From NCBI GenBank assembly GCA_003987775.1, contig RXJD01000061.1, positions 45,553 to 109,552 of the forward strand: a stretch of 64,000 bases of DNA, given 5' to 3'. This document shows positions 1 through 64,000 of the stretch, piece by piece. Source of the DNA: Mycobacterium sp. (lineage in GTDB: Bacteria; Actinomycetota; Actinomycetes; Mycobacteriales; Mycobacteriaceae). How positions within the stretch are numbered: position 1 is the first letter of the stretch; each line of letters opens with the position of its first letter. A program made the position numbers and the translations under genes. The notes beneath the pieces are model-generated. The model made no database searches. It saw only the letters and a list, made by a program, of their open reading frames with translations, and was not told the origin of the DNA.

Positions 1-1
1 G

Positions 2-1669
2 AGCCTCGACGCCAATCTGCTGGCCTACTCCGTCGACGTCAAGGGCGACGAGCGATACACACTGCGATTCAAGGATTTACGCACCGGCGAGCGTTATCCC
101 GACGAGATCAAAGATATCGGCGCCGGCGCCACCTGGGCGGCCGATAACCGCACCGTCTACTACAGCACCGTCGACGAGGCGTGGCGTCCCGATACGGTGT
201 GGCGCTACCGGCTGGGTTCCGGCGGGTCGCCGGAGCGGGTGTATCACGAACCCGACGAACGGTTCTGGCTCGGCGTGGGCCGCACCCGCAGCAACGCCTA
301 CATCCTGATTGCGGCCGGATCGTCGGTGACCTCGGAGGTGCGCTACGCCGACGCCGCCGACTCCGAGGCCGAGTTCACCGTCGTGCTGCCGCGCCGCGAG
401 GGTGTCGAGTACTCGGTGGAGCATGCCACGGTGGGTGGGCAGGAGCGGTTCCTCATCCTGCACAACGACGGCGCGGTCAACTTCACCCTGGTGGAGGCGC
501 CGGTCGAGGACCCTGCGCGGCAACGCACGCTGATCGAGCATCGCGACGACGTTCGCCTCGACGGCGTGGACGCCTTCGCCGATCACCTCGTGGTCAGTTA
601 TCGGCGGGCGGCGCTCCCGCGAATTCAACTGTGGCCGTTCGGTTCTGATGGTGGCTACGGTGAGCCGCAGGAGATCGCCTTCGACTCCGAACTGATGTCG
701 GCCGGTTTGGGCGCCAACCCCAACTGGCGCTCGCCGAAGCTGCGGGTGGGTGCCGGATCGTTCGTCACGCCGGTGCGGATCTACGACCTCGACCTGGCCA
801 CCGGCGAACGCACCCTGCTCAAGGAGCAGCCGGTGCTGGGCGACTACCGGCGTGAGGACTACGTGGAGCGGCGCGACTGGGCGCAGACCGCCGACGGCAC
901 CCGGGTGCCGATCTCGATCGTCTATCGGGCCGGCACCGAATTCCCCGCTCCAGCATTGGTTTACGGTTACGGCGCCTACGAGATCTGCGAAGATCCGCGG
1001 TTCTCCATCGCGCGGCTGTCGTTGCTGGACCGCGGCATGGTGTTCGTGATCGCCCATGTCCGCGGCGGCGGGGAGATGGGCCGGTTGTGGTACGAGCACG
1101 GCAAGCTGCTGCAGAAGAAGAACACTTTCACCGACTTCATCGCGGTCGCACAGCATCTCGTCGACACCGGTCTGACCAGCCCGCAGCAACTGGTGGCGCT
1201 GGGGGGCAGCGCCGGCGGCCTGCTGATGGGTGCGGTGGCCAACATGGCGCCGGACCTCTTCGCCGGAATCCTGGCGCAGGTGCCGTTCGTCGACCCGTTG
1301 ACCACGATCCTGGATCCGTCGCTGCCGCTGACCGTCACCGAATGGGATGAATGGGGAAACCCGTTGGCCGACAGCGACGTCTACGCATATATGAAGTCCT
1401 ATTCGCCGTACGAGAACGTCGAGGCAAAGAAGTATCCGGCGATCCTGGCGATGACGTCGCTGAACGACACGAGGGTCTACTACGTCGAACCCGCCAAGTG
1501 GGTGGCCGCGTTACGGCACGCCAACACCGACGGAAGCCCGGTACTGTTGAAGACCCAGATGAATGCCGGCCACGGGGGAATCAGCGGCCGCTACGAACGC
1601 TGGAAGGAAACCGCGTTCCAGTACTCGTGGTTGCTGGCGACCGCCCAGGGCAACCAGGTGGCGGGTTAG
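2..1669 (+). CDS. ptrB: Oligopeptidase B (prolyl oligopeptidase family), 5' end outside window
   Basis: Cytosolic serine peptidase (S9A, protease II type) that cuts short peptides after basic residues. The reading frame is open from the first bases of the window, so the N-terminus is missing. The first ~240 codons have beta-propeller character; the alpha/beta-hydrolase domain follows with the nucleophile elbow GGSAGG, an Asp in the SLNDTRV segment and the catalytic His in NAGHGGISG near the C-terminus, so the triad is intact. In M. tuberculosis this gene is split (Rv0781/Rv0782, from memory); here the visible part is one frame. The stop overlaps the stop of the convergent MFS gene by 4 bp. 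Confidence 0.93.
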   Translation, partial: SLDANLLAYSVDVKGDERYTLRFKDLRTGERYPDEIKDIGAGATWAADNRTVYYSTVDEAWRPDTVWRYRLGSGGSPERVYHEPDERFWLGVGRTRSNAYILIAAGSSVTSEVRYADAADSEAEFTVVLPRREGVEYSVEHATVGGQERFLILHNDGAVNFTLVEAPVEDPARQRTLIEHRDDVRLDGVDAFADHLVVSYRRAALPRIQLWPFGSDGGYGEPQEIAFDSELMSAGLGANPNWRSPKLRVGAGSFVTPVRIYDLDLATGERTLLKEQPVLGDYRREDYVERRDWAQTADGTRVPISIVYRAGTEFPAPALVYGYGAYEICEDPRFSIARLSLLDRGMVFVIAHVRGGGEMGRLWYEHGKLLQKKNTFTDFIAVAQHLVDTGLTSPQQLVALGGSAGGLLMGAVANMAPDLFAGILAQVPFVDPLTTILDPSLPLTVTEWDEWGNPLADSDVYAYMKSYSPYENVEAKKYPAILAMTSLNDTRVYYVEPAKWVAALRHANTDGSPVLLKTQMNAGHGGISGRYERWKETAFQYSWLLATAQGNQVAG

Positions 1670-3264
1670 GCGGCGGGTTTGCGGGGCAGGAATGACGCCG
1701 GGACCAGCGTGCTCGCGACCAGCGCTACCGCGATGACCAACACCACGGTGTAGGCGTGCGACAGGTCATGCAGCAGGCTGGCGGTGTAGTCGGGTCCCAG
1801 GGTCTGCGGCGGTATCGCAGACGGATCCAGCGGCACCCCGTGCCGCGCGGCTTCCTGCTGGCGGCGGGCGAGTTCGTTTGCCGCGGAGATGTTCTCGCTG
1901 CGATTGAACTGACTGGTCAGCACCATCGACATCAGCGCGGTGCCGATCGACCCGCCCACCTGGAAGTTGACGCTGATCAGCGTCGAACCGCGGGCGATGT
2001 CATGGGGACTCAGCGACTGCACCGACGCCCCGGACAGCGGCATCATGGTGCAGCCCATGCCCATACCGAGGATGCCCAGCCCGATCAGCAGCACCGGTGA
2101 GAAGGCGGCCTGGCGGGCGACGCCGAAGGTGAAGATCGCCAGGCCCACCGTGATCAGCGAGATGCCGAATAACACCGATTTACCCGGGCCTTTGCGGTCC
2201 ATGAAGACTCCGGCCCATGGCATGGTCAGCATGGCGCCGAGCCCCTGGGGAATCAGATGCAACCCGGATTGCATCGGAGTCTGCCGCAGCACCTGCTGGA
2301 GGTAGCTCGGCAGCAGCAGCAGGGAACCGAAAAAGGCGATCGAGAAGATGAACGCCGTGATGTTGGCGTGGGTGACCACCGGGATGCGGAACAATCGCAG
2401 GTCGATCAGCGGGTGATCCGCCCGCAGCCAGGCATGCAGCACGAATGCGACGATCAGCGCCAGGCCGATGACCGCCGGTATCAGCACGTGGCGATCGGCG
2501 AGCGTGCCGCGCCCGGGGATGGAGGACACCCCGAACAGGAAAGTGGCCAGCCCGGGGGACAGCAGCAGCACGCCGACCGCGTCGAACGTCTCCGAGGGCG
2601 CCGGTTCATCCCGCGGGAACACGAATTTGGCGAGGATGAACGCGCACAGCCCGATCGGCAGGTTGATCAAGAAGATCCAGGGCCAACTGAACGCGTTGAT
2701 TAGCCAGCCGCCCACGATCGGGCCGCCGATCGGCCCGAGCAGCATCGGGATGCCCAGGACCGACATCAGGCGGCCCAGGCGCTTCGGGCCGGCGACCCGG
2801 GTCAGGATGGTGAACCCCAGCGGCATCAGCATGCCGCCACACATGCCCTGCACGGCCCGAAAGACGTTCAGCAGCAGGATGCTCGGCGCGATCGCGCACA
2901 GCAGCGAGCCGGCCATGAACGCCACCACCGACCCCATCCACAGTCGTTTGGTGCCGAAGCGGTCGGCCGCCCAACCGGCCAGCGGGATCACCGTGGCCAG
3001 CGCGAGCGTGTACCCGGTCATGGTCCAGCCGACGACGGACTGCGTCGATTCGAACTGGACGATGAAGGTGCGCTGCGCGACGCTGACGACTGTGGTGTCC
3101 ACCGACAACATCACCGAAGCCAGGATGCAGACCCCGGCGACCCTCAGCGTCGCGGCATCGAGCTTGTCGGGGAAGTCGTGCGGCGCCGACTTTCCCGTGG
3201 GGGTGGCGGGCAGCGCGGCGTCGGCCGGTGCGGAGGGCGCCTTATCCATGGCGTTGCTGAGCAT
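1666..3264 (-). CDS. emrB: MFS drug:H+ antiporter of the DHA2 (EmrB/QacA) family
   Basis: A 532-residue integral membrane protein with the roughly 14 hydrophobic segments of the DHA2 branch. The loop motif GWAADRFGTKRLWMG is the MFS motif A, and motif C appears as a glycine/proline-rich stretch (GIPMLLGPIGGPIVGG). Expected role is proton-driven export of lipophilic drugs or lipids; the substrate cannot be read from sequence. It matches the Rv0783c position next to ptrB. The ATG at 3264 was used; a second in-frame ATG at 3249 is possible, and neither has a clear ribosome binding site. The last codons overlap the convergent peptidase gene. Confidence 0.9.
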   Translation of the reverse strand: MLSNAMDKAPSAPADAALPATPTGKSAPHDFPDKLDAATLRVAGVCILASVMLSVDTTVVSVAQRTFIVQFESTQSVVGWTMTGYTLALATVIPLAGWAADRFGTKRLWMGSVVAFMAGSLLCAIAPSILLLNVFRAVQGMCGGMLMPLGFTILTRVAGPKRLGRLMSVLGIPMLLGPIGGPIVGGWLINAFSWPWIFLINLPIGLCAFILAKFVFPRDEPAPSETFDAVGVLLLSPGLATFLFGVSSIPGRGTLADRHVLIPAVIGLALIVAFVLHAWLRADHPLIDLRLFRIPVVTHANITAFIFSIAFFGSLLLLPSYLQQVLRQTPMQSGLHLIPQGLGAMLTMPWAGVFMDRKGPGKSVLFGISLITVGLAIFTFGVARQAAFSPVLLIGLGILGMGMGCTMMPLSGASVQSLSPHDIARGSTLISVNFQVGGSIGTALMSMVLTSQFNRSENISAANELARRQQEAARHGVPLDPSAIPPQTLGPDYTASLLHDLSHAYTVVLVIAVALVASTLVPASFLPRKPAA

Positions 3265-3389
3265 ATCTAACCGATTGTGACCAATGCCTCACGGGGACGC
3301 CCGTCCGACCTGATCACACGGCCGGATATACGTCTGCCGTCCGTGTGTCCTTCACCGCCTCGACACCTGCGGTCGGCAAACTGACAAGC

Positions 3390-4094
3390 GTGACTGGAAA
3401 ACTGATCGTCTCCGTTTCTGGGATCGGCGAGCAAACGCTGGCTGACGTGGCCGACTTCTGCGCGCAGATGGATGCCCGTTCGATCCCGGTGTCGCTGCTC
3501 GCAGCCCCGCGCCTGGGCAATGACTATCGACTCGACCGCGACCCGCGCACCGTGGACTGGCTGAGCGAGCGGCGCGCCCGCGGCGACGCCCTGGTGCTGC
3601 ACGGCTACAACGAAGCCGCCACCAAGAAGCGTCGTGGGGAATTCGCGACGCTGCACGCGCACGAGGCCAACCTGCGCATCAAGGCCGCCGACCGGGTGCT
3701 GGAACATCTCGGGCTGCGCACCCGGCTGTTCGCCGCACCGGGCTGGCTCGTCTCCCCGGGCGTGGTGAAGGCACTGCCGAACAACGGTTTTCGGCTGCTC
3801 GCGGACGCCTACGGCATGACCGACCTGGTCCGCAAGGAAACCGTGCGGGCCCGCGTACTCGGCATCGGCGAAGGGTATCTGGCCGAGCCCTGGTGGTGCC
3901 GGATGGTGGTGTTGTCCGCCGACCGGATCGCGCGGCGCGGCGGCGTGGTCCGCATCGCCGTCGCCGCCCGGCACCTGCGCAAGCCCGGCCCGCGGCAGGC
4001 CATGCTGGATGCCGTCGACCTGGCCCTGCTGCAGGAATGCACGCCGACCGTGTACAGCTGGCAATCCGGCAAAGCGGTGCTCGACGCCGCTTAA
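3390..4094 (+). CDS. DUF2334 / polysaccharide-deacetylase-like protein
   Basis: A protein of about 234 residues resembling the DUF2334 branch of NodB-like carbohydrate deacetylases. Visible family signs are the VSVSGIG first strand, LVLHGYNEA with a His typical of the metal site, and FAAPGWLVSPGVVKAL. Substrate unknown. It occupies the Rv0784 position between the exporter and the FAD dehydrogenase. I chose GTG 3390 because homologous sequence begins at TGKLIVSV; an upstream GTG at 3345 would add 15 residues. No convincing Shine-Dalgarno precedes either. Function is family-level only. Confidence 0.72.
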   Translation: MTGKLIVSVSGIGEQTLADVADFCAQMDARSIPVSLLAAPRLGNDYRLDRDPRTVDWLSERRARGDALVLHGYNEAATKKRRGEFATLHAHEANLRIKAADRVLEHLGLRTRLFAAPGWLVSPGVVKALPNNGFRLLADAYGMTDLVRKETVRARVLGIGEGYLAEPWWCRMVVLSADRIARRGGVVRIAVAARHLRKPGPRQAMLDAVDLALLQECTPTVYSWQSGKAVLDAA

Positions 4095-4139
4095 CGCTCG
4101 ACCGATGCCCATCGGTGGCGGGCATTACCCTGTTTCGAC

Positions 4140-5813
4140 ATGAGCGACGCGGATTCGGCTTCCGACGACTTCACAGCTGACGCGATCATCGTCGGGGCCG
4201 GGCTGGCCGGGCTGGTGGCGGCCTGTGAGCTGGTGGACCGGGGCTTGCGCGTGCTCATCCTCGACCAGGAGAACAGCGCGAACGTCGGCGGTCAGGCCTA
4301 CTGGTCCTTCGGCGGCCTGTTCTTCGTCAACAGCCCCGAGCAGCGCCGGCTCGGAATCCGCGACAGTCACGAACTTGCCCTGCAGGATTGGCTGGGAACC
4401 GCGGCCTTCGACCGTCCCGAGGACTACTGGCCCGAGCAGTGGGCGCACGCCTACGTCGATTTTGCGGCGGGGGAGAAGCGCAGTTGGCTGCGGGCGCGCG
4501 GGCTCAAAATCTTCCCGCTGGTCGGATGGGCCGAGCGTGGCGGTTACGACGCGCAGGGGCACGGCAATTCGGTGCCGCGTTTCCACATCACCTGGGGAAC
4601 CGGGCCCGCGTTGGTGCAGATCTTCGCGCGGCAGCTGCGTGACCGGCCGAACGTGCGGTTCGTGCACCGCCACCAGGTCGACCGGCTGATCGTGGAGGGC
4701 GATGCGGTGACCGGGGTGCGGGGCACCGTCCTGGAACCCTCGGATGAGCCGCGGGGCATGCCTTCTTCGCGGAAAGCGTTGGGCAAGTTCGAATTTCGCG
4801 CCTCGGCGGTAGTGGTGACGAGCGGCGGCATCGGTGGTAACCACGACCTGGTGCGCAAGAACTGGCCGCGCCGGATGGGCCGCGCCCCCAAGCAGTTGCT
4901 CAGCGGTGTACCGGCACACGTCGACGGCAGGATGATCGGTATCGCCCAGAAGGCCGGAGCGCGGGTGATCAACCCCGACCGGATGTGGCACTACACCGAA
5001 GGCATCACCAATTACGACCCGATCTGGCCGCAGCACGGAATCCGGATCATCCCCGGCCCCTCGTCGCTGTGGCTGGATGGCGCGGGAAACCGGTTGCCGG
5101 TGCCCTTGTTTCCCGGTTTCGACACCTTGGGCACGTTGGAGTACATCGCGGCCAGCGGCTATGACTACACCTGGTTTGTGTTGAACGCCAGGATCATTGA
5201 GAAGGAGTTCGCCCTGTCCGGTCAGGAGCAGAATCCGGACCTGACGGGGCAGAGCTTGCGCCGGCTGGTGCGCGCCCGGACCCGGTCGGGTCCACCGGGT
5301 CCGGTGCAGGCGTTCATCGACCGCGGCGCGGACTTCGTCACCGCCGAGACGTTGCCGGAACTGGTGGAGGCGATGAACGGGCTGCCCGACGTGGAGCCCT
5401 TGGACTACGAAACCGTGGAGGCCGCGGTCACCTCGCGCGACCGTGAGGTGGCCAACAAGTTCACCAAGGACGGTCAGATCACCGCAATCCGGGCCGCCCG
5501 CGGCTACCTCGGCGACCGGCTGGGCCGAGTGGTGGCGCCGCACCGGCTCGTTGATCCGAAGGCCGGACCGCTGATTGCCGTCAAGCTGCACATTCTGACT
5601 CGAAAGACGTTGGGCGGCATCGAAACCGACCTGGATTCGCGGGTGCTGAAGTCCGACGGCACCCCGATCACCGGGTTGTACGCCGCGGGTGAGGCCGCTG
5701 GTTTCGGTGGCGGCGGGGTGCATGGCTACCGGGCGCTGGAGGGAACTTTTCTGGGCGGCTGCATCTTCTCCGGGCGCGCGGCCGGCCGTGGTGTCGCCGA
5801 CGACATCACCTGA
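4140..5813 (+). CDS. FAD-binding dehydrogenase (KstD / fumarate reductase flavoprotein-like)
   Basis: A 557-residue flavoprotein, Rv0785 homologue. The N-terminus carries the dinucleotide motif IIVGAGLAGLVAAC followed by an acidic strand end (LILDQE), and the C-terminus carries the second FAD contact GLYAAGEAAGFGGGGVHG. This arrangement is that of flavocytochrome c/succinate dehydrogenase-type and 3-ketosteroid dehydrogenase-like enzymes, with a capping domain between. Substrate is unknown. It begins 45 bp after the deacetylase-like gene in the same direction, so the two may be cotranscribed. Confidence 0.85.
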   Translation: MSDADSASDDFTADAIIVGAGLAGLVAACELVDRGLRVLILDQENSANVGGQAYWSFGGLFFVNSPEQRRLGIRDSHELALQDWLGTAAFDRPEDYWPEQWAHAYVDFAAGEKRSWLRARGLKIFPLVGWAERGGYDAQGHGNSVPRFHITWGTGPALVQIFARQLRDRPNVRFVHRHQVDRLIVEGDAVTGVRGTVLEPSDEPRGMPSSRKALGKFEFRASAVVVTSGGIGGNHDLVRKNWPRRMGRAPKQLLSGVPAHVDGRMIGIAQKAGARVINPDRMWHYTEGITNYDPIWPQHGIRIIPGPSSLWLDGAGNRLPVPLFPGFDTLGTLEYIAASGYDYTWFVLNARIIEKEFALSGQEQNPDLTGQSLRRLVRARTRSGPPGPVQAFIDRGADFVTAETLPELVEAMNGLPDVEPLDYETVEAAVTSRDREVANKFTKDGQITAIRAARGYLGDRLGRVVAPHRLVDPKAGPLIAVKLHILTRKTLGGIETDLDSRVLKSDGTPITGLYAAGEAAGFGGGGVHGYRALEGTFLGGCIFSGRAAGRGVADDIT

Positions 5814-5824
5814 CGGGCCGTGGC

Positions 5825-5884
5825 GCGAGCAGACGCCAAATCGCACGCTCTGGCACCAAATCGTGCGATTTGGCGTCTGCTCGC
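5825..5884. repeat. Perfect 23-bp inverted repeat (intergenic palindrome)
   Basis: Two exactly complementary 23-nt arms (5825-5847 and 5862-5884) enclose a 14-nt loop. The arms centre on AGACGCCAAATCGCACG. It sits between two convergent genes, so it could act as a bidirectional terminator, but there is no U-tract. The length and perfection of the arms look more like a dispersed palindromic element than an ordinary terminator. Confidence 0.85.
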
Positions 5885-5902
5885 CAGCCGGCACGGCGCG
5901 CG

Positions 5903-6541
5903 CTAGAAGGTGACCGCGCTCTCCTCCGGCAACACCTGGAAATCGGTGGTGGTCATTTCGGTGAGGCGGCCGTAATAGATTCCCCGCGCCTCCGGCGCCA
6001 CCACACCCTGATGGATAGGTACCGCCCGTTGCGGCGCCACGGCCCGCAGATAGTCGACGGCCTCCGAGATCTTCATCCACGGAGCGGCGGCCGGCGTGGC
6101 CAGCACGTCCACCGGCTCCTCGGGAACGAACAACGCGTCACCGGGATGCATCAACCGGGCGCGGTGCTCACCATCGCCCACCAGGAACGAAATGTTCTCG
6201 ATCACAGGGATTTCCGGATGAATGACCGCGTGGCGTCCGCCCACCGCCCGAATGGTGAGCTGCCCGACTTCGAGTTCGTCGCCGACGTGCACCGCTCGGC
6301 AGGGTTCACCGAGTTGCCCGGTGGTCTGCGGGTCGGCATACAGCACCGCCTCCGGGTTTCCCTCGAGCAGCGCGGGTAGCCGCGTCACGTCGATGTGGTC
6401 GGGGTGTTGGTGCGTGATCAGAATTGCCGACAGCCCGGTAATTCCCTCGAAGCCGTGGGCGAAAGTCCCGGGATCGAAAAGGATCCTGGTCTGACCGAAC
6501 TCGGCGAGTAAACAGGAATGTCCGAAATGCGTCAGTTGCAT
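5903..6541 (-). CDS. Metallo-beta-lactamase-fold hydrolase, UlaG-like
   Basis: A 212-residue protein starting MQLTHFGHSCLL, the standard N-terminus of the UlaG/YtnP-like MBL branch. The metal motif HxHxDH is seen as THQHPDHID, followed by a later metal-binding His in GGRHAVIHP and an Asp in MHPGDALF. Likely a cytosolic metal-dependent hydrolase; substrate unknown (Rv0786c homologue). The open frame runs much further upstream, but homology begins at ATG 6541, and the divergent secreted-protein gene starts 18 bp away. Confidence 0.87.
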   Translation of the reverse strand: MQLTHFGHSCLLAEFGQTRILFDPGTFAHGFEGITGLSAILITHQHPDHIDVTRLPALLEGNPEAVLYADPQTTGQLGEPCRAVHVGDELEVGQLTIRAVGGRHAVIHPEIPVIENISFLVGDGEHRARLMHPGDALFVPEEPVDVLATPAAAPWMKISEAVDYLRAVAPQRAVPIHQGVVAPEARGIYYGRLTEMTTTDFQVLPEESAVTF

Positions 6542-6559
6542 GTCTACGATTGTGCCTTG

Positions 6560-7249
6560 ATGCGGGCCGTGCAGCTGAGAGTGTTTCTGGCGACGATGAT
6601 GGTCGCGGGTAGCTTCGCGATCGCGCTCGTCGCCGCAGCTCCCGGGCTGGCCGAACCGGAAACCTGCCCGCCGGTGTGCGATCAGATCCCGGGCGCCGCG
6701 TGGATCGCCCCGCGGTCGATACCCCTGCATTCGGTGTACAACTGGCCGGCGCCGGCGGGCATCAGCACCGCGCTGACGGGCGGCGCAACTCCCCGGTTCA
6801 AGTTCGAGCAGGTGTGCAACACCATGACGTTCCCGCAGGACAGCCGCAACTCGGCGGTGGCGGCACGGGCGTTGGTGGCCCACCCGGACGGGCAGTGGCA
6901 GCTGCAGGCCCAGATCGTGCACTGGCGAGGGGATACCGCCCGCGGCGGCGCACTTGCCGCCTCGGTGTTCGGCACCGCCGTCGCCGCCCTGCGGGGATGC
7001 CAGCTGGGCGCCCCCGCGCAGTCCCCCTCGGTCACCGACGACGAACCGACCCGGATGGCGGCCGTGATCAGCGGCCCGATCGTGGTGCACACCTACCTCG
7101 TCGCGCATGTGGCGAGCAGCACGATCAGCGAACTCACGCTGTGGGCCGCCGCGCCCCCGGAGATTTCGTGGCCGGCGCTCAGCGATACCGACGTCCTGGA
7201 CGCGCTGATCGCCCCACTGTGCGAGGCCTACATAGCCTCGTGCCCTTAG
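6560..7249 (+). CDS. Secreted protein with N-terminal signal peptide, function unknown
   Basis: A 229-residue protein with a Sec-type signal: basic N-terminus, hydrophobic core (VFLATMMVAGSFAIALVAAA) and a small-residue cleavage region near PGLAEPE. The mature part has Cys pairs near both ends (CPPVCDQ; CEAYIASCP) and no catalytic motif I recognise. It occupies the Rv0787 position beside purS-purQ and starts divergently from the MBL-fold gene. ATG 6560 places the start directly before the signal sequence; a longer start at 6518 is less likely. Confidence 0.78.
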   Translation: MRAVQLRVFLATMMVAGSFAIALVAAAPGLAEPETCPPVCDQIPGAAWIAPRSIPLHSVYNWPAPAGISTALTGGATPRFKFEQVCNTMTFPQDSRNSAVAARALVAHPDGQWQLQAQIVHWRGDTARGGALAASVFGTAVAALRGCQLGAPAQSPSVTDDEPTRMAAVISGPIVVHTYLVAHVASSTISELTLWAAAPPEISWPALSDTDVLDALIAPLCEAYIASCP

Positions 7250-7269
7250 TCGAAAAGCACGGGGAGACA

Positions 7270-8019
7270 ATGAGACTCGACGTCCTCTACAGCGCCGCCA
7301 ACCACCCCTGGCCGCAGCTCCGTGACCACGTGTTGCGGGCTGAAGCCGACGGTTTCGGCCGAGCATGGGTTTTCGATCACCTGTCCGGGGCGATGCTATC
7401 CGGTACGCGGATGCTGGAGTGCTTCACGCTGGCCGGCGCGCTGGCCGCCGCCACGTCCACCATCGGCATCGGCACCTTGGTGGTCAACGCGGCCAACCGG
7501 CCGCCCGGGGTGGCGGTCGCGGCGGCCGCGTCGGTGCAGGAGATCAGCGGCGGGCGCTTCGTGTTCGGCCTCGGCGCCGGCGCGGCACCGGGCAGCTCCT
7601 GGTCCCGCGAACACGATCTGCTGAACATCCCGCTTCGTGACTCGCTACGGGAGCGTCATCGGCACCTGATTCACGTTCTGGACCTCTGCGACGCGCAGTG
7701 GGACCCGGAGCGAGCGGACCATTGGGCGGGTTTCCCGCTTCCCTCACCCCGGCCGCCGACACTGCTCGGCGTCAACAGCCTGGGGCTGGCCAGGATCGCC
7801 GGGACGCGCTGCGACGCCATGAACATTGCGCTGAACCACCCCCGGATCAGTGAGTTCGTCGCCGCGGCCCGTGCCGCGCGTGCCGCGTCTGAACTGGCCG
7901 GACGCCCTTTCGAGGTCAACGCGTGGACCGCCCTGAACGACGCCGCCCTGGACCCGGGCGGGGACGCGCAGCGTCGCATCGCCGAGCTGGGCGGCGACGG
8001 ATTGGTTCTGGTCGCCTAG
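7270..8019 (+). CDS. LLM-class flavin-dependent oxidoreductase
   Basis: A 249-residue luciferase-like (bacterial luciferase/F420 reductase fold) protein. It shows the short first strand MRLDVLYSA, the WVFDHLSG segment, and the ISGGRFVFGLGAGA motif typical of LLM enzymes. It is shorter than the usual ~300 residues, so part of the insertion region is reduced. FMN versus F420 and substrate cannot be decided. It begins 20 bp after the secreted-protein stop, with the GGGGAGA ribosome binding site before ATG 7270. Confidence 0.83.
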   Translation: MRLDVLYSAANHPWPQLRDHVLRAEADGFGRAWVFDHLSGAMLSGTRMLECFTLAGALAAATSTIGIGTLVVNAANRPPGVAVAAAASVQEISGGRFVFGLGAGAAPGSSWSREHDLLNIPLRDSLRERHRHLIHVLDLCDAQWDPERADHWAGFPLPSPRPPTLLGVNSLGLARIAGTRCDAMNIALNHPRISEFVAAARAARAASELAGRPFEVNAWTALNDAALDPGGDAQRRIAELGGDGLVLVA

Positions 8020-8074
8020 TCGCTGCCGGGGTCGGTAGAGTTGGCGCGGTCCGTCATAGCTGAGGAGGAACGCA

Positions 8075-8314
8075 GTGGCCCGCGTGGTCGTGCATGTGAT
8101 GCCCAAAGCCGAGATCCTTGACCCGCAGGGCCAGGCGATTGTCGGCGCCCTGGGGCGGCTGGGCCATCCCGGAATCTCAGATGTCCGTCAGGGCAAGAGA
8201 TTTGAGTTGGAGGTCGACGACACGGTTGACGATGCCCAGCTCGCCGAGATCGCGGAATCGTTGCTGGCGAACACCGTGATCGAGGACTGGACCATCAGCC
8301 GGGACCCGCAGTGA
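8075..8314 (+). CDS. purS: Phosphoribosylformylglycinamidine synthase subunit PurS
   Basis: A 79-residue PurS, the small bridging subunit of the three-part FGAM synthase (PurS-PurQ-PurL), step 4 of purine synthesis. Typical features are [17 protein letters not shown] at the N-terminus and [10 protein letters not shown] in the middle. Start is GTG 8075 behind a strong AGGAGG. Its TGA overlaps the GTG of purQ by 4 bp, which implies translational coupling. The synthetase subunit purL lies 14 kb downstream in this window. Confidence 0.95.
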
Positions 8315-8985
8315 CAGCACGGATCGGCGTCATCACCTTCCCGGGCACCCTCGACGACGTCGATGCCGCACGCGCGGCACGCATGGTGGGCGCCGAAGCG
8401 GTCAGCCTGTGGCACGCCGACGCCGACCTCAAGGGCGTGGATGCGGTGGTGGTCCCGGGGGGCTTCTCCTACGGTGACTACCTGCGGGCAGGCGCGATCG
8501 CCAGGTTCGCCCCGGTCATGGGTGAAGTGGTTGCGGCGGCCGGCCGGGGCATGCCGGTGCTGGGCATCTGCAACGGCTTTCAGGTGCTCTGCGAGGCCGG
8601 TCTGCTGCCTGGCGCCCTGACCCGCAATATCGGGCTGCATTTCATCTGCCGCGACGTGTGGCTGCGGGTCACCTCGACATCGACGGCCTGGACCTCGCGC
8701 TTCGAGTCCGATGCCGACCTGCTGATCCCGCTGAAGTCGGGCGAAGGCCGCTACGTGGCGCCCAAGGAGGTGCTCGAACAGCTCGAAGGCGAGGGCCGGG
8801 TGGTGTTCCGCTACCGCGACAACATCAACGGCTCACAGCACGACATCGCCGGCGTCAGTTCCGCCAACGGACGCGTTGTGGGCTTGATGCCGCACCCCGA
8901 GCATGCCATCGAGGCATTGACCGGCCCTTCCGACGACGGGCTGGGCCTGTTCTATTCCGCGCTGGACGCGGTCCTGGCGGTCTGA
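8311..8985 (+). CDS. purQ: FGAM synthase glutaminase subunit PurQ
   Basis: Class I glutamine amidotransferase that feeds ammonia to PurL. The 224-residue protein has the [11 protein letters not shown] nucleophile elbow with the catalytic Cys and the C-terminal [10 protein letters not shown] His/Glu pair. GTG start overlaps the purS stop. Length and motifs are complete, so the glutaminase should be functional. Confidence 0.95.
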
Positions 8986-9069
8986 GCCGTAGGGCCGACG
9001 TAAGGCGCTGGCGCACTGCGTAGTTCGCCGAACGTCCGGTCGTCCGTCAGCGCCGGCCCGCCGCCCGGA

Positions 9070-9537
9070 TCAGCTCGCGTCAAGCAGCAACGGTGGCGAC
9101 AGTTCGGCGGCCGGCGTCAGGCGGCTGAACAGGTCGATGGCGGCGGCGGTGGCGCGGTCGGCGAAAGCCGCGAGATCGTCGAAGCGGACCCGGTCGCCGA
9201 TCCAGCGGGACTGCTCGGCCATGACCCCGATGCGTTGCGGGTCGGACGAGCCATGCACGATCGCCGTGACGTCGCGATGCTGCTCGTTCCACGCGGTGGC
9301 CAGCGCCGTCAATCGGGCCTGTTCAGAGGCCGGAAAGAAGCATGCCGGGGTGATGCGGATCGTGAACACGTCGGGGTGCATGGGGGGAATCTCGAGGTGG
9401 ACGTGCAGGCGGTGGGCGGTGTTGAGGACGAAGAAGAACTCGCCGTCGTGCCGGCCGCGAAAGTATCGCCGCGCCCTGGTGCACAGGTAGCGTTCGATCA
9501 GATTTGTGCTCAACGGTTCGCCCACGCGCTCAGACAT
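9070..9537 (-). CDS. YbjN / type III secretion chaperone-like protein (Rv0789c type)
   Basis: A 155-residue soluble protein. The overall pattern (N-terminal helix, FFFVLNTAHRLHVHLEI strand pair, PDVFTIRITP, then a helix) resembles the YbjN / T3SS-chaperone fold often seen in actinobacteria. No catalytic motif is visible and no function is assigned. It lies convergently to purQ with 84 bp between them. Confidence 0.7.
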   Translation of the reverse strand: MSERVGEPLSTNLIERYLCTRARRYFRGRHDGEFFFVLNTAHRLHVHLEIPPMHPDVFTIRITPACFFPASEQARLTALATAWNEQHRDVTAIVHGSSDPQRIGVMAEQSRWIGDRVRFDDLAAFADRATAAAIDLFSRLTPAAELSPPLLLDAS

Positions 9538-9621
9538 AAGGCCATGCTCCGGTACGTGCGTGAGCGGACCCTTGAGCCAGGGCCAGGGATTGCAAAGAAT
9601 CAGTTGAGAATTTGCTGAGCG

Positions 9622-10623
9622 TCAGGCCCCGCCGAACGATGGAATGATCTCGCGTCCAACGATATCGAGGTACTCCGACCGGGCGAGGTGAGGAATCGTG
9701 AACAGGAACTGGTCGACACCGCAACGCTGGTACTCCCGGATCCGCTCCACGCAGCGCGCGGGTGATCCGACGATCAACCCCGGCTCAGGGATGGACGCGA
9801 ACTCGGCGCGGATCGCGGCCTCCTGATCAGCGGAGTCGGTGGGTGCGAGCAGGACCGTGACCGACAGCCGCAGCGACTCCGGATCGCGGCCGGCCGACTC
9901 GCACGCGCGGTTGAGGAAGTCGCGACGCTGCGTGACCTGCTGCGGCGACCACCAGCGCACGTTGAGCCCCTGGGCGGACCTGGCGGCGATCCGTTGCACC
10001 CGGTCGCCTTCGCCGCCGATCCACAACGGCGGGTGTGGCCGCTGCACCGGTGGCGGATCACAGATCGCGCCGTCCAGGGTGTAGAACTCGCCCCGGTAGG
10101 TGGGGTTCGGCTCGGTCCAGACCGCCTTCATCACCTCCAGCGACTCGGCCAGCGCAGAAACCCGTTCGCGAATCGGAGGGAAAGGAATCCCGTAGGCGTC
10201 GAACTCGCGTTGGAACCAGCCGGCTCCCATTCCCAGATCGAGGCGTCCCTCCGAGATGACATCGAGCGTGGCGGCCATCTTCGCCAGCACCGAGGGGTGG
10301 CGGTAGGAATTGCACAGCACGCTGGTGCCCAGGCGCAGCCGGGTGGTGTCCCGTGCCAGCGCGCTGAGCGCCGTCCAGCACTCCAGCAAGGGAAGCGAGG
10401 AGGGCGGCGCAGCGGAGCCGGTTCCGCCTGATTCGGCGGCGATGCCGGCGTCTTTGACGTAGTCGTCGGGGCTGATTGTCAGGAAGTGGTCGCACAGCCA
10501 CACCGAGTCGAAGCCGTACTGCTCCGCCTTCTGTGAGACGGCGACCATGTCGCGATACGCGCTCACCGCCAGGCCGTTGACGGTGAGTGCCAGGATGAGG
10601 CCGAATCGGGCATCGGAATTCAT
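9622..10623 (-). CDS. LLM-class F420-dependent oxidoreductase (Rv0791c homologue)
   Basis: A 333-residue TIM-barrel LLM protein. Recognisable parts are SVWLCDHFLT, LRLGTSVLCNSYRHPSVLAKMAATLDVIS, GRLDLGMGAGW and the PLWIGGEGDRV phosphate/cofactor region, matching the mycobacterial F420-dependent group. Substrate is unknown. It starts 3 bp after the GntR gene on the same strand, so regulator and enzyme form an operon probably controlled by the palindrome at 11435-11458. Confidence 0.88.
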   Translation of the reverse strand: MNSDARFGLILALTVNGLAVSAYRDMVAVSQKAEQYGFDSVWLCDHFLTISPDDYVKDAGIAAESGGTGSAAPPSSLPLLECWTALSALARDTTRLRLGTSVLCNSYRHPSVLAKMAATLDVISEGRLDLGMGAGWFQREFDAYGIPFPPIRERVSALAESLEVMKAVWTEPNPTYRGEFYTLDGAICDPPPVQRPHPPLWIGGEGDRVQRIAARSAQGLNVRWWSPQQVTQRRDFLNRACESAGRDPESLRLSVTVLLAPTDSADQEAAIRAEFASIPEPGLIVGSPARCVERIREYQRCGVDQFLFTIPHLARSEYLDIVGREIIPSFGGA

Positions 10624-10626
10624 TGT

Positions 10627-11436
10627 CTATGAACCACTTTCAGTGAGTCCGACGCCCGGCCCGGCGACGGTGCGGGGCAGTGTGACGGAGAACTTGTATC
10701 GCTCCGGCCGGTGGTGGAACACCACCACCTCGAGAGGTTTGTCGTCGTCGGTGTAGCTGATCCGCTCGACGATCAACACCGGTGCACCGGCGGTGAGACC
10801 GAGGTCGCCGGCGACGTCGGGGGTAGCGCTGTCCGCACGAATTTCGTAGGTGGCCCGCCCGATCCGCACGCCCATGCCCTGTTCCCACATGGTGTAGGTG
10901 GTTGCGGTGGCCGGCGTGCCTGTGAGCAGAGGCTCGACGGCCGGACCCAATCCCGCCGGGAGGTATGCGGTGACGAGGGCGAGCGGTTCCTCTCCGGCGC
11001 GGAAGCGCCGACGTATGCACAGCACGTCGGAGATGCCCAGAACCCTGGAAATGTGTTGTGGTGCGGTGGTTGTCTCGTGTGACAGCACATCCACCTCGGG
11101 TGTGATGCCGGATTCCAGCAGCACCTCGGTGATGGTGCGGACGCCGGAGGTGAGTTCCTGCCTGACGGGTTCGGCAACGAAGGTGCCCAGGCCCTGCCGC
11201 CGCACCAGCCACCCCTGGCTTTCGAGCATGCCGACCGCCGCCCGCACCGTCACCCGGCTCAACCCGGTTCGGTCCATCAACGCCTTCTCGCTGGGCAGTC
11301 GTCCGCCCTCCGGTAGGCCTTGAGCGACGATCTGTGCCTTCAGTGCTTCGGCGAGCTGAGTAGTAGCCGGCACGCTGCCCCGCGATATCCGCAGTTCAGC
11401 GGCATCCAAGTCGAGCTCGGGGACGGCAGAGGTCAT
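10627..11436 (-). CDS. GntR-family transcriptional regulator, HutC subfamily (Rv0792c homologue)
   Basis: A 269-residue regulator. The N-terminal winged helix carries the GntR signature (LPSEKALMDRTGLSRVTVR) and the C-terminal half is a UTRA ligand-binding domain (RRRFRAGEEPLALVTAYLP, later VERISYTDDDKPLEVV). It should bind as a dimer to a palindrome and be released by a small effector. A 9-bp perfect inverted repeat overlaps its own start codon, so autoregulation is likely, together with the LLM gene behind it and perhaps the divergent VOC gene. Confidence 0.92.
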   Translation of the reverse strand: MTSAVPELDLDAAELRISRGSVPATTQLAEALKAQIVAQGLPEGGRLPSEKALMDRTGLSRVTVRAAVGMLESQGWLVRRQGLGTFVAEPVRQELTSGVRTITEVLLESGITPEVDVLSHETTTAPQHISRVLGISDVLCIRRRFRAGEEPLALVTAYLPAGLGPAVEPLLTGTPATATTYTMWEQGMGVRIGRATYEIRADSATPDVAGDLGLTAGAPVLIVERISYTDDDKPLEVVVFHHRPERYKFSVTLPRTVAGPGVGLTESGS

Positions 11437-11458
11437 AGGACGTATTAAAACGTCCTAT
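11435..11458. promoter_or_regulatory. Probable GntR operator
   Basis: Perfect inverted repeat ATAGGACGT - 6 nt - ACGTCCTAT. It covers the start codon of the GntR gene and lies 32 bp before the divergent VOC gene. HutC-type regulators usually bind 9-12 bp arms of this sort, so it is a good candidate for the autoregulatory site. Confidence 0.75.
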
Positions 11459-11489
11459 ACCGGTCCGCGTCAAGTGGTGTAATGGCAGA

Positions 11490-11888
11490 GTGGGTCTGAC
11501 CGTCGAACGCTTCGACCATGTGGTGATCAACTGCCGCGACGTCGACGCCACTGCGGACTGGTACGAGCGGGTATTGGGCATGACGCGCGAGACGTTCGGG
11601 GAGTCCAACAGAACCGCGCTGCGTTTCGGGGAGCAGAAGATCAACCTGCGCCCGATTGGCGCGCTCGCCGATGACCCGGAGTGGGCCACCGGTTCGGTCG
11701 AAGCGGCCGGGTCCGAGGACCTGTGCCTGATCACCCGGGCGACCCCGGGCGAGGTGCGCGCGCACCTGATGGCGTGCGGGGTCGAGATCGTCGCCGGACC
11801 GGTGACGCGAACGGGCGCGCTGGGCCCGATGACATCCCACTACTGCCGCGACCTCGACGGCAATCTGATCGAGATCGCCGTCTACTGA
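11490..11888 (+). CDS. VOC superfamily (glyoxalase/dioxygenase-fold) protein
   Basis: A 132-residue single-module VOC protein: FDHVVINCRDVDATADWYERVLGM at the start and the YCRDLDGNLIEIAVY end strand with the metal-binding Glu. The N-terminal His (DHVV) and C-terminal Glu are present, so a metal site is plausible. Reaction unknown; glyoxalase, fosfomycin-resistance-like and dioxygenase activities share this fold. It starts at GTG 11490, divergent from the GntR gene across the shared operator region. Confidence 0.8.
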   Translation: MGLTVERFDHVVINCRDVDATADWYERVLGMTRETFGESNRTALRFGEQKINLRPIGALADDPEWATGSVEAAGSEDLCLITRATPGEVRAHLMACGVEIVAGPVTRTGALGPMTSHYCRDLDGNLIEIAVY

Positions 11889-11895
11889 TCGTCTT

Positions 11896-12342
11896 TCAGA
11901 GCGGATACAGCTCCGGCAGGTTCACCACGATCGCCTCCTGGCTGTTGCGGGCGATGACCACCTCGGCGGGCGTCGTCGGATCCGGATTCTCCTCACGGTG
12001 GGGCACGAACGGCGGGACGAAGATGTAGTCACCGGGTTCGGTCTTGATCCGCACCTCTTGCACGCCGTCATGAAAGACGAATTCCGGGTTGCCACTGCGC
12101 ACATAGATCGCCGTCTCGGAGTCCCCGTGATGATGATTGCCCGATGCCGTATCAGGCTCGATGTATGTCTCACCCATCCACAGTTGCTGCGCGCCGACGG
12201 ACTTGCCGCTGATCGCGGCGAACCGTTGCAGCCCCTCGGTCTGGGCGGTGCCGGAGTCCAGTTCGGACGCCCGGATGTGATGAACGCGCGTGCGGCGCAC
12301 ATCGACGTCGTTCGCGTCGAAGTCTGGGTGAAATCCGTCCAT
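11896..12342 (-). CDS. Cupin-domain protein
   Basis: A 148-residue cupin. Motif 1 is seen as GNHHHGDSETAIYV with the three His and a Glu for the metal, and motif 2 around PGDYIFVPPFVPHREEN supplies the last His. Substrate unknown; such proteins are often small dioxygenases, isomerases or sensors. An AAAGGAG ribosome binding site precedes ATG 12342. It is 26 bp downstream of the disulfide reductase gene on the same strand and is probably the last gene of that operon. Confidence 0.83.
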   Translation of the reverse strand: MDGFHPDFDANDVDVRRTRVHHIRASELDSGTAQTEGLQRFAAISGKSVGAQQLWMGETYIEPDTASGNHHHGDSETAIYVRSGNPEFVFHDGVQEVRIKTEPGDYIFVPPFVPHREENPDPTTPAEVVIARNSQEAIVVNLPELYPL

Positions 12343-12368
12343 CAGTGCTCCTTTCCGGCAGCCACGGT

Positions 12369-13826
12369 TCAGACGACCACGCTGAACGAATCGCGATAGG
12401 CTTCAAGCAGTCTCAACCACAGTTCACTGATGGTAGGAAAGCACGGCACGGCGTGCCACAGCCGCTCGACCGGAACCTGGCCGGCTACGGCGATGGTGGC
12501 CGCGTGCAGCAGTTCGGTCACCCCCGGCCCCGCCATGGTCACGCCGAGCACGCGGCGGGTATCGACGTCGACCACCATCCGGGCCCGGCCGGTGTAGCCG
12601 TCGGCGAACAATTTCGCACCCGTCACGACCTCGCCGATCTCGACGTCGATGATTTTGGCGCGATGATTGGCCTGCGCGGCCTGTTCGGCGGTCAGTCCGA
12701 CGGCGGCCACCTCGGGGTCGGTGAAGAATGCCTGCGGTACGGCGTGATGGTCGGCTGTGGTGGCGTGTTCGCCCCACGGCGCCGTGTCGAGCGGTCGTCC
12801 CGCGGCACGGGCGCCGATGGCGGCGCCGGCGATGCGCGCCTGGTACTTGCCCTGGTGGGTCAGCAGCGCGCGGTGGTTGACGTCGCCGGCGGCGTAGAGC
12901 CAGCCGCCGTCGACGCCCTGCACGAGGCAGGTGTCGTCGACGTCGAGCCAGCTGCCCGGCGTCAATCCGATTGTCTCCAAGCCGATGTCATCGGTGAGGG
13001 GTGCGCGCCCGGTCGCAAACAGGATCTCGTCGACCTCCAGTTCGCTTTCGTCGTCGAGGGTCAGTCGGACCGGGCCGTCCGGGTCCGGCCGGTGCAGCGT
13101 CCGCACCGACACCCCGGTGCGGACGTCGACTCCGCCCTCGTCGAGTCCACGCCGGAGGAATTCGCCGACGAAGGGCTCCATTCGCGGCAGCAACCGCGAG
13201 CCCCTGACCAGCAGGGTCACCGCCGCGCCCAGACCTTGCCAGGCCGTAGCCATCTCGACACCCACGCCGCCGGCGCCGACGACCGCGAGCCGGCCCGGGA
13301 CCGCGCTGCTGTCGGTGGCCTGGCGGTTGGTCCACGGCTTTGCTTCGCGGATTCCGGGCAGGTCGGGCAGTGCCGCGCGACTGCCGGTGCAGATGACGAT
13401 CGCGTGCCGCGCTGTCAGCGTGACCTGATCACCGCCGGACGGCGTGACCACCACCCGTCGCGGACCATCCAGCCGTCCGTGCCCGCGGATCAGCGTGGCG
13501 CCGATGCCGTCCACCCAGTCGGCCTGGCCCGAATCGTCCCAGTCGCTCACGTAGTGGTTGCGGCGGCCGAACACACCGGCGGGATCGAGCGAACCCCCGA
13601 CCGCCTGGCGGGCGCCGTCCACTCGACGGGCGTCGGCGACCGCCAGGACGGGGCGCAGTAGCGCCTTGCTCGGCACGCAGGCCCAGTACGAGCATTCACC
13701 ACCGACGAGTTCGCGTTCGACGATCGCGACGGACAGCCCCGCGGCCCGGGCCCGGTCGGCGGCGTTCTGTCCGACCGGTCCGGCGCCGAGCACCACGACG
13801 TCGAATTCTGTTATTGGCATGGTCAA
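12369..13826 (-). CDS. Pyridine nucleotide-disulfide oxidoreductase (Lpd/MerA-like, Rv0794c homologue)
   Basis: A 485-residue FAD/NAD(P) enzyme. FAD motif VVLGAGPVGQNAADRARAAG at the N-terminus, redox-active disulfide in GGECSYWACVPSKAL (CxxxxC, both Cys present), an NAD(P)-binding GAGGVGVEMA motif, the second FAD contact ATGRAPLTDDIGL, and a dimerisation domain. The C-terminal HxxxxE catalytic pair is seen around HAVPCFPTISELW. It may act as a dihydrolipoamide-, mycothione- or metal-type reductase; the substrate is not clear. Its start overlaps the HAD gene stop by 4 bp. Confidence 0.9.
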   Translation of the reverse strand: MTMPITEFDVVVLGAGPVGQNAADRARAAGLSVAIVERELVGGECSYWACVPSKALLRPVLAVADARRVDGARQAVGGSLDPAGVFGRRNHYVSDWDDSGQADWVDGIGATLIRGHGRLDGPRRVVVTPSGGDQVTLTARHAIVICTGSRAALPDLPGIREAKPWTNRQATDSSAVPGRLAVVGAGGVGVEMATAWQGLGAAVTLLVRGSRLLPRMEPFVGEFLRRGLDEGGVDVRTGVSVRTLHRPDPDGPVRLTLDDESELEVDEILFATGRAPLTDDIGLETIGLTPGSWLDVDDTCLVQGVDGGWLYAAGDVNHRALLTHQGKYQARIAGAAIGARAAGRPLDTAPWGEHATTADHHAVPQAFFTDPEVAAVGLTAEQAAQANHRAKIIDVEIGEVVTGAKLFADGYTGRARMVVDVDTRRVLGVTMAGPGVTELLHAATIAVAGQVPVERLWHAVPCFPTISELWLRLLEAYRDSFSVVV

Positions 13827-14518
13827 TCCGTTCCCTTCGTTGTGGGTCGCAGCTGCCGGGCGAGGTCAATCAGGCTGCCGGCGAGCAAATCTGGTTGTGG
13901 TAGGGCGTCGACGGGCAGCGGTGCATTGCCTGGCCGGGTGATGAGCGCCGTGCCGAAGCCGGCGTTGTGGGCGCCCAGCAGGTCCCACACGTGCGAGGCG
14001 ACCATCATGCATTCGGCGGGTGCCACCTCGATCTGTTCGCACACGTACTGGTAGACCGATGGTGCCGGCTTGAACGCCCGGCAGCTGTCGACGGTGAACC
14101 GGTGCTCGAAAAAGCCTGCCAGGCCGGCGTTTTCGAGGGCAGTAGGCGCACCGGGCGAATGCGGCGAATTGGTCAGGGTGGCGAGTCGAAAGCCGTTGTC
14201 ACGCAACTGCGCAAGCCCGTCGGCGCTGTCGGGGTAGGCGGGCATGCGTCGCATGCCCGCGGTGAGGCGCCGGGCCTCGTCGTCGGTCACGCGCACCCGG
14301 TGGATGTCGGCGAGCATCCGCAGCACCCCGGCGGCGAGTTGGGCGAAGTCGACGTAGTCGTCGGACAACGTCGCGGCCATCGAATACATGACGAGCTGGT
14401 TGAACCACTCCCGCAGGACCCGCCGGTCGCCGAAAAGCTCCCCGAACAACGGCGCCAGCGATTCGATATCGATCAGAGTCTCGTTGACATCGAAGACCAG
14501 CACGGACGGTATGGCCAC
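13823..14518 (-). CDS. Haloacid dehalogenase type II (L-2-haloacid dehalogenase-like HAD)
   Basis: A 231-residue HAD-superfamily protein of the L-2-haloacid dehalogenase branch. The nucleophile Asp10 sits in VFDVNETLIDI, motif II is TLTNSPH, the Lys is in FKPAPSVY, and motif III is seen in VASHVWDLLGA. Members hydrolyse the carbon-halogen bond of 2-haloacids, but many homologues are only presumed dehalogenases. It lies 17 bp after the MDR reductase gene and overlaps the next gene, so the three form one operon that starts behind a TGGG-type operator. Confidence 0.85.
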   Translation of the reverse strand: MAIPSVLVFDVNETLIDIESLAPLFGELFGDRRVLREWFNQLVMYSMAATLSDDYVDFAQLAAGVLRMLADIHRVRVTDDEARRLTAGMRRMPAYPDSADGLAQLRDNGFRLATLTNSPHSPGAPTALENAGLAGFFEHRFTVDSCRAFKPAPSVYQYVCEQIEVAPAECMMVASHVWDLLGAHNAGFGTALITRPGNAPLPVDALPQPDLLAGSLIDLARQLRPTTKGTD

Positions 14519-14535
14519 TGATCAGCCTCCCCACG

Positions 14536-15594
14536 TCATTCGCGATCCATGACCACCACCATCTTGCCGCCGGCCTGCCCGGCCTCCATAACCCGGTGGG
14601 CCTCGCGAATCTGATCGAAGGAAAAGATGCGGGACGGCCTCGCGTCCAGCGTGCCGTCGGCAACCTGTTGTGCGATGGCCTGCAGAGGCACGTCGGCCAC
14701 CGGGAAGCCGGGCGTGCCGAACACAAAGCTGCCGAAGAAGTTCAAGTTCACGCCGCTGGCCATCCGCAGCAGCGGGTTGAAATCCCCGATGGGATCCAGG
14801 CCCCCCAGCCATCCCGCCAGGCACGCGGTGCCACCGCGGCGCAGCATGTCGAGGGAGTCGAGGATGGTGCTGTTGCCCACCAGATCGAGGACGGCGTCCA
14901 GCTGTTTGGCTTCCGGTAGGCGGGCGGCCAGGTCGGTTTTTTCCAGCTCGACGCGGTCGGCACCGAGTGCCTCCAGCATGGGGATGCGTCCGCGGCTGCG
15001 CGTCGTCGCGATGACACGCGCTCCGGCCGCCACCGCCATCTTCAGCGCTGCCTGCCCGAAAGACGATGTCGCACCGCGGATCAGCAAGGTCTGCCCTGAC
15101 GCCAGGGCGAGGTTGCGGAACAGGCATGTCCAGGCCGTCGCGTACGTCTCGGGCAGAGCCGCCAACTGCGACCAGGGCAGGCCGGACTCGATCAGCGCGA
15201 CGTTGGCCGCGCGTACGCGGGTGAATTCGGCATAGCTGCCGTTGATCGTCCGTCCCAGGCCGCCCATCAGCGCGGCAACCTTGGCGCCGACCGGAAATTC
15301 CCCGCCGGGGCAGGCATCGACGATGCCGACGCACTCGATGCCGCTGACTTCGGCGGCCTCCGCCCATTCACCACGCCGCATGTGCATTTCGGCGTGGTTG
15401 ATGCCGAATCCCTTGACCCGGATCACCACCTCGCCGTCTCTGGGCACCGGCTTGGGGATATCGGTGTAGACCAAGCTGTCGAGTCCCCCGAATCGCTGCA
15501 AAATGATTGCGCGCATCGTGTTTTCGCCAGCCGTCTCGCGCACCACGGCCGGGGCGCTAGGTATCTTGCCGACGTCCCTCGCGATGGTATCCAC
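14536..15594 (-). CDS. MDR-family (quinone oxidoreductase-like) dehydrogenase
   Basis: A zinc-independent medium-chain dehydrogenase/reductase: N-terminal GroES-like domain (GINHAEMHMRRGEW) and Rossmann domain with the NADPH loop LIRGATSSFGQAALKMA. The catalytic Zn ligands of classical alcohol dehydrogenases are not seen. I chose GTG 15594, which has a strong GGGAGGGG five bases upstream and coding-like third positions after it; the more usual homology start is ATG 15516 (326 residues), which lacks a good ribosome binding site. First gene of the operon behind the operator at 15638. Confidence 0.83.
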   Translation of the reverse strand: MDTIARDVGKIPSAPAVVRETAGENTMRAIILQRFGGLDSLVYTDIPKPVPRDGEVVIRVKGFGINHAEMHMRRGEWAEAAEVSGIECVGIVDACPGGEFPVGAKVAALMGGLGRTINGSYAEFTRVRAANVALIESGLPWSQLAALPETYATAWTCLFRNLALASGQTLLIRGATSSFGQAALKMAVAAGARVIATTRSRGRIPMLEALGADRVELEKTDLAARLPEAKQLDAVLDLVGNSTILDSLDMLRRGGTACLAGWLGGLDPIGDFNPLLRMASGVNLNFFGSFVFGTPGFPVADVPLQAIAQQVADGTLDARPSRIFSFDQIREAHRVMEAGQAGGKMVVVMDRE

Positions 15595-15637
15595 GGCGTC
15601 CCCTCCCAGGCCGAATGGGTTGTTTATCCCACTATTA

Positions 15638-15653
15638 TGGGCTACGCATCCCA
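15638..15653. promoter_or_regulatory. TGGGnT-N4-AnCCCA operator, copy A
   Basis: 16-bp imperfect palindrome of the same type as copies B, C and D, located between the double-TetR stop and the start of the MDR reductase operon. On the minus strand it overlaps a CATAAT -10-like box, so binding should repress that operon. Confidence 0.65.
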
Positions 15654-15676
15654 GAGATGTCCAGTGTGGCGGGGGG

Positions 15677-17014
15677 TCAGGCCGTGGACTGGGGCCGCGC
15701 GGACCCGCGTCGCCCCTTCGGGACGAACGCGGCGACATACTCGACCGCGGCAGTCAGCGCGGCGCGCATCGGCTCCGGTTCGCCCGTGGCGTGGGTGATC
15801 ATGGCGCCGCCCTGGTGGGCGATGACCAGAGACGCCGCCAAGTGCCGCGGGTCGGCGTCGGAACGCAGCGCACCCCGCCGGCGCATGGAAGTCAGTCCAT
15901 CGGTGAAGATCTCGATCCACTCGTCGTATCCGCGGGCGACGTCGTCATGAATCTCGCTGTCGGCGTCGATCAGTTCCCCGGCCAGCGAGCCGTAGACGCA
16001 CCCGCCGAGTCGGTAGACGGTGTCGATGTCGTCCAGGCACGCATCGGCCCATGCATGCAGGGCATCGACGCTGTCGAGCGCGCCCATGCGGGCCTGGGTG
16101 TGAAACGTTCGCACGTCGCGACGACGACTGGCGATGACCTGGCGGATGAGATCGCGCTTGTCGTGGAAATAGTGGGTGATCTGCGATCCGCTCACTTCGG
16201 CGCGGGTGCGCACCTCGTCGATGCTGGCATTGGCCACTCCGCGTTCGAAGACGACAGCGGCCGCCGTGTCGACGATGCGGCTTCGGGTGGCCAGACCCTT
16301 CTGTGTCAACCGTGGCGCCTGTGCGTCGCCGGTCGGCGGGGACGTGCGCCGGGTGCGCACCCGCCGGGGCGGCCGGAGTGCGCGTTCGGCGGGATCGGTG
16401 GCGAACATCCGTAGATAGTTGACGGCGAATCGGGTCGCATCGGCGTGCGGCCACTCCGCTCGATATGTAAAGGCCAGCGTGCCGCCGCCCTGATGAGCGC
16501 AGACCATCACCGCTGCCAGCGCGTGGGGTTCGGCTCCGCGGACCAGGAGGCGGTTGTCCTGCATGCGCGCGATGGCCTGCTCGAAGAGCGCGATCCACTG
16601 CCGGTATCCGTCGGCCAGGGCCGCGCGCGTGGCGTCGTCGGACTTGGCCAGTTGTGCGGCGAGAGCGTGATACGTAGGCGTGCCGGTGTACTCGATACGG
16701 CGCAGGTAGCGCATGTTGAGATCCAGCCAGCGCTCGTAATCGTCGAACGTGTCCAGGTTCCCGAGCTTGGGTTGGCGGTGGAAGTCGAGCACGACGCCGA
16801 TCTGCCGGCTGATCACGGCCCGGATCAACGCACGCTTGTCGGTGAAGTAGTGCGCCAGTTGGGAACCGCTCACCGAGGCGGCCTTGCGCACGTTGTCCAT
16901 GTTGAACGCCGCCAAGCCCTCCGCGACGATCAACTCGGCCGTCGCCAGGACGATCCGGTCGCGGGTGGCGCGGCCCTTGGCGGTCAACCGCTGTTCGACG
17001 TCCGGATCGGCCAT
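15677..17014 (-). CDS. Fused tandem TetR regulator (two full TetR units in one chain)
   Basis: A 445-residue protein made of two complete TetR-like units, residues about 10-206 and 236-432, joined by a basic/Pro linker (PPRRVRTRRTSPPTG). Each unit has the helix-turn-helix and a C-terminal ligand-binding half. The recognition-helix regions are almost the same: VSGSQLAHYFTDKRALIR and VSGSQITHYFHDKRDLIR. A normal TetR has ~200 residues and acts as a homodimer; this chain could fold as its own pseudo-dimer and read a palindrome. Operator copy B lies 33 bp upstream of the start, and three more copies flank neighbouring genes. Confidence 0.9.
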   Translation of the reverse strand: MADPDVEQRLTAKGRATRDRIVLATAELIVAEGLAAFNMDNVRKAASVSGSQLAHYFTDKRALIRAVISRQIGVVLDFHRQPKLGNLDTFDDYERWLDLNMRYLRRIEYTGTPTYHALAAQLAKSDDATRAALADGYRQWIALFEQAIARMQDNRLLVRGAEPHALAAVMVCAHQGGGTLAFTYRAEWPHADATRFAVNYLRMFATDPAERALRPPRRVRTRRTSPPTGDAQAPRLTQKGLATRSRIVDTAAAVVFERGVANASIDEVRTRAEVSGSQITHYFHDKRDLIRQVIASRRRDVRTFHTQARMGALDSVDALHAWADACLDDIDTVYRLGGCVYGSLAGELIDADSEIHDDVARGYDEWIEIFTDGLTSMRRRGALRSDADPRHLAASLVIAHQGGAMITHATGEPEPMRAALTAAVEYVAAFVPKGRRGSARPQSTA

Positions 17015-17047
17015 CGCGACAGGCTAACCCGCAACAGGTGACGGTTA

Positions 17048-17063
17048 TGGGATATTCAGCCCA
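17048..17063. promoter_or_regulatory. TGGGnT-N4-AnCCCA operator, copy B (regulator promoter)
   Basis: TGGGATATTCAGCCCA, just upstream of the double-TetR start at 17014 and downstream of the hydrolase stop at 17073. Same layout as copies A, C and D. Its position implies autoregulation. Confidence 0.65.
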
Positions 17064-17072
17064 TTGATCGCC

Positions 17073-17945
17073 TCACGCGGCCATGCGGTGTCCGGACAGG
17101 AACGTCTGGATCAGTTCGGCAACCTCGGCGTGCGCCGACTCGAGCAGGAAGTGGCCGCCGTCGAGCAGGTGGACTTCGGCGTGCGGCAGATCCGTGGTGA
17201 AGGCCGTTGCGCCCGCCGGCCCGAATATCTCATCCCCGCGCCCCCACACCGCGAGCAGCGGAACACCCGAGGCGCGGAAGTACTCGTGCAGGCGCGGGTA
17301 CATCGGCGCGTTGGTCGCATAGTCGCGAAAAAGCTTGAGCTGCACCAGGTCGTTGCCTGGCCGGGAGATCAGCGCGAAATCGTGATGCCACGATTCGGGA
17401 TCCACCAGCGTCTCGTCAGGCACCCCGGTCAGGTACTGCCAACGGGTGGCGTCCAGGGTGAGAAACTGCCGCACCGCCGCCTCGTTGTCCGGATTCGGGT
17501 CCTCTTGATACGCCCAGACCGTCCGCCAGAAGCTCTCGACGAAACCCGCGTCGTAGCCGTTGCCGTTCTGGCTGATGATCGCTGTGATCGCGGACGGATT
17601 GCGCAGCGCCAGGCGCCACCCGATCGGTGCTCCGTAGTCCTGCACGTACATGGCGTATCGGTCGATACCCAGGGTGTGCAGCAGTCCCTCGGTGAGATCG
17701 GTGAGGGCGTCGAAGGTGTAGTCGAACTCGTCGACGGCGGGCGCGTCGGACAGTCCGAAGCCCAGATGGTCCGGTGCCACCACGTGGAAGCGGTCGGCAA
17801 GTTCCGGGATGAGATTGCGGAACATGTACGAGCTGGTCGGAAAGCCATGCAGCAGAACAATTGTGGGCTGATCCGGGTCGCCGGCTTCGCGGTAGAACAG
17901 ACGGTGACCGTCGACGGTGCGGTAACGGTGGTGAACGGTCGGCAT
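17073..17945 (-). CDS. Alpha/beta hydrolase with Asp nucleophile (haloalkane dehalogenase/epoxide hydrolase-like)
   Basis: A 290-residue alpha/beta hydrolase. The oxyanion segment is LLHGFPTSSYMF, the nucleophile elbow is VQDYGAPIG with Asp103 rather than Ser, and the late catalytic His is in DGGHFLLES. An Asp nucleophile is typical of haloalkane dehalogenases, fluoroacetate dehalogenases and epoxide hydrolases. The Trp that follows the Asp in classical haloalkane dehalogenases is Tyr here, so dehalogenation is not assured. ATG 17945 was chosen; operator copy C covers its promoter. Confidence 0.85.
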   Translation of the reverse strand: MPTVHHRYRTVDGHRLFYREAGDPDQPTIVLLHGFPTSSYMFRNLIPELADRFHVVAPDHLGFGLSDAPAVDEFDYTFDALTDLTEGLLHTLGIDRYAMYVQDYGAPIGWRLALRNPSAITAIISQNGNGYDAGFVESFWRTVWAYQEDPNPDNEAAVRQFLTLDATRWQYLTGVPDETLVDPESWHHDFALISRPGNDLVQLKLFRDYATNAPMYPRLHEYFRASGVPLLAVWGRGDEIFGPAGATAFTTDLPHAEVHLLDGGHFLLESAHAEVAELIQTFLSGHRMAA

Positions 17946-17967
17946 GGCGCGCTCCCTGAAGCAGTTT

Positions 17968-17983
17968 TGGGTTATATGACCCA
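17968..17983. promoter_or_regulatory. TGGGnT-N4-AnCCCA operator, copy C (hydrolase promoter)
   Basis: TGGGTTATATGACCCA, palindromic except one pair of positions, 23 bp upstream of the alpha/beta hydrolase start. On the minus strand CATAAT directly precedes it and could be the -10 box, so a bound regulator would block initiation. Confidence 0.7.
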
Positions 17984-18042
17984 TTATGCACCCGCGGGTC
18001 TCAGGTGCAACCATTGATCGCGCGGCTATCTAACCCCTATTA

Positions 18043-18058
18043 TGGGTTGATCAACCCA
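18043..18058. promoter_or_regulatory. TGGGnT-N4-AnCCCA operator, copy D (perfect palindrome)
   Basis: TGGGTTGATCAACCCA is a perfect 16-bp palindrome, preceded on the + strand by TATTAT, a good -10 box. It points toward the truncated MOSC gene at 18096, indicating that gene once belonged to the same regulon. Confidence 0.75.
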
Positions 18059-18095
18059 CTCTTTGATGCCGCGCTGAGGCCACGAGGAGGCATGG

Positions 18096-18188
18096 ATGGG
18101 CAAGCTGGTGTCTGTCAACGTCGGCATGCCCCGCGAGGTGCTGGTCTGCTCGGCCGCCCCGGCGAGCGACCTGGTGCTCGACCTGTAG
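18096..18188 (+). pseudogene. Remnant of a MOSC / ferredoxin reductase gene with internal deletion
   Basis: A 30-codon frame behind a strong GAGGAGG. The first residues MGKLVSVNVGMPREV are the usual N-terminus of MOSC-domain proteins. The last part, VLVCSAAPASDLVLDL, looks like the C-terminus of a plant-type ferredoxin domain in phthalate dioxygenase reductase-like enzymes. The most economical explanation is an in-frame deletion of the middle of a MOSC-FNR-2Fe2S fusion protein, leaving both ends joined. Operator copy D and a -10 box survive upstream. Alternatively it is a new tiny ORF. Its stop abuts the stop of the convergent SDR gene. Confidence 0.6.
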
Positions 18189-18926
18189 CTACCGCGCGAA
18201 CGAGGTCTCGCCGCCGGTGACATTGAAGATCGAGCCGTTGACGTAGCTGGCGTCCGGCGAGACGAGAAAGACCACCGCACTGGCGATTTCGTCGGCGTCG
18301 GCGATACGGCGCAATGCGGTCACCCCGGCCAGCTTCTCCAGGAGGCCGGGAGTGGCCTCCGTTCCGGGAGTGTCGGTGGGGCCGGCTGCCACGGCGTTGA
18401 CCCGAACGCCCGATTCGCCGAACTCGTCGGCCCACACCTTGGTCAGCAGCTCCAGGGCAGCCTTCGTGGCGCCATAAATTCCGCCTTTGCGCTTGGGTGC
18501 CGATGCGGCGAGGGTGCTGATGTTGACGATGGCACCGCGGCCCCGATCGGCCATGCCCGGCGCCAATTCCTGCACCAGGATGTACGGGGCGCGCATGTTG
18601 ACGTTGACGTGCTCGTCGAAGACGTCGTCATCGGTGTCGACCGTGTCCCCGAAAATGAAGACGCCGGCGTTGTTGATCAGAATGTCGACGGGACCGGCTT
18701 CGGCCGCCAGTCGACGCACCTGGCCGGCATCGCTGAGCTCAGCGGCGACGAAACGTGCGGTACCGCCGCCGCTTTCGATCTGCCGCACCACCTCGTCGCC
18801 ACGCTCCGCACTGCGCCCATGCACCACCACCTCGGCCCCACGCTGCGCGAGCTGCAGCGCTATGGCCCGGCCGATTCCGGAAGTGGCGCCGGTGACCAGG
18901 GCCCGGTAGCCGCCGAACGAGGTCAC
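18189..18926 (-). CDS. Short-chain dehydrogenase/reductase (SDR)
   Basis: A 245-residue classical SDR: cofactor motif TGATSGIGRAIA, NNAG, catalytic Ser in NISTLA, YxxxK as YGATKAALE, and the VAAGPTDTPG segment. Substrate unknown. GTG 18926 lies 5 bp after the encapsulin stop, so the gene probably belongs to the DyP-encapsulin transcript. It has no obvious encapsulin-loading tail: the C-terminus ends GGETSFAR. Confidence 0.9.
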   Translation of the reverse strand: MTSFGGYRALVTGATSGIGRAIALQLAQRGAEVVVHGRSAERGDEVVRQIESGGGTARFVAAELSDAGQVRRLAAEAGPVDILINNAGVFIFGDTVDTDDDVFDEHVNVNMRAPYILVQELAPGMADRGRGAIVNISTLAASAPKRKGGIYGATKAALELLTKVWADEFGESGVRVNAVAAGPTDTPGTEATPGLLEKLAGVTALRRIADADEIASAVVFLVSPDASYVNGSIFNVTGGETSFAR

Positions 18927-18931
18927 GGGCT

Positions 18932-19738
18932 TCAGTCTCGGGGCGCGGTGAGCGCGACCGATGCCTCGGCCGTGTAGCACAGGAAGGTCAGCGTCTCCTG
19001 CAGGTAGAGCTGCACGGTGTCGGCGTCGTGACTGAGGTAGCCGATCGACACGTCGGTGCCCAGCTGCAGATCGAAATCACCACCGCGAGTGGTCAACACG
19101 AAGGCGCCGTCGATGGCCGGCGCCCAGATGATGTCGCCGTCGACCAGCCGGTTCAAGTGCTCGAGGATCGGATATCCGTGTTCGGTGGTCTCGCTCACCT
19201 TCGTGTACGCCTCGGCCGACAGCAGCACCGCATACGGTCCGTCGACGCCGGCCAGCCGGAGTTCGGTCAGCGCCTGGGTGATCACGTCCGGGATATGGCG
19301 CGGGTCGTCCGGCAGGGTCAGGGGCGGGTTGGAGCTGGCACTGCGGATGCCCTGGATCGACGCCGGGGCGTAGCCCTCGAAGATGCCGCGGTCCTCCACG
19401 AACGCCAGCTTCTTGGCCGCCACCTTCACCGGCTCCCAATCCGAGTCGTTGGAGCCGCGCTCGACGTCGTCGATCTCGTTGCGGGACAAGGTGAACGGGA
19501 CCCGTAGCCGGACCAGCGGGCGGCTGTCGCGCAGGTGCGCGATCACGCCGTCGGTAGGCGATTCCAGGTCGATCAGGCGGCCGGTGCTGACGGCTGCCGT
19601 CACCGGGCCGCCGGGCTCGCTGACGTCCACCACGCGCCGGCCGGCGATGTGCCGCTTGAATGTCCGTGCTGCCTCTACTTCGATCTCCGCCCAGGCGGCT
19701 TCGGTGATCGGCGCCAGGTCGCGGTACAGGTTGTTCAT
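18932..19738 (-). CDS. cfp29: Encapsulin nanocompartment shell protein (Cfp29 homologue)
   Basis: Family 1 encapsulin, 268 residues, HK97-type capsid fold. Signature parts are [51 protein letters not shown] and YLQETLTFLCYTAEAS. It self-assembles into a protein shell that packages enzymes carrying a C-terminal targeting peptide. The start codon overlaps the DyP stop (ATGA), giving tight coupling of cargo and shell. Matches Rv0798c; in M. tuberculosis the shell also carries other cargo. Confidence 0.96.
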   Translation of the reverse strand: MNNLYRDLAPITEAAWAEIEVEAARTFKRHIAGRRVVDVSEPGGPVTAAVSTGRLIDLESPTDGVIAHLRDSRPLVRLRVPFTLSRNEIDDVERGSNDSDWEPVKVAAKKLAFVEDRGIFEGYAPASIQGIRSASSNPPLTLPDDPRHIPDVITQALTELRLAGVDGPYAVLLSAEAYTKVSETTEHGYPILEHLNRLVDGDIIWAPAIDGAFVLTTRGGDFDLQLGTDVSIGYLSHDADTVQLYLQETLTFLCYTAEASVALTAPRD

Positions 19739-20754
19739 CGAGAGAGTCCTTTCAGGCTGCCGATCGAAAGTGAGCCGTCATGTGAGGCCGGAGCCGCGGC
19801 CGGGGCCGGGGCCGGGGTTTGCGGCAGGGGCGGCGGATCGTCGAGGAAGTCGACGGTGGGGGAGAAGAACAGCCCGCCGGTCACCGCGGTGGAGAAATCC
19901 AGGACGCGGTCGGTGTTGCCGGGTGGATCACCGAGGAACATGTTGCGCAGCAGACGTTCGGTGACCGACGGGGTACGCGAATATCCGATGAAGTAGGTGC
20001 CGTACTCACTCTTGCCCACCTCACCGAAGGGCATGTTGTGCCGCACGATCTTCAGTTCGGTGCCGTCCTCGTCGGTGATCACGTTGAGCGCGATGTGGGA
20101 GTTGGCGGGTTTGACGTCGTCACCCAACTCGATGTCTTCCAGCTTGGTGCGTCCGATCACCCGCTCCTGCTCGGTCACCGAGAGTGAATCCCAGGACGTC
20201 ATGTCGTGGACGTACTTCTGCACGTGCACGTAGCACGAGCCGGTGAAATCGGGGTCCTCGTCTCCGACGGTGGTCGAGCTGACGGCGATCGGGCCGTCGG
20301 GATTCTCGGTGCCGTCCACGAACCCGAGGAGGTCGCGGTTGTCGAAGAACCGGAAGCCGTGGACCTCGTCGACCACCGTGACGGCGCCGGCCATCCCCTT
20401 GAGGATGCGCCCGGCCAGTTCGAAGCACACATCCATGGACTCCGCGCGGAGATGGAACAACAGATCGCCGGGGGTGGCTGGCGCGGTGTGGCGCGGCCCC
20501 GTCAATTCGGTGAAGGGATGCAACTCGGCGGGACGTGGGCCGGAGAACAACCGGTCCCAGGCGTCGGAGCCGATCGAGGTGATCGCCGACAGTCTCTTGG
20601 TCGGGTCGCGAAACCCTATCGCCCGCACCAAGCCGGAGATGTCGGGCAGCGCATCGTGTACCGCCTCCTCGCCGCCGTCGTTGATGGTGGCTACCAGAAA
20701 TATCGCGGCTGGCGTCAACGGCGCCAGTATGGGCTGCGGCTGCACGGCGGGCAC
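19735..20754 (-). CDS. dyp: Dye-decolorizing peroxidase (DyP), encapsulin cargo
   Basis: A 339-residue haem peroxidase of the DyP family (Rv0799c). The GxxDG-type motif is seen in [13 protein letters not shown] with the catalytic Asp, and a distal Arg region follows near GYSRTP. The C-terminus is a Pro/Ala-rich linker ending [12 protein letters not shown], which matches the known encapsulin cargo-loading peptide, so the protein should be packaged in the neighbouring shell. GTG 20754 was chosen by homology; the open frame extends far upstream into pepC and is not coding there. Confidence 0.94.
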
Positions 20755-20805
20755 AGGCAAGACCCTAACGCCCTTGCGCGAGGAGCGGTGCTTAACCTGG
20801 GCTGT

Positions 20806-22059
20806 ATGGTGGCCACCGCCTCGGGTCTGGGTGAATTCATCGATGCGTCCCCGTCGCCGTTCCACGCGTGCGCCACGGCGGCCGCCCGGTTGATCGACGC
20901 CGGATACACCGAACTCAGCGAGGTGGATCGCTGGCCCGATCAGCCGGGCCGCTACTTCACCGTGCGGGCCGGCTCGCTGATCGCCTGGTGTGCGCCCGCG
21001 AGTCTGATGCCGTTCCGGATCGTCGGCGCCCACACGGACAGCCCGAACCTCCGGGTCAAGCAGCACCCTGACCGCAGCGTGGCCGGCTGGAAGGTCGTGG
21101 CGCTGGAGCCCTACGGCGGTGCGTGGCTGAACTCCTGGCTGGACCGCGACCTCGGCATCAGTGGGCGGTTGTCGGTGCGCGACGGCAGCGGGGTCAGCCA
21201 CCGCCTGGTCCGGATCGACGAGCCGATTCTGCGGGTTCCCCAGCTGGCCATCCACCTGGCGGAGGACCGCAAGTCGGTGACGCTGGACCCGCAGCGGCAC
21301 CTCAACGCGGTGTGGGGCGTCGGTGACGCGTCGTTCGTCAGGTATGTCGCTGAGCAGGCCGGAGTGGATCCGGACGAGGTGTTGTCCGCGGACCTGATGA
21401 CCCATGACCTGACACCGTCGACCGTGGTCGGCGCCGACGGCAGCCTGCTCAGCGCACCGCGGCTGGATAACCAGGCCAGCTGTTATGCGGGACTGGAAGC
21501 CCTGCTGGCGCAGACGCCGGACGCATTCTGCCCGGTGCTGGTGCTCTTCGACCACGAAGAGGTGGGCTCGACGTCCGACCACGGCGCACAGTCCAACCTG
21601 TTGAGCACCGTCCTGGAACGAATCGTGCTGGCCGCCGGCGGCAACCGCGAAGACTTCCTGCGGTTACTGCCCGCCTCGATGCTGGCGTCCGCCGACATGG
21701 CGCACGCGACGCACCCCAACTACCCGGAGCGCCACGAGCCGGGACACCAGATCGCGGTCAACGCGGGCCCGGTGCTGAAGGTGCACCCGAACCTGCGCTA
21801 TGCCACCGACGGCCGCACCGCCGCGGCATTCGCCGTTGCCTGCGAGCAGGCGGGGGTGCCTCTGCAGCGCTACGAGCACCGGGCGGACCTGCCGTGCGGA
21901 TCGACGATCGGACCGATGGCTTCGGCGCAAACCGGTATTCCGACGGTGGACGTCGGCGCCGCCCAGTTGGCCATGCACTCGGCGCGGGAGTTGATGGGCG
22001 CGCACGATGTCGGTGCGTATGCGGCTGCACTGCAGGCATTTCTGGCGCCCGAGGCATAA
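20806..22059 (+). CDS. pepC: M18 family aminopeptidase
   Basis: A 417-residue zinc aminopeptidase (Rv0800, PepC). Metal-binding segments are visible: [44 protein letters not shown] (Glu/His ligands) and [10 protein letters not shown], with a final His in [11 protein letters not shown]. Releases N-terminal residues from peptides in the cytosol. ATG 20806 is 51 bp from the divergent DyP start. Confidence 0.94.
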
Positions 22060-22069
22060 AGTCGGCTGC

Positions 22070-22417
22070 ATGGCACTCAATGTGGAGATGGTCACTTTCG
22101 ACTGCACCGATCCGGTGACGCTGGCCGGCTGGTGGGCCGAGCACTTCGGCGGAAAGACGCACGAGTTGATGCCCGGTGAGTTCATCGCCGTGATACGTCC
22201 GGAGGGGCCGCGGCTCGCCTTTCAGAAGGTGGCCGAACCGACCCCCGGGAAGAACCGGGTCCATCTGGATTTCGGCGCCGAGGATATGGATGCCGAAGTC
22301 GCCCGACTGACCGCCGCCGGCGCCAGCGAGGTCGAGCGGCACAGCTTCGGCGACAACTTCCATTGGGTGGTGCTCGCCGATCCGGAGGGCAACCAGTTCT
22401 GCGTCGCCGGCACCTGA
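22070..22417 (+). CDS. VOC/glyoxalase-fold protein (Rv0801 type)
   Basis: A 115-residue single-module VOC protein of the glyoxalase-like domain type. It starts MALNVEMVTFDCTDPVTLAGWW, contains NRVHLDFGAEDMDAEV and ends VVLADPEGNQFCVAGT. The canonical Glu near the C-terminus is replaced in the region EGNQFCV, so metal-dependent catalysis is doubtful. It starts 10 bp after pepC, likely the same transcript. Confidence 0.84.
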   Translation: MALNVEMVTFDCTDPVTLAGWWAEHFGGKTHELMPGEFIAVIRPEGPRLAFQKVAEPTPGKNRVHLDFGAEDMDAEVARLTAAGASEVERHSFGDNFHWVVLADPEGNQFCVAGT

Positions 22418-22430
22418 GGCGGGAACCTAG

Positions 22431-24731
<2,301 letters not shown>

Positions 24732-24748
24732 GGCTTCGCGCACTGGGT

Positions 24749-25369
24749 TTGGCCGCTGTCCTGGTCGGCTGGAGCTTCGCCGGCCCGCGGTTGCCGGCTG
24801 CGTACCGCACACCGGTGCAGGCAGCCGGCGGCACCGTGCTGGCCCTGACGACGCGGGCGCCGTTGGGATTTCGCCCACCACGGGTGTGGGCCGGGGTGCG
24901 GCTGGGTTCGTCGGCGGCAGCGCTGGTGGCGGTCACGATCGCGGCTACGACGCCCGTTCCCCGGGTGCGACTGTCCATGTCAGCGCGCGACGTGCCGGCG
25001 TCGGTGCCGGGCTGGCTGGGCTGGCAGATACCGGTCGGCACGGTGTGGGCCGAGGAGGCCGCCTTTCGCGGTGCGCTGGGCGGCGCGGCCCGGCAGGCAT
25101 TCGGGGTCGCGGGTGGACGGCTGCTGCAGGCCGGCGCGTTCGGTCTGTCCCACATCGCCGACGCTCGATCGGCGGGCGAACCGTTGCTGCCCATCGTGGT
25201 GGTGACCGGCTTGGCGGGCTGGTTGTTCGGCTGGTTGGCCGAGCGCAGCGGCAGCCTGCTGGCGCCGATCCTGGTGCACCTGGCCATCAACGAGGCGGGC
25301 GCGATCGCCGTGGTGGCCGTACAGCGCCGAAAGTGGAACGGCTCACATGGCGCGCGATCGGGCGCGTGA
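24749..25369 (+). CDS. CPBP (CAAX-like) intramembrane metalloprotease
   Basis: A ~206-residue membrane protein of the Abi/CPBP family (Rv0804 position). The three motifs are present: EEAAFRGAL, FGLSHIADA and HLAINEAG, supplying the Glu/Arg and His/His-Asn of the active site. Several hydrophobic helices surround them. Role unknown; relatives act in bacteriocin immunity or membrane protein processing. No ATG or GTG fits the frame, so TTG 24749 or a start inside the purL end is used; the start is uncertain. Confidence 0.78.
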   Translation: MAAVLVGWSFAGPRLPAAYRTPVQAAGGTVLALTTRAPLGFRPPRVWAGVRLGSSAAALVAVTIAATTPVPRVRLSMSARDVPASVPGWLGWQIPVGTVWAEEAAFRGALGGAARQAFGVAGGRLLQAGAFGLSHIADARSAGEPLLPIVVVTGLAGWLFGWLAERSGSLLAPILVHLAINEAGAIAVVAVQRRKWNGSHGARSGA

Positions 25370-25420
25370 CGCCCTACACTTGTTAATTGCTTGTTAAATA
25401 CCCAGCTAGAGGGGGCGCCG

Positions 25421-26377
25421 GTGCACAGACTCAGGGCCGCGGAGCACCCGCGGCCGGACTATGTACTTCTGCACATCAGCGACACCCACCTGGTGGGCGG
25501 GGACGGTCCGCTGTATGGCGACGTCGATGCCGACGGCCGGCTGGGTGAGCTTCTCGGACAGCTGAACGACTCGGGGGTGCGCCCCGACGCCATCGTCTTC
25601 ACCGGTGATCTCGCCGACAAGGGGGAGCCCGCCGCCTATCGCAAGCTTCGCGACCTGGTTGAGCCGTTCGCGGCCGACCTCGGCGCCGAACTCGTCTGGG
25701 TGATGGGCAACCACGACGACCGGGCGGAACTGCGCCGACTGCTGCTGGACGAAGTGCCGTCCATGGCTCCGGTCGACCATGTGCGCAGGATCGATGGACT
25801 GCGCATCATCACCCTCGACACCTCGGTGCCGGGTTACCACCACGGCGAAATCCGGCCGGCTCAATTGGATTGGCTTGCACAGGAACTGGCGACACCGGCG
25901 CCCGACGGCACCATACTGGCCCTGCACCACCCACCGATTCCCAGCGTGCTGGACATGGCCGTCACGGTGGAACTGCGCGACCAGGCCCCACTGGGACGGG
26001 TGCTGAAGGGCAGCGACGTCCGCGCCATCCTGGCCGGGCACCTGCACTACTCGACGAATGCCACCTTCGCCGGGATTCCGGTCTCGGTCGCCTCGGCCAC
26101 CTGCTACACCCAGGACCTCACCGTCGCCGTCGGCGGCACCCGCGGCCGAGACGGCGCGCAGGCCTGCAACCTGGTGCACATCTACCCGGAAACCGTTGTG
26201 CACTCGGTCATCCCGCTGGGCGGCGGAAACACCGTCGGCACGTTCGTCTCCCCCGGCCAGGCGCAGCGCAACATCGCCGAAGCCGGCATCTTCATCGAGC
26301 CGTCCCGGCGCGACTCGCTTTTCAGGCACCCTCCGATGGCACTGACGTCGACGGCACCGCAAGGTCGGGGCGACTGA
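25421..26377 (+). CDS. Class III cyclic nucleotide phosphodiesterase (Rv0805)
   Basis: A 318-residue dimetal metallophosphoesterase hydrolysing cAMP (and 2',3'-cyclic nucleotides), equal in length to Rv0805. Metal ligands are visible in order: ISDTHL (Asp21, His23), [24 protein letters not shown] and [11 protein letters not shown]. The long C-terminal region, reported in M. tuberculosis to contact the cell envelope, is retained. GTG 25421 is chosen from homology, with a purine-rich GAGGGGG upstream. Its last 56 bp overlap the convergent Stealth gene. Confidence 0.95.
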
Positions 26378-27902
26378 CCCCGGCCGGAACCTTCTCCCAG
26401 GGTGCGGGAATCGGAAAATACCGCTCCAGGAAGGCGATGACCCGTTCGGCGCGTTCGGCGGCGGAGACTTCGGGAAAGCTGCTGTCGTTGAGGCAGAAGA
26501 AGTGGTGCCGGCGATTCTTGCGCAGCTCGGGCAGCAGGCTCAGGCCCGCCCGGGTGGTCGTGTTCACGTAGCGGACTCTGGCCTTCTCCTGCGGAACAGC
26601 GCGACCGGTCAGCAACGCGTAGTAGTGGTAAAACGAATTCGTCACCGAGATGTCGGTGTAGGAGCGAAATGCGCTGGCCTGCGTGCGGGCGAACTCGTCG
26701 GGAAATTCGCGCTCCATCTCCAGCAGGATGCTCTTGCGCAGCGGCACCGCGGTGTGTTCGAGATGGCGGGTGATGAGCTGCCCGAACCGCTCCACGAGCA
26801 ATTGCCGGTTCACCCGGGCGGCGTTCTCGAAGCCGCTGCGGCCGGGGTGGTTGGCGCCCAGTCCGATTCGGGTATCGGCTTCGATGAACCTGCTGACCCC
26901 GCCGGGGGAGAAGAACATGCTGGGCCGCAGCGGGCGGCCGAAGAACATGTCGTCATTGGAGTACAGGAAATGCTCGCTGAGGTCGGCGATGTGGTGCAGC
27001 TGGCTCTCCACCGCGTGCGAATTGTAGGTCGGCAGCGCAGCCGGGTCTGAAAAGTGTTCGATCGCAGGGACAATGGTGATCTTGGGGTGTTCGGCGAGCC
27101 AGGCCGGCGGCGCCGAATCCGTCGCGATGAAGATGCGGCGGATCCATGGGGCGAACATGTTCACCGAGCGCAGTGCGTATTTCAGTTCGTCGATCTGGCG
27201 GATGCGGGCCTCGGCATCGTCGCCTTCACCCACCACGTGTCCGGATAGCCGGGCGGCCCGCCGGGCGCGGAACTCCGGGTCACTGCCGTCGACCCAGGAG
27301 AAGACCAGGTCGATGTCGAACGTCACGTCGCCGGCGTGCGGGGTGAACATGCCTTCCAGCGTCGGCCACTTATAGCCGTGGAGTTTGACGGTCGCGGGGG
27401 TGATTTCGTCGCGCGGGAGCACCCTGCGGGTCAGTGAGTTCTCCACCGGGCATCCGATCGCGTTCTCGTCGAACGACCAGAACTGCAGATCGACACCGAA
27501 TGCCGGGCCGTAGCGAAATCCGCCGGGCGCAATCCTGCGCCGGTATACCCGCAGGACGCGCGGATCGGGCGAGGTGGACAGCCTGCCACCCGCAAGAAGC
27601 ACCTGTCCGTCAACACTTTTCGCGTACATCGGTTCGGTGGCGCAGGCAACCGCCAATGCCTGTTCGACGGCCGCGCGCAACCGGATATCGACGGCGAGGA
27701 TCGGGCGATCCTTGTGATCGCGGACCAGAAGGTAGGGAATACCGTTCCGGTTCAACGTTTTTCGGAGAAAAACCAGATCCTCGATCTGTGCCTCATGCGG
27801 TGTGAGACTGGCCTCCACGCGCGCGATCCGGCCTCGACGGTTCACCGTAACGGGCGAACCGGGGACGGACCGGTCGCCGTCGCTGGAAAAAATTTTTGGC
27901 AC
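26322..27902 (-). CDS. cpsY: Stealth-family capsular polysaccharide phosphotransferase (CpsY)
   Basis: A 526-residue hexose-1-phosphoryltransferase of the Stealth family (Rv0806c). The conserved regions are clear: [15 protein letters not shown] (CR1), [20 protein letters not shown] (CR2), [15 protein letters not shown] (CR3) and the C-terminal NDSSFPEV region (CR4). Such enzymes transfer sugar-1-phosphates to make phosphodiester-linked surface glycans. GTG 27902 start. The 192 bp before it contain no gene I can support; the upstream MCE gene is on the same strand. Confidence 0.91.
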
Positions 27903-28094
27903 CGGACCACCACCTCAGGTCGAAGTCACCCCAACATCCGCAGAATCCCACACTTGTGCCGGGATCGCGCGTCGGAGTGATAACTGTTGCAGGACAGTCG
28001 ATTTAGTCTGGTTCCGATACCTGGACTTAACGGTCAGTTCACCTTGACGTCATGTGGATCGGCGAACCCGTGATCCGGCGGTGCGACGTCGCCG

Positions 28095-29309
28095 TCAGGG
28101 GTTGATGGTGTAGTCGCCGATCTGCCGGCCCCATACATAGTCGAGAAACATCGGTGAACCGATCTCGAAATGGTTGTAGGGAGCCAGGTCGTAACCTGCG
28201 TCCATCACCAGATACGGAGCGGGCCACAGGTCCCTGGTGATCTTCTGCCAGCAGCCCGGTTTCCCGCCGGGGCCACCCCTGGTGTTGGTCCGGGGCAGGT
28301 TCTCGGGGTAGATGTACGGGCCCGGTGCTCCCGTGATGGCGCCCGCCGAGGTTGCCCCGAGTGCGTAGCCGTTGAACCCGAGCGCATTGCGGATCCTGGG
28401 CGCCACTTCGTCGTAGTTGCGTATCGTGCACACGATCTCGGGGCTGTACTCGTCGAGCAGCTGCGCCGTGGGAATGAGGTCGGCGGCTCCCCGTGCCAGG
28501 TAGGGCCCGGCGCGCTCGAACACCGGGGTCGCGGTGTCGGCGAATCCGGCGGCGGCCAGCAGCGCGGCGTCGAGATCGTTGCGCTGCTGACTGACGGTGT
28601 GTGCCGTGATGCTCGCCGCGTCGAGCGCCGCCAGCAGCTCCGGTGCGGCGTCGGCGTAGATGTCACCCAGAGCCGCCAGGCGCTGCACGTCCAGGCGGGC
28701 CGCAGGCAATTGCGGGTTCAGGTCGTCGAGGATCGCGTTTCCGTTGGTCAGTGAGGTGCCGAACTTGTCGCCCAGCCCCGCCAGTGCCAGGCCGGCCGCG
28801 TTGAGCGTCAGATTGAGCTTGACCGGATCGACCTTCTCGGCGATGGCGGTCAGGGTCTGGAACAGTGTGTTGAATTCGGTGGTCACCTTCGTCGCATCGA
28901 TCACGATCGACGGCGTGATATGTTGCGGCGCCGGTTCTTTCGGCGAGCTGAGCGACACGTATTTGTTGCCGAATACGGTGGTCGCCTTGATCTCGGCGGC
29001 GACGTTGGCCGGAATCTGCGGGATGTACTTGGGGAAGATGTCGAGGACCAGCTGGGCTGCCGGGACGCCGTCGCGGCTGATCTCGGAGATGGCGCCCACC
29101 CGGCCGATCTGCACGCCGTTGTAGGTGACCTTCGCGCCCGGATCCATCACCAGGCCCGCCCGGGGGGCTACCATCGTCAGCTTCGTCTTCGGGGTGAAGT
29201 TCCCGCGGAACTGCCAGTACAGCGCGCCCAGGACAAGCGTCAGCGCCACCAGCGCGACAAGGCCGATGGTCCGGTACGGTGGCCGCGCGCCCGAGCGACG
29301 ACGCTCCAT
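28095..29309 (-). CDS. Orphan MCE-family (MlaD-domain) protein
   Basis: A 404-residue cell-envelope protein. One N-terminal transmembrane anchor (TIGLVALVALTLVLGALYW) is followed by the MlaD/MCE domain (RAGLVMDPGAKVTYNGVQIG, then KATTVFGNKYVSL) and a long helical MCE C-terminal region. MCE proteins form hexameric lipid-import tubes, normally encoded six together with two yrbE permeases. Here it stands alone. It might join another Mce complex or act in a separate one. Confidence 0.88.
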   Translation of the reverse strand: MERRRSGARPPYRTIGLVALVALTLVLGALYWQFRGNFTPKTKLTMVAPRAGLVMDPGAKVTYNGVQIGRVGAISEISRDGVPAAQLVLDIFPKYIPQIPANVAAEIKATTVFGNKYVSLSSPKEPAPQHITPSIVIDATKVTTEFNTLFQTLTAIAEKVDPVKLNLTLNAAGLALAGLGDKFGTSLTNGNAILDDLNPQLPAARLDVQRLAALGDIYADAAPELLAALDAASITAHTVSQQRNDLDAALLAAAGFADTATPVFERAGPYLARGAADLIPTAQLLDEYSPEIVCTIRNYDEVAPRIRNALGFNGYALGATSAGAITGAPGPYIYPENLPRTNTRGGPGGKPGCWQKITRDLWPAPYLVMDAGYDLAPYNHFEIGSPMFLDYVWGRQIGDYTINP

Positions 29310-29328
29310 GATTCTGAGACCCTAGGGT

Positions 29329-29721
29329 ATGGCCGCCCGTCAGAAAGCCGATCCGGCAAAGACACGGCAGGCCGTGTCGGCGATCGCCGACTGGCTGCGC
29401 GACGAAACCCACCCGATGCCCGAGCGGGCCGCCCTCGCCGCCGCTGTCCGTCTCACGGCCCGGACCCTGGCCGACCTGGCTCCCGGTGCCAGCGTGGAGG
29501 TGCGGATACCGCCGTTCGTCGCAGTGCAATGCGTTTCCGGTCCCCGGCACACCCGCGGCACGCCGCCCAATGTGGTGGAAACCGATCCGCGCACGTGGCT
29601 GATGGTGGCAACGGGGCTGATGGGGTTCGGCGACGCAGCCAACGGCGGCGCCCTGACTCTTTCGGGGTCACGTGCGTGTGAAATAGAACACTGGATGCCG
29701 TTGTTGCGTTTAACGCCTTGA
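29329..29721 (+). CDS. Sterol carrier family protein (Rv0807 homologue)
   Basis: A 130-residue protein of the actinobacterial sterol-carrier/bacterial SCP-like set. It has a helical N-terminus, the strand pair SVEVRIPPFVAVQC, TDPRTWLMVATGLMGF and the small-residue end GALTLSGSRACEIEHWMPLL. Function not established. Conserved just before purF in mycobacteria and divergent from the MCE gene. Confidence 0.82.
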   Translation: MAARQKADPAKTRQAVSAIADWLRDETHPMPERAALAAAVRLTARTLADLAPGASVEVRIPPFVAVQCVSGPRHTRGTPPNVVETDPRTWLMVATGLMGFGDAANGGALTLSGSRACEIEHWMPLLRLTP

Positions 29722-29859
29722 CCTCTACTGACCTGGAGTTTGTCGGGCGACACGCCCATCTTGTCCACCGCAACACGCGGTTCGGCATTGCGCAGGCCGC
29801 CCGCGGTGCCCGTAGACTCCGTAGACGTCACTAACCGCGCCCTAGGGAGCCGCCACGCC

Positions 29860-31398
29860 GTGACCGCGCAGCAGCCCGAAGAAGATTTCAGTTCGCCTCG
29901 TGAAGAGTGTGGTGTATTCGGGGTCTGGGCCCCGGGTGAAGATGTCGCCAAGCTCACCTACTACGGCCTGTACGCCTTGCAGCACCGCGGCCAGGAAGCC
30001 GCGGGCATCGCCGTGGCCGACGGATCCCAGGTGCTGGTTTTCAAAGACCTCGGCCTGGTCAGTCAGGTGTTCGACGAGCAGACGCTGGCCGCCATGGAGG
30101 GTCACGTCGCTATCGGGCACTGCCGCTACTCCACCTCCGGTGACACCACCTGGGAGAACGCCCAGCCGGTGTTCCGCAATACCGCCGCGGGCACCGGAGT
30201 TGCGTTGGGGCACAACGGAAATCTGGTCAACGCCGCCGAGCTGATGGCGCGCGCCCGCGACGAGGGCTTGATCGCCAAGCGGGCACCTGCCCCGGCGACC
30301 ACCGACTCCGACATTCTTGGTGCGCTGCTGGCTCACGGAGCGGCCGACTCCAGCCTGGAACAGGCTGCGCTGGAACTGCTGCCGACCGTGCGCGGCGCGT
30401 TCTGTCTGACATTCATGGACGAAAACACCCTGTACGCCTGCCGCGACCCGCACGGCGTGCGGCCGCTGTCTCTGGGACGGCTGGATCGCGGCTGGGTGGT
30501 GGCCTCGGAAACCGCTGCCCTCGACATCGTCGGCGCGTCGTTCGTGCGGGACATCGAGCCGGGTGAACTGCTGGCGATCGACGCCGACGGGGTGCGTTCC
30601 ACCCGCTTCGCCAACCCGACCCCCAAGGGCTGCATTTTCGAGTACGTCTACCTGGCCCGGCCGGACAGCACGATCGGAGGCCGGTCGATCCACGGTGCCC
30701 GGCTGGACATCGGCCGCCAGCTGGCGCGCGAGTCCGCGGTCGACGCCGACCTGGTCATCGGCGTGCCCGAGTCCGGCACGCCGGCCGCGGTGGGCTACGC
30801 GCAGGAATCCGGCATCCCGTACGGGCAGGGCCTGATGAAGAACGCCTACGTCGGGCGCACCTTCATCCAGCCGTCGCAGACGATCCGTCAGCTCGGCATC
30901 CGGCTCAAGCTGAACCCGCTCAAAGAGGTGATCCGCGGTAAGCGACTCATCGTGGTCGACGACTCGATCGTGCGCGGCAACACCCAGCGCGCCCTGGTCC
31001 GCATGCTGCGCGAAGCCGGGGCCGTGGAAGTGCACGTCCGGATCGCCTCGCCGCCGGTCAAGTGGCCCTGCTTCTACGGCATCGACTTTCCGTCCCCGGC
31101 CGAGCTGATCGCCAACGCCGTCGAGGACGAAGGGGAGATGCTCGAAGCGGTTCGGCACGCCATCAATGCCGACACGCTCGGCTACATCTCGCTGCGGGGT
31201 CTGATCGCGGCCACCGAGCAGCCCGCGTCGCGGCTGTGCACGGCCTGCTTCGACGGCACTTATCCGATCGAACTGCCCAGCGAGAGCGCGCTGGGCAAGA
31301 ACGTCATCGAGCACATGCTGGCCAACGCCGCGCGCGGCGCCGGCCTGAGCGACCTGGCCGCCGCCCAGGACGCGCCGGACGTTCCGGTAGGGCGCTGA
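29860..31398 (+). CDS. purF: Amidophosphoribosyltransferase
   Basis: First committed enzyme of purine synthesis (PRPP + glutamine to phosphoribosylamine). After a short N-terminal propeptide the nucleophile Cys appears in REECGVFGVWAPG; maturation should expose it. The glutaminase domain is followed by the phosphoribosyltransferase PRPP loop VVDDSIVRGNTQR, and Cys residues in WPCFYGIDF and RLCTACFDG fit the [4Fe-4S] type. GTG 29860 has GGGAG upstream; GTG 29806 would add 18 residues and aligns with the M. tuberculosis start. Confidence 0.96.
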   Translation: MTAQQPEEDFSSPREECGVFGVWAPGEDVAKLTYYGLYALQHRGQEAAGIAVADGSQVLVFKDLGLVSQVFDEQTLAAMEGHVAIGHCRYSTSGDTTWENAQPVFRNTAAGTGVALGHNGNLVNAAELMARARDEGLIAKRAPAPATTDSDILGALLAHGAADSSLEQAALELLPTVRGAFCLTFMDENTLYACRDPHGVRPLSLGRLDRGWVVASETAALDIVGASFVRDIEPGELLAIDADGVRSTRFANPTPKGCIFEYVYLARPDSTIGGRSIHGARLDIGRQLARESAVDADLVIGVPESGTPAAVGYAQESGIPYGQGLMKNAYVGRTFIQPSQTIRQLGIRLKLNPLKEVIRGKRLIVVDDSIVRGNTQRALVRMLREAGAVEVHVRIASPPVKWPCFYGIDFPSPAELIANAVEDEGEMLEAVRHAINADTLGYISLRGLIAATEQPASRLCTACFDGTYPIELPSESALGKNVIEHMLANAARGAGLSDLAAAQDAPDVPVGR

Positions 31399-31459
31399 CG
31401 CAGGCTCTGGGTAGGTAACCGTTACCGGCGGTGCCTGCCGACCGGTAGCCTTTATCGCG

Positions 31460-32554
31460 ATGACGGATCCCGAACTGAGCGCCAAACGCGGCGCGGGCAA
31501 CCAGGGCATCACCTACGCATCGGCCGGGGTGGACATAGAAGCCGGTGACCGCGCTGTCGACTTGTTCAAGCCGCTGGCGTCCAAGGCCACCCGACCCGAG
31601 GTGCGCGGAGGGCTCGGCGGCTTCGCCGGGTTGTTCGCCTTACGCGGTGATTACCGCGAACCGGTGCTCGCTGCCTCCACCGACGGCGTCGGCACCAAGC
31701 TGGCGGTCGCCCAGGCGATGGACAAGCACGACACCGTGGGCCTCGACCTGGTCGCGATGGTCGTCGACGACCTCGTCGTCTGCGGTGCCGAACCGCTCTT
31801 CCTGCAGGACTACATCGCGGTCGGCCGCACCGTCCCGGAGCGAGTTGCGGCGATCGTGGGTGGTATCGCCGAAGGCTGCGTGCGTGCCGGCTGCGCGCTG
31901 CTGGGCGGCGAGACCGCCGAGCACCCCGGGCTGATGGAGCCCGACCACTACGACATCTCGGCGACCGGGGTCGGCGTGGTGGAGGCGGACGACGTCCTGG
32001 GACCGGACCGCGTCAAACCCGGCGACGTCATCATCGGGATGGGCTCCTCGGGGCTGCACTCCAACGGGTACTCGCTCGCCCGGACCGTGCTACTCGAGAT
32101 CGACCGGATGAACCTGGCCGGCTACGTCGAGGAATTCGGCCGCACGCTGGGCGAGGAGCTGCTGGAGCCCACCCGCATCTACGCCAAGGACTGCCTGGCG
32201 CTGGCCGCCGAGACCCAGGTCCGCACCTTCTGCCACGTCACCGGCGGAGGGCTGGCCGGAAACCTCGAACGCGTCATCCCGCACGGTCTGGTCGCCGAGG
32301 TGGACCGGGGCACCTGGACCCCCGCACCGGTCTTCGCCATGATTGCGCAGCGTGGCCGTGTGGCCCGGCCGGAGATGGAAAAGACCTTCAACATGGGTGT
32401 GGGGATGATCGCCGTCGTGGCACCCGAAGACACCGACCGCGCATTGGCCATTCTGACCGCCCGGCACTTGGACTGCTGGGTGCTGGGCACCATTTGCAAG
32501 GGTGGAAAGGAAGGCCCGCGCGCGACGCTTGTCGGGCAGCATCCGAGATTCTGA
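31460..32554 (+). CDS. purM: Phosphoribosylformylglycinamidine cyclo-ligase (AIR synthetase)
   Basis: A 364-residue PurM, using the PurSQL product to make AIR. Segments: TYASAGVDIEAGDRAVDL at the start, VLAASTDGVGTKLAVAQ, GGETAEHPG and GMGSSGLHSNGYSL. Complete. It lies 61 bp downstream of purF in the same direction. Confidence 0.96.
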   Translation: MTDPELSAKRGAGNQGITYASAGVDIEAGDRAVDLFKPLASKATRPEVRGGLGGFAGLFALRGDYREPVLAASTDGVGTKLAVAQAMDKHDTVGLDLVAMVVDDLVVCGAEPLFLQDYIAVGRTVPERVAAIVGGIAEGCVRAGCALLGGETAEHPGLMEPDHYDISATGVGVVEADDVLGPDRVKPGDVIIGMGSSGLHSNGYSLARTVLLEIDRMNLAGYVEEFGRTLGEELLEPTRIYAKDCLALAAETQVRTFCHVTGGGLAGNLERVIPHGLVAEVDRGTWTPAPVFAMIAQRGRVARPEMEKTFNMGVGMIAVVAPEDTDRALAILTARHLDCWVLGTICKGGKEGPRATLVGQHPRF

Positions 32555-32587
32555 AGCGATGCGGTGCCGAGTGGCACCTGCGTCAGA

Positions 32588-32767
32588 TCAGCGGCGCCAG
32601 GTGTCCTCGTCGTCCCATGAATCGCCCTCCACGCTGTCGGAGTCATCGGTGCTGGTGCTCGTCCCTGACAACTCGCGCTGAAGCCGCGTGAAGTCGGTCT
32701 GCGGGGAGCTGTATTTCAGTTCTCGAGCAACCTTGGTCTGCTTTGCCTTAGCCCGGCCGCGGCCCAT
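32588..32767 (-). CDS. DUF3073 small protein (Rv0810c homologue)
   Basis: A 59-residue protein with a basic start MGRGRAKAKQTKVARELKYS and an acidic Ser/Asp/Trp-rich tail (DSDSVEGDSWDDEDTWRR). This is the actinobacterial DUF3073 family, function unknown. The charge split suggests a nucleic-acid or ribosome contact, but nothing proves it. Start ATG 32767 behind AGGGGG. Confidence 0.88.
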   Translation of the reverse strand: MGRGRAKAKQTKVARELKYSSPQTDFTRLQRELSGTSTSTDDSDSVEGDSWDDEDTWRR

Positions 32768-32791
32768 GGGGGGACCCCCTCGCGAAATAAC

Positions 32792-32817
32792 GGAGCGGCC
32801 TACGAGTAGGCGGCTCC
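32792..32817. promoter_or_regulatory. Leader hairpin upstream of the DUF3073 gene
   Basis: 12-bp stem with one mismatch and a 2-nt loop (GGAGCGGCCTAC / GTAGGCGGCTCC), 25 bp upstream of the DUF3073 start. It may fold in the 5' untranslated RNA. Confidence 0.5.
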
Positions 32818-32964
32818 GATCTCTAGTGTCGTTATTGTCCTGACGACAGCTTACCGTGCCGCGCGGCCGAAGGTGGGCGCGCCCTGCCCAGCCGCACATG
32901 GCGGATGTCACAGTGTGATTGAGCGCTGGGGCGCGCTGCTTATCGGGCGCTGCCGCGTGACGCT

Positions 32965-34059
32965 CTATCGGGCGCCGCCGCGTAGCCGATCCACCGCCAG
33001 CCGGCCGGCGCCCACCTCATTCAGCGGTGGCAGCGAGTCCGCGTCGATCACGGCGGCCACCTCGCCGTCGGCCCCCGTCGTCAATTGTGTGTCGGCGGGG
33101 ATGCCGCGCTTGACCAGCGCCAGTGCCACCGGTCCCAGGTCCACGTGCTCGACCACCGTTCCCAGCCGTCCCACCGCGCGGCCGCCGGCGAGCACCGCGG
33201 CACCGGTGGACGGCCGCTCTGCCGAACCGTCGAGGTGCAGCAACACCAGCATCCGGGGCGGCTTGCCCAGGTTGTGCACGCGAGCCACCGTCTCCTGGCC
33301 GCGGTAGCAGCCCTTGTCCAGATGCACTGCGCCCTCGCCGGGCCCGCCGATCCAGCGCACTTCGTGCGGGATGGTGCGCTCGTCGGTGTCGACGCCCAGC
33401 CGCGGGCGCAGGGCGGCCACGCGGTGGGCCTCGTAGGCCCACACCCCGGCCGGACGGACCCCGGCCTGGGCCAGTCGCTGCCGCCAGTCGGCCGCCGAAT
33501 CGCGCGGTACCAGCAGATCCAACTCGATCGGACCGTTCGGGGTGCTCGGCATCCGGCGCAGGAATCCACCGGCCGGCAGTGGCACCGCTGACCATTCGGG
33601 TGGGAGGGCGTCCACCCCCAACGCCGCCAGGATCGGCGGCTCCGCCAGCCGCGGCCCGATCAGGGACAGCACGGCCAGATCCGCGGCGGCCGCCGTGACG
33701 TCCGACCAGAAAACCATCTTGCGCAGGTACGCCAGCAGCGGTTCACCGCGCCACGGTTCGGTGTCGAGGTATGTGGTGCCACCCAACTCGGTCTGCAGCC
33801 AGTGATCCTCGACCCGGCCCTGGCCGTCCAGGCTGAGGTTCGCTGCGCTGGCGCCCTCCGGTAGCGCGCTGACGTGCTGCGTGGAGATGCTGTGCAGCCA
33901 GGTTTGGCGATCGGCTCCGGTCAGCGTGATCACGGCACGGTGCGAACGGTCCACCAGAATGGCGTCGGTCTGACTCGCCCGCTGCTCGCCGAGTGGGTCG
34001 CCGTAATGCCAGATCGCACCGGCGTCGGGGCCGGGATCCGGGGCAGGGACTGGGTTCAT
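32965..34059 (-). CDS. ygfZ: YgfZ/GcvT-domain folate-binding protein
   Basis: A 364-residue YgfZ homologue (Rv0811c). The diagnostic KGCYRGQE motif with its reactive Cys is present, within the GcvT-like folate fold. YgfZ proteins help maintain Fe-S enzymes such as MiaB in a folate-dependent way. It is divergent from the aminodeoxychorismate lyase gene of folate synthesis, which is a sensible functional neighbour. Confidence 0.9.
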   Translation of the reverse strand: MNPVPAPDPGPDAGAIWHYGDPLGEQRASQTDAILVDRSHRAVITLTGADRQTWLHSISTQHVSALPEGASAANLSLDGQGRVEDHWLQTELGGTTYLDTEPWRGEPLLAYLRKMVFWSDVTAAAADLAVLSLIGPRLAEPPILAALGVDALPPEWSAVPLPAGGFLRRMPSTPNGPIELDLLVPRDSAADWRQRLAQAGVRPAGVWAYEAHRVAALRPRLGVDTDERTIPHEVRWIGGPGEGAVHLDKGCYRGQETVARVHNLGKPPRMLVLLHLDGSAERPSTGAAVLAGGRAVGRLGTVVEHVDLGPVALALVKRGIPADTQLTTGADGEVAAVIDADSLPPLNEVGAGRLAVDRLRGGAR

Positions 34060-34093
34060 GTGTCAACTCTACGGCGGCGTATCCCCGCCAACC

Positions 34094-34151
34094 GCCGAGT
34101 GTGAAGCCAGCCGCACACTCGGCGCCGAGCGTGCAGCCAGCCGCACGCTCG
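34094..34151. repeat. Two tandem diverged palindromic units
   Basis: Two adjacent ~30-bp hairpins. Unit 1: GCCGAGTGTG (34094-34103) pairs with CACACTCGGC (34114-34123). Unit 2: CGAGCGTG (34126-34133) pairs with CACGCTCG (34144-34151). Both loops contain AGCCAGCCG. They lie between two divergent genes and resemble repetitive extragenic palindromes. Confidence 0.75.
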
Positions 34152-34182
34152 CCCAGGGTGCGGGCGGTTAGGCTCACTCCCC

Positions 34183-35058
34183 ATGACGGGTGTGGTCGTC
34201 ACTCTGGACGGCGAAGTTCTCGACTCGGGGACCCCATTGCTGCATGCCGACGACCTGGCGGCGGTGCGGGGCGACGGAGTCTTCGAGACGCTGCTGGTGC
34301 GTGAGGGCAGGGCATGCCTGATCGAGTCGCACCTGCAGCGACTGACCCAGTCGGCGAAGTTGATGGACCTGCCCGAACCGGACCTGGACCGGTGGCGGCG
34401 GGCGATCGACGCGGCGACCGGGCAGTGGCTGAGCATCTCCGACGACGAGGCCGCGATGCGCCTGGTGTACAGCCGCGGCCGGGAGAGCGCGCCGGCGGCG
34501 TCGACCACCTACGTGATGGTCAACCCGGTGCCGGATCGGGTGAACGCGGTGCGGCGCGACGGTGTTTCGGCGATCACGCTCGATCGCGGATTGCCGGCGG
34601 GCGGCATCGACACCATGCCCTGGCTGCTGGCCGGCGCCAAGACGCTGTCGTATGCCGTGAACATGGCCGTCCTGCGCCATGCCGCCCGACAGGGCGCGGG
34701 CGACGTCATCTTCGTCAGCACCGACGGCTACATCCTGGAAGGGCCCCGCTCCACAGTGGTCATCGCTGTGGAGGGCGAGGACGGCCGCCCCTGCCTGCTC
34801 ACCCCGCCACCGTGGTATCCGATCCTGCGGGGTACCACCCAGCAGGCACTCTTCGAAGTGGCACGCGACCGCGGGTACGACTGCGACTACCGTGCGCTGC
34901 GACCCGCCGATCTCGTCGCGGCACAGGGCATCTGGCTGGTGTCGAGCATGACGCTGGCCGCGCGCGTGCACACCCTCGATGGCCGCCTGCTACCTAGGGT
35001 CCCATTCGCCGATACCTTCGCCGAGCTGGTCGACGCCGCGATCGTCATTGATCGCTGA
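34183..35058 (+). CDS. pabC: Aminodeoxychorismate lyase (PLP fold type IV)
   Basis: A 291-residue branched-chain aminotransferase-like enzyme (Rv0812) making p-aminobenzoate for folate. Family signs: DDLAAVRGDGVFETLLV, GAKTLSYAVNMAVLRHA with the PLP Lys, and EGPRSTVVIAV near the phosphate-binding turn. Some relatives are D-amino acid aminotransferases, so activity is inferred from family and neighbour ygfZ. Confidence 0.88.
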   Translation: MTGVVVTLDGEVLDSGTPLLHADDLAAVRGDGVFETLLVREGRACLIESHLQRLTQSAKLMDLPEPDLDRWRRAIDAATGQWLSISDDEAAMRLVYSRGRESAPAASTTYVMVNPVPDRVNAVRRDGVSAITLDRGLPAGGIDTMPWLLAGAKTLSYAVNMAVLRHAARQGAGDVIFVSTDGYILEGPRSTVVIAVEGEDGRPCLLTPPPWYPILRGTTQQALFEVARDRGYDCDYRALRPADLVAAQGIWLVSSMTLAARVHTLDGRLLPRVPFADTFAELVDAAIVIDR

Positions 35059-35114
35059 GCGCTTAAATCTGTTGTCGCCGGGCCGGAGTCGCGGTAGCGT
35101 CGGCTTTACACAAG

Positions 35115-35275
35115 AGAGGAGGTGGTCCGCGAAATTGATAGCTTCATGGACATGTGAGGTGGCTGCGCGCTAGCTGCATTGGCTCGGAAGAGTCAGCGAT
35201 TTACGCGCGCTGGCGAATTTCCCGCAGCCACCCGGCCCTCGAGCGTCCGGTCTGTCCAACCGGAGCGTCGCTCGG
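35115..35275 (+). other. Unassigned transcribed-looking segment: extended Shine-Dalgarno, tiny ORFs, stem structure
   Basis: Between the lyase and the TIR gene (264 bp without a gene). GAGAGGAGGTGGTCC at 35114-35128 is nearly fully complementary to the 16S rRNA 3' end. Tiny + strand frames follow: GTG 35122 (11 codons, ending MDM), TTG 35135 (12 codons, MIASWTCEVAAR) and GTG 35154 (longer). A stem TCCGGT - 7 nt - ACCGGA, flanked by GAGCG/CGCTC arms, lies at 35241-35273, with T-runs soon after. It could be a leader peptide gene, an sRNA or a decayed gene. Confidence 0.35.
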
Positions 35276-35322
35276 GGGCCGCTCCATTTTCGCCGCCTTT
35301 TTGCGCCCGCTTCCCGGGGTTG

Positions 35323-36843
35323 CTACTTGTTCGCCCTCGCCGCGATCTGATCGGCGAGTTTGGCGCCGCCGTCGGTGATGTCGTTTCCGCACGCCTGAAC
35401 CTCGATGACCAGGTCGCCCGCCGCGCTGAGGGCATGCTGGCAGGTGCGGCTGTTGTTGTCGGTCTCCGCACGCGTCATCGTGATCTTCGGCGCGGCGCCG
35501 TTGACTTCGCCGAAGCTCCACTCGGTGCTCTTGCTCGGGCCGGTGAACGTGACGGTCTTGTTGGCGCACGCCCGCCACTTCCCGGCGGACGACTCGACGA
35601 ATGCGCGAGCCTTCTCCGCCGAGGGGAACTTCGCGACCGCCTCGACCACCCGGTGGGCGTCACCGGAGGACTGAACGACCTGGCTGTGGATCGCGGTCGG
35701 GTCGTGCGGCCGGTACACCGACTCCTGGAACGGTTCGAACGCCGACAGACATTCCGGATCGGACAACGTGCCCTGCGGCGCCCGCAGCTGGTCGCTGCGG
35801 GCGCTTTCCTTCATGTTGGGGTCGCCCAGCACGTTCCCGATGTCGGCGGCGCCAAGCAGGACGGACTCGGTTTCGGCCGGAGCGGCAACCCCGTTGGACA
35901 CACCGTTGGATTCCCCACTCGGCTTCGACGCCGCCGGCTTGCGGCTGTTTCCGCCGCCGGTGGCGAACACCACGATCAACACGATCGCCACCACAGCGGC
36001 CAGCGCCGCGCCGCCGATGATGAGCAGCTTCTTGCTCGACTGCCCGCTGCCGGTGCCGGCCGCAGAGACCGCCTGACCGGCGGCGGGGCGGGGCTGCGGT
36101 GCGGCCGCAGGAGCGACAGCGGCGGCCGCCTCCGGGGCCTTTGCCGCCGGTTCCTTGGCTGGCGGCGCTTCTCCTGGGCCACCGTCCTTGGCCTCGATCT
36201 CGGCCAGCACATTGTCGATTTCGGTCCGGGTGCGGTAGGTGACGTCGTGGCGCATGCGCAGCATCCGCAGCAGCTGTGCGATGTCGCTGCGCGCGCTGGG
36301 GTCGTCGCCGTCCTCGTCGAGCCCCGATCGCAGCTCCACCAGCAGCTGCAACTGCGTCTGAGGAGTCAGCTCTTTCTCCGACAGGGTGTTGCCCAGCCGC
36401 ATGATGTAGCCGAACGGCACCGGCGGCTCTTCGGGCAGCGGCGACGGAAGCGGGGCGGCCTTCTGGATCATGGCGTGGATCGCGGTGACCAGCTGGATGC
36501 CGGCGTCCACCGTGGGGTTCTGGTAGTCGATGATCTGCAGCGTCGAGACGGGATTGACCCGGACGCTGTCGACGGGGCCCACCTGGACGGGCAGGATCGG
36601 GCGATTGAGAGCCTGGGCGTAGCGCAGCTCGGCCTGGCTCGGCTTGGACTGCAGCCAGTTGTTGGACAGCGCGACGATGAACACATCACAGGAGCGGATC
36701 TGCTCCAGGATCGCGTTCCACCAGGCGTCCCCACCACCGAGTTCCTGGTCGAACCACACCTTTTGCTGAGCGCGCTTCAACGCGGTCGTCAGCGCATCCA
36801 GCGACGTCCTGTCCTGGCTCGAATAGCTGATGAATATGGCCAC
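35323..36843 (-). CDS. TIR domain - transmembrane - PknH-type sensor domain protein
   Basis: 506 residues. Residues 1-~130 are a TIR domain: IFISYSSQDR strand A, WFDQELGGGDAWWNAI loop, SCDVFIVALSNNWLQS, and Glu72 in KPSQAELRYA where NAD-cleaving TIRs have their catalytic Glu. Residues ~145-220 are helical; 221-270 Ala/Pro-rich linker; 273-294 one transmembrane helix (KKLLIIGGAALAAVVAIVL). Residues ~320-506 resemble the extracytoplasmic PknH_C sensor, with four Cys (365, 426, 468, 485) fitting two disulfides. The TIR domain should be cytoplasmic and the sensor outside. GTG 36843 follows GAGGAG. Downstream of the RyR gene, same strand. Confidence 0.88.
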   Translation of the reverse strand: MAIFISYSSQDRTSLDALTTALKRAQQKVWFDQELGGGDAWWNAILEQIRSCDVFIVALSNNWLQSKPSQAELRYAQALNRPILPVQVGPVDSVRVNPVSTLQIIDYQNPTVDAGIQLVTAIHAMIQKAAPLPSPLPEEPPVPFGYIMRLGNTLSEKELTPQTQLQLLVELRSGLDEDGDDPSARSDIAQLLRMLRMRHDVTYRTRTEIDNVLAEIEAKDGGPGEAPPAKEPAAKAPEAAAAVAPAAAPQPRPAAGQAVSAAGTGSGQSSKKLLIIGGAALAAVVAIVLIVVFATGGGNSRKPAASKPSGESNGVSNGVAAPAETESVLLGAADIGNVLGDPNMKESARSDQLRAPQGTLSDPECLSAFEPFQESVYRPHDPTAIHSQVVQSSGDAHRVVEAVAKFPSAEKARAFVESSAGKWRACANKTVTFTGPSKSTEWSFGEVNGAAPKITMTRAETDNNSRTCQHALSAAGDLVIEVQACGNDITDGGAKLADQIAARANK

Positions 36844-36964
36844 GGAAGTCTCCTCAATTGAGGGCAGGGGGAAGCTGATACGGCGAAACCGTCATGCGAC
36901 GGTAGCGCATGGTACTGGCCGCAGCAATCGGCTCTGGCAAACCAGCTGCGGCGTGCCGCGGCGA

Positions 36965-39334
36965 TCAGTCGGCGGCGGGGACATGCGCCTCGTCCGGGGG
37001 GTGGAACTCGGCGTAGCGCTGCGTGAATTCATGGCCCGGCACCGGCCACTGCTCGCCTTCGGATCCTCGCACCACCCAGTCGCCGTCGGCCGCATTCGTG
37101 GGGCCCTCCAGCGTGTTGATCGACTCGCCCGGTTGTGCCGGACGGGCCTGGACTCGCCCTTTCCGGCGCCAGAGCCCGTCGCCGGCGGATTCGTAGGTCG
37201 CGTGGAAGATGTCGTCGCGCACCGACCAGGTCTTGCCGTCCGAGCGCACCTCCCAGTCGCCGGCGTCGGCGTGCATGGTGTGCCCGGAATCCGACGTCCA
37301 CGTCCAGGGTGCGGTGCGTTGCTCGGCGGACACCGTCCCGACCCGTGTGAAGGTCCGCCACAGTGGGCGGGACCGGTAGCCGAGTTGGCGCAGGCTCCAC
37401 AGTGTGGCCGCCAGGCTGCGCACCGCAGCGCTGAGCAGGTCCGGGTTGTTTTCGACGGTGGACCAGTCCACCAGCTTGTCGTGGATCTTGCGGGAGTCGT
37501 CGCGGGGCGTGCCGTACTTCCAGCCGTTGCGGCGGTAGTACCGGCACCAGTCCTCGTGCTCGGCCTGCGCCATGGCCAGCGCCGAGTACCGGTCGAAACC
37601 CATCAGCGCGAGTTGCTCCAGCGGCGGCGCGTCGGCCATGTCGCGCCCGGACAGTTGGGCCGGCGGGCTGCCCCAGGTGTTCCAGGTGTGCCCTGCGACC
37701 TGTTCGACCATCCACAACGCGTTGCGTACCTGTCGCCTGTTGGAGCCACGGTAGAACTCGTCGAGCTCGATCCACGGCACCGAGGCGGGGCCACGCGGCC
37801 AACTGGGATCGATGGTGGCGACGTACCGTTCGTGGATCAGCCGGGCGGCCCGTTCCCAGGCATCCTGGACCTGACCTTCACGGCTGTCCAGCACCAGGGA
37901 GTAGGACTGCAGCATGCCGACCACCTGGATGGAGTCGTCGGCGATGCTGGTGTTCAGATCCGAGGTGTAGACCGGCATCTCCGGGAAGCGCGCGGCCAGC
38001 CTGGTGCCGGTGGTCGCGGTATGGGTGTCGACCAGGATCACGGCGCTGGTCGTGGGGTCGGTGTCGCCGATCAGGCGCAGGATGGTGGGGATCGTCGGGC
38101 CCTCGGACACCGCGTCGATCGACGGTCCGTCGGAGGCGAATCCTGCTTGCTGACGGTAGAACTCGTGATCCTTCAGGTACTCCTCGGCGTCGCGTTCCAC
38201 CAGCGTCAGCGACGGCAGCGGCACCGCACCCGGGGGCGTGTAGAAGTCACGTTCCAGCGCGCGACGGGTCAGGTCCGCACATAGCGCCAACGTCAATTGT
38301 GAAGTGCCGCAGACGAACACACGCTTGGTGCGGCCGGTCGCGATGATCCCGTCCAACAACCGGCTCGCCGTGACCTCGTACTTGCCGACCACATCGGCCG
38401 CCCATCGGGTGTCGGATCCGCCGAACTGCTGGGCACGCCAGGCTTCGGCCAGCCAGGGGTCGTCGATGCGCACGATCAGCGGCAGCCGCCTCTTGTGGGC
38501 GACTTCCGCGAGCCGGCGGCTGATCAGGTCCAGCCACAGCAGGTTGATGGCCGGGTCGGGCGCCATCAGATAGAGCCGGCTGAGGTGGCGCCACAACCGC
38601 AGCGACACCAGCGTGGCCGGTGTGTTGAAGTCGACGAGCACCACACGGGCGCCCATCCGGCGGACCCGCTGCACCCGGTCGTCGTTGGCGCTGGTGATGA
38701 CGACCAGGGTGCCGCGCCGGTCCAGCGTGCGGGCGACGCCGCTGATCATCGACTCGGTGTCGTCGTCGACCCCCACGATCGCGGTGACGGAATCGGCGAA
38801 GTTGGCCCGCAGCCGGTCGACCTGAGACCGGAAAACTCCGACCACCACACCGCCCAGGCCGGTGAAGATCGCCGAAACCGCTGCCATTCGGGCCAATTCG
38901 AGACCGACCGGTGTCGGGCTGGGGCAGATGTGTCCGCCCAGCGAGTAGTCGCCGCTGCTGCCTTTGATCAGCTGGGCGGTCAGCATCAGCGGGGTGAAGA
39001 CCGCCGGATGGTTCTCGTCGTGACAGTTCCAGTACGAGCTCAGTCCGAGAATCGCGCTCATGGTGATCAGCACCGCAATCACGGTGAACGAAACCCCCAC
39101 CAGGCGGTGGCTGGTGTTGGACCGGAAGGTCATTACACACACCGTGACCAGGACGGCGACCACGATCGCGGTCGTCGACATCGATCCCGGCCGGCCGAAC
39201 CAGGCCAGCCCGGACGGCAGCAGGTCGAGAATCGCGGGCTGAAAGGCCACCGCCGCCAGGTACCCGATCAACAGGACGGCGAGGATGGACATGCTCCAGC
39301 GCACCGGGGGCGGGGCGATTCTCTTCTGGCCCAT
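36965..39334 (-). CDS. Membrane protein with RCK/TrkA_N-like domains, RyR domain and PGDYG-like repeats
   Basis: 789 residues. Four hydrophobic segments at about 15-37, 53-70, 78-98 and 146-168, with a Cys/His/Gly-rich loop between 3 and 4. Two Rossmann-like units follow (SVTAIVGVDDDTESM from ~182; KRVFVCGTSQLTLALC from ~337), like the RCK domains of TrkA and CASTOR/POLLUX channels. Residues ~495-655 form an RyR region: IHERYVATID, EFYRGSNRRQ, AEHEDWCRYYRRNGWKYG, RDDSRKIHDKLVDW. Two copies of a GDW(E/V)VR...W.V....F...Y unit close the protein (691-714, 751-774), PGDYG-like. ATG 39334 follows GCGAGG. No enzyme site seen; a ligand-gated channel or transporter is plausible. Confidence 0.87.
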   Translation of the reverse strand: MGQKRIAPPPVRWSMSILAVLLIGYLAAVAFQPAILDLLPSGLAWFGRPGSMSTTAIVVAVLVTVCVMTFRSNTSHRLVGVSFTVIAVLITMSAILGLSSYWNCHDENHPAVFTPLMLTAQLIKGSSGDYSLGGHICPSPTPVGLELARMAAVSAIFTGLGGVVVGVFRSQVDRLRANFADSVTAIVGVDDDTESMISGVARTLDRRGTLVVITSANDDRVQRVRRMGARVVLVDFNTPATLVSLRLWRHLSRLYLMAPDPAINLLWLDLISRRLAEVAHKRRLPLIVRIDDPWLAEAWRAQQFGGSDTRWAADVVGKYEVTASRLLDGIIATGRTKRVFVCGTSQLTLALCADLTRRALERDFYTPPGAVPLPSLTLVERDAEEYLKDHEFYRQQAGFASDGPSIDAVSEGPTIPTILRLIGDTDPTTSAVILVDTHTATTGTRLAARFPEMPVYTSDLNTSIADDSIQVVGMLQSYSLVLDSREGQVQDAWERAARLIHERYVATIDPSWPRGPASVPWIELDEFYRGSNRRQVRNALWMVEQVAGHTWNTWGSPPAQLSGRDMADAPPLEQLALMGFDRYSALAMAQAEHEDWCRYYRRNGWKYGTPRDDSRKIHDKLVDWSTVENNPDLLSAAVRSLAATLWSLRQLGYRSRPLWRTFTRVGTVSAEQRTAPWTWTSDSGHTMHADAGDWEVRSDGKTWSVRDDIFHATYESAGDGLWRRKGRVQARPAQPGESINTLEGPTNAADGDWVVRGSEGEQWPVPGHEFTQRYAEFHPPDEAHVPAAD

Positions 39335-39438
39335 CGAACCTCGCTTCCGGCGGCCTGCTAGGACGCGAACAGTACACGCGCAAGTGCGCGGGAAGGCAAC
39401 AAGAAGTTCGCGGCCGCGGCTACTGTGCGAGCCGGGTG

Positions 39439-40083
39439 TCAGCCGACGAAACGGGACAGTCGTGCCGACAGATGCGGGACCAGGCCGCCGTCGGCGTCCA
39501 CCCGTTCTTCGACGTAGGCGAGATCGCCGCCCTCGACGATGCCGTAGAGCCGTTTGGCGCCGCCGACCAGCACGCCGGACCGGCTCCTGGCCAACGCGTC
39601 GGTGACGAGTTCCCACGACGACTGGTTGCGCGGGCGGCCGTAGAACAGCTCGACGTAGCCAGCCGAGTGCGCCAGCAGCAGCTCGATGGCCTGGGATTCG
39701 CTCGGGTCGTCCGGATCGGCGACGAATCGCCAGAAGCCCGTCTCACGCAACGCCGGCTGGTGGTACTCACCGGCGTCGTCGAGGCGCCAGGACCGGGCTT
39801 CCCAGTTCAGGTAGTCACCGCCGTCGTGGGAGACCACGATCTGCTGGCCGAACCGGTAGTCGCCGTCGTGAGCACGACCCTCGCCCTCGCCGCGCCACAC
39901 GCCCACCAGCGGCAGCAGCGCCAGCAAGGCGTCGTTGAGGTTGGCGCCTTCCCGCAGGTTCGCGGTGTCGGCAGGCACCGGCAGGTCGTCGTACGCGGGG
40001 ATATTCCGGGTAGCGGTCAGTTTCGCCCGCTCCGCCGCCTGCGACAGTTCGTCCGCGGCGTCCTCACCCTCGGTGGAGGTCAC
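39439..40083 (-). CDS. Nitrobindin (FABP-like haem protein, Rv0813c homologue)
   Basis: A 214-residue protein whose C-terminal ~165 residues form the ten-stranded nitrobindin barrel: [34 protein letters not shown], and the late [34 protein letters not shown] with the haem region. Binds ferric haem and can handle peroxynitrite/NO. GTG 40083 overlaps the stop of a 32-residue membrane peptide gene by 4 bp, so translation is coupled. Confidence 0.9.
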
Positions 40084-40178
40084 GACTCGTCGGTGATCAA
40101 CCGATACAGCGCATACAGCGCGAACCAGGAGATGACCACAGTCGCGAGGACCAGCATGATCTCGAAGAACAGCACCAC
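40080..40178 (-). CDS. 32-residue single-pass membrane peptide
   Basis: Small ORF from GTG 40178. The product is almost all one transmembrane helix ([20 protein letters not shown]) with a short charged tail RLITDES. The stop codon TGA overlaps the GTG of the nitrobindin gene (GTGA), strong evidence that it is translated. It lies between sseC2 and nitrobindin on the same strand. Function unknown. Confidence 0.7.
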
Positions 40179-40283
40179 GTGCTCGAGTCTATGCGATCAC
40201 CTTCGCCGTTGAGCCTGCCCTGTGGATGGCGACGCCTGAATTCGAGTTGGACTTCGTCACCCGCCCAGAGCGCAGCGAGCCCG

Positions 40284-40586
40284 TCAGGCGACCTTGATGT
40301 CCACCTCGTGAATGCCGGCACCGGAGGGCGCCACCACCGCGTCGCCGTTGCCCACCCGGGACAAGGCCCGCAGTGTCCACGAGCCGGGTGCGGCGAAGAA
40401 CCGGAAGTCACCGGTCGCCGACGCCACGACCTCCGCGGTGAACTCGTCGGACGAGTCCAGCAGACGGACGAAAGCCCCGCCGACGGCCTGGCCGTCACCG
40501 TCCACGACACGGCCGGTGATCACGGTTTCCTTTTCGAGGTCAACGCTGGCCGGCAACGTCAGTCCTTGCTTCGGTGCAGTGCACAT
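40284..40586 (-). CDS. sseC2: DUF1416 protein SseC
   Basis: A 100-residue DUF1416 protein (Rv0814c). It begins MCTAPKQG and has a carboxypeptidase-regulatory-like beta sandwich pattern (TVITGRVVDGDGQAVGGAFV, GDFRFFAAPGSWTLRAL). Always found next to the thiosulfate sulfurtransferase cysA; role in sulfur metabolism presumed. Starts 1 bp after the cysA2 stop. Confidence 0.92.
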   Translation of the reverse strand: MCTAPKQGLTLPASVDLEKETVITGRVVDGDGQAVGGAFVRLLDSSDEFTAEVVASATGDFRFFAAPGSWTLRALSRVGNGDAVVAPSGAGIHEVDIKVA

Positions 40587-40587
40587 C

Positions 40588-41421
40588 TCAGTTTCCCAAC
40601 TCGATCGGGGCACCCACCAGGGAGCCGTATTCCGTCCAACTGCCGTCGTAGTTCTTCACGTTCTTGTGGCCGAGCAATTCCTGCAGGACGAACCAGGTGT
40701 GCGACGAACGTTCCCCGATCCGGCAGTAGGCAATCGTTTCCTTGGTTCCGTCCAGCCCGGCGTCGGCGTACAGCTTGGCCAGCTCCTCGTCGGACTTGAA
40801 GGTGCCGTCCTCGTTGGCGGCCTTGCTCCACGGAACATTGATGGCGGTGGGGACGTGGCCGGGTCGCTGGCTCTGTTCCTGCGGCAGGTGCGCGGGCGCC
40901 AGGATCTTGCCGGAGTACTCGTCAGGGGAGCGCACGTCGACCAGGTTCTTGGTGCCGATGGCCGCGATGACCTCGTCACGGAAAGCACGGATGGAGTTGT
41001 CCGGTGCGGCCGCGGTGTAGGAGGTGGCGGGCCGGTTCACCGCGTCGCTGGACATCGGGCGGCCGTCGAGTTCCCACTTCTTGCGGCCGCCGTCGAGCAG
41101 CTTCACCTTGTCGTGGCCGTACAGCTTGAAGTACCAGTAGGCGTAAGCCGCGAACCAGTTGTTGTTGCCGCCGTACAGGATCACGGTGTCGTCGTTGGAG
41201 ATGCCGCGGTCGGACAGCAGCTTGGAGAACTGCTCTGCGTCGACGAAGTCGCGCTTGACTGGGTCCTGCAGGTCGTCTCGCCAGTCCAGCTTGATCGCGC
41301 CGGCGATGTGGCCGCCGTCGTAAGCGCTGGTGTCTTCGTCCACCTCGACGAAGACGACATTTTCGGCATCCAGATTGCTCTCAGCCCAGTCGGCGGAGAC
41401 CAGGACGTCGGAGCGTGCCAT
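40588..41421 (-). CDS. cysA2: Thiosulfate sulfurtransferase (two-domain rhodanese)
   Basis: 277 residues, two rhodanese domains; the second carries the persulfide Cys in AYCRIGERSSHTWF. Transfers sulfur from thiosulfate, as for Rv0815c. It is preceded by a leaderless polycysteine ORF (41550-41639) that should act as a cysteine-responsive attenuator, and followed by sseC2. Start ATG 41421 behind AAAGGA. Confidence 0.94.
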   Translation of the reverse strand: MARSDVLVSADWAESNLDAENVVFVEVDEDTSAYDGGHIAGAIKLDWRDDLQDPVKRDFVDAEQFSKLLSDRGISNDDTVILYGGNNNWFAAYAYWYFKLYGHDKVKLLDGGRKKWELDGRPMSSDAVNRPATSYTAAAPDNSIRAFRDEVIAAIGTKNLVDVRSPDEYSGKILAPAHLPQEQSQRPGHVPTAINVPWSKAANEDGTFKSDEELAKLYADAGLDGTKETIAYCRIGERSSHTWFVLQELLGHKNVKNYDGSWTEYGSLVGAPIELGN

Positions 41422-41549
41422 GGGGGATCCTTTCGATTTCTACTAACGGGCAGCGTGGTGAGATCGCCTGGGTACGCCTGTTGCGCAAGGAAGACATGCC
41501 ACGGTGAGGGACCTGGCCGCTCCGAGCCTGCGCAGAAAGACGCGGCTAC

Positions 41550-41639
41550 TCAGCAGCTACAGCAACAGCAACAGCACGCGACGCGGCACAGCGAAACCGT
41601 GCGGCGCTTGGTGAGCACAAGCTCGATGCGGGCTGACAC
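41550..41639 (-). CDS. Leaderless polycysteine leader peptide (Rv0815A type)
   Basis: A 29-codon ORF from GTG 41639. Its C-terminus contains eight Cys in total: one in SLCRVA, then six consecutive, then SC before the stop. The GTG is exactly 7 nt behind a TAAGCT -10 box, so the transcript should start at the GTG (leaderless). Polycysteine leaderless ORFs of this kind are established cysteine-responsive attenuators in mycobacteria; ribosome stalling at the Cys run when cysteine is low controls the downstream cysA2-sseC2 genes. Confidence 0.85.
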   Translation of the reverse strand: MSARIELVLTKRRTVSLCRVACCCCCCSC

Positions 41640-41646
41640 GCCGGTT

Positions 41647-41652
41647 AGCTTA
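41647..41652 (-). promoter_or_regulatory. -10 box of the leaderless polycysteine ORF
   Basis: TAAGCT on the minus strand fits TANNNT, with 7 nt to the GTG start, the usual geometry of mycobacterial leaderless promoters. Confidence 0.6.
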
Positions 41653-41707
41653 CCCAATGAAACAGTGATCAAGCCAACAGCGGCGGAAGGGGCGGCGGTC
41701 GCCCGCG

Positions 41708-42517
41708 TCACGACCGCTTGAAGCCTTCCAGCGTGACCGTGACTCCCCTGGTAATGCCTTCGATGATGACGTCGGAACCGCGGGCTCCGACGGTGTTCGG
41801 CGCCACCCCGAACGGAAGCCTCTGATTGGGCAGTCTGGTGGCGAACGCCCGGAGTACCGCGTCGCGTTTGTCGTCGGGAACGGCGCGGTCTTCGGTGTCG
41901 GGCCCGGTGAGCACGCCGGTGGGGGTGATCACCAGCGTTGCCGGGTCATCGGGAGCGATCGACAGATCAACCGAGATGCTGACCCGGTGCTCGAAGTCGG
42001 CCGACTTCGGCGGGGTGCCGCTGAACACGAGGCCGTGGCTACCCGATATCCCGGACTCGGTGGTCCCGCCCGTGGCGTCGTTGGATTCCTGGGGTGGGGC
42101 CTCCACCATCAGGTCGGTGATGCCCATATAGCGGCCCAGATGCACCGAGTCGATGATGATCCGGCTCTCCAGCTTGCCGACCGGGAGCTTGGCCTCGGGC
42201 CTGATCAGCCAGGACGCGTCGGTCAGGTCGACCGAGTGCATGGTGGCCTCGAGGGTGGCTTTACCGACGGCTGCATGGTCGACGGCTCCCGCCTTGATCT
42301 CCAGCTGTGTGTAGTTGTGGCGCATCGCCTGCGGGATGAACGGGAAGGCGATGATGGCCACGAACGGGTCGGAGCCCAGGTCGGCGGCTCTGCGCACCGT
42401 CGTCGAGAGCCGGTATTCGGCGTAGATGCTGGCGCCGTAGTCGACACCGACCGCGCCGAGTGCGATGACGCCGACGGCGATCGCCGCGGCGGTGGCAGCG
42501 GCCAGGACTTTACGCAC
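41708..42517 (-). CDS. lmeA: LmeA-type cell-envelope phospholipase/lipid-binding protein (DUF2993)
   Basis: 269 residues, Rv0817c homologue. An N-terminal signal/anchor (VLAAATAAAIAVGVIALGAV) precedes the DUF2993 domain. LmeA is needed in mycobacteria for full-length lipomannan and lies outside the membrane. GTG 42517 matches the known length; an upstream GTG at 42553 would add 12 residues. Divergent from the GlnR-like regulator gene. Confidence 0.87.
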   Translation of the reverse strand: MRKVLAAATAAAIAVGVIALGAVGVDYGASIYAEYRLSTTVRRAADLGSDPFVAIIAFPFIPQAMRHNYTQLEIKAGAVDHAAVGKATLEATMHSVDLTDASWLIRPEAKLPVGKLESRIIIDSVHLGRYMGITDLMVEAPPQESNDATGGTTESGISGSHGLVFSGTPPKSADFEHRVSISVDLSIAPDDPATLVITPTGVLTGPDTEDRAVPDDKRDAVLRAFATRLPNQRLPFGVAPNTVGARGSDVIIEGITRGVTVTLEGFKRS

Positions 42518-42749
42518 GCGGACATTCTGACATCGCCGTGTTGGGTTGCTCACAGTCGTCTCGCGGCAACCGGCCTCCGCGCGCTGGTCGAGCGGGCATC
42601 GGCTAACGGTCCGACTTCCCTCGGTTGCATCTCAGAAGGGCTCGTCGCCAGGCCGAATACCACGTGGCAAGTTATCGTTAGATGATCTTGCCGCTAACGT
42701 CATATGTCGCGATGAATCTGGGAGGCCTTGCCCACGACTCTGGAGGGGC

Positions 42750-44410
<1,661 letters not shown>

Positions 44411-44466
44411 CGCCGCAGGTCCGCCTTTTCTTCTGGCGCGGAGCATAGTTTCCGGGCTAGTTGGCA

Positions 44467-45588
44467 ATGTTCCAGTGGGTGAAACGCGTCTCGGCACTGG
44501 GTGCGACGGCTGTGGCGATGGTGCTCTGCACGGCAGGCGTGACGGCATGCGGGAGTGACGACAACCGCGGAGCCGCCACGCAAAGCCCCGGGGTCTCCGG
44601 CGGCGGCTCGTGCGGCGGCAAGAACACGCTGACCGCCGAGGGTTCGACCGCGCAGCAGATCGCGATCGCGCTGTTCAACCAGGTGTGGGGCCAGTTGTGC
44701 CCAGGAAAGTCGGTGGCGTACAACCCCACTGGGTCGGGTGCCGGACGCGAGCAGTTCATCGCCGGTCACGTCGACTTCGCCGGATCGGATTCGCCGCTGG
44801 TCGCCGCTCAGATCGGACCCGCTGCCCAGCGGTGCAACGGACGTTCGGCATGGGACCTGCCACTGGTGTTCGGGCCGATCGCGTTGGTGTACAACCTACC
44901 GGGCATTCCGAAGCTGGCAGTCGACGCCGACGCGTTGGCCAAGATCTTCAGCGGCGGCATCCGCATGTGGGACGACCCGATGCTGGTGGCGCTCAATCCC
45001 GGGGTGGCGCTTCCCAGGACCAGGATCACGCCGATCTACCGCAAGGACTCCTCCGGGACCACCGACAACTTCCAGAAGTACCTGACCACCGCGGCGCCGC
45101 AGAGCTGGAGCCGTGGCGTGGGCACCGAGTTCCAGGGTGGCGTGGGGGAGGGTGCGCCGCGGTCGGCCGGCGTGGTCGAGGCGGTGCGCACCACGCCCGG
45201 GGCAATCGGGTACGTCGAGAAGGGTTTCGCCGATCGCGCCCGGGTGCCGTTTGCTCGGATCGATACCGGCCACGGTGTCGTCGAGCTGACCGACGAAACC
45301 GCGCGCAACGCCGTCAATGCCGTCACCTTCGCGGCCAGTGGGAACGATCTGGTGCTGGAGCTGGGCTCGATGTACGCAACCCAGGAGCCGACGTCGTATC
45401 CGCTGGTGCTGGCGACCTACGAGGTCGTCTGCTCGGCCGGCTACGACCCGCAGACCGCCGCCGCGGTGAAGGCCTTCCTCACCACAGCCGTCGACAAGGG
45501 GCAGACCGCGCTCACCTCCGCCGGGTATGTCCCGCTGCCCGATAAGGTCAAGGAGCGCCTGATCACCGCGATCGACGCGCTGCAGTAA
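44467..45588 (+). CDS. pstS: Phosphate ABC transporter substrate-binding lipoprotein PstS
   Basis: 373 residues. Lipoprotein signal with lipobox GVTACGSD; phosphate-binding segments GSTAQQIAIALFNQVW, GSGAGREQFIAGHVDFAGSDSPL and RKDSSGTTDNFQKYL. Captures phosphate in the envelope for PstCA-PhoT. ATG 44467 chosen; TTG 44461 two codons earlier is possible. First gene of pstS-pstC-pstA-phoT. No convincing Pho/RegX3 box was found in the short upstream gap. Confidence 0.95.
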   Translation: MFQWVKRVSALGATAVAMVLCTAGVTACGSDDNRGAATQSPGVSGGGSCGGKNTLTAEGSTAQQIAIALFNQVWGQLCPGKSVAYNPTGSGAGREQFIAGHVDFAGSDSPLVAAQIGPAAQRCNGRSAWDLPLVFGPIALVYNLPGIPKLAVDADALAKIFSGGIRMWDDPMLVALNPGVALPRTRITPIYRKDSSGTTDNFQKYLTTAAPQSWSRGVGTEFQGGVGEGAPRSAGVVEAVRTTPGAIGYVEKGFADRARVPFARIDTGHGVVELTDETARNAVNAVTFAASGNDLVLELGSMYATQEPTSYPLVLATYEVVCSAGYDPQTAAAVKAFLTTAVDKGQTALTSAGYVPLPDKVKERLITAIDALQ

Positions 45589-45615
45589 TCGCACGGAGAA
45601 GCGACGGGATCACCA

Positions 45616-46653
45616 GTGACGACGCCAAACCCAGCCGATGCGGGTTCGGGCGAAGTCGTCGCCGCGCCGTTCCCCGAACCGCCGATCATTCCGATCAGCC
45701 CGTGGGGCTACGGCAGGCCACCGCTGGCCGACCGGATCTTCCGCCGGCTCGCTCTGGCCGCAGCCCTGTCGATCGTGGCCGTCATCGCCGGCGTCGGGGG
45801 GTTCCTGCTGTGGCACGCCCTGCCGGCGCTGGCTCGGAATCGGGAGAACTTCTTCACCTACGGGGGGAACTGGGTCACCACAGATCCCTCAGCGATGCAC
45901 TTCGGGATCCTCAAACAGCTGCAGGTGACGGTCTTCGTGTCGCTGTTCGCCCTTGCCCTGGCGATGCCGGTGGCACTGGGCGTGGCGATCTATATCACCC
46001 AGTACGCGCCGCGCAGGCTGGCCGCGCCGCTGTCGTACACCGTCGACCTGCTGGCAGCGGTGCCCTCGATCATCTACGGCGTCTGGGGGCTCTATGTCCT
46101 GGCGCCGCAGTTGCGGCCCCTGGCTGTCTGGCTCAACGTCCACCTCGGGCATGTGTTCCTGTTCGCCAGCGGGAATGCGTCGGTGGCTGGTGGCGGCACC
46201 ATCTTCACCGCCGGAATCGTTCTGGCGGTGATGATCCTGCCGATCATCACCGCGGTCACCCGGGAAGTGTTCGTCCAGACCCCGCAGGACGAGATCGAAG
46301 CCGCGCTCGCCTTGGGCGCGACCCGCTGGGAAGTGGTCACGACGACGATATTGCCGTTCGGGCGCTCCGGGTTCATCAGCGGATCGATCCTGGGGCTGGG
46401 GCAGGCGCTGGGCGAGACGGTCGCGCTGCTGATCATCCTGCGCGGCACGCAGACTGCGTTCTCGTGGTCGCTGTTCGACGGCGGATCCACCTTCGCCACC
46501 AAGATCGCCGCCGCCGCGCCCGAGTTCGACAATCCCTACAAGGCGGGCGCCTACCTGGCCGCGGGGCTGGTGCTATTCCTGTTCACGTTCGTGGCCAACG
46601 CCCTGGCGCGGGCGTCGGTGGCCGGCACCCGAGCCGCAAGGGCGCGGTCATGA
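45616..46653 (+). CDS. pstC: Phosphate ABC transporter permease PstC
   Basis: 345 residues with about six transmembrane helices. The permease EAA-type loop is seen in IEAALALGATRWEVVTTTILPFGRSG. GTG 45616. Its stop overlaps the pstA start (ATGA). Pairs with PstA to form the channel. Confidence 0.95.
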   Translation: MTTPNPADAGSGEVVAAPFPEPPIIPISPWGYGRPPLADRIFRRLALAAALSIVAVIAGVGGFLLWHALPALARNRENFFTYGGNWVTTDPSAMHFGILKQLQVTVFVSLFALALAMPVALGVAIYITQYAPRRLAAPLSYTVDLLAAVPSIIYGVWGLYVLAPQLRPLAVWLNVHLGHVFLFASGNASVAGGGTIFTAGIVLAVMILPIITAVTREVFVQTPQDEIEAALALGATRWEVVTTTILPFGRSGFISGSILGLGQALGETVALLIILRGTQTAFSWSLFDGGSTFATKIAAAAPEFDNPYKAGAYLAAGLVLFLFTFVANALARASVAGTRAARARS

Positions 46654-47564
46654 CCTCGATGCTGGACCGCCCACTGAAGTGGCGGACGCTCGCCGGTCGC
46701 GGCCGTCGCCGTCGCGCCGCCAACACCGTCGCCACGATCCTGGTGACCCTGGCGATGCTGATCGCGCTGGCGCCGCTGCTCTGGTTGCTGTGTTCGGTGG
46801 TGATCCACGGATACCAGGCGCTGACGTCGAGTGCGTGGTGGACGCACTCGCAGGCGGGAACGACAGCGCTGGCTTCCGGCGGCGGTGCGTACCACGCCAT
46901 CATCGGCACCTTGCTGCTGGGATTGGCGTGCGCGGCGATCTCCGTCCCGATCGGGGTGCTGGTCGGCATCTATCTGGTGGAATACGGCGGTCACGGCCGA
47001 CTGGCCCGGTTGGTCACATTCACGGTGGATATCTTGGCGGGAGTGCCCTCGATCGTTGCCGCGTTGTTCATCTATGCGGTGTGGGTTGCGGCGTTGGGTC
47101 TGCCCCGTTCCCAGTTCGCAGTGTCGCTGGCGCTGGTCCTGATGATGCTGCCGGTGATCGCGCGGGCGACCGAGGAGATGCTGCGGATCGTGCCGATGGA
47201 CCTCAGGGAGGCCAGCTATGCGCTCGGGATACCGAAGTGGAAGACCATCGCCAGGGTGGTGCTACCGACCGGCTTGTCCGGGATCTTGACCGGGATCCTG
47301 CTGGCGCTGGCCCGGGTGCTGGGCGAGACCTCGCCGCTGCTCATCCTGGTCGGCTATTCGCGGGCTATGAACTTCGACATGTTCACTGGGTTCATGGGGT
47401 CGTTGCCCGGCATGATGTATGACCAGACGACCGCCGGAGCCGGTGCCAACCCCGTTCCGACGGAGCGGATGTGGGGCGCCGCGCTTACCCTGATCTTGCT
47501 GATTGCCATCATCAATATCGGGGCCAGGGTGGTCGCGAAGATCTTCACACCAAAAAAGACGTAA
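46650..47564 (+). CDS. pstA: Phosphate ABC transporter permease PstA
   Basis: 304 residues; six helices and the EAA loop [22 protein letters not shown]. The basic N-terminus ([10 protein letters not shown]) precedes helix 1. Start ATG 46650 overlaps the pstC stop by 4 bp. The frame is open far upstream over pstC, but that part is not coding. Confidence 0.95.
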
Positions 47565-47581
47565 CCAGGAGCTGTATTCAG

Positions 47582-48358
47582 TTGGCCAAACGGTTGGACC
47601 TCAAAGAGGTCAACATCTACTACGGGTCGTTCCATGCGGTCGCCGATGTGTCGCTGTCGGTGCTGCCGCGCAGCGTGACCGCCTTCATCGGCCCGTCCGG
47701 CTGCGGCAAGACCACCGTGCTGCGCACCCTGAACCGGATGCACGAGGTGCTTCCGGGGGCCCGGGTCGAAGGCAGCGTGCTGCTCGACGACGAGGACATC
47801 TACGGCAGTCGCATTGACCCGGTCGGCGTGCGCAGAGCCATCGGCATGGTGTTCCAGCGGCCGAACCCGTTCCCCGCCATGTCGATTCGCGACAACGTGG
47901 TGGCCGGGCTGAAGCTGCAGGGGATCCGCAACCGCAAGGTGCTCGACGAGACCACCGAGCACTCGCTGCGCGGCGCTAATCTGTGGGACGAAGTCAAGGA
48001 CCGGTTGGACAAGCCCGGCGGCGGCCTGTCCGGTGGTCAGCAGCAGCGATTGTGTATCGCCCGTGCCATCGCGGTGCAGCCCGACGTGCTGTTGATGGAC
48101 GAGCCCTGCTCGGCGCTGGATCCCATTTCGACGATGGCGATCGAAGAGCTGATCAGCGAATTGAAGCAGGAGTACACCATCGTCATCGTCACGCACAACA
48201 TGCAGCAGGCGGCGCGGGTGAGCGATCAGACGGCGTTCTTCAACTTGGAGGCCGTCGGCAAGCCCGGGCGCCTGATCGAGATCGACGACACCGAGAAGAT
48301 CTTCTCCAACCCCAGCCAGAAATCCACTGAGGACTACATCTCCGGCCGATTCGGTTAA
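47582..48358 (+). CDS. phoT: Phosphate ABC transporter ATP-binding protein (PstB/PhoT)
   Basis: 258 residues, same length as Rv0820. Walker [10 protein letters not shown], signature [14 protein letters not shown], Walker [14 protein letters not shown] and the H-loop [14 protein letters not shown]. Powers phosphate uptake. TTG 47582 is behind AGGAG, and homology begins there. Faces phoY2. Confidence 0.95.
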
Positions 48359-48403
48359 GGGGTCCGCACGCCAGGCTGGGCCCGGCAATCAGCTGGCCCG
48401 TCG

Positions 48404-49072
48404 TCAGTGCGAGCTGTGGGTCGCTTCACCCTCGACGAATTTGCCGGTGGCTTGGAAGATGACCCGTCGCGCCACCTCGACGGCATGGTCGGCGAAGCGT
48501 TCGTAGAACCGCCCCAGCAGCGTCACGTCCACCGCGGCCGCCACCCCGTACTTCCATTCGCGGTCCATCAGCACGCTGAACAGGTGCCGGTGCAGGTCGT
48601 CCATCGCGTCGTCTTCTTCGCGGATTCGCGCCGCCTTCTCAGGGTCGCGAGTCTGCAGTACCTCTCGCGCGCTGTTGCCCAATTCGACTGCGATGCTTCC
48701 CATTTCGGCGAAATAACCGTTGACTTCCTCGGGCAGCGCGTGCTGGGGGTGCCGCCGGCGGGCGATCTTGGCGACGTGCAGTGCCAGCGCGCCCATCCGA
48801 TCGATGTCGGCGACGATCTGAATCGCACTGACAATCGACCTCAGGTCGCCGGCCACCGGCGCCTGTAGAGCGAGCAGTACGAAGGCGCTCTCCTCCGCCT
48901 GTGCGCTGAGCGCTGAAATTCTCTCGTGGTCGGTGATGACCTGCTCGGCCAGCACCAGATCGGCCTGCAACAAGGCTTGAGTAGCCCGCTCCATTGCAAT
49001 CCCGGCCAGCCCGCACATCTCGCCGAGTCGCTCGGATAACTCAGCGAGCTGCTCATGGTAGGCGGTTCTCAT
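48404..49072 (-). CDS. phoY2: PhoU-family phosphate signalling protein PhoY2
   Basis: 222 residues, two PhoU three-helix repeats ([41 protein letters not shown]). Links Pst transport status to the SenX3-RegX3 two-component system; the M. tuberculosis PhoY proteins are also tied to drug tolerance. Convergent to the Pst genes with 45 bp between. Confidence 0.94.
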
Positions 49073-49142
49073 GTGTAAAGCCTACGTTCTGCACACGGCT
49101 AATGGCGTGCAGCGGCACGTACTGTTCCCGAACGCCGGTGCG

Positions 49143-51290
49143 CTACTCGCAGGTGGTGTCTGCCGCGTTGGTGACCGTCAGGTCCTCCGGCAGCCGGGTC
49201 GGCGGGCTGCTGGTGTTCCGGCTGATCTGCATGCTCACCGAGGAGCCGCTGGGCGGCGGGGTGCTCACGGCGCTGAAGTCCGGGCCGAGCACCACCTGGA
49301 CCACCGACCCGATTCCGGTGACCCGCTCGACCTTTGAATTGCCGAATGCCGCGGCCACTGTGGCGGCGGCCTGCTCGTTGCCGGGGGAGAAGAATACCGT
49401 CGTCGTCTTCAGCGAACTGGGGTAGTCGTCCGGCGTCATCACGTTGAACCCGTTGCGCTTGAGTTGGCTCGCGGCGGCGGCGGCCAGACCCTCGGTGCCG
49501 GTGCCGTTTGACACCTGGACGGTGACCTCCTGCGGCGAGGTCGTCGTCACCTGCTCGCGGTGCATGTCAGGGGCCGGGGCTGCTTCCGGCTGCGCCGGCT
49601 TCTTGGTGGCGCTGGGGCCGGTCCCGGACGTCTGCGAGCTGCCCAGACTTTGGGCGTTCTGGTCGTTCTCCTTGGGCAACGGGTCGTCGTTGATGATGGC
49701 GGTGAACAGCGCCTTCATGTCCGCGGTCCGCGGCGGCTCGTTGCCGTCCTGGTCGGTGATGCCGGTGGGCACGGTCACGAACGTGACGTGCCCGGCCGCC
49801 ATGTGCTGCAGCGAGCGGCCGAGTTCCACCAGGTCTTTGGTCTTGACGTTGTCGACGTAGCTGTTGCCGATGAACATATTGACGACGTTGTTGAGCTTGT
49901 TGAGGTTCATCAACGTGTCCTCGGAGATCATCGTCCGCAGCAGCGAGGACAGGAACAGCTGCTGCCGCTTGATGCGACCGTAGTCGCCGTTGCTCTCAGT
50001 GGTGACCTGCCGGGCGCGCACATAGTTCAGCGCGGTGGGTCCGTCGATGACCTGGCGTCCGGCATGGGCGAGGACCGTGCCCAGTTCGTAGTCCTTCAGC
50101 GGCGTGGTGGTGCACACCTCGACTCCGCCAAGCGCCTCGACCATGCGCCCGAAGCCGACGAAATCGATGGCGATGAACCGGTTGACGCTCAAACCGGACA
50201 ACTTCTGGATGACCTTCACCAGGCATTTGGGGCCGCCGAAGGAGAACGCCGAGTTCAGCTTCGTTTCGGTGTAGACCATCCGGGGGCCCGTCTTGCCGGT
50301 TTTCGGGTCATAGATGGGCCCGTACTTGCCGTCCTCGGGATTCCAGGCCTCGCACTGGATGGGCGTGATGGCCAGGTCGCGGGGGAACGACACCGCGACG
50401 ACCCGTTTGCGGTTGGCCGGAATGTTGACCAGCATCACCGTGTCCGACCGGGCACCCCCGGCGTCCTCGGTGTCGCCGGCTCCGACATTGGCGTTGGCTC
50501 CCAGCCGCGAGTCCATCCCGACGATGAGGAAGTTCTCGTCGCCGTACTGCGCATTCGGGTCGACGATGTCGGATGACCCCGGATCCAGCGCGCTGACGGT
50601 GTTCAGCTGATTGTTCTTCGACGAGCTCCAATGCCAGGCGCCGCCCGTGAGAACCAGGGACAGCAGTGCGAAAACCGCCACCATGGAACGGCCCGCGATC
50701 AGGATCGGCCGCCGGCGGGACCTCGTCTTCGGGTGCGCGTCGGTCGAGTCACGGGCCGGGGAGGAAGTGCGGCGGCGCTTACGGCGCGGTGCCTTCTCGG
50801 CCCCTCCGTCCTCCGGGTAGTTGGTCGCCCCGAGGTCGGGGATTTCGGAGAGCAGCTGAAGCGAGTAGGCCGGGGTCGGGATGACCTGGGTGTCCAGCAG
50901 GTCGTCGCGGCCGGCGAACTCCGGTTCCTCGTCGATCTGAGGCTGGTGGTCGGCCTCTGGTCCTTCGGCCTCTGGTTCCTCGGCCACATGATGGTGCGTG
51001 GGACGGTCCGGGAGGGTTGCGCCGAGTTTGGCGATCAGGTCCGCGACGCTCAGGACGCCGTCGTTGTGGCTGCCGGTCTGTGCACTTTCAGGCTCGTCGG
51101 CGCGGGTCTCAGCTTTGGCGGGGGTGCCGGCCGACCACTTGCTCAGTTCGTCGTCGGTTGGCGAGGCGGAGAAGCGCTCCCACGGCGCGGCGCCTGGCAA
51201 AGGCTGCTCGATTGCGGTAAGGAAGTCAGGATCACCGGCGTTTGGCGCGCGCCGATGGCCAGGAGTGGCGTTTTTCTCGCCGTCACTCAT
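49143..51290 (-). CDS. LytR-CpsA-Psr (LCP) ligase with LytR_C domain
   Basis: 715 residues, Rv0822c homologue. Long acidic/Pro-rich cytoplasmic region (1-~190), basic patch, one transmembrane helix (MVAVFALLSLVLTGGAW), LCP catalytic domain (SDTVMLVNIP, VSFPRDLAI, KLNSAFSFGG, TALNYVRARQ with the phosphate-binding Arg residues) and a C-terminal LytR_C domain (VTVQVSNGTGTEGLA). LCP enzymes attach arabinogalactan to peptidoglycan; Rv0822c is a secondary member. Confidence 0.91.
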   Translation of the reverse strand: MSDGEKNATPGHRRAPNAGDPDFLTAIEQPLPGAAPWERFSASPTDDELSKWSAGTPAKAETRADEPESAQTGSHNDGVLSVADLIAKLGATLPDRPTHHHVAEEPEAEGPEADHQPQIDEEPEFAGRDDLLDTQVIPTPAYSLQLLSEIPDLGATNYPEDGGAEKAPRRKRRRTSSPARDSTDAHPKTRSRRRPILIAGRSMVAVFALLSLVLTGGAWHWSSSKNNQLNTVSALDPGSSDIVDPNAQYGDENFLIVGMDSRLGANANVGAGDTEDAGGARSDTVMLVNIPANRKRVVAVSFPRDLAITPIQCEAWNPEDGKYGPIYDPKTGKTGPRMVYTETKLNSAFSFGGPKCLVKVIQKLSGLSVNRFIAIDFVGFGRMVEALGGVEVCTTTPLKDYELGTVLAHAGRQVIDGPTALNYVRARQVTTESNGDYGRIKRQQLFLSSLLRTMISEDTLMNLNKLNNVVNMFIGNSYVDNVKTKDLVELGRSLQHMAAGHVTFVTVPTGITDQDGNEPPRTADMKALFTAIINDDPLPKENDQNAQSLGSSQTSGTGPSATKKPAQPEAAPAPDMHREQVTTTSPQEVTVQVSNGTGTEGLAAAAASQLKRNGFNVMTPDDYPSSLKTTTVFFSPGNEQAAATVAAAFGNSKVERVTGIGSVVQVVLGPDFSAVSTPPPSGSSVSMQISRNTSSPPTRLPEDLTVTNAADTTCE

Positions 51291-51484
51291 GTCCTATCGG
51301 CCTCCGAAAGTCACTATGCGGACGTCCCCACCGATGGGGTGGTTGTTCGGGCACTACGCGCACACGTAATCGCAGCACCGCCGTATCGGGCGCCGCGGAA
51401 TTGCATTAAGGCTCACATCGTACTGATTTCTCGGCTGAGACGCGATTTCGAGAGTGTCTCGGTTCAGCCACCCTCCCTTGCGGA

Positions 51485-52618
51485 TCAGCCGCCGGAGTGC
51501 ATGACGTCAGCGCCCTCCGGTACCCGGCAGTCGTCGGGATCGGTAAGCCAGCCGTCGGGCAGCAACACCCGGGCGGGAGAGCCCTGGCGTCCGCGCGGGC
51601 CGTTGCCGGCCTCCGGGAAGGGGACCTCGCCGTCGAGCCGGGTGAGCAGTTCGTCGAGTTCATTTAGCGTCTTGACCAGCGCTAATGCTCGTCGCAGGTC
51701 GGATCCGGCCGGGAAGCCGTGCAGGTACCAGGCGACGTGCTTGCGAATGTCACGCATGCCTTTGTCTTCGCCGAAATGGTCGGCCAGTAGCGCGCCGTGC
51801 CGTCGGATGATGTCGGCGACCTCGCCGAGGGTCGGCGGCGTCGGGGCCGGCCGGCCGGTGAAGGCGGCCGACAACTCGGCGAAAAGCCAGGGCCGGCCCA
51901 GGCAACCGCGGCCGATGACCACGCCGTCGCACCCGGTGCTGGCCATCATCGCCAGCGCGTCGCTGGCGTCGTAGATATCGCCATTGCCGAGCACCGGAAT
52001 GGTGCGCACCTGCTGCTTGAGCAGAGCTATCTGATCCCAGTCGGCGGTGCCGGAGTATCGCTGCGCGGCCGTGCGGGCGTGCAGGGCGACGGCTGCCGCG
52101 CCCTCGGATTCCGCGATGCGTCCCGCATCCAGGTGGGTGTGATGCTCGTCGTCGATGCCGATGCGGAACTTGACGGTCACCGGGATGTCCGTTCCGGCAG
52201 TGCCGCGTACTGCGGCGGCGACGATCTGGCCGAACAGCCGCCGCTTGTAGGGCAACGCCGCGCCACCGCCGCGCCTGGTCACCTTCGGGACCGGACAGCC
52301 GAAGTTCATGTCGATGTGGTCGGCCAGCCCCTCGTCGGCGATCATCTTGGCCGCGGCGAAGGTGGTGTCCGGGTCAACCGTGTAGAGCTGCAGCGACCGC
52401 GGCGATTCATCCGGGGCGAACGTCGTCATGTGCATGGTGACCGGATGGCGCTCGACGAGAGCCCGCGCGGTCACCATTTCGCAGACGTACAGTCCGCTGA
52501 CCGTTCCTGCCTTCGACTGCTCCAGCTCACGGCACAGCGTCCGGAACGCGACGTTCGTCACCCCGGCCATAGGCGCCAGCACGACAGGGCTGGCCAGCTC
52601 GATGGTGCCGATGCGCAA
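51485..52618 (-). CDS. dus: tRNA-dihydrouridine synthase
   Basis: 377 residues, FMN TIM barrel (DusB-like; Rv0823c). LAPMAGVTNVAFR, FGCPVPKVTRRGGGAAL with the catalytic Cys, VKFRIGIDD, VALHARTAAQRYSG and GNGDIYDASDAL are characteristic. Reduces uridine in the tRNA D-loop. TTG start at 52618, 6 bp after the desA1 stop, so cotranscription is likely. The 194 bp after it to the LCP gene show no gene. Confidence 0.92.
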   Translation of the reverse strand: MRIGTIELASPVVLAPMAGVTNVAFRTLCRELEQSKAGTVSGLYVCEMVTARALVERHPVTMHMTTFAPDESPRSLQLYTVDPDTTFAAAKMIADEGLADHIDMNFGCPVPKVTRRGGGAALPYKRRLFGQIVAAAVRGTAGTDIPVTVKFRIGIDDEHHTHLDAGRIAESEGAAAVALHARTAAQRYSGTADWDQIALLKQQVRTIPVLGNGDIYDASDALAMMASTGCDGVVIGRGCLGRPWLFAELSAAFTGRPAPTPPTLGEVADIIRRHGALLADHFGEDKGMRDIRKHVAWYLHGFPAGSDLRRALALVKTLNELDELLTRLDGEVPFPEAGNGPRGRQGSPARVLLPDGWLTDPDDCRVPEGADVMHSGG

Positions 52619-52624
52619 AGGGCG

Positions 52625-53647
52625 CTACCGCCCGCTCATCGTCAGCTTGCCCGCGGTCTGGTGCAGTTCGAACGCGGTGGTCCGCTTACCGGTGCGAGCC
52701 TCGCGGTCGAGCTGGCGCTGCTTGGACTGCTCGAATTTGTCGCAGGACGCCTCAAGTTCCTTGACCAGCACGCCGAGGTCGTCGCGCAGTGCGGCGGCTT
52801 CGCCGGTGAAGTCCTCGCGCTCGAAGATGCGCCATTTCTTCAGCACCGGCAGCACGACGTCGTCGAGGTGGATGCGCGGGTCGTAGACCCCGCCCACCGC
52901 GATGAGCACCGCCTTGCGGCGGAACTCGGGCACCTGGAAACCGGGCATCTGGAAGTTGCGCAGGATCTTGTGCAGCGACTTCATCGCCTGGTTGGGTGCG
53001 ACCTCGAACCCGGCTTCGCTGACATCCCGGTAGAAGATCATGTGCAGGTTCTCGTCGGCCGAGATCTTGGCCAGCATCTGGTCGGCGATCGGCTCCTCGC
53101 AGGCCTTGCCGGTGTTGCGGTGTGAGATGCGGGTGGCCAGCTCCTGGAAGGTGACGTAGATCACCGAGTCGAACAGGCTCTCGGCGAACAGGTCGTCGCG
53201 CACCTGGTGGTTCTGGCCCGGGCTGAAGCCGCGGTTCACCACCTCCATGCGCAGCTTCTCCAGCTCATAGGGGTCGACGGCGCGGGTCACCACCAGGTAG
53301 TCGCGCAGCGCGATCCCGTGCCGGTTCTCCTCGGCGGTCCACCGGTTGACCCACTGGCCCCACGGGCCGTCCAGGCCGAAGTTCATCGTGATCTCGCGGT
53401 GGTACGAGGGCAGATTGTCTTCGGTCATCAGGTTCTGCACCATCGCCACCTGGGCGATGTCGGACAGTTTGGATTGTCCGGGCTCCCAGTCCTGTCCACC
53501 GAGCGCGTAGAAGTTCTTCCCATCCGACCACGGGATGTAGTCGTGCGGGTTCCAGTCCTTGTGCATGCTCTCGTGCCGGTTCAGGTACTTCTCGACGACT
53601 GGCTCGAGTTCCTGTAGCAGCTGCAGATTGGTCAGCTCGCCTGACAT
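52625..53647 (-). CDS. desA1: Acyl-ACP desaturase DesA1
   Basis: 340 residues. Ferritin-like diiron desaturase; the iron ligands are in TAEENRHGIALRDY and ISADENLHMIFY. Introduces the double bond in the meromycolic chain; essential in mycobacteria. Regulated in M. tuberculosis by the TetR protein MadR (Rv0472c). ATG 53647. Two direct repeats lie upstream. Confidence 0.94.
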   Translation of the reverse strand: MSGELTNLQLLQELEPVVEKYLNRHESMHKDWNPHDYIPWSDGKNFYALGGQDWEPGQSKLSDIAQVAMVQNLMTEDNLPSYHREITMNFGLDGPWGQWVNRWTAEENRHGIALRDYLVVTRAVDPYELEKLRMEVVNRGFSPGQNHQVRDDLFAESLFDSVIYVTFQELATRISHRNTGKACEEPIADQMLAKISADENLHMIFYRDVSEAGFEVAPNQAMKSLHKILRNFQMPGFQVPEFRRKAVLIAVGGVYDPRIHLDDVVLPVLKKWRIFEREDFTGEAAALRDDLGVLVKELEASCDKFEQSKQRQLDREARTGKRTTAFELHQTAGKLTMSGR

Positions 53648-53659
53648 GGCAACTCCAGT

Positions 53660-53697
53660 TATCTGTGTCTGTTGGTTGCAGTCAATATATCTGTGTC
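53660..53697. promoter_or_regulatory. Direct repeats in the desA1 promoter region
   Basis: TATCTGTGTC occurs at 53660-53669 and 53688-53697, offset 28 bp, both within 51 bp upstream of desA1. Possible regulator half-sites or chance; no proof of binding. Confidence 0.35.
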
Positions 53698-53793
53698 CGT
53701 CAGTAGCATTCAAGTTTGCCTACGGTGTGGCGCATCACGGTGCGGTCAAGATTGACGGGCTACCTCTGCAGGAATGCCCGAGGCCGCGCGCGG

Positions 53794-54426
53794 CTAATCG
53801 TGCTGCGCCGACGCGACGGTGATCTCGGACGTGCCGTGTCCGACGTAGATCGCGGCGGTGCCCAGCAACATCTCGACGCAGTAGTCGATGAACTGCTGAC
53901 GGGTGGAGCCCAGCTGGCCGTTCAGGTACGCCGTGAACAACGCGGTCAGTGCGCCGACCAAGCTTGTCGCGACCAGTTTCTGGGTCACCGCGTCGGCGAT
54001 CCGGGACAGCTTGCGTTGCAGCAGCTCGATGAAATTGGGCATCCACTCCGCCCCGGAGCGCGTCAGCACCGGCTCCACGGCCGGCGCCAGCAAGAGCACG
54101 CGCCCGCGTACCGGGTCGTCAACCATCAGCGCCACGAACTGCTCGACGGCCTCCCGGGGAGTTTTGGCCGACGTCAGCGTCGCCATCGCTCGGGTACAGA
54201 CATCGTCGTAGACCGCGCGAACGAAGTGGTCGCGGTCGTCGAAGCTTTCGTAGAAGTACCGCTCGGTCAGGTTCGCCTGGCGGCAGACCGCGCGCACCGT
54301 GAGTGCGGGTCCGCCTTCGCTGCCCAGCAGTTGGACGCCGGCGGCGACCAAGGTGTCGCGGCGCAACGCGTTCCGGTCTTCCAGGGGTACGCCCGACCAA
54401 CGGCCCCGTCGTTGACCTGCCTGCAC
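53794..54426 (-). CDS. TetR-family regulator (Rv0825c homologue)
   Basis: 210 residues. HTH region LTVRAVCRQANLTERYFYESFDDRDHF is typical of TetR. C-terminal ligand domain uncharacterised. Divergent from the DUF2236 gene with 68 bp between, which contain two inverted repeats, so it probably controls itself and that neighbour. Confidence 0.9.
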   Translation of the reverse strand: MQAGQRRGRWSGVPLEDRNALRRDTLVAAGVQLLGSEGGPALTVRAVCRQANLTERYFYESFDDRDHFVRAVYDDVCTRAMATLTSAKTPREAVEQFVALMVDDPVRGRVLLLAPAVEPVLTRSGAEWMPNFIELLQRKLSRIADAVTQKLVATSLVGALTALFTAYLNGQLGSTRQQFIDYCVEMLLGTAAIYVGHGTSEITVASAQHD

Positions 54427-54435
54427 TTCGCTCCT

Positions 54436-54476
54436 AGAATCGATTCTGACAACGCGCGTAGTCAGATTTTCCTGAC
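54436..54476. promoter_or_regulatory. Inverted repeats between TetR and DUF2236 genes
   Basis: AGAATCGATTCT (54436-54447) is a perfect 12-bp palindrome. TCTGAC - 10 nt - GTCAGA spans 54445-54466, and GTCAG - 6 nt - CTGAC spans 54461-54476. They overlap one another in the divergent promoter region and are candidate TetR operators. Confidence 0.55.
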
Positions 54477-54494
54477 ACCTGAAGAAAGACGCCA

Positions 54495-55532
54495 GTGACT
54501 CAAGATACTTCTGCGGCCTGCCCGGTGACCAGCGCTGACGGAGCGGATTCCGCCACGCCGGAGGTGGATCCCGGCGTAGCCACGGGGTGCCCGGTCTCCG
54601 GCTCCGGCTACGAGGCGCCGCCGGTGCCGCTGGGACCGGATTCCCTGACCTGGAAATACTTCGGCGATTGGCGCGGCATGCTGCAGGGTCCGTTCGCCGG
54701 GTCCATGCAGAACATGCATCCCCAGTTGGGCGCCGCCGTCAAGGACCACTCGACGTTCTTGCGGGAGCCCTTGCCGCGGGTGATGCGGTCGCTGTATCCC
54801 ATCGGCGGCGTCGTCTTCGACGGTGACCGCGCTCCGATCACGGGTGCCGAGGTGCGCGACTACCACGTCGACATCAAGGGTGTCGACGATCAGGGGCGGC
54901 GCTACCACGCGCTGAACCCCGACGTCTTCTACTGGGCCCACTCGACGTTCTTCGTCGGCACGCTCCACGTGGCTGAATGGTTCTGTGGCGGCCTGACCGA
55001 AGCGGAGAAGCGCCAACTGTTCGACGAGCACGTCCAGTGGTACCGGATGTACGGCATGAGCATGCGGCCGGTGCCGAAATCCTGGGAGGAGTTCCAGGAC
55101 TACTGGGACCACATGTGCCGCAACGTGTTGGAGGACAACTTTGCGACGCGGGTCGTCCTGGACTTGACGAAGTACGGCAAGCCGCCGATCGCGCCATGGC
55201 TTCCGGATTGGTTGTGGGCGGGCCTGACGAAGCTGTCCGCGCCGTTCTTCCTCTGGCTGACCGTCGGTCTGTATCACCCAGCTGTCCGCGAACGATTGGG
55301 TTACCGGTGGTCGCGCCGTGACGAATGGCTGCACCGCCGCTTTGGTGGCGTGGTGCGGGCGGTCTTCGCGTTCGTGCCGCCCAGATACCGCAAGCACCCG
55401 CGGGCGCGAGCCGGTCTCGACCGTGCGTCGGGGCGCATTCCGGCCGACGCGCCGCTGCCGCAGACGCCGGCCCGCAACCTGCCTCCGCTGGACGAGCGCG
55501 GCGATCCGAAGCACTACTGCCCGGTGGTATGA
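54495..55532 (+). CDS. DUF2236 / MpaB-type oxygenase-like protein (Rv0826)
   Basis: 345 residues. Core DUF2236 segments: REPLPRVMRSLYPIGGVVFDG, HALNPDVFYWAHSTFFVGT, WYRMYGMSMRPVPKSWEEF. The family includes latex-clearing and mycophenolic acid MpaB' oxygenases with a b-type haem; His ligands are plausible in WAHSTF and in DHMCRNV. N-terminus has two CPV motifs. Substrate unknown. Confidence 0.85.
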   Translation: MTQDTSAACPVTSADGADSATPEVDPGVATGCPVSGSGYEAPPVPLGPDSLTWKYFGDWRGMLQGPFAGSMQNMHPQLGAAVKDHSTFLREPLPRVMRSLYPIGGVVFDGDRAPITGAEVRDYHVDIKGVDDQGRRYHALNPDVFYWAHSTFFVGTLHVAEWFCGGLTEAEKRQLFDEHVQWYRMYGMSMRPVPKSWEEFQDYWDHMCRNVLEDNFATRVVLDLTKYGKPPIAPWLPDWLWAGLTKLSAPFFLWLTVGLYHPAVRERLGYRWSRRDEWLHRRFGGVVRAVFAFVPPRYRKHPRARAGLDRASGRIPADAPLPQTPARNLPPLDERGDPKHYCPVV

Positions 55533-55536
55533 GGGC

Positions 55537-55734
55537 TCAGTGGGTGTGGCTGTGCACCTCTTCGAGGCCCGACTGGTGCACGTGCTCGTGAGTGTGTTCG
55601 GTGCCGTCGCTGTGTGAGTGGCTGTGCTCGTGTGCCACGTGCTCGTGATCATGCGTGGTGTGCGCGTGGCTGTGGTGCACGTCGCCGTGCTGGTGCTCGT
55701 GCGCGTGGGCCTCATCGTGGCTGTGTTCTGACAT
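55537..55734 (-). CDS. Histidine-rich small protein, probable metal binder
   Basis: 65 residues, 24 of them His (37%), mostly as H-x-H pairs (AHAHEHQHG, THDHEHVAHEHSHSHS), with no membrane helix and many acids. It should bind Ni, Co or Zn. A strong AAGGAG precedes ATG 55734. It starts 23 bp after the kmtR stop on the same strand, so it is probably made under KmtR control as a metal buffer or storage protein. The DNA repeats of His codons could mimic a low-complexity artefact, but start, RBS and operon position support a real gene. Confidence 0.8.
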   Translation of the reverse strand: MSEHSHDEAHAHEHQHGDVHHSHAHTTHDHEHVAHEHSHSHSDGTEHTHEHVHQSGLEEVHSHTH

Positions 55735-55757
55735 TTTCTTTCTCCTTACTGTGAAAG

Positions 55758-56138
55758 CTATTGGGCTGCTTCTCTTTTGAGCGCCTTGATGTCGTCGTCG
55801 CCGCGGTGGTGCCCTGGCACTCCGGGGCCGGCGTGCTCGGCGTTGTAGACGGCATCGATGACGAGCTGGCGCACGTGGTCGTTCTCCAGGCTGTAGAAGA
55901 TCGTGGTGCCGTCGCGGCGGGTGCGCACCAGGCGCGCCATGCGCAACTTCGCCAGGTGCTGGGAGACCGACGGTGCCGGTTTGCCCACGTGTTCGGCGAG
56001 CTCGTTGACCGACATCTCATGCTTGGCCAGCGACCACAACACCTGCACGCGGGTGGCATCGGCGAGCATGCGGAAGACCTCGACCACCAGACCAACCTGG
56101 TCGTCCGGCAACCGTCCAGATCTATTATCTGCGTGCAT
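55758..56138 (-). CDS. kmtR: ArsR/SmtB-family Ni/Co sensor KmtR
   Basis: 126 residues. HTH MSVNELAEHVGKPAPSVSQHL. The residues reported as metal ligands in M. tuberculosis KmtR appear at the same numbers: His88, Glu101, His102, His110, His111. Apo-protein represses; nickel or cobalt releases it. In M. tuberculosis it controls itself and the CDF exporter gene cdf. Here a 16-bp-arm palindrome covers its start codon and a His-rich gene follows. TATTAT 6 nt before ATG 56138 indicates leaderless initiation. Confidence 0.94.
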   Translation of the reverse strand: MHADNRSGRLPDDQVGLVVEVFRMLADATRVQVLWSLAKHEMSVNELAEHVGKPAPSVSQHLAKLRMARLVRTRRDGTTIFYSLENDHVRQLVIDAVYNAEHAGPGVPGHHRGDDDIKALKREAAQ

Positions 56139-56158
56139 ACGTAGATAATAGATCTGGA
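56115..56158. promoter_or_regulatory. KmtR operator/promoter palindrome
   Basis: Perfect 16-bp arms (56115-56130, 56143-56158; core CCAGATCTATTATCT) around a 12-nt centre that contains the kmtR start codon. The minus-strand -10 TATTAT is inside the arm, so KmtR binding would block its own transcription. Confidence 0.8.
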
Positions 56159-56187
56159 TGACGCCGGGGCGTCAAGCCCGGAGCCGG

Positions 56188-56697
56188 TCAGCGCGGAACG
56201 GTGGTCGCCTGTCGCTGCCCGCCGTTGCGCTGCTGCCACGTCCGGTAGACGTCCACGGCGGCCTCTTGGACGTCCGGGCGGGACTCCTCCCGGATCGGCA
56301 GCCGACGGTCCCGCCAGTCCTTGGCGAACTCGTCGTAGAAGGTGGCGAGCTCGAAATACTTGCGGTCGTCGACGTAATAGGGCTCGTAGGCCTCCCGTGA
56401 CGTCAGGAACACGACCTCGTCGGGGGAGCAGTAGTAGAGCGATCCCAGGCACATCGGGCACGGATGGGCCAGCACATAAATGGTCGTACCGACGAGGTGT
56501 TCGGTGCCCAGCTTGGTGCATGCGGCGCGGATCGCGAGGATCTCGGCGTGGGCGGTCGGATCGTTGGTCTGCGCCACCTGGTTAGCGCTTTCGGCGAGAA
56601 CCTCGCCGTCTCTGACGATGACCGTTGCGAACGGCCGACCGCCTTCGGCGACATTTCGGCGGGCGAGGTCGATGGTTCGCTGTGCGAAGTCGGTCAC
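56188..56697 (-). CDS. Nucleoside/guanine deaminase-type zinc deaminase (Rv0828c)
   Basis: 169 residues, cytidine-deaminase fold. Zinc motifs THAEILAIRAAC-like (PTAHAEILAIR) and PCPMCLGSLYYC; catalytic Glu present. Similar to guanine deaminase/tRNA adenosine deaminase groups; the DEVVFLTSREAYEPYYVDD end fits a small-molecule deaminase. Substrate not certain. Divergent from the methyltransferase gene. Confidence 0.86.
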   Translation of the reverse strand: MTDFAQRTIDLARRNVAEGGRPFATVIVRDGEVLAESANQVAQTNDPTAHAEILAIRAACTKLGTEHLVGTTIYVLAHPCPMCLGSLYYCSPDEVVFLTSREAYEPYYVDDRKYFELATFYDEFAKDWRDRRLPIREESRPDVQEAAVDVYRTWQQRNGGQRQATTVPR

Positions 56698-56779
56698 ACC
56701 CGCAGAGTAGCCCGCAGAATCATTGGTGGTTCTGTGATAGTAACTAGGTTATCTATATTTCTGAGGGCGAGGGAGTGCA

Positions 56780-57685
56780 ATGGTGCGTACCGATCGGGAT
56801 CGCTGGGACCTTGCGACGAGTGTCGGTGCGACGGCAACCATGGTCGCCGCCCAGCGGGCGTTGGCTTCCGACCCGCAATACGCGCTGATCGACGATCCCT
56901 TCGCCGCGCCGCTGGTGCGTGCGGTGGGAATCGACGTCTACACCCGCCTGGTGAATGGCCAGATTCCGGTGGAGGACGACTCCGAGTTCGATCCGCAGCG
57001 GATGGCGCGGGGCATGGCCTGCCGGACCCGGTTCTACGACGAGTTCTTCCTGGGGGCCACCCGCAGCGGGATCAAGCAGGTGGTCATTCTCGCGTCGGGC
57101 CTCGATGCGCGTGCCTACCGCCTGCCGTGGCCAGCCGGCACCGTCGTGTACGAGGTCGACATGCCCGAAGTGATCGAGTTCAAGACGCTGACGCTGAGCG
57201 ACCTGGGCGCCGAGCCGACCGCCGAGCGCCGGACCGTCGCCATCGACCTGCGTGACGACTGGGCGACGGCGCTGCGGGAGGCCGGTTTCGATGCCGATGC
57301 CCCGTCCGCGTGGAGCGCCGAGGGCCTGTTGGTGTACCTGCCCGACGACGCCCAGGATGCGTTATTCGACAACATCACCGCTCTGAGCGCGCCGGGCAGC
57401 CGGCTGGCCTTCGAGTTCGTGCCGGACACCAGGATCTTCCAGGATGAGCGCTGGCGCGCACACCATGACCGGATGGCCGAACTCGGCTTCGAGATCGACT
57501 TCAACGACCTCGTCTATCACGCCGAGCGCAGCCACATCCTGGACCACCTGACCGGCGCCGGCTGGCAGACCTCTTCGCACACCACCAAGGAGCTGCACGA
57601 GGCGAACGGGTTCGTCTATCCGAACGACGAACTCGCCGAAGCGTTCGCGGACGTGACGTTCTCCAGCGCGGTGCGCAAGCCGTAG
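56780..57685 (+). CDS. SAM-dependent methyltransferase, TIGR00027 family (Rv0830)
   Basis: 301 residues. Typical mycobacterial family start [22 protein letters not shown], then [14 protein letters not shown], the SAM motif [17 protein letters not shown] and [13 protein letters not shown]. Substrate unknown; relatives are numerous in mycobacteria. ATG 56780 follows GAGGGCGAGGGAG. Confidence 0.92.
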
Positions 57686-57692
57686 CGGGCCG

Positions 57693-58511
57693 CTACTGGC
57701 TGCGGAGCAGTTCGTCCTTCAGCCGGGTGGTGAGCATGTCCTGGAACACCGTCTGCGCCGGAGCGTAGAGATCCCGGTAGGTCGAGACGAGCGCCTCCCG
57801 GTTGTACTCGGGGATGGCGCCGGTGGGCGGCGTCCAGAAGCTGTCGATGTCCATCAGGAAGAACTGGCCGGTCTGGGCCGGCGTGACGCGGCGCAGGTGG
57901 TAGCTCGGGTCGAGCGCCTGACCGACACCCGGCCCGTAACGCACGATGAGCGACTTGCCCGGCTGCGCCTCGCGGTAGACGGCGGCGCCCTGCCATTCGG
58001 TCAGGGTCAGTCCGCCCGGCGCCAGACGCTGGGGGCCGAGCAGGCTCTCGTCGATCCAGTTGGTCCACTCGATCCGGCCGTCGACGCCGGCCGGGACCCG
58101 GACCTCGAGGACGTAGCGCAGGCCGATGCGTTCGATACCGACGATCGAGGAGACCGCCGACCGCGCGTCAACCACCCGCATCGCAATCTCGAGGAAGCTG
58201 TCGAAGTTGCTGTATGCGCTGGTCTCGACGACGATCGCCTGGTTTTTCAGCGAGGCGGCCGTGGTGTTCTCCCGGTTGGAGTAGCGCACGAAGCGATCGG
58301 CGACCGGCTGCGGCGGCTGGCCGGGGGCAGTCATGCCCCACTGGACATCCTGGGCCTGGCGTTCGATCGGCAGATCGTTGAGCAGCAGATGCTTGAGTTC
58401 GCGGCTCGCCGTCTCGGTCAGAGAGTCTGTTGCCGGGTGACGGATCTCCAGCGTCACCAGGGCTACGGGGGCGTTGGGTTGTACCTCAGCGGGATTCACG
58501 TCCGGAAGCAT
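57693..58511 (-). CDS. TIGR04255 family protein (Rv0831c)
   Basis: 272 residues. Pattern of the TIGR04255 family: NAPVALVTLEIRHP near the start, a central SNFDSFLEIAMRVVDA and RIGLRYVLEVRVP. Function unknown. ATG 58511 matches the usual length; the frame extends 10 codons upstream. Convergent to the methyltransferase with 7 bp between. Confidence 0.85.
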   Translation of the reverse strand: MLPDVNPAEVQPNAPVALVTLEIRHPATDSLTETASRELKHLLLNDLPIERQAQDVQWGMTAPGQPPQPVADRFVRYSNRENTTAASLKNQAIVVETSAYSNFDSFLEIAMRVVDARSAVSSIVGIERIGLRYVLEVRVPAGVDGRIEWTNWIDESLLGPQRLAPGGLTLTEWQGAAVYREAQPGKSLIVRYGPGVGQALDPSYHLRRVTPAQTGQFFLMDIDSFWTPPTGAIPEYNREALVSTYRDLYAPAQTVFQDMLTTRLKDELLRSQ

Positions 58512-58623
58512 AGCCGCGAGCTTAACCACGCGTGACGGCAATCACCCTTAGCGTCTGAATTCGTCTCGGCCGGAAGGCTGTGCGCGCACGGTATGCCAGG
58601 TCATGGCCTGTTTGAGACCGGTC

Positions 58624-58699
58624 TGGTGCCCCCAGTAGGACTCGAACCTACGACCTGCGGATTAAAAGTCCGTAGCTCTACCAACTGAGCTATAGGGGC
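58624..58699 (-). tRNA. lysT: tRNA-Lys (anticodon TTT)
   Basis: Full cloverleaf on the minus strand: acceptor GCCCCTA paired near the 3' end, anticodon loop CTTTTAA (TTT), T-arm GGTTCGAGTCC, encoded CCA. 76 nt. Confidence 0.97.
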
Positions 58700-58824
58700 G
58701 GCGGAGAATCACAATACTGGGTCCCGGAGGAGGGCTCGTTTGAGGATTGGGGCCGGGGTGACCTAAGCTGACTTGGCTCCCAACAGTAATCGCGTTGGCA
58801 GTGCCCCGGAGAGATTCGGTTCTG

Positions 58825-58897
58825 GCCCCCTTCGTCTAGCGGCCTAGGACGCCGCCCTTTCAAGGCGGTAGCGCGGGTTCGAATCCCGTAGGGGGTA
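58825..58897 (+). tRNA. gluT: tRNA-Glu (anticodon TTC)
   Basis: Acceptor GCCCCCT with AGGGGGT, anticodon loop CTTTCAA (TTC), T-loop GGTTCGAATCC. No encoded CCA. 73 nt. Confidence 0.97.
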
Positions 58898-58936
58898 CTG
58901 GCTACGCGGGCACCGCGGAGCACAGCAGTACAGCAA

Positions 58937-59013
58937 GGCCCTGTGGCGCAGTTGGTTAGCGCGCCGCCCTGTCACGGCGGAGGTCGCGGGTTCGAGTCCC
59001 GTCAGGGTCGCCA
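58937..59013 (+). tRNA. aspT: tRNA-Asp (anticodon GTC)
   Basis: Acceptor GGCCCTG with CAGGGTC, anticodon loop CTGTCAC (GTC), T-loop GGTTCGAGTCC, encoded CCA. Confidence 0.97.
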
Positions 59014-59046
59014 GCACGGCGAGGCACACGCTGCCTGCCGGCTTCC

Positions 59047-59123
59047 GGCCAGGTAGCTCAGTCGGTACGAGCGTCCGCCTGAAAAGCGGAAGGTCGGCGG
59101 TTCGATCCCGCCCCTGGCCACCA
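59047..59123 (+). tRNA. pheU: tRNA-Phe (anticodon GAA), attachment site of the element
   Basis: Acceptor GGCCAGG with CCTGGCC, anticodon loop CTGAAAA (GAA), T-loop GGTTCGATCCC, encoded CCA. An integrase gene lies directly against its 3' end in the opposite direction, the usual arrangement when a tRNA 3' end is the attB site. Confidence 0.97.
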
Positions 59124-60233
59124 TCTCTGACCTGCTTGTATGCGGTGACAGCACTTTTTGGATTGATTGTCTTGTCCGGTTCCTGTCCGTTCACCTGGTT
59201 GGCGACGGTGCTGCAGAGCCGGTCGAGATTTGCGGCTACGTGATCGAGTTCGTCTGAGTAGAGGTCGCTGTAAATATTCGCGGTGACGGTCGGTGTCGAA
59301 TGCCCCATCGTTTTCTGGACGTAGCGAAGATCGGCGCCGGAGGCCCGGGCCAGGCTGGCGTAGGTGTGGCGTAGGTCGTGAATCGTTAGGGGCGCTAGTT
59401 CGGTTTTGGTGAGTGCTTCGTTCCAGTGGGTGTGTCTGCGCCAGTTGTTGGATCTGAGGTAGCCGCCGTTGGGTGAGGTAATCGCTTGTTCCCGGCGCGG
59501 GCGGCCGGCAATTCGTGGCCTGAGTGCGTTGATGACCATTTGGGGGAGTGGGACGGTTCGAACCGCAGCGCGAGTCTTTGGCGGTCCGGCGATGATTCGG
59601 CCCTCGACCTCGGGAGCCGCTTGGCGGACGTGAAGGCGGCGCGCCTTGAGGTCGATGTCGCCGATACGCAGGCCGACGAGTTCAGACCACCGCAGGCCCG
59701 TGAATGCCAGAATTGTCACGATGTCGCCTTGGTCTCCGCACGCCGTTGCCAGGGCCGCGACTTCCGCGGCGGTGAGATAGCGGTGGCGTTCCCGCGCTGG
59801 TATGCGGCCAGATGACACACCCACGGCCGGGTTAATGTGGATTCGGCCGTCCCCGCAAGCCATGTCGAGAATCGAGCGCAGCAGCCGGAGCGTGGCGAGC
59901 TTGGCCCATGGACCGACGGTGAGGCCGCTGATGAACTGCTGAATGTCGGCGCGGCTGATTTCGTCGACCGGCATATGTCCGAACCGTGGATTGATGCGAA
60001 GCTCCCAATGCTGGGTGTAGCCGCTCCACGTCTTGGGTGAGACGCCCGGGCGTTTGGATGCGCTGTATTGCGTCCAAATGGCCGAAAGGTTTGCGCGGCC
60101 AAGCCGGACAGGGCGCAGGATGCAACGTCATCGAGTTCGTTCAGTCACCCATGCCGGGGAAGGGTTCCCAGTGTCGGACCGCCCGCGTAGGGTGCACCGC
60201 GGCTGCTCGTACAGGGATCGGGTCGGAGGGGCG

Positions 60234-61556
60234 ATGCGGGTTCTCAACTGGAACATCCGGCAGGGCGGTGGAACTAGAGTGGCGGAAATCTGCCGCCACA
60301 TTGTCGAAATCGCGCCAGATCTCCTGGTGCTCAGCGAATTTCAGACCCGCTACGAGTCGTCACTGCGAATAGGGCTGAATGATGCACAGCTGCCATTCGT
60401 CGAGACGTCTGAACCGCAGCCGAGCCGCAATGGCCTGCTGGTCGCGTCGAAGTGGCCGCTGCTTGAATCGCGGTCACCGGCGCCGGACGTCGATCGGGAG
60501 CGGTGGCTTGCTCTGCGCATTACGGACTTGGACCTCGACATCCTGGCGGTGCACATTCCCGGCGCCCCGGACAACAAATTCGAGGCTGGCTATGGCATTT
60601 CGGGTGCCAAGCGCAAGGAGCTGATGTGGGAACGAATTCTTGCCTACGCCGCCGAACACCAAGATCAGCGAGCGATGGTGGTGGGCGACCTTAATACGGG
60701 TCTGCGCATCGACGCCGAGGGCGCGATGTTCAAGAAGTCGCACTACATGAGGAGCCTCATCGATACCGGGTTCATCGACACATGGCGCCACCAACATCCG
60801 CAGGTGCGTGGCTACACCTGGTACACCAAACGCAAAGACAAACAGACAGGGGAGTCCGCGGACCTCAACGGATTTAGGCTCGACTACCTTTTCGTATCCC
60901 CTCGTCTAAGGAACGCGATCCGCGAAGCTGCGATCCTGCAGGACCCGCGACAGGCGGGTGTATCTGACCATGCCAGCGTCGTGCTGGAAATTGAGGTCGA
61001 TGCGATAGAGGCGCCGGTCGCGCCGTCGCCGGCAGTCGTGAACGCTTCTGGGCGACAGCAGAAGGAGTCCAATCTCGGGCCACAGGCCAACCCCTCGTCT
61101 AGCCCCGCAGTGCCACGTGCCGGTGACTCGCTCCAGGAGGAGATCTTGTCGCTGCTCCGTCGCGCAGACTGCCACTACGGCAACACACTTCGCGACGAAG
61201 AGGCCGGCCGGAGCGTCGAGCACGCCGCCCGCGAGCGCAACGTCAGGGCAGACCGAATCGCCGAACTCCGCGTAGCTGTTCGCAGGGCGAGCAACGGCGA
61301 ACATTCTCGCACCAAGGCGCAGGCCGGTCACGAGGACGGAGTCCTCCGCGCGCTGTTGCACTTCCGAAACGAGATGTCGGTCGAACTGAGGCGGCACATC
61401 GACACCCGACTGGCTCAGCTGAAGGCGGAGTTCATTCCGGCACTGAAAGCGGTTCCCCTGCAATGCAAGACCCGCGGCGCGAATCGACCCCAGCGGGCAG
61501 TCTCGCGCGAACACTCCTGTGAGTGTGGCTACACCCATGCCGGGGAGTGTTGGTGA
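60234..61556 (+). CDS. Endonuclease/exonuclease/phosphatase-fold protein with C-terminal Cys/His tail
   Basis: 440 residues, from ATG 60234 behind GGAGGGG. Residues 1-~265 form an EEP domain with all usual motifs: RVLNWNIRQGG, LVLSEFQTRYE, VVGDLNTGLR, FRLDYLFVSPRL and VSDHASVVLE. Then a Pro/Ser linker, a helical region with GRSVEHAARERNVRADRIAELR, and a possible zinc knuckle at the end, HSCECGYTHAGECW. Likely cuts DNA, RNA or a phosphoester; target unknown. In the integrated element; no close partner gene. Could be a defence or phage-borne nuclease. Confidence 0.82.
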   Translation: MRVLNWNIRQGGGTRVAEICRHIVEIAPDLLVLSEFQTRYESSLRIGLNDAQLPFVETSEPQPSRNGLLVASKWPLLESRSPAPDVDRERWLALRITDLDLDILAVHIPGAPDNKFEAGYGISGAKRKELMWERILAYAAEHQDQRAMVVGDLNTGLRIDAEGAMFKKSHYMRSLIDTGFIDTWRHQHPQVRGYTWYTKRKDKQTGESADLNGFRLDYLFVSPRLRNAIREAAILQDPRQAGVSDHASVVLEIEVDAIEAPVAPSPAVVNASGRQQKESNLGPQANPSSSPAVPRAGDSLQEEILSLLRRADCHYGNTLRDEEAGRSVEHAARERNVRADRIAELRVAVRRASNGEHSRTKAQAGHEDGVLRALLHFRNEMSVELRRHIDTRLAQLKAEFIPALKAVPLQCKTRGANRPQRAVSREHSCECGYTHAGECW

Positions 61557-62292
61557 TGAAGGCATTTCTGCGGGAACCGGGGCTTTCTGTTGCGTCCCAC
61601 GGCGATGTGTCGCGAGAACTCAAATTGCTCGTTGATCGTCGTGAAGACCTTGTGGCGCGACGCACGTCGACGATCAACCGACTGTTGTGGCGGGTCGATG
61701 AACTCGATCCCGAACGCGCACCCAAGCCGCGCTCGCTGGACTTGGCCAAGCACCGCACTCTGCTCGGCCGGTGGCTGGCCACCCGGCCCGGTCTGGTCGC
61801 CGAGCTGGCTTGTGACGAGCTGGCCGACATCACCCGGCTTACTGACACCATCAACGCGTTGGCAAAGCGCATCGAGGATCGTGTCCGTCAGGTCACGCCG
61901 GGGGCCGGTGGCTCTTCCTGGCTGCGGGGCACTGACCGCCGCCAAACTCGTCGGCGAGGCCCGGCCGGTGTCACCCGGTTCAAAAACGAGCCAGTCTTTG
62001 CCCGCCACGCCCGCGTGGCCCCATCCCGGTGTGGTCGGGCAACGCCGCCGGGCGGGTGCGCATGACCCGCTCGGGCAACCGCCAACTCAACGCCGCGCTG
62101 CATCGCATCGCCGTCACCCAAATCCGTCTTCAAGGCGTAGGACAGACCTACTACCGCAATCGCATCGCTGCTGGCGACTCCAACACCGAAGTACTGCGTT
62201 GCCTCAAACGCCGCCTGGACCGTGTGGTCTTCCATCGCCTACATACCGACCACTGCAGCCGGCTACAACCTTGCCAACCGGCAGCGGCTTGA
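61557..62292 (+). pseudogene. IS110-family transposase remnant, frameshifted
   Basis: Protein similarity runs through several frames: SRELKLLVDRREDLVARR (frame of 61604), LPGCGALTAAKLVGEARPV (shifted after ~61905), RFKNEPVFARHARVAP (back), and VWSGNAAGRVRMTRSGNRQL (third frame from ~62025) to TGA 62292. These are C-terminal parts of an IS110/IS1111 transposase. The N-terminal DEDD catalytic domain is missing and at least three frameshifts are present, so it is dead. Confidence 0.78.
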
Positions 62293-62306
62293 CATAGGAG
62301 AAACGC

Positions 62307-62588
62307 ATGGCATGGTTTTGGCTTGCGGTATTTATCCTGGCGTTCATCATGAGCGTGCTGGTATTCATCAACTTCAACTACGCCGTAGGCAAGATTCGCA
62401 GCGAAATGGAGAAGCTGGACCCAGGAGAGCGATCTGACTCTGGGCAATCTGTTTCCGAACTGATGGACATGGAGCGGTCGAGCGTGGATATCCGATTCTG
62501 GTCGGTGTTCTTTGTGCTGGGCTCCTTGGCAGGAATTATCGGCTCGATAGCTGCACTACAGAGGTACTTTCCGCCCGGACATGGGTAG
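62307..62588 (+). CDS. Small two-helix membrane protein
   Basis: 93 residues. Helix 1 at 3-24 (WFWLAVFILAFIMSVLVFI), a charged/Ser loop (GERSDSGQSVSELMDMERSS), helix 2 at 64-84 (RFWSVFFVLGSLAGIIGSIA). GGAG is 9 nt before ATG 62307. No family recognised. In the element, 14 bp after the transposase wreck. The next 180 bp show no gene. Confidence 0.65.
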   Translation: MAWFWLAVFILAFIMSVLVFINFNYAVGKIRSEMEKLDPGERSDSGQSVSELMDMERSSVDIRFWSVFFVLGSLAGIIGSIAALQRYFPPGHG

Positions 62589-62770
62589 TGCATTGCGCCT
62601 GCCGCCGGGCCGCTGGTTTCCCGACCCCCAGGGGGTGTGAGGCAATCGAGAACGGTCCAGGGACTCGCGGCGACCTCCTTGAGTTGCCCATTTCTATGCT
62701 GCAACAGTCCGTCAGAGCGGCTGGGCGGGCTAACCCGAAGGGCATGCCGCGCGGAGGGTCCCTAGCACAG

Positions 62771-63760
62771 CTACCGTGCGCGGTGAGGCGACCCAATGGC
62801 CGACGGTGGAGGAACTCTGCGGATCCGGGGTGGTTGTGTGTCCGTTCCAGGAAGCTTCATCCAGTGTTCTTCTCCCTTAAAGCGCTGAATGTCCTGCTTG
62901 ACCGTCATAGCTACGTGCATGGTCAGGCCTTCCACGACCGTCTTGATGTAATCGATGAAGGCGTCTTTGGTAACCACGTCAAATTCAAAAAGCCCTTTGA
63001 CCGACTCGCTCTCAAGGTGGCGTTGGACGCGGACCCATTTCTGCTCGCTCAGTAGCGGTTTTTCGCCGCCCGCATCGATCACATGTAGCGTGCTACTGAT
63101 CAAGACAACCGGAAAACGCAGTATATAGCTTGTCCAACTGTGGCCTTGATCTTGCCGCTGATTATTCGGTAGCGGCCAATAGCTCTCAGTGCCGTATCCC
63201 CGCTGTGACCTCTGGACTGCTTTAGCAAGAGGAAATACCAAGTTGTTGAAGATGTCCGAGTTCGTCGCAGACCATCCGTTGTTTGCGCGGTCTAGTCGAG
63301 TCAGTTGGGTAGCGCGGAAGTTAGTTTGTCCAAACCTGATTGCGGCGCTTCTGAAGCCCATCACATCCCATGCGTATTCATGCAGCAGGTTCCTAGGGTC
63401 GCCGGCGTCAAAGCCGACAGGAAGATTCTTGACCGGCAACGTGTGTTCGGCCGGATTGCCCTTTCTGCGCCACTCCGGCAATTCGTGCCCTATGGCGCAG
63501 AACGGGTTTTCGCTTTGTTTGCATTCGACCAGCACGCTCGCAGCCACAATCACCTTGTTGGCCTCATCTACGAAGTAATCACGATATGACCAGACGTCGA
63601 GTTCCCGCGAAACTGTAGGTGCGTCGGGATCTTGGAATGCCCAACTCGGCCGCGGACTAAAGCCGCGCGACTTGAGGACCCGAACAGCTTGTTGCTCAAG
63701 CAGCCAGCCCGCTTTGGTTGCCGCAGCGAGAACTTCTTCCTTGGTCGGGAACTGGCCCAT
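62771..63760 (-). CDS. PD-(D/E)xK nuclease-like protein
   Basis: 329 residues. The N-terminal region has the arrangement of restriction-endonuclease-fold nucleases: Glu22 in WLLEQQAVRVL, Asp55 in SRELDVWSYR, then Glu79-x-Lys81 in VLVECKQSENPF. The remainder has no known domain and is less GC-rich than neighbours, in line with recent acquisition. Likely DNA-cutting or a repair/defence nuclease; partner genes may lie beyond the window. No confident gene follows to 64000. Confidence 0.7.
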   Translation of the reverse strand: MGQFPTKEEVLAAATKAGWLLEQQAVRVLKSRGFSPRPSWAFQDPDAPTVSRELDVWSYRDYFVDEANKVIVAASVLVECKQSENPFCAIGHELPEWRRKGNPAEHTLPVKNLPVGFDAGDPRNLLHEYAWDVMGFRSAAIRFGQTNFRATQLTRLDRANNGWSATNSDIFNNLVFPLAKAVQRSQRGYGTESYWPLPNNQRQDQGHSWTSYILRFPVVLISSTLHVIDAGGEKPLLSEQKWVRVQRHLESESVKGLFEFDVVTKDAFIDYIKTVVEGLTMHVAMTVKQDIQRFKGEEHWMKLPGTDTQPPRIRRVPPPSAIGSPHRAR

Positions 63761-64000
63761 GTTGCCAGAGTCTAGGCACCCACAGGAGGACGATTGCTTG
63801 AATGTCGATATGCGGGCACTGTAGGCATCGCCAACTTCGGGATCATCCCCACGCCCGGTTCAAGCCCGAGGACACGAGCTTGCCGCAGAGATGCCGTGGG
63901 TGTCAGGATGAATCGCCCTGGTTCTGCCGGAGACTCGGGCTATTGGATTCCGATCAGTGGTTGGTCGGTCCGTTGTGCATCGTAGAACGCGGCTTCGAAC

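Follow-up and report, generated by a model that had tools for sequence, protein, structure and literature searches.

Phage RyR domains bind 2'/3'cADPR according to a preprint of May 2026 (PMC13232231), in which RyDEP is described as a phage RyR-domain glycosidase with the catalytic dyad H75 and D117 and the ligand residues H75, W78 and H100. Six of the eight phage RyDEP homologues tested there bind, and cleavage was seen with none of the homologues besides the founder. The phages DyoEdafos and Aegeus infect mycobacteria, and the authors note that easy tools for studying Thoeris in mycobacteria are missing (PMC13232231). Swarozyc/DUF4062 proteins are described as TIR-like NADases acting together with the phage portal, and the product reported for them is ADPR instead of a cyclic isomer; neither RyR nor ryanodine nor TrkA is mentioned in the main text (PMC13174449). 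The PMC papers searched include none on a bacterial pair of TIR and RyR channel. Earlier comparative work on nucleotide-centric conflict systems may already place RyR domains there, so the general idea of RyR in nucleotide systems may have been predicted before.

Here we present such a pair from a window of 64,000 nucleotides (the whole stretch of mycobacterial DNA analysed). In mycobacteria and in some further actinobacteria, a predicted immune-type enzyme (TIR) is kept beside a predicted ion channel whose tip is the nucleotide-binding domain found in animal ryanodine receptors (RyR), and the pairing suggests that a small molecule from the TIR enzyme opens the channel. We regard it as moderately probable that the two genes form a Thoeris-like TIR-to-channel signalling unit, in which a TIR-made ADPR-type nucleotide gates an RCK channel through RyR repeats.

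Positions 35323-39334 of the window are filled by two co-directional genes on the minus strand, 121 nt apart, in agreement with an earlier note on this DNA that had described an adjacent co-directional pair. The mechanical reading frame of the channel gene extends to 39616, and the ATG at 39334 gives a protein of 789 residues. The flanking Aminotran_4 and THAP4 genes are presumably the homologues of Rv0812 and Rv0813c.

34183-35058, plus strand, Aminotran_4 flanking gene (Pfam)
35323-36843, minus strand, TIR-TM-PknH_C gene, 506 aa, GTG start behind GAGGAG
36965-39334, minus strand, predicted RyR-capped RCK channel gene, 789 aa, ATG at 39334, stop at 36965-36967, AF2 mean pLDDT 83.6
39439-40083, minus strand, THAP4 heme-binding flanking gene

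The smaller gene had been read as a TIR-TM-PknH sensor, and Pfam and hydropathy return these parts.

36499-36843, minus strand, TIR domain, residues 1-115, with the predicted catalytic Glu72 at 36628-36630 (Pfam TIR_2, 3.6e-21)
35968-36024, minus strand, TM segment, residues 274-292 (hydropathy)
35335-35883, minus strand, PknH_C domain, presumed extracytoplasmic, residues 321-503 (Pfam, 6.9e-45)

The TIR protein weakly matches the PADLOC ThsB models (best 2.2e-5). Retention of Glu72 had been set beforehand as a check, and Glu is found in all 92 TIR domains that span the site (3 of the 95 alignment rows are gapped). In all 68 partners assigned to the PknH_C, STAND-WD40 or WD40 type, the TIR domain is followed by a TM-like segment, so that the PknH_C or WD40 part would sit outside; the earlier idea of an outside signal thereby gains some support. 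STAND-WD40 partners were also considered as cytosolic sensors, a candidate that was dropped since the TM-like segment precedes the WD40 part. The label TIR-TM-PknH_C was assigned by sequence similarity to 53 loci, in 52 of which the PknH_C part is present (L105 holds the linker only); the two parts do not share a reading frame in L074 and L089.

The larger protein is modelled as a membrane part with a pore helix and an inner helix, followed by a tandem RCK fold, RyR repeats and a tail.

39242-39310, minus strand, TM1, residues 9-31 of the model (hydropathy and AF2 model)
39119-39181, minus strand, TM2, residues 52-72 (hydropathy and AF2 model)
39032-39103, minus strand, TM3, presumed outer pore helix, residues 78-101 (hydropathy and AF2 model)
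38966-38998, minus strand, re-entrant pore helix between TM3 and TM4, residues 113-123 (AF2 model)
38798-38908, minus strand, TM4, long inner helix, residues 143-179 (hydropathy and AF2 model)
38330-38794, minus strand, RCK1-like Rossmann domain, about residues 181-335, boundary approximate
37865-38329, minus strand, RCK2-like Rossmann domain, about residues 336-490, boundary approximate (fold searches)
37691-37864, minus strand, RyR repeat 1, about residues 491-548 (H501, Y504, N532)
37370-37591, minus strand, RyR repeat 2, about residues 582-655 (H593, W596, H618; Pfam RyR and PDB profile matches)
37007-37357, minus strand, PGDYG-like C-terminal tail of two similar beta units, residues 660-776 (Pfam and AF2 model)

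The layout proposed earlier (four TM segments, two RCK-like domains, RyR and a PGDYG-like tail) stands, with the corrections that RyR comprises two tandem repeats and that a pore helix is added between TM3 and TM4. By hydropathy the TM segments cover residues 17-35, 52-70, 78-96 and 150-168. The pore-helix loop is bounded by the invariant C104 and C137, which like G125 are kept in 45/45 sequences of the channel-family alignment; K124 beside G125 is kept in 44/45. A TVGYG-type K+ selectivity filter was looked for in residues 98-149 and none was found. The two RCK-like domains are weak by sequence and clear by fold: searches with the channel model match the RCK gating proteins TrkA, Slo1, GsuK and CASTOR as well as RyR Repeat12. 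The window protein misses the Pfam TrkA_N cut-off (15.9 bits vs 23.8, E 0.016), which is reached by L140, L145 and a second mycobacterial channel family. Pfam RyR (PF02026) matches over its curated cut-off (2.3e-7, 31.4 bits vs 27.4; 32.8 bits in the genome search). The PGDYG match (1.2e-5, 26.1 bits) lies slightly under its cut-off of 27; the tail is a separate gene in L033 and L034, and a search for papers containing the word PGDYG found none. Zero PADLOC and NCBIfam families match the RyR/RCK protein at E 0.01.

In repeat 1, H501 and N532 are kept in 45/45 sequences and Y504 in 42/45; in repeat 2, H593 is kept in 44/45 and W596 and H618 in 45/45. Among 13 more divergent sequences H593 is found in 11 (Trp in the other 2), and W596 and H618 in all 13. 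The lack of a recognisable K+ filter, the missed TrkA_N cut-off and this Trp are points against a TIR-to-channel unit.

Three of the four key residues of RyDEP are thus kept in the channel (H593, W596, H618), and its H, W and H ligand residues recur at the same spacing, H-x-x-W with 22 residues from W to H. The column of RyDEP D117, uncertain owing to a three-residue gap nearby, holds S in the window; of the 45 sequences, 24 have N there, 9 have D, 3 have E and 3 have H. A single-sequence phage search with the RyR piece reached RyDEP only at E 0.5, which is not significant, so the link to RyDEP rests on profiles. The repeats might be an off-switch that hydrolyses the TIR product as in phage RyDEP, with gating by the RCK domains; RyDEP is itself an RyR-domain glycosidase with an H75/D117 dyad (PMC13232231), and the His is kept in 44/45. 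The tentative S, N and D at the D117 position, N532 in every repeat 1 and the phage homologues, 6/8 of which bind while those other than the founder did not cleave (PMC13232231), argue against this off-switch, which we consider improbable.

In the channel family a TIR gene lies within 2.5 kb in 72 of the 79 named loci, in several orientations and architectures, and the co-occurrence predicted by the earlier note is thus borne out. Among the seven loci without TIR, L085, L087 and L094 have at least 7 kb on either side, L079 is on a short contig, and L099, L112 and L113 are cut by contig ends. Both window flanking genes are found in 42/79 loci, which makes this largely one inherited site. This could speak for neutral linkage, neighbours by descent in one lineage with no joint function; the remaining loci nevertheless differ in site, orientation and partner type, the pairing turns up again with a second channel family and in further families of the same phylum, and chance adjacency is estimated at roughly 0.5 percent per locus (74 TIR_2 matches in 24 genomes). 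Neutral linkage is therefore very improbable. A mobile-cassette origin was not adopted, with a homologue on 1 of 72,556 plasmid records (E 1e-5) and a stably placed locus in slow growers.

The TIR partner is swapped to TIR-STAND-WD40, short TIR or DUF4062, none of which shares a sensor domain with PknH_C. A quick tree, subject to long-branch warnings, gives 10 changes of partner label, a number that depends on the labels: 'other' was counted as its own type, loci without TIR within 2.5 kb were left out of the count, and L099 and L113 were labelled TIR-STAND-WD40 by hand because their contigs end inside that gene. The TIR domain could be a non-enzymatic scaffold bringing the PknH_C sensor to a channel with a housekeeping task, osmotic or ionic; a scaffold role of TIR domains in animal signalling is mentioned in a passage of PMC8494770, and the stable slow-grower placement would fit. 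Both the swap to partners with no common sensor domain and the Glu kept in 92/92 make such a scaffold hard to credit.

Linkage of RyR with TIR extends past this family. Of 10 further TIR relatives sampled, 5 have a second mycobacterial RyR channel, 2TM-TrkA_N-RyR, beside them, which means that both partners are swapped; L194, L195 and L197 are TIR relatives without a RyR neighbour. Among loci sampled from beyond the genus, a TIR or DUF4062 gene is found near the RyR gene in 17/25, 5/10 and, weakly, 3/20, and in several loci genes for DUF4062, a TIR-like NADase, replace TIR genes beside RyR proteins. Family f110 has up to 43 TIR domains in sampled genomes, yet 0/13 of its sampled RyR loci have TIR within 4 kb. 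Since DUF4062 is reported to make ADPR and no cyclic isomer, the ligand may differ between loci. Further points against a TIR-to-channel unit are the TIR-free loci, the one largely inherited site, the f110 count, the TIR relatives without RyR and ADPR as the DUF4062 product. The tie of RyR to nucleotide systems, raised in the earlier note, is strengthened by this wider linkage and by the binding of TIR products to RyR domains (PMC13232231).

In the favoured unit, the TIR protein would be anchored in the membrane, under the control of its PknH_C ectodomain, and would convert NAD+ to a nucleotide of the ADP-ribose type, either linear ADPR or a 2'/3'-cyclic isomer. This product would bind the tandem RyR repeats capping the RCK gating ring and open a putative tetramer of CASTOR/GsuK-like plan, and the ion flux would arrest or kill the cell, most likely in defence or an envelope-stress response. 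Sequence and predicted fold show the architecture, the conserved TIR-RyR pairing with its swapped partners, and the retention of the catalytic Glu and of the H, W and H ligand residues; we infer the catalysis, the nucleotide and its binding, the direction of gating, ion selectivity, assembly into a tetramer, membrane topology and biological role. The earlier note's gating of the RyR/RCK protein by a TIR product is thus supported in part, by gene co-occurrence, the kept Glu and the wider RyR linkage.

Alternatively, the TIR itself may be the killer via NAD+ depletion and the channel a brake, whose RCK and RyR domains read NAD+/ADPR, tune membrane potential and limit or reset damage. The kept Glu is compatible with this, the structures 4gx2, 4gx1 and 4j9v are, going by their titles, RCK proteins determined with NAD, ADP or ATP-gamma-S, and DUF4062 partners belong to a family of ADPR-making NADases (PMC13174449). 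Such a brake is rendered unlikely by a receptor domain that is fused to the gating ring and retained alongside several types of TIR, and by the 10/79 loci that add a patatin gene, which resembles PADLOC phospholipase effectors and looks like an extra output.

If the TIR-to-channel unit is real, an ion channel is added as a TIR signalling output, the channel is a plausible receptor, on the host side, for the signals reportedly destroyed by mycobacteriophage RyDEP, and the old cyclic ADP-ribose/ryanodine receptor question becomes testable with small bacterial proteins. More tentatively, at somewhat less than even chances, the RyR repeats of prokaryotes form a module that serves generally as receptor for the products of TIR and DUF4062. 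The module would cap a wide range of outputs (RCK channels from two or more families, weakly kinase-like and RelA/SpoT-SLOG proteins, single repeats standing alone), and nucleotide-gated ion flux would be an output of TIR immunity in its own right. In that case the ryanodine receptors of animals would have taken over a receptor for TIR signals from bacteria, and the RyDEPs of mycobacteriophages would act as decoys derived from the receptor fold of the host itself.

As in Thoeris, a catalytic-Glu TIR protein (there ThsB) stands beside a second protein whose domain family binds TIR products, but here the latter is an RCK channel with RyR repeats, has no PADLOC match and is not a recognised ThsA. 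RyDEP is phage-encoded, a single repeat and a homodimer that cleaves or sequesters the signal, whereas the channel is host-encoded, with two tandem repeats and the D117 position mostly changed. Compared with animal ryanodine receptors and their Repeat12, the channel core is of RCK type and not that of RyR/IP3R channels. The model shares the pore helix, the long inner helix and two RCK domains with GsuK, MthK, Slo1 and CASTOR/DMI1, and we take its four-TM plan to be CASTOR-like; unlike these RCK-gated channels it lacks the TVGYG-type filter and carries a RyR and PGDYG-like C-terminus and an invariant pair of cysteines in the pore loop.

The gene pair is best read as a Thoeris-like two-component unit, in which a TIR signal would act on an RyR/RCK channel. 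It consists of:

35323-36843, minus strand: TIR-TM-PknH_C gene (506 aa; TIR at residues 1-115, TM segment at 274-292, PknH_C at 321-503)
36965-39334, minus strand: RyR channel gene (789 aa)

The two genes are separated by 121 nt; their neighbours are a class IV aminotransferase gene on one side and a THAP4 heme-binding gene on the other. The channel comprises four TM segments followed by a weakly TrkA_N-like central region, an RyR domain scoring above its cut-off and, at the C-terminus, a PGDYG-like match that falls slightly short of its own. Among named relatives, strains of Mycobacterium gordonae and one Mycobacterium MAG are closest (94-96 percent).

Channel matches at E 1e-10 or better occur in 58 of 148 sampled genomes of the genus, some of them partial or degenerate (e.g. 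G074, G114, G120). The 3.3 Mb mycobacterial genomes G074 and G114 hold remnants of both genes close together, most with internal stops, which suggests decay of the pair in these genomes. The earlier note named co-occurrence of the two genes across genomes as support, and this was borne out: a TIR gene lies within 2.5 kb of the channel in 72 of 79 named loci (best 80 of 105 candidates retained). The partner is TIR-TM-PknH_C in 53 loci (49 downstream and co-directional, 4 divergent), TIR-STAND-WD40 in 15 (10 convergent, 4 divergent, 1 co-directional), TIR-WD40 in one and of other type in three. Short TIR frames are present at L071 (286 aa), L074 (239 aa) and L089 (215 aa), and the 'other' partner at L103 is a fragment. 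Among the seven loci lacking a TIR gene within 2.5 kb, L112, L099 and L113 are interrupted by contig ends, the latter two inside a STAND-WD40 gene, and L079 lies on a contig of only 9.6 kb that carries no TIR; at L085, L087 and L094 none was found within this distance, nor, for L087, the sister of L079 on the RyR tree, in the 7-8 kb fetched to each side. L079 has two tandem RyR channels, with a 2TM-TrkA_N-RyR gene (412-2151) immediately upstream of the window-type one.

The loci are not independent: 42 of the 79 have both of the genes that flank the pair in the window. Counting against this, partner type changes at least 10 times on the RyR tree (parsimony minimum on a quick tree with long-branch warnings). 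TIR_2 matches are scarce (two in the window's genome, 74 across 24 relatives), so chance adjacency is roughly estimated at about 0.5 percent per locus.

Across the named set and the window, the TIR domain is followed by a hydrophobic, TM-like segment in all 50 PknH_C-type, all 15 STAND-WD40-type and all three WD40-type proteins, and in three of the nine remaining ones, a group that includes several short frames. The enzyme would therefore usually be tethered beside the membrane channel, with a variable domain predicted to lie on the far side of the membrane. The same TIR-TM-domain plan recurs in distant genomes at L145 (TIR-TM-Septum_form) and L142 (TIR-TM-PKD-PD40). At the threshold used, no TM-like segment was called in L036:7919-8845, a short TIR protein, yet it matches the PADLOC TIR-TM model.

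A patatin phospholipase gene, whose product resembles PADLOC phospholipase effectors, is present at 10 of 79 loci; nine of these carry the label TIR-STAND-WD40, and at the tenth, L113, the contig ends within such a gene. It is possibly a second membrane-directed output. Patatin genes stand beside the RyR channel, together with TIR-STAND-WD40, at L033:6419-7570 and at L092, L095, L096, L102, L108, L113 and L115-L118. At L033 and L034 a gene of its own, located beyond the TIR gene, encodes the PGDYG-like tail.

Loss of the catalytic Glu in most TIR homologues, raised in the earlier note, was not seen: Glu is kept in 92 of 92 domains spanning the column, three of 95 rows being gapped (the set combines the window, the named loci and unnamed copies of part of the latter). 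A May 2026 preprint (PMC13232231) reports binding of 2'/3'cADPR by RyR-domain proteins of phages and their cleavage by the founding member; the key residues are H75, W78, H100 and D117. The channel-family counterparts are H593 (44/45), W596 (45/45) and H618 (45/45) in RyR repeat 2, and N532 is found in 45/45 in repeat 1. The D117 column, where the alignment has a gap, holds S in the window, N in 24 and D in 9 of 45; the residues tentatively suggest that the channel's RyR would bind its ligand without cleaving it. Among the phages, Aegeus gp81 shares 81 percent identity with the DyoEdafos RyDEP, and its H, W, H and D are all retained. DyoEdafos gp78 and Aegeus gp81 occupy the same place, with a ribose-phosphate enzyme gene on one side and a nicotinamide/nicotinate transferase gene on the other. 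The products of Aegeus gene 81 (L129:1318-1728) and Baudelaire gene 81, both from M. chelonae phages, are hypothetical proteins.

Ten loci were sampled in which a relative of the TIR protein occurs apart from the window's channel family. In five (L189-L193) the neighbour is a different RyR protein, 576-629 aa long and with two hydrophobic TM stretches, and all four scanned have TrkA_N and RyR above cut-offs; no RyR neighbour was found at the other five, of which L196 lies on a short contig and L198 has a truncated TIR frame. Both TIR and RyR-channel partners are swapped.

Across the phylum sample, the channel profile matches 7 of 396 genomes (six of the genus, plus the PGDYG part only in G155) and RyR domains are present in 20. 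From this sample 16 loci were fetched, with 40 more from two classes (all 25 listed for the class of G470; 20 of 38 listed places in the window's class outside the genus), and TIR or DUF4062 neighbours were called within 4 kb of the RyR gene using our own profiles. Such neighbours occur at 17 of 25 loci in the class of G470, where 23 genomes hold 27 TIR_2 and nine DUF4062 matches, at 5 of 10 loci in other families of the phylum sample (L135, L138 and L139 being near-identical), at 3 of 20 loci in the window's class but outside the genus, at L184 within the genus and on a plasmid of Rhodococcus. Against the linkage, in family f110 no TIR was near RyR in 13 sampled loci, despite up to 43 TIR_2 matches per sampled genome; G757, G774, G870 and G935 are among those combining many TIR_2 with non-adjacent RyR proteins. 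L145 repeats the window's layout, its TrkA_N-RyR channel being overlapped by the TIR-TM-Septum_form gene. DUF4062 is reported as a TIR-like NADase producing ADPR (PMC13174449). DUF4062 genes L036:10099-13500 and L127:2965-6603 adjoin or lie near RyR channels that also have TIR close by, and may represent two NADase-type partners at a single RyR receptor. L144:8214-10922 encodes a protein of RelA/SpoT - TPR-S - SLOG (TRPM, weak) - RyR architecture and runs divergently from another RyR gene; here RyR repeats are carried by a nucleotide-synthesising conflict-type protein. At L147:6929-7285 and L167, free-standing RyR frames about 110-120 aa long overlap TIR frames and resemble the single-repeat phage RyDEP; the L147 TIR protein has an additional weak PNP_UDP_1 match.

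In the proposed unit, the membrane-tethered TIR would form an ADPR-type nucleotide, the RyR repeats would bind it and the RCK ring would then open the pore. As far as the literature searched shows, the proposed receptor role of the channel and its consistent tie to TIR genes, with partners swapped, are new; a 2015 comparative paper may anticipate the general link. The unit is not classed as Thoeris, since its second gene, the RyR channel, has no match to the PADLOC ThsA models, but it would operate in like manner.
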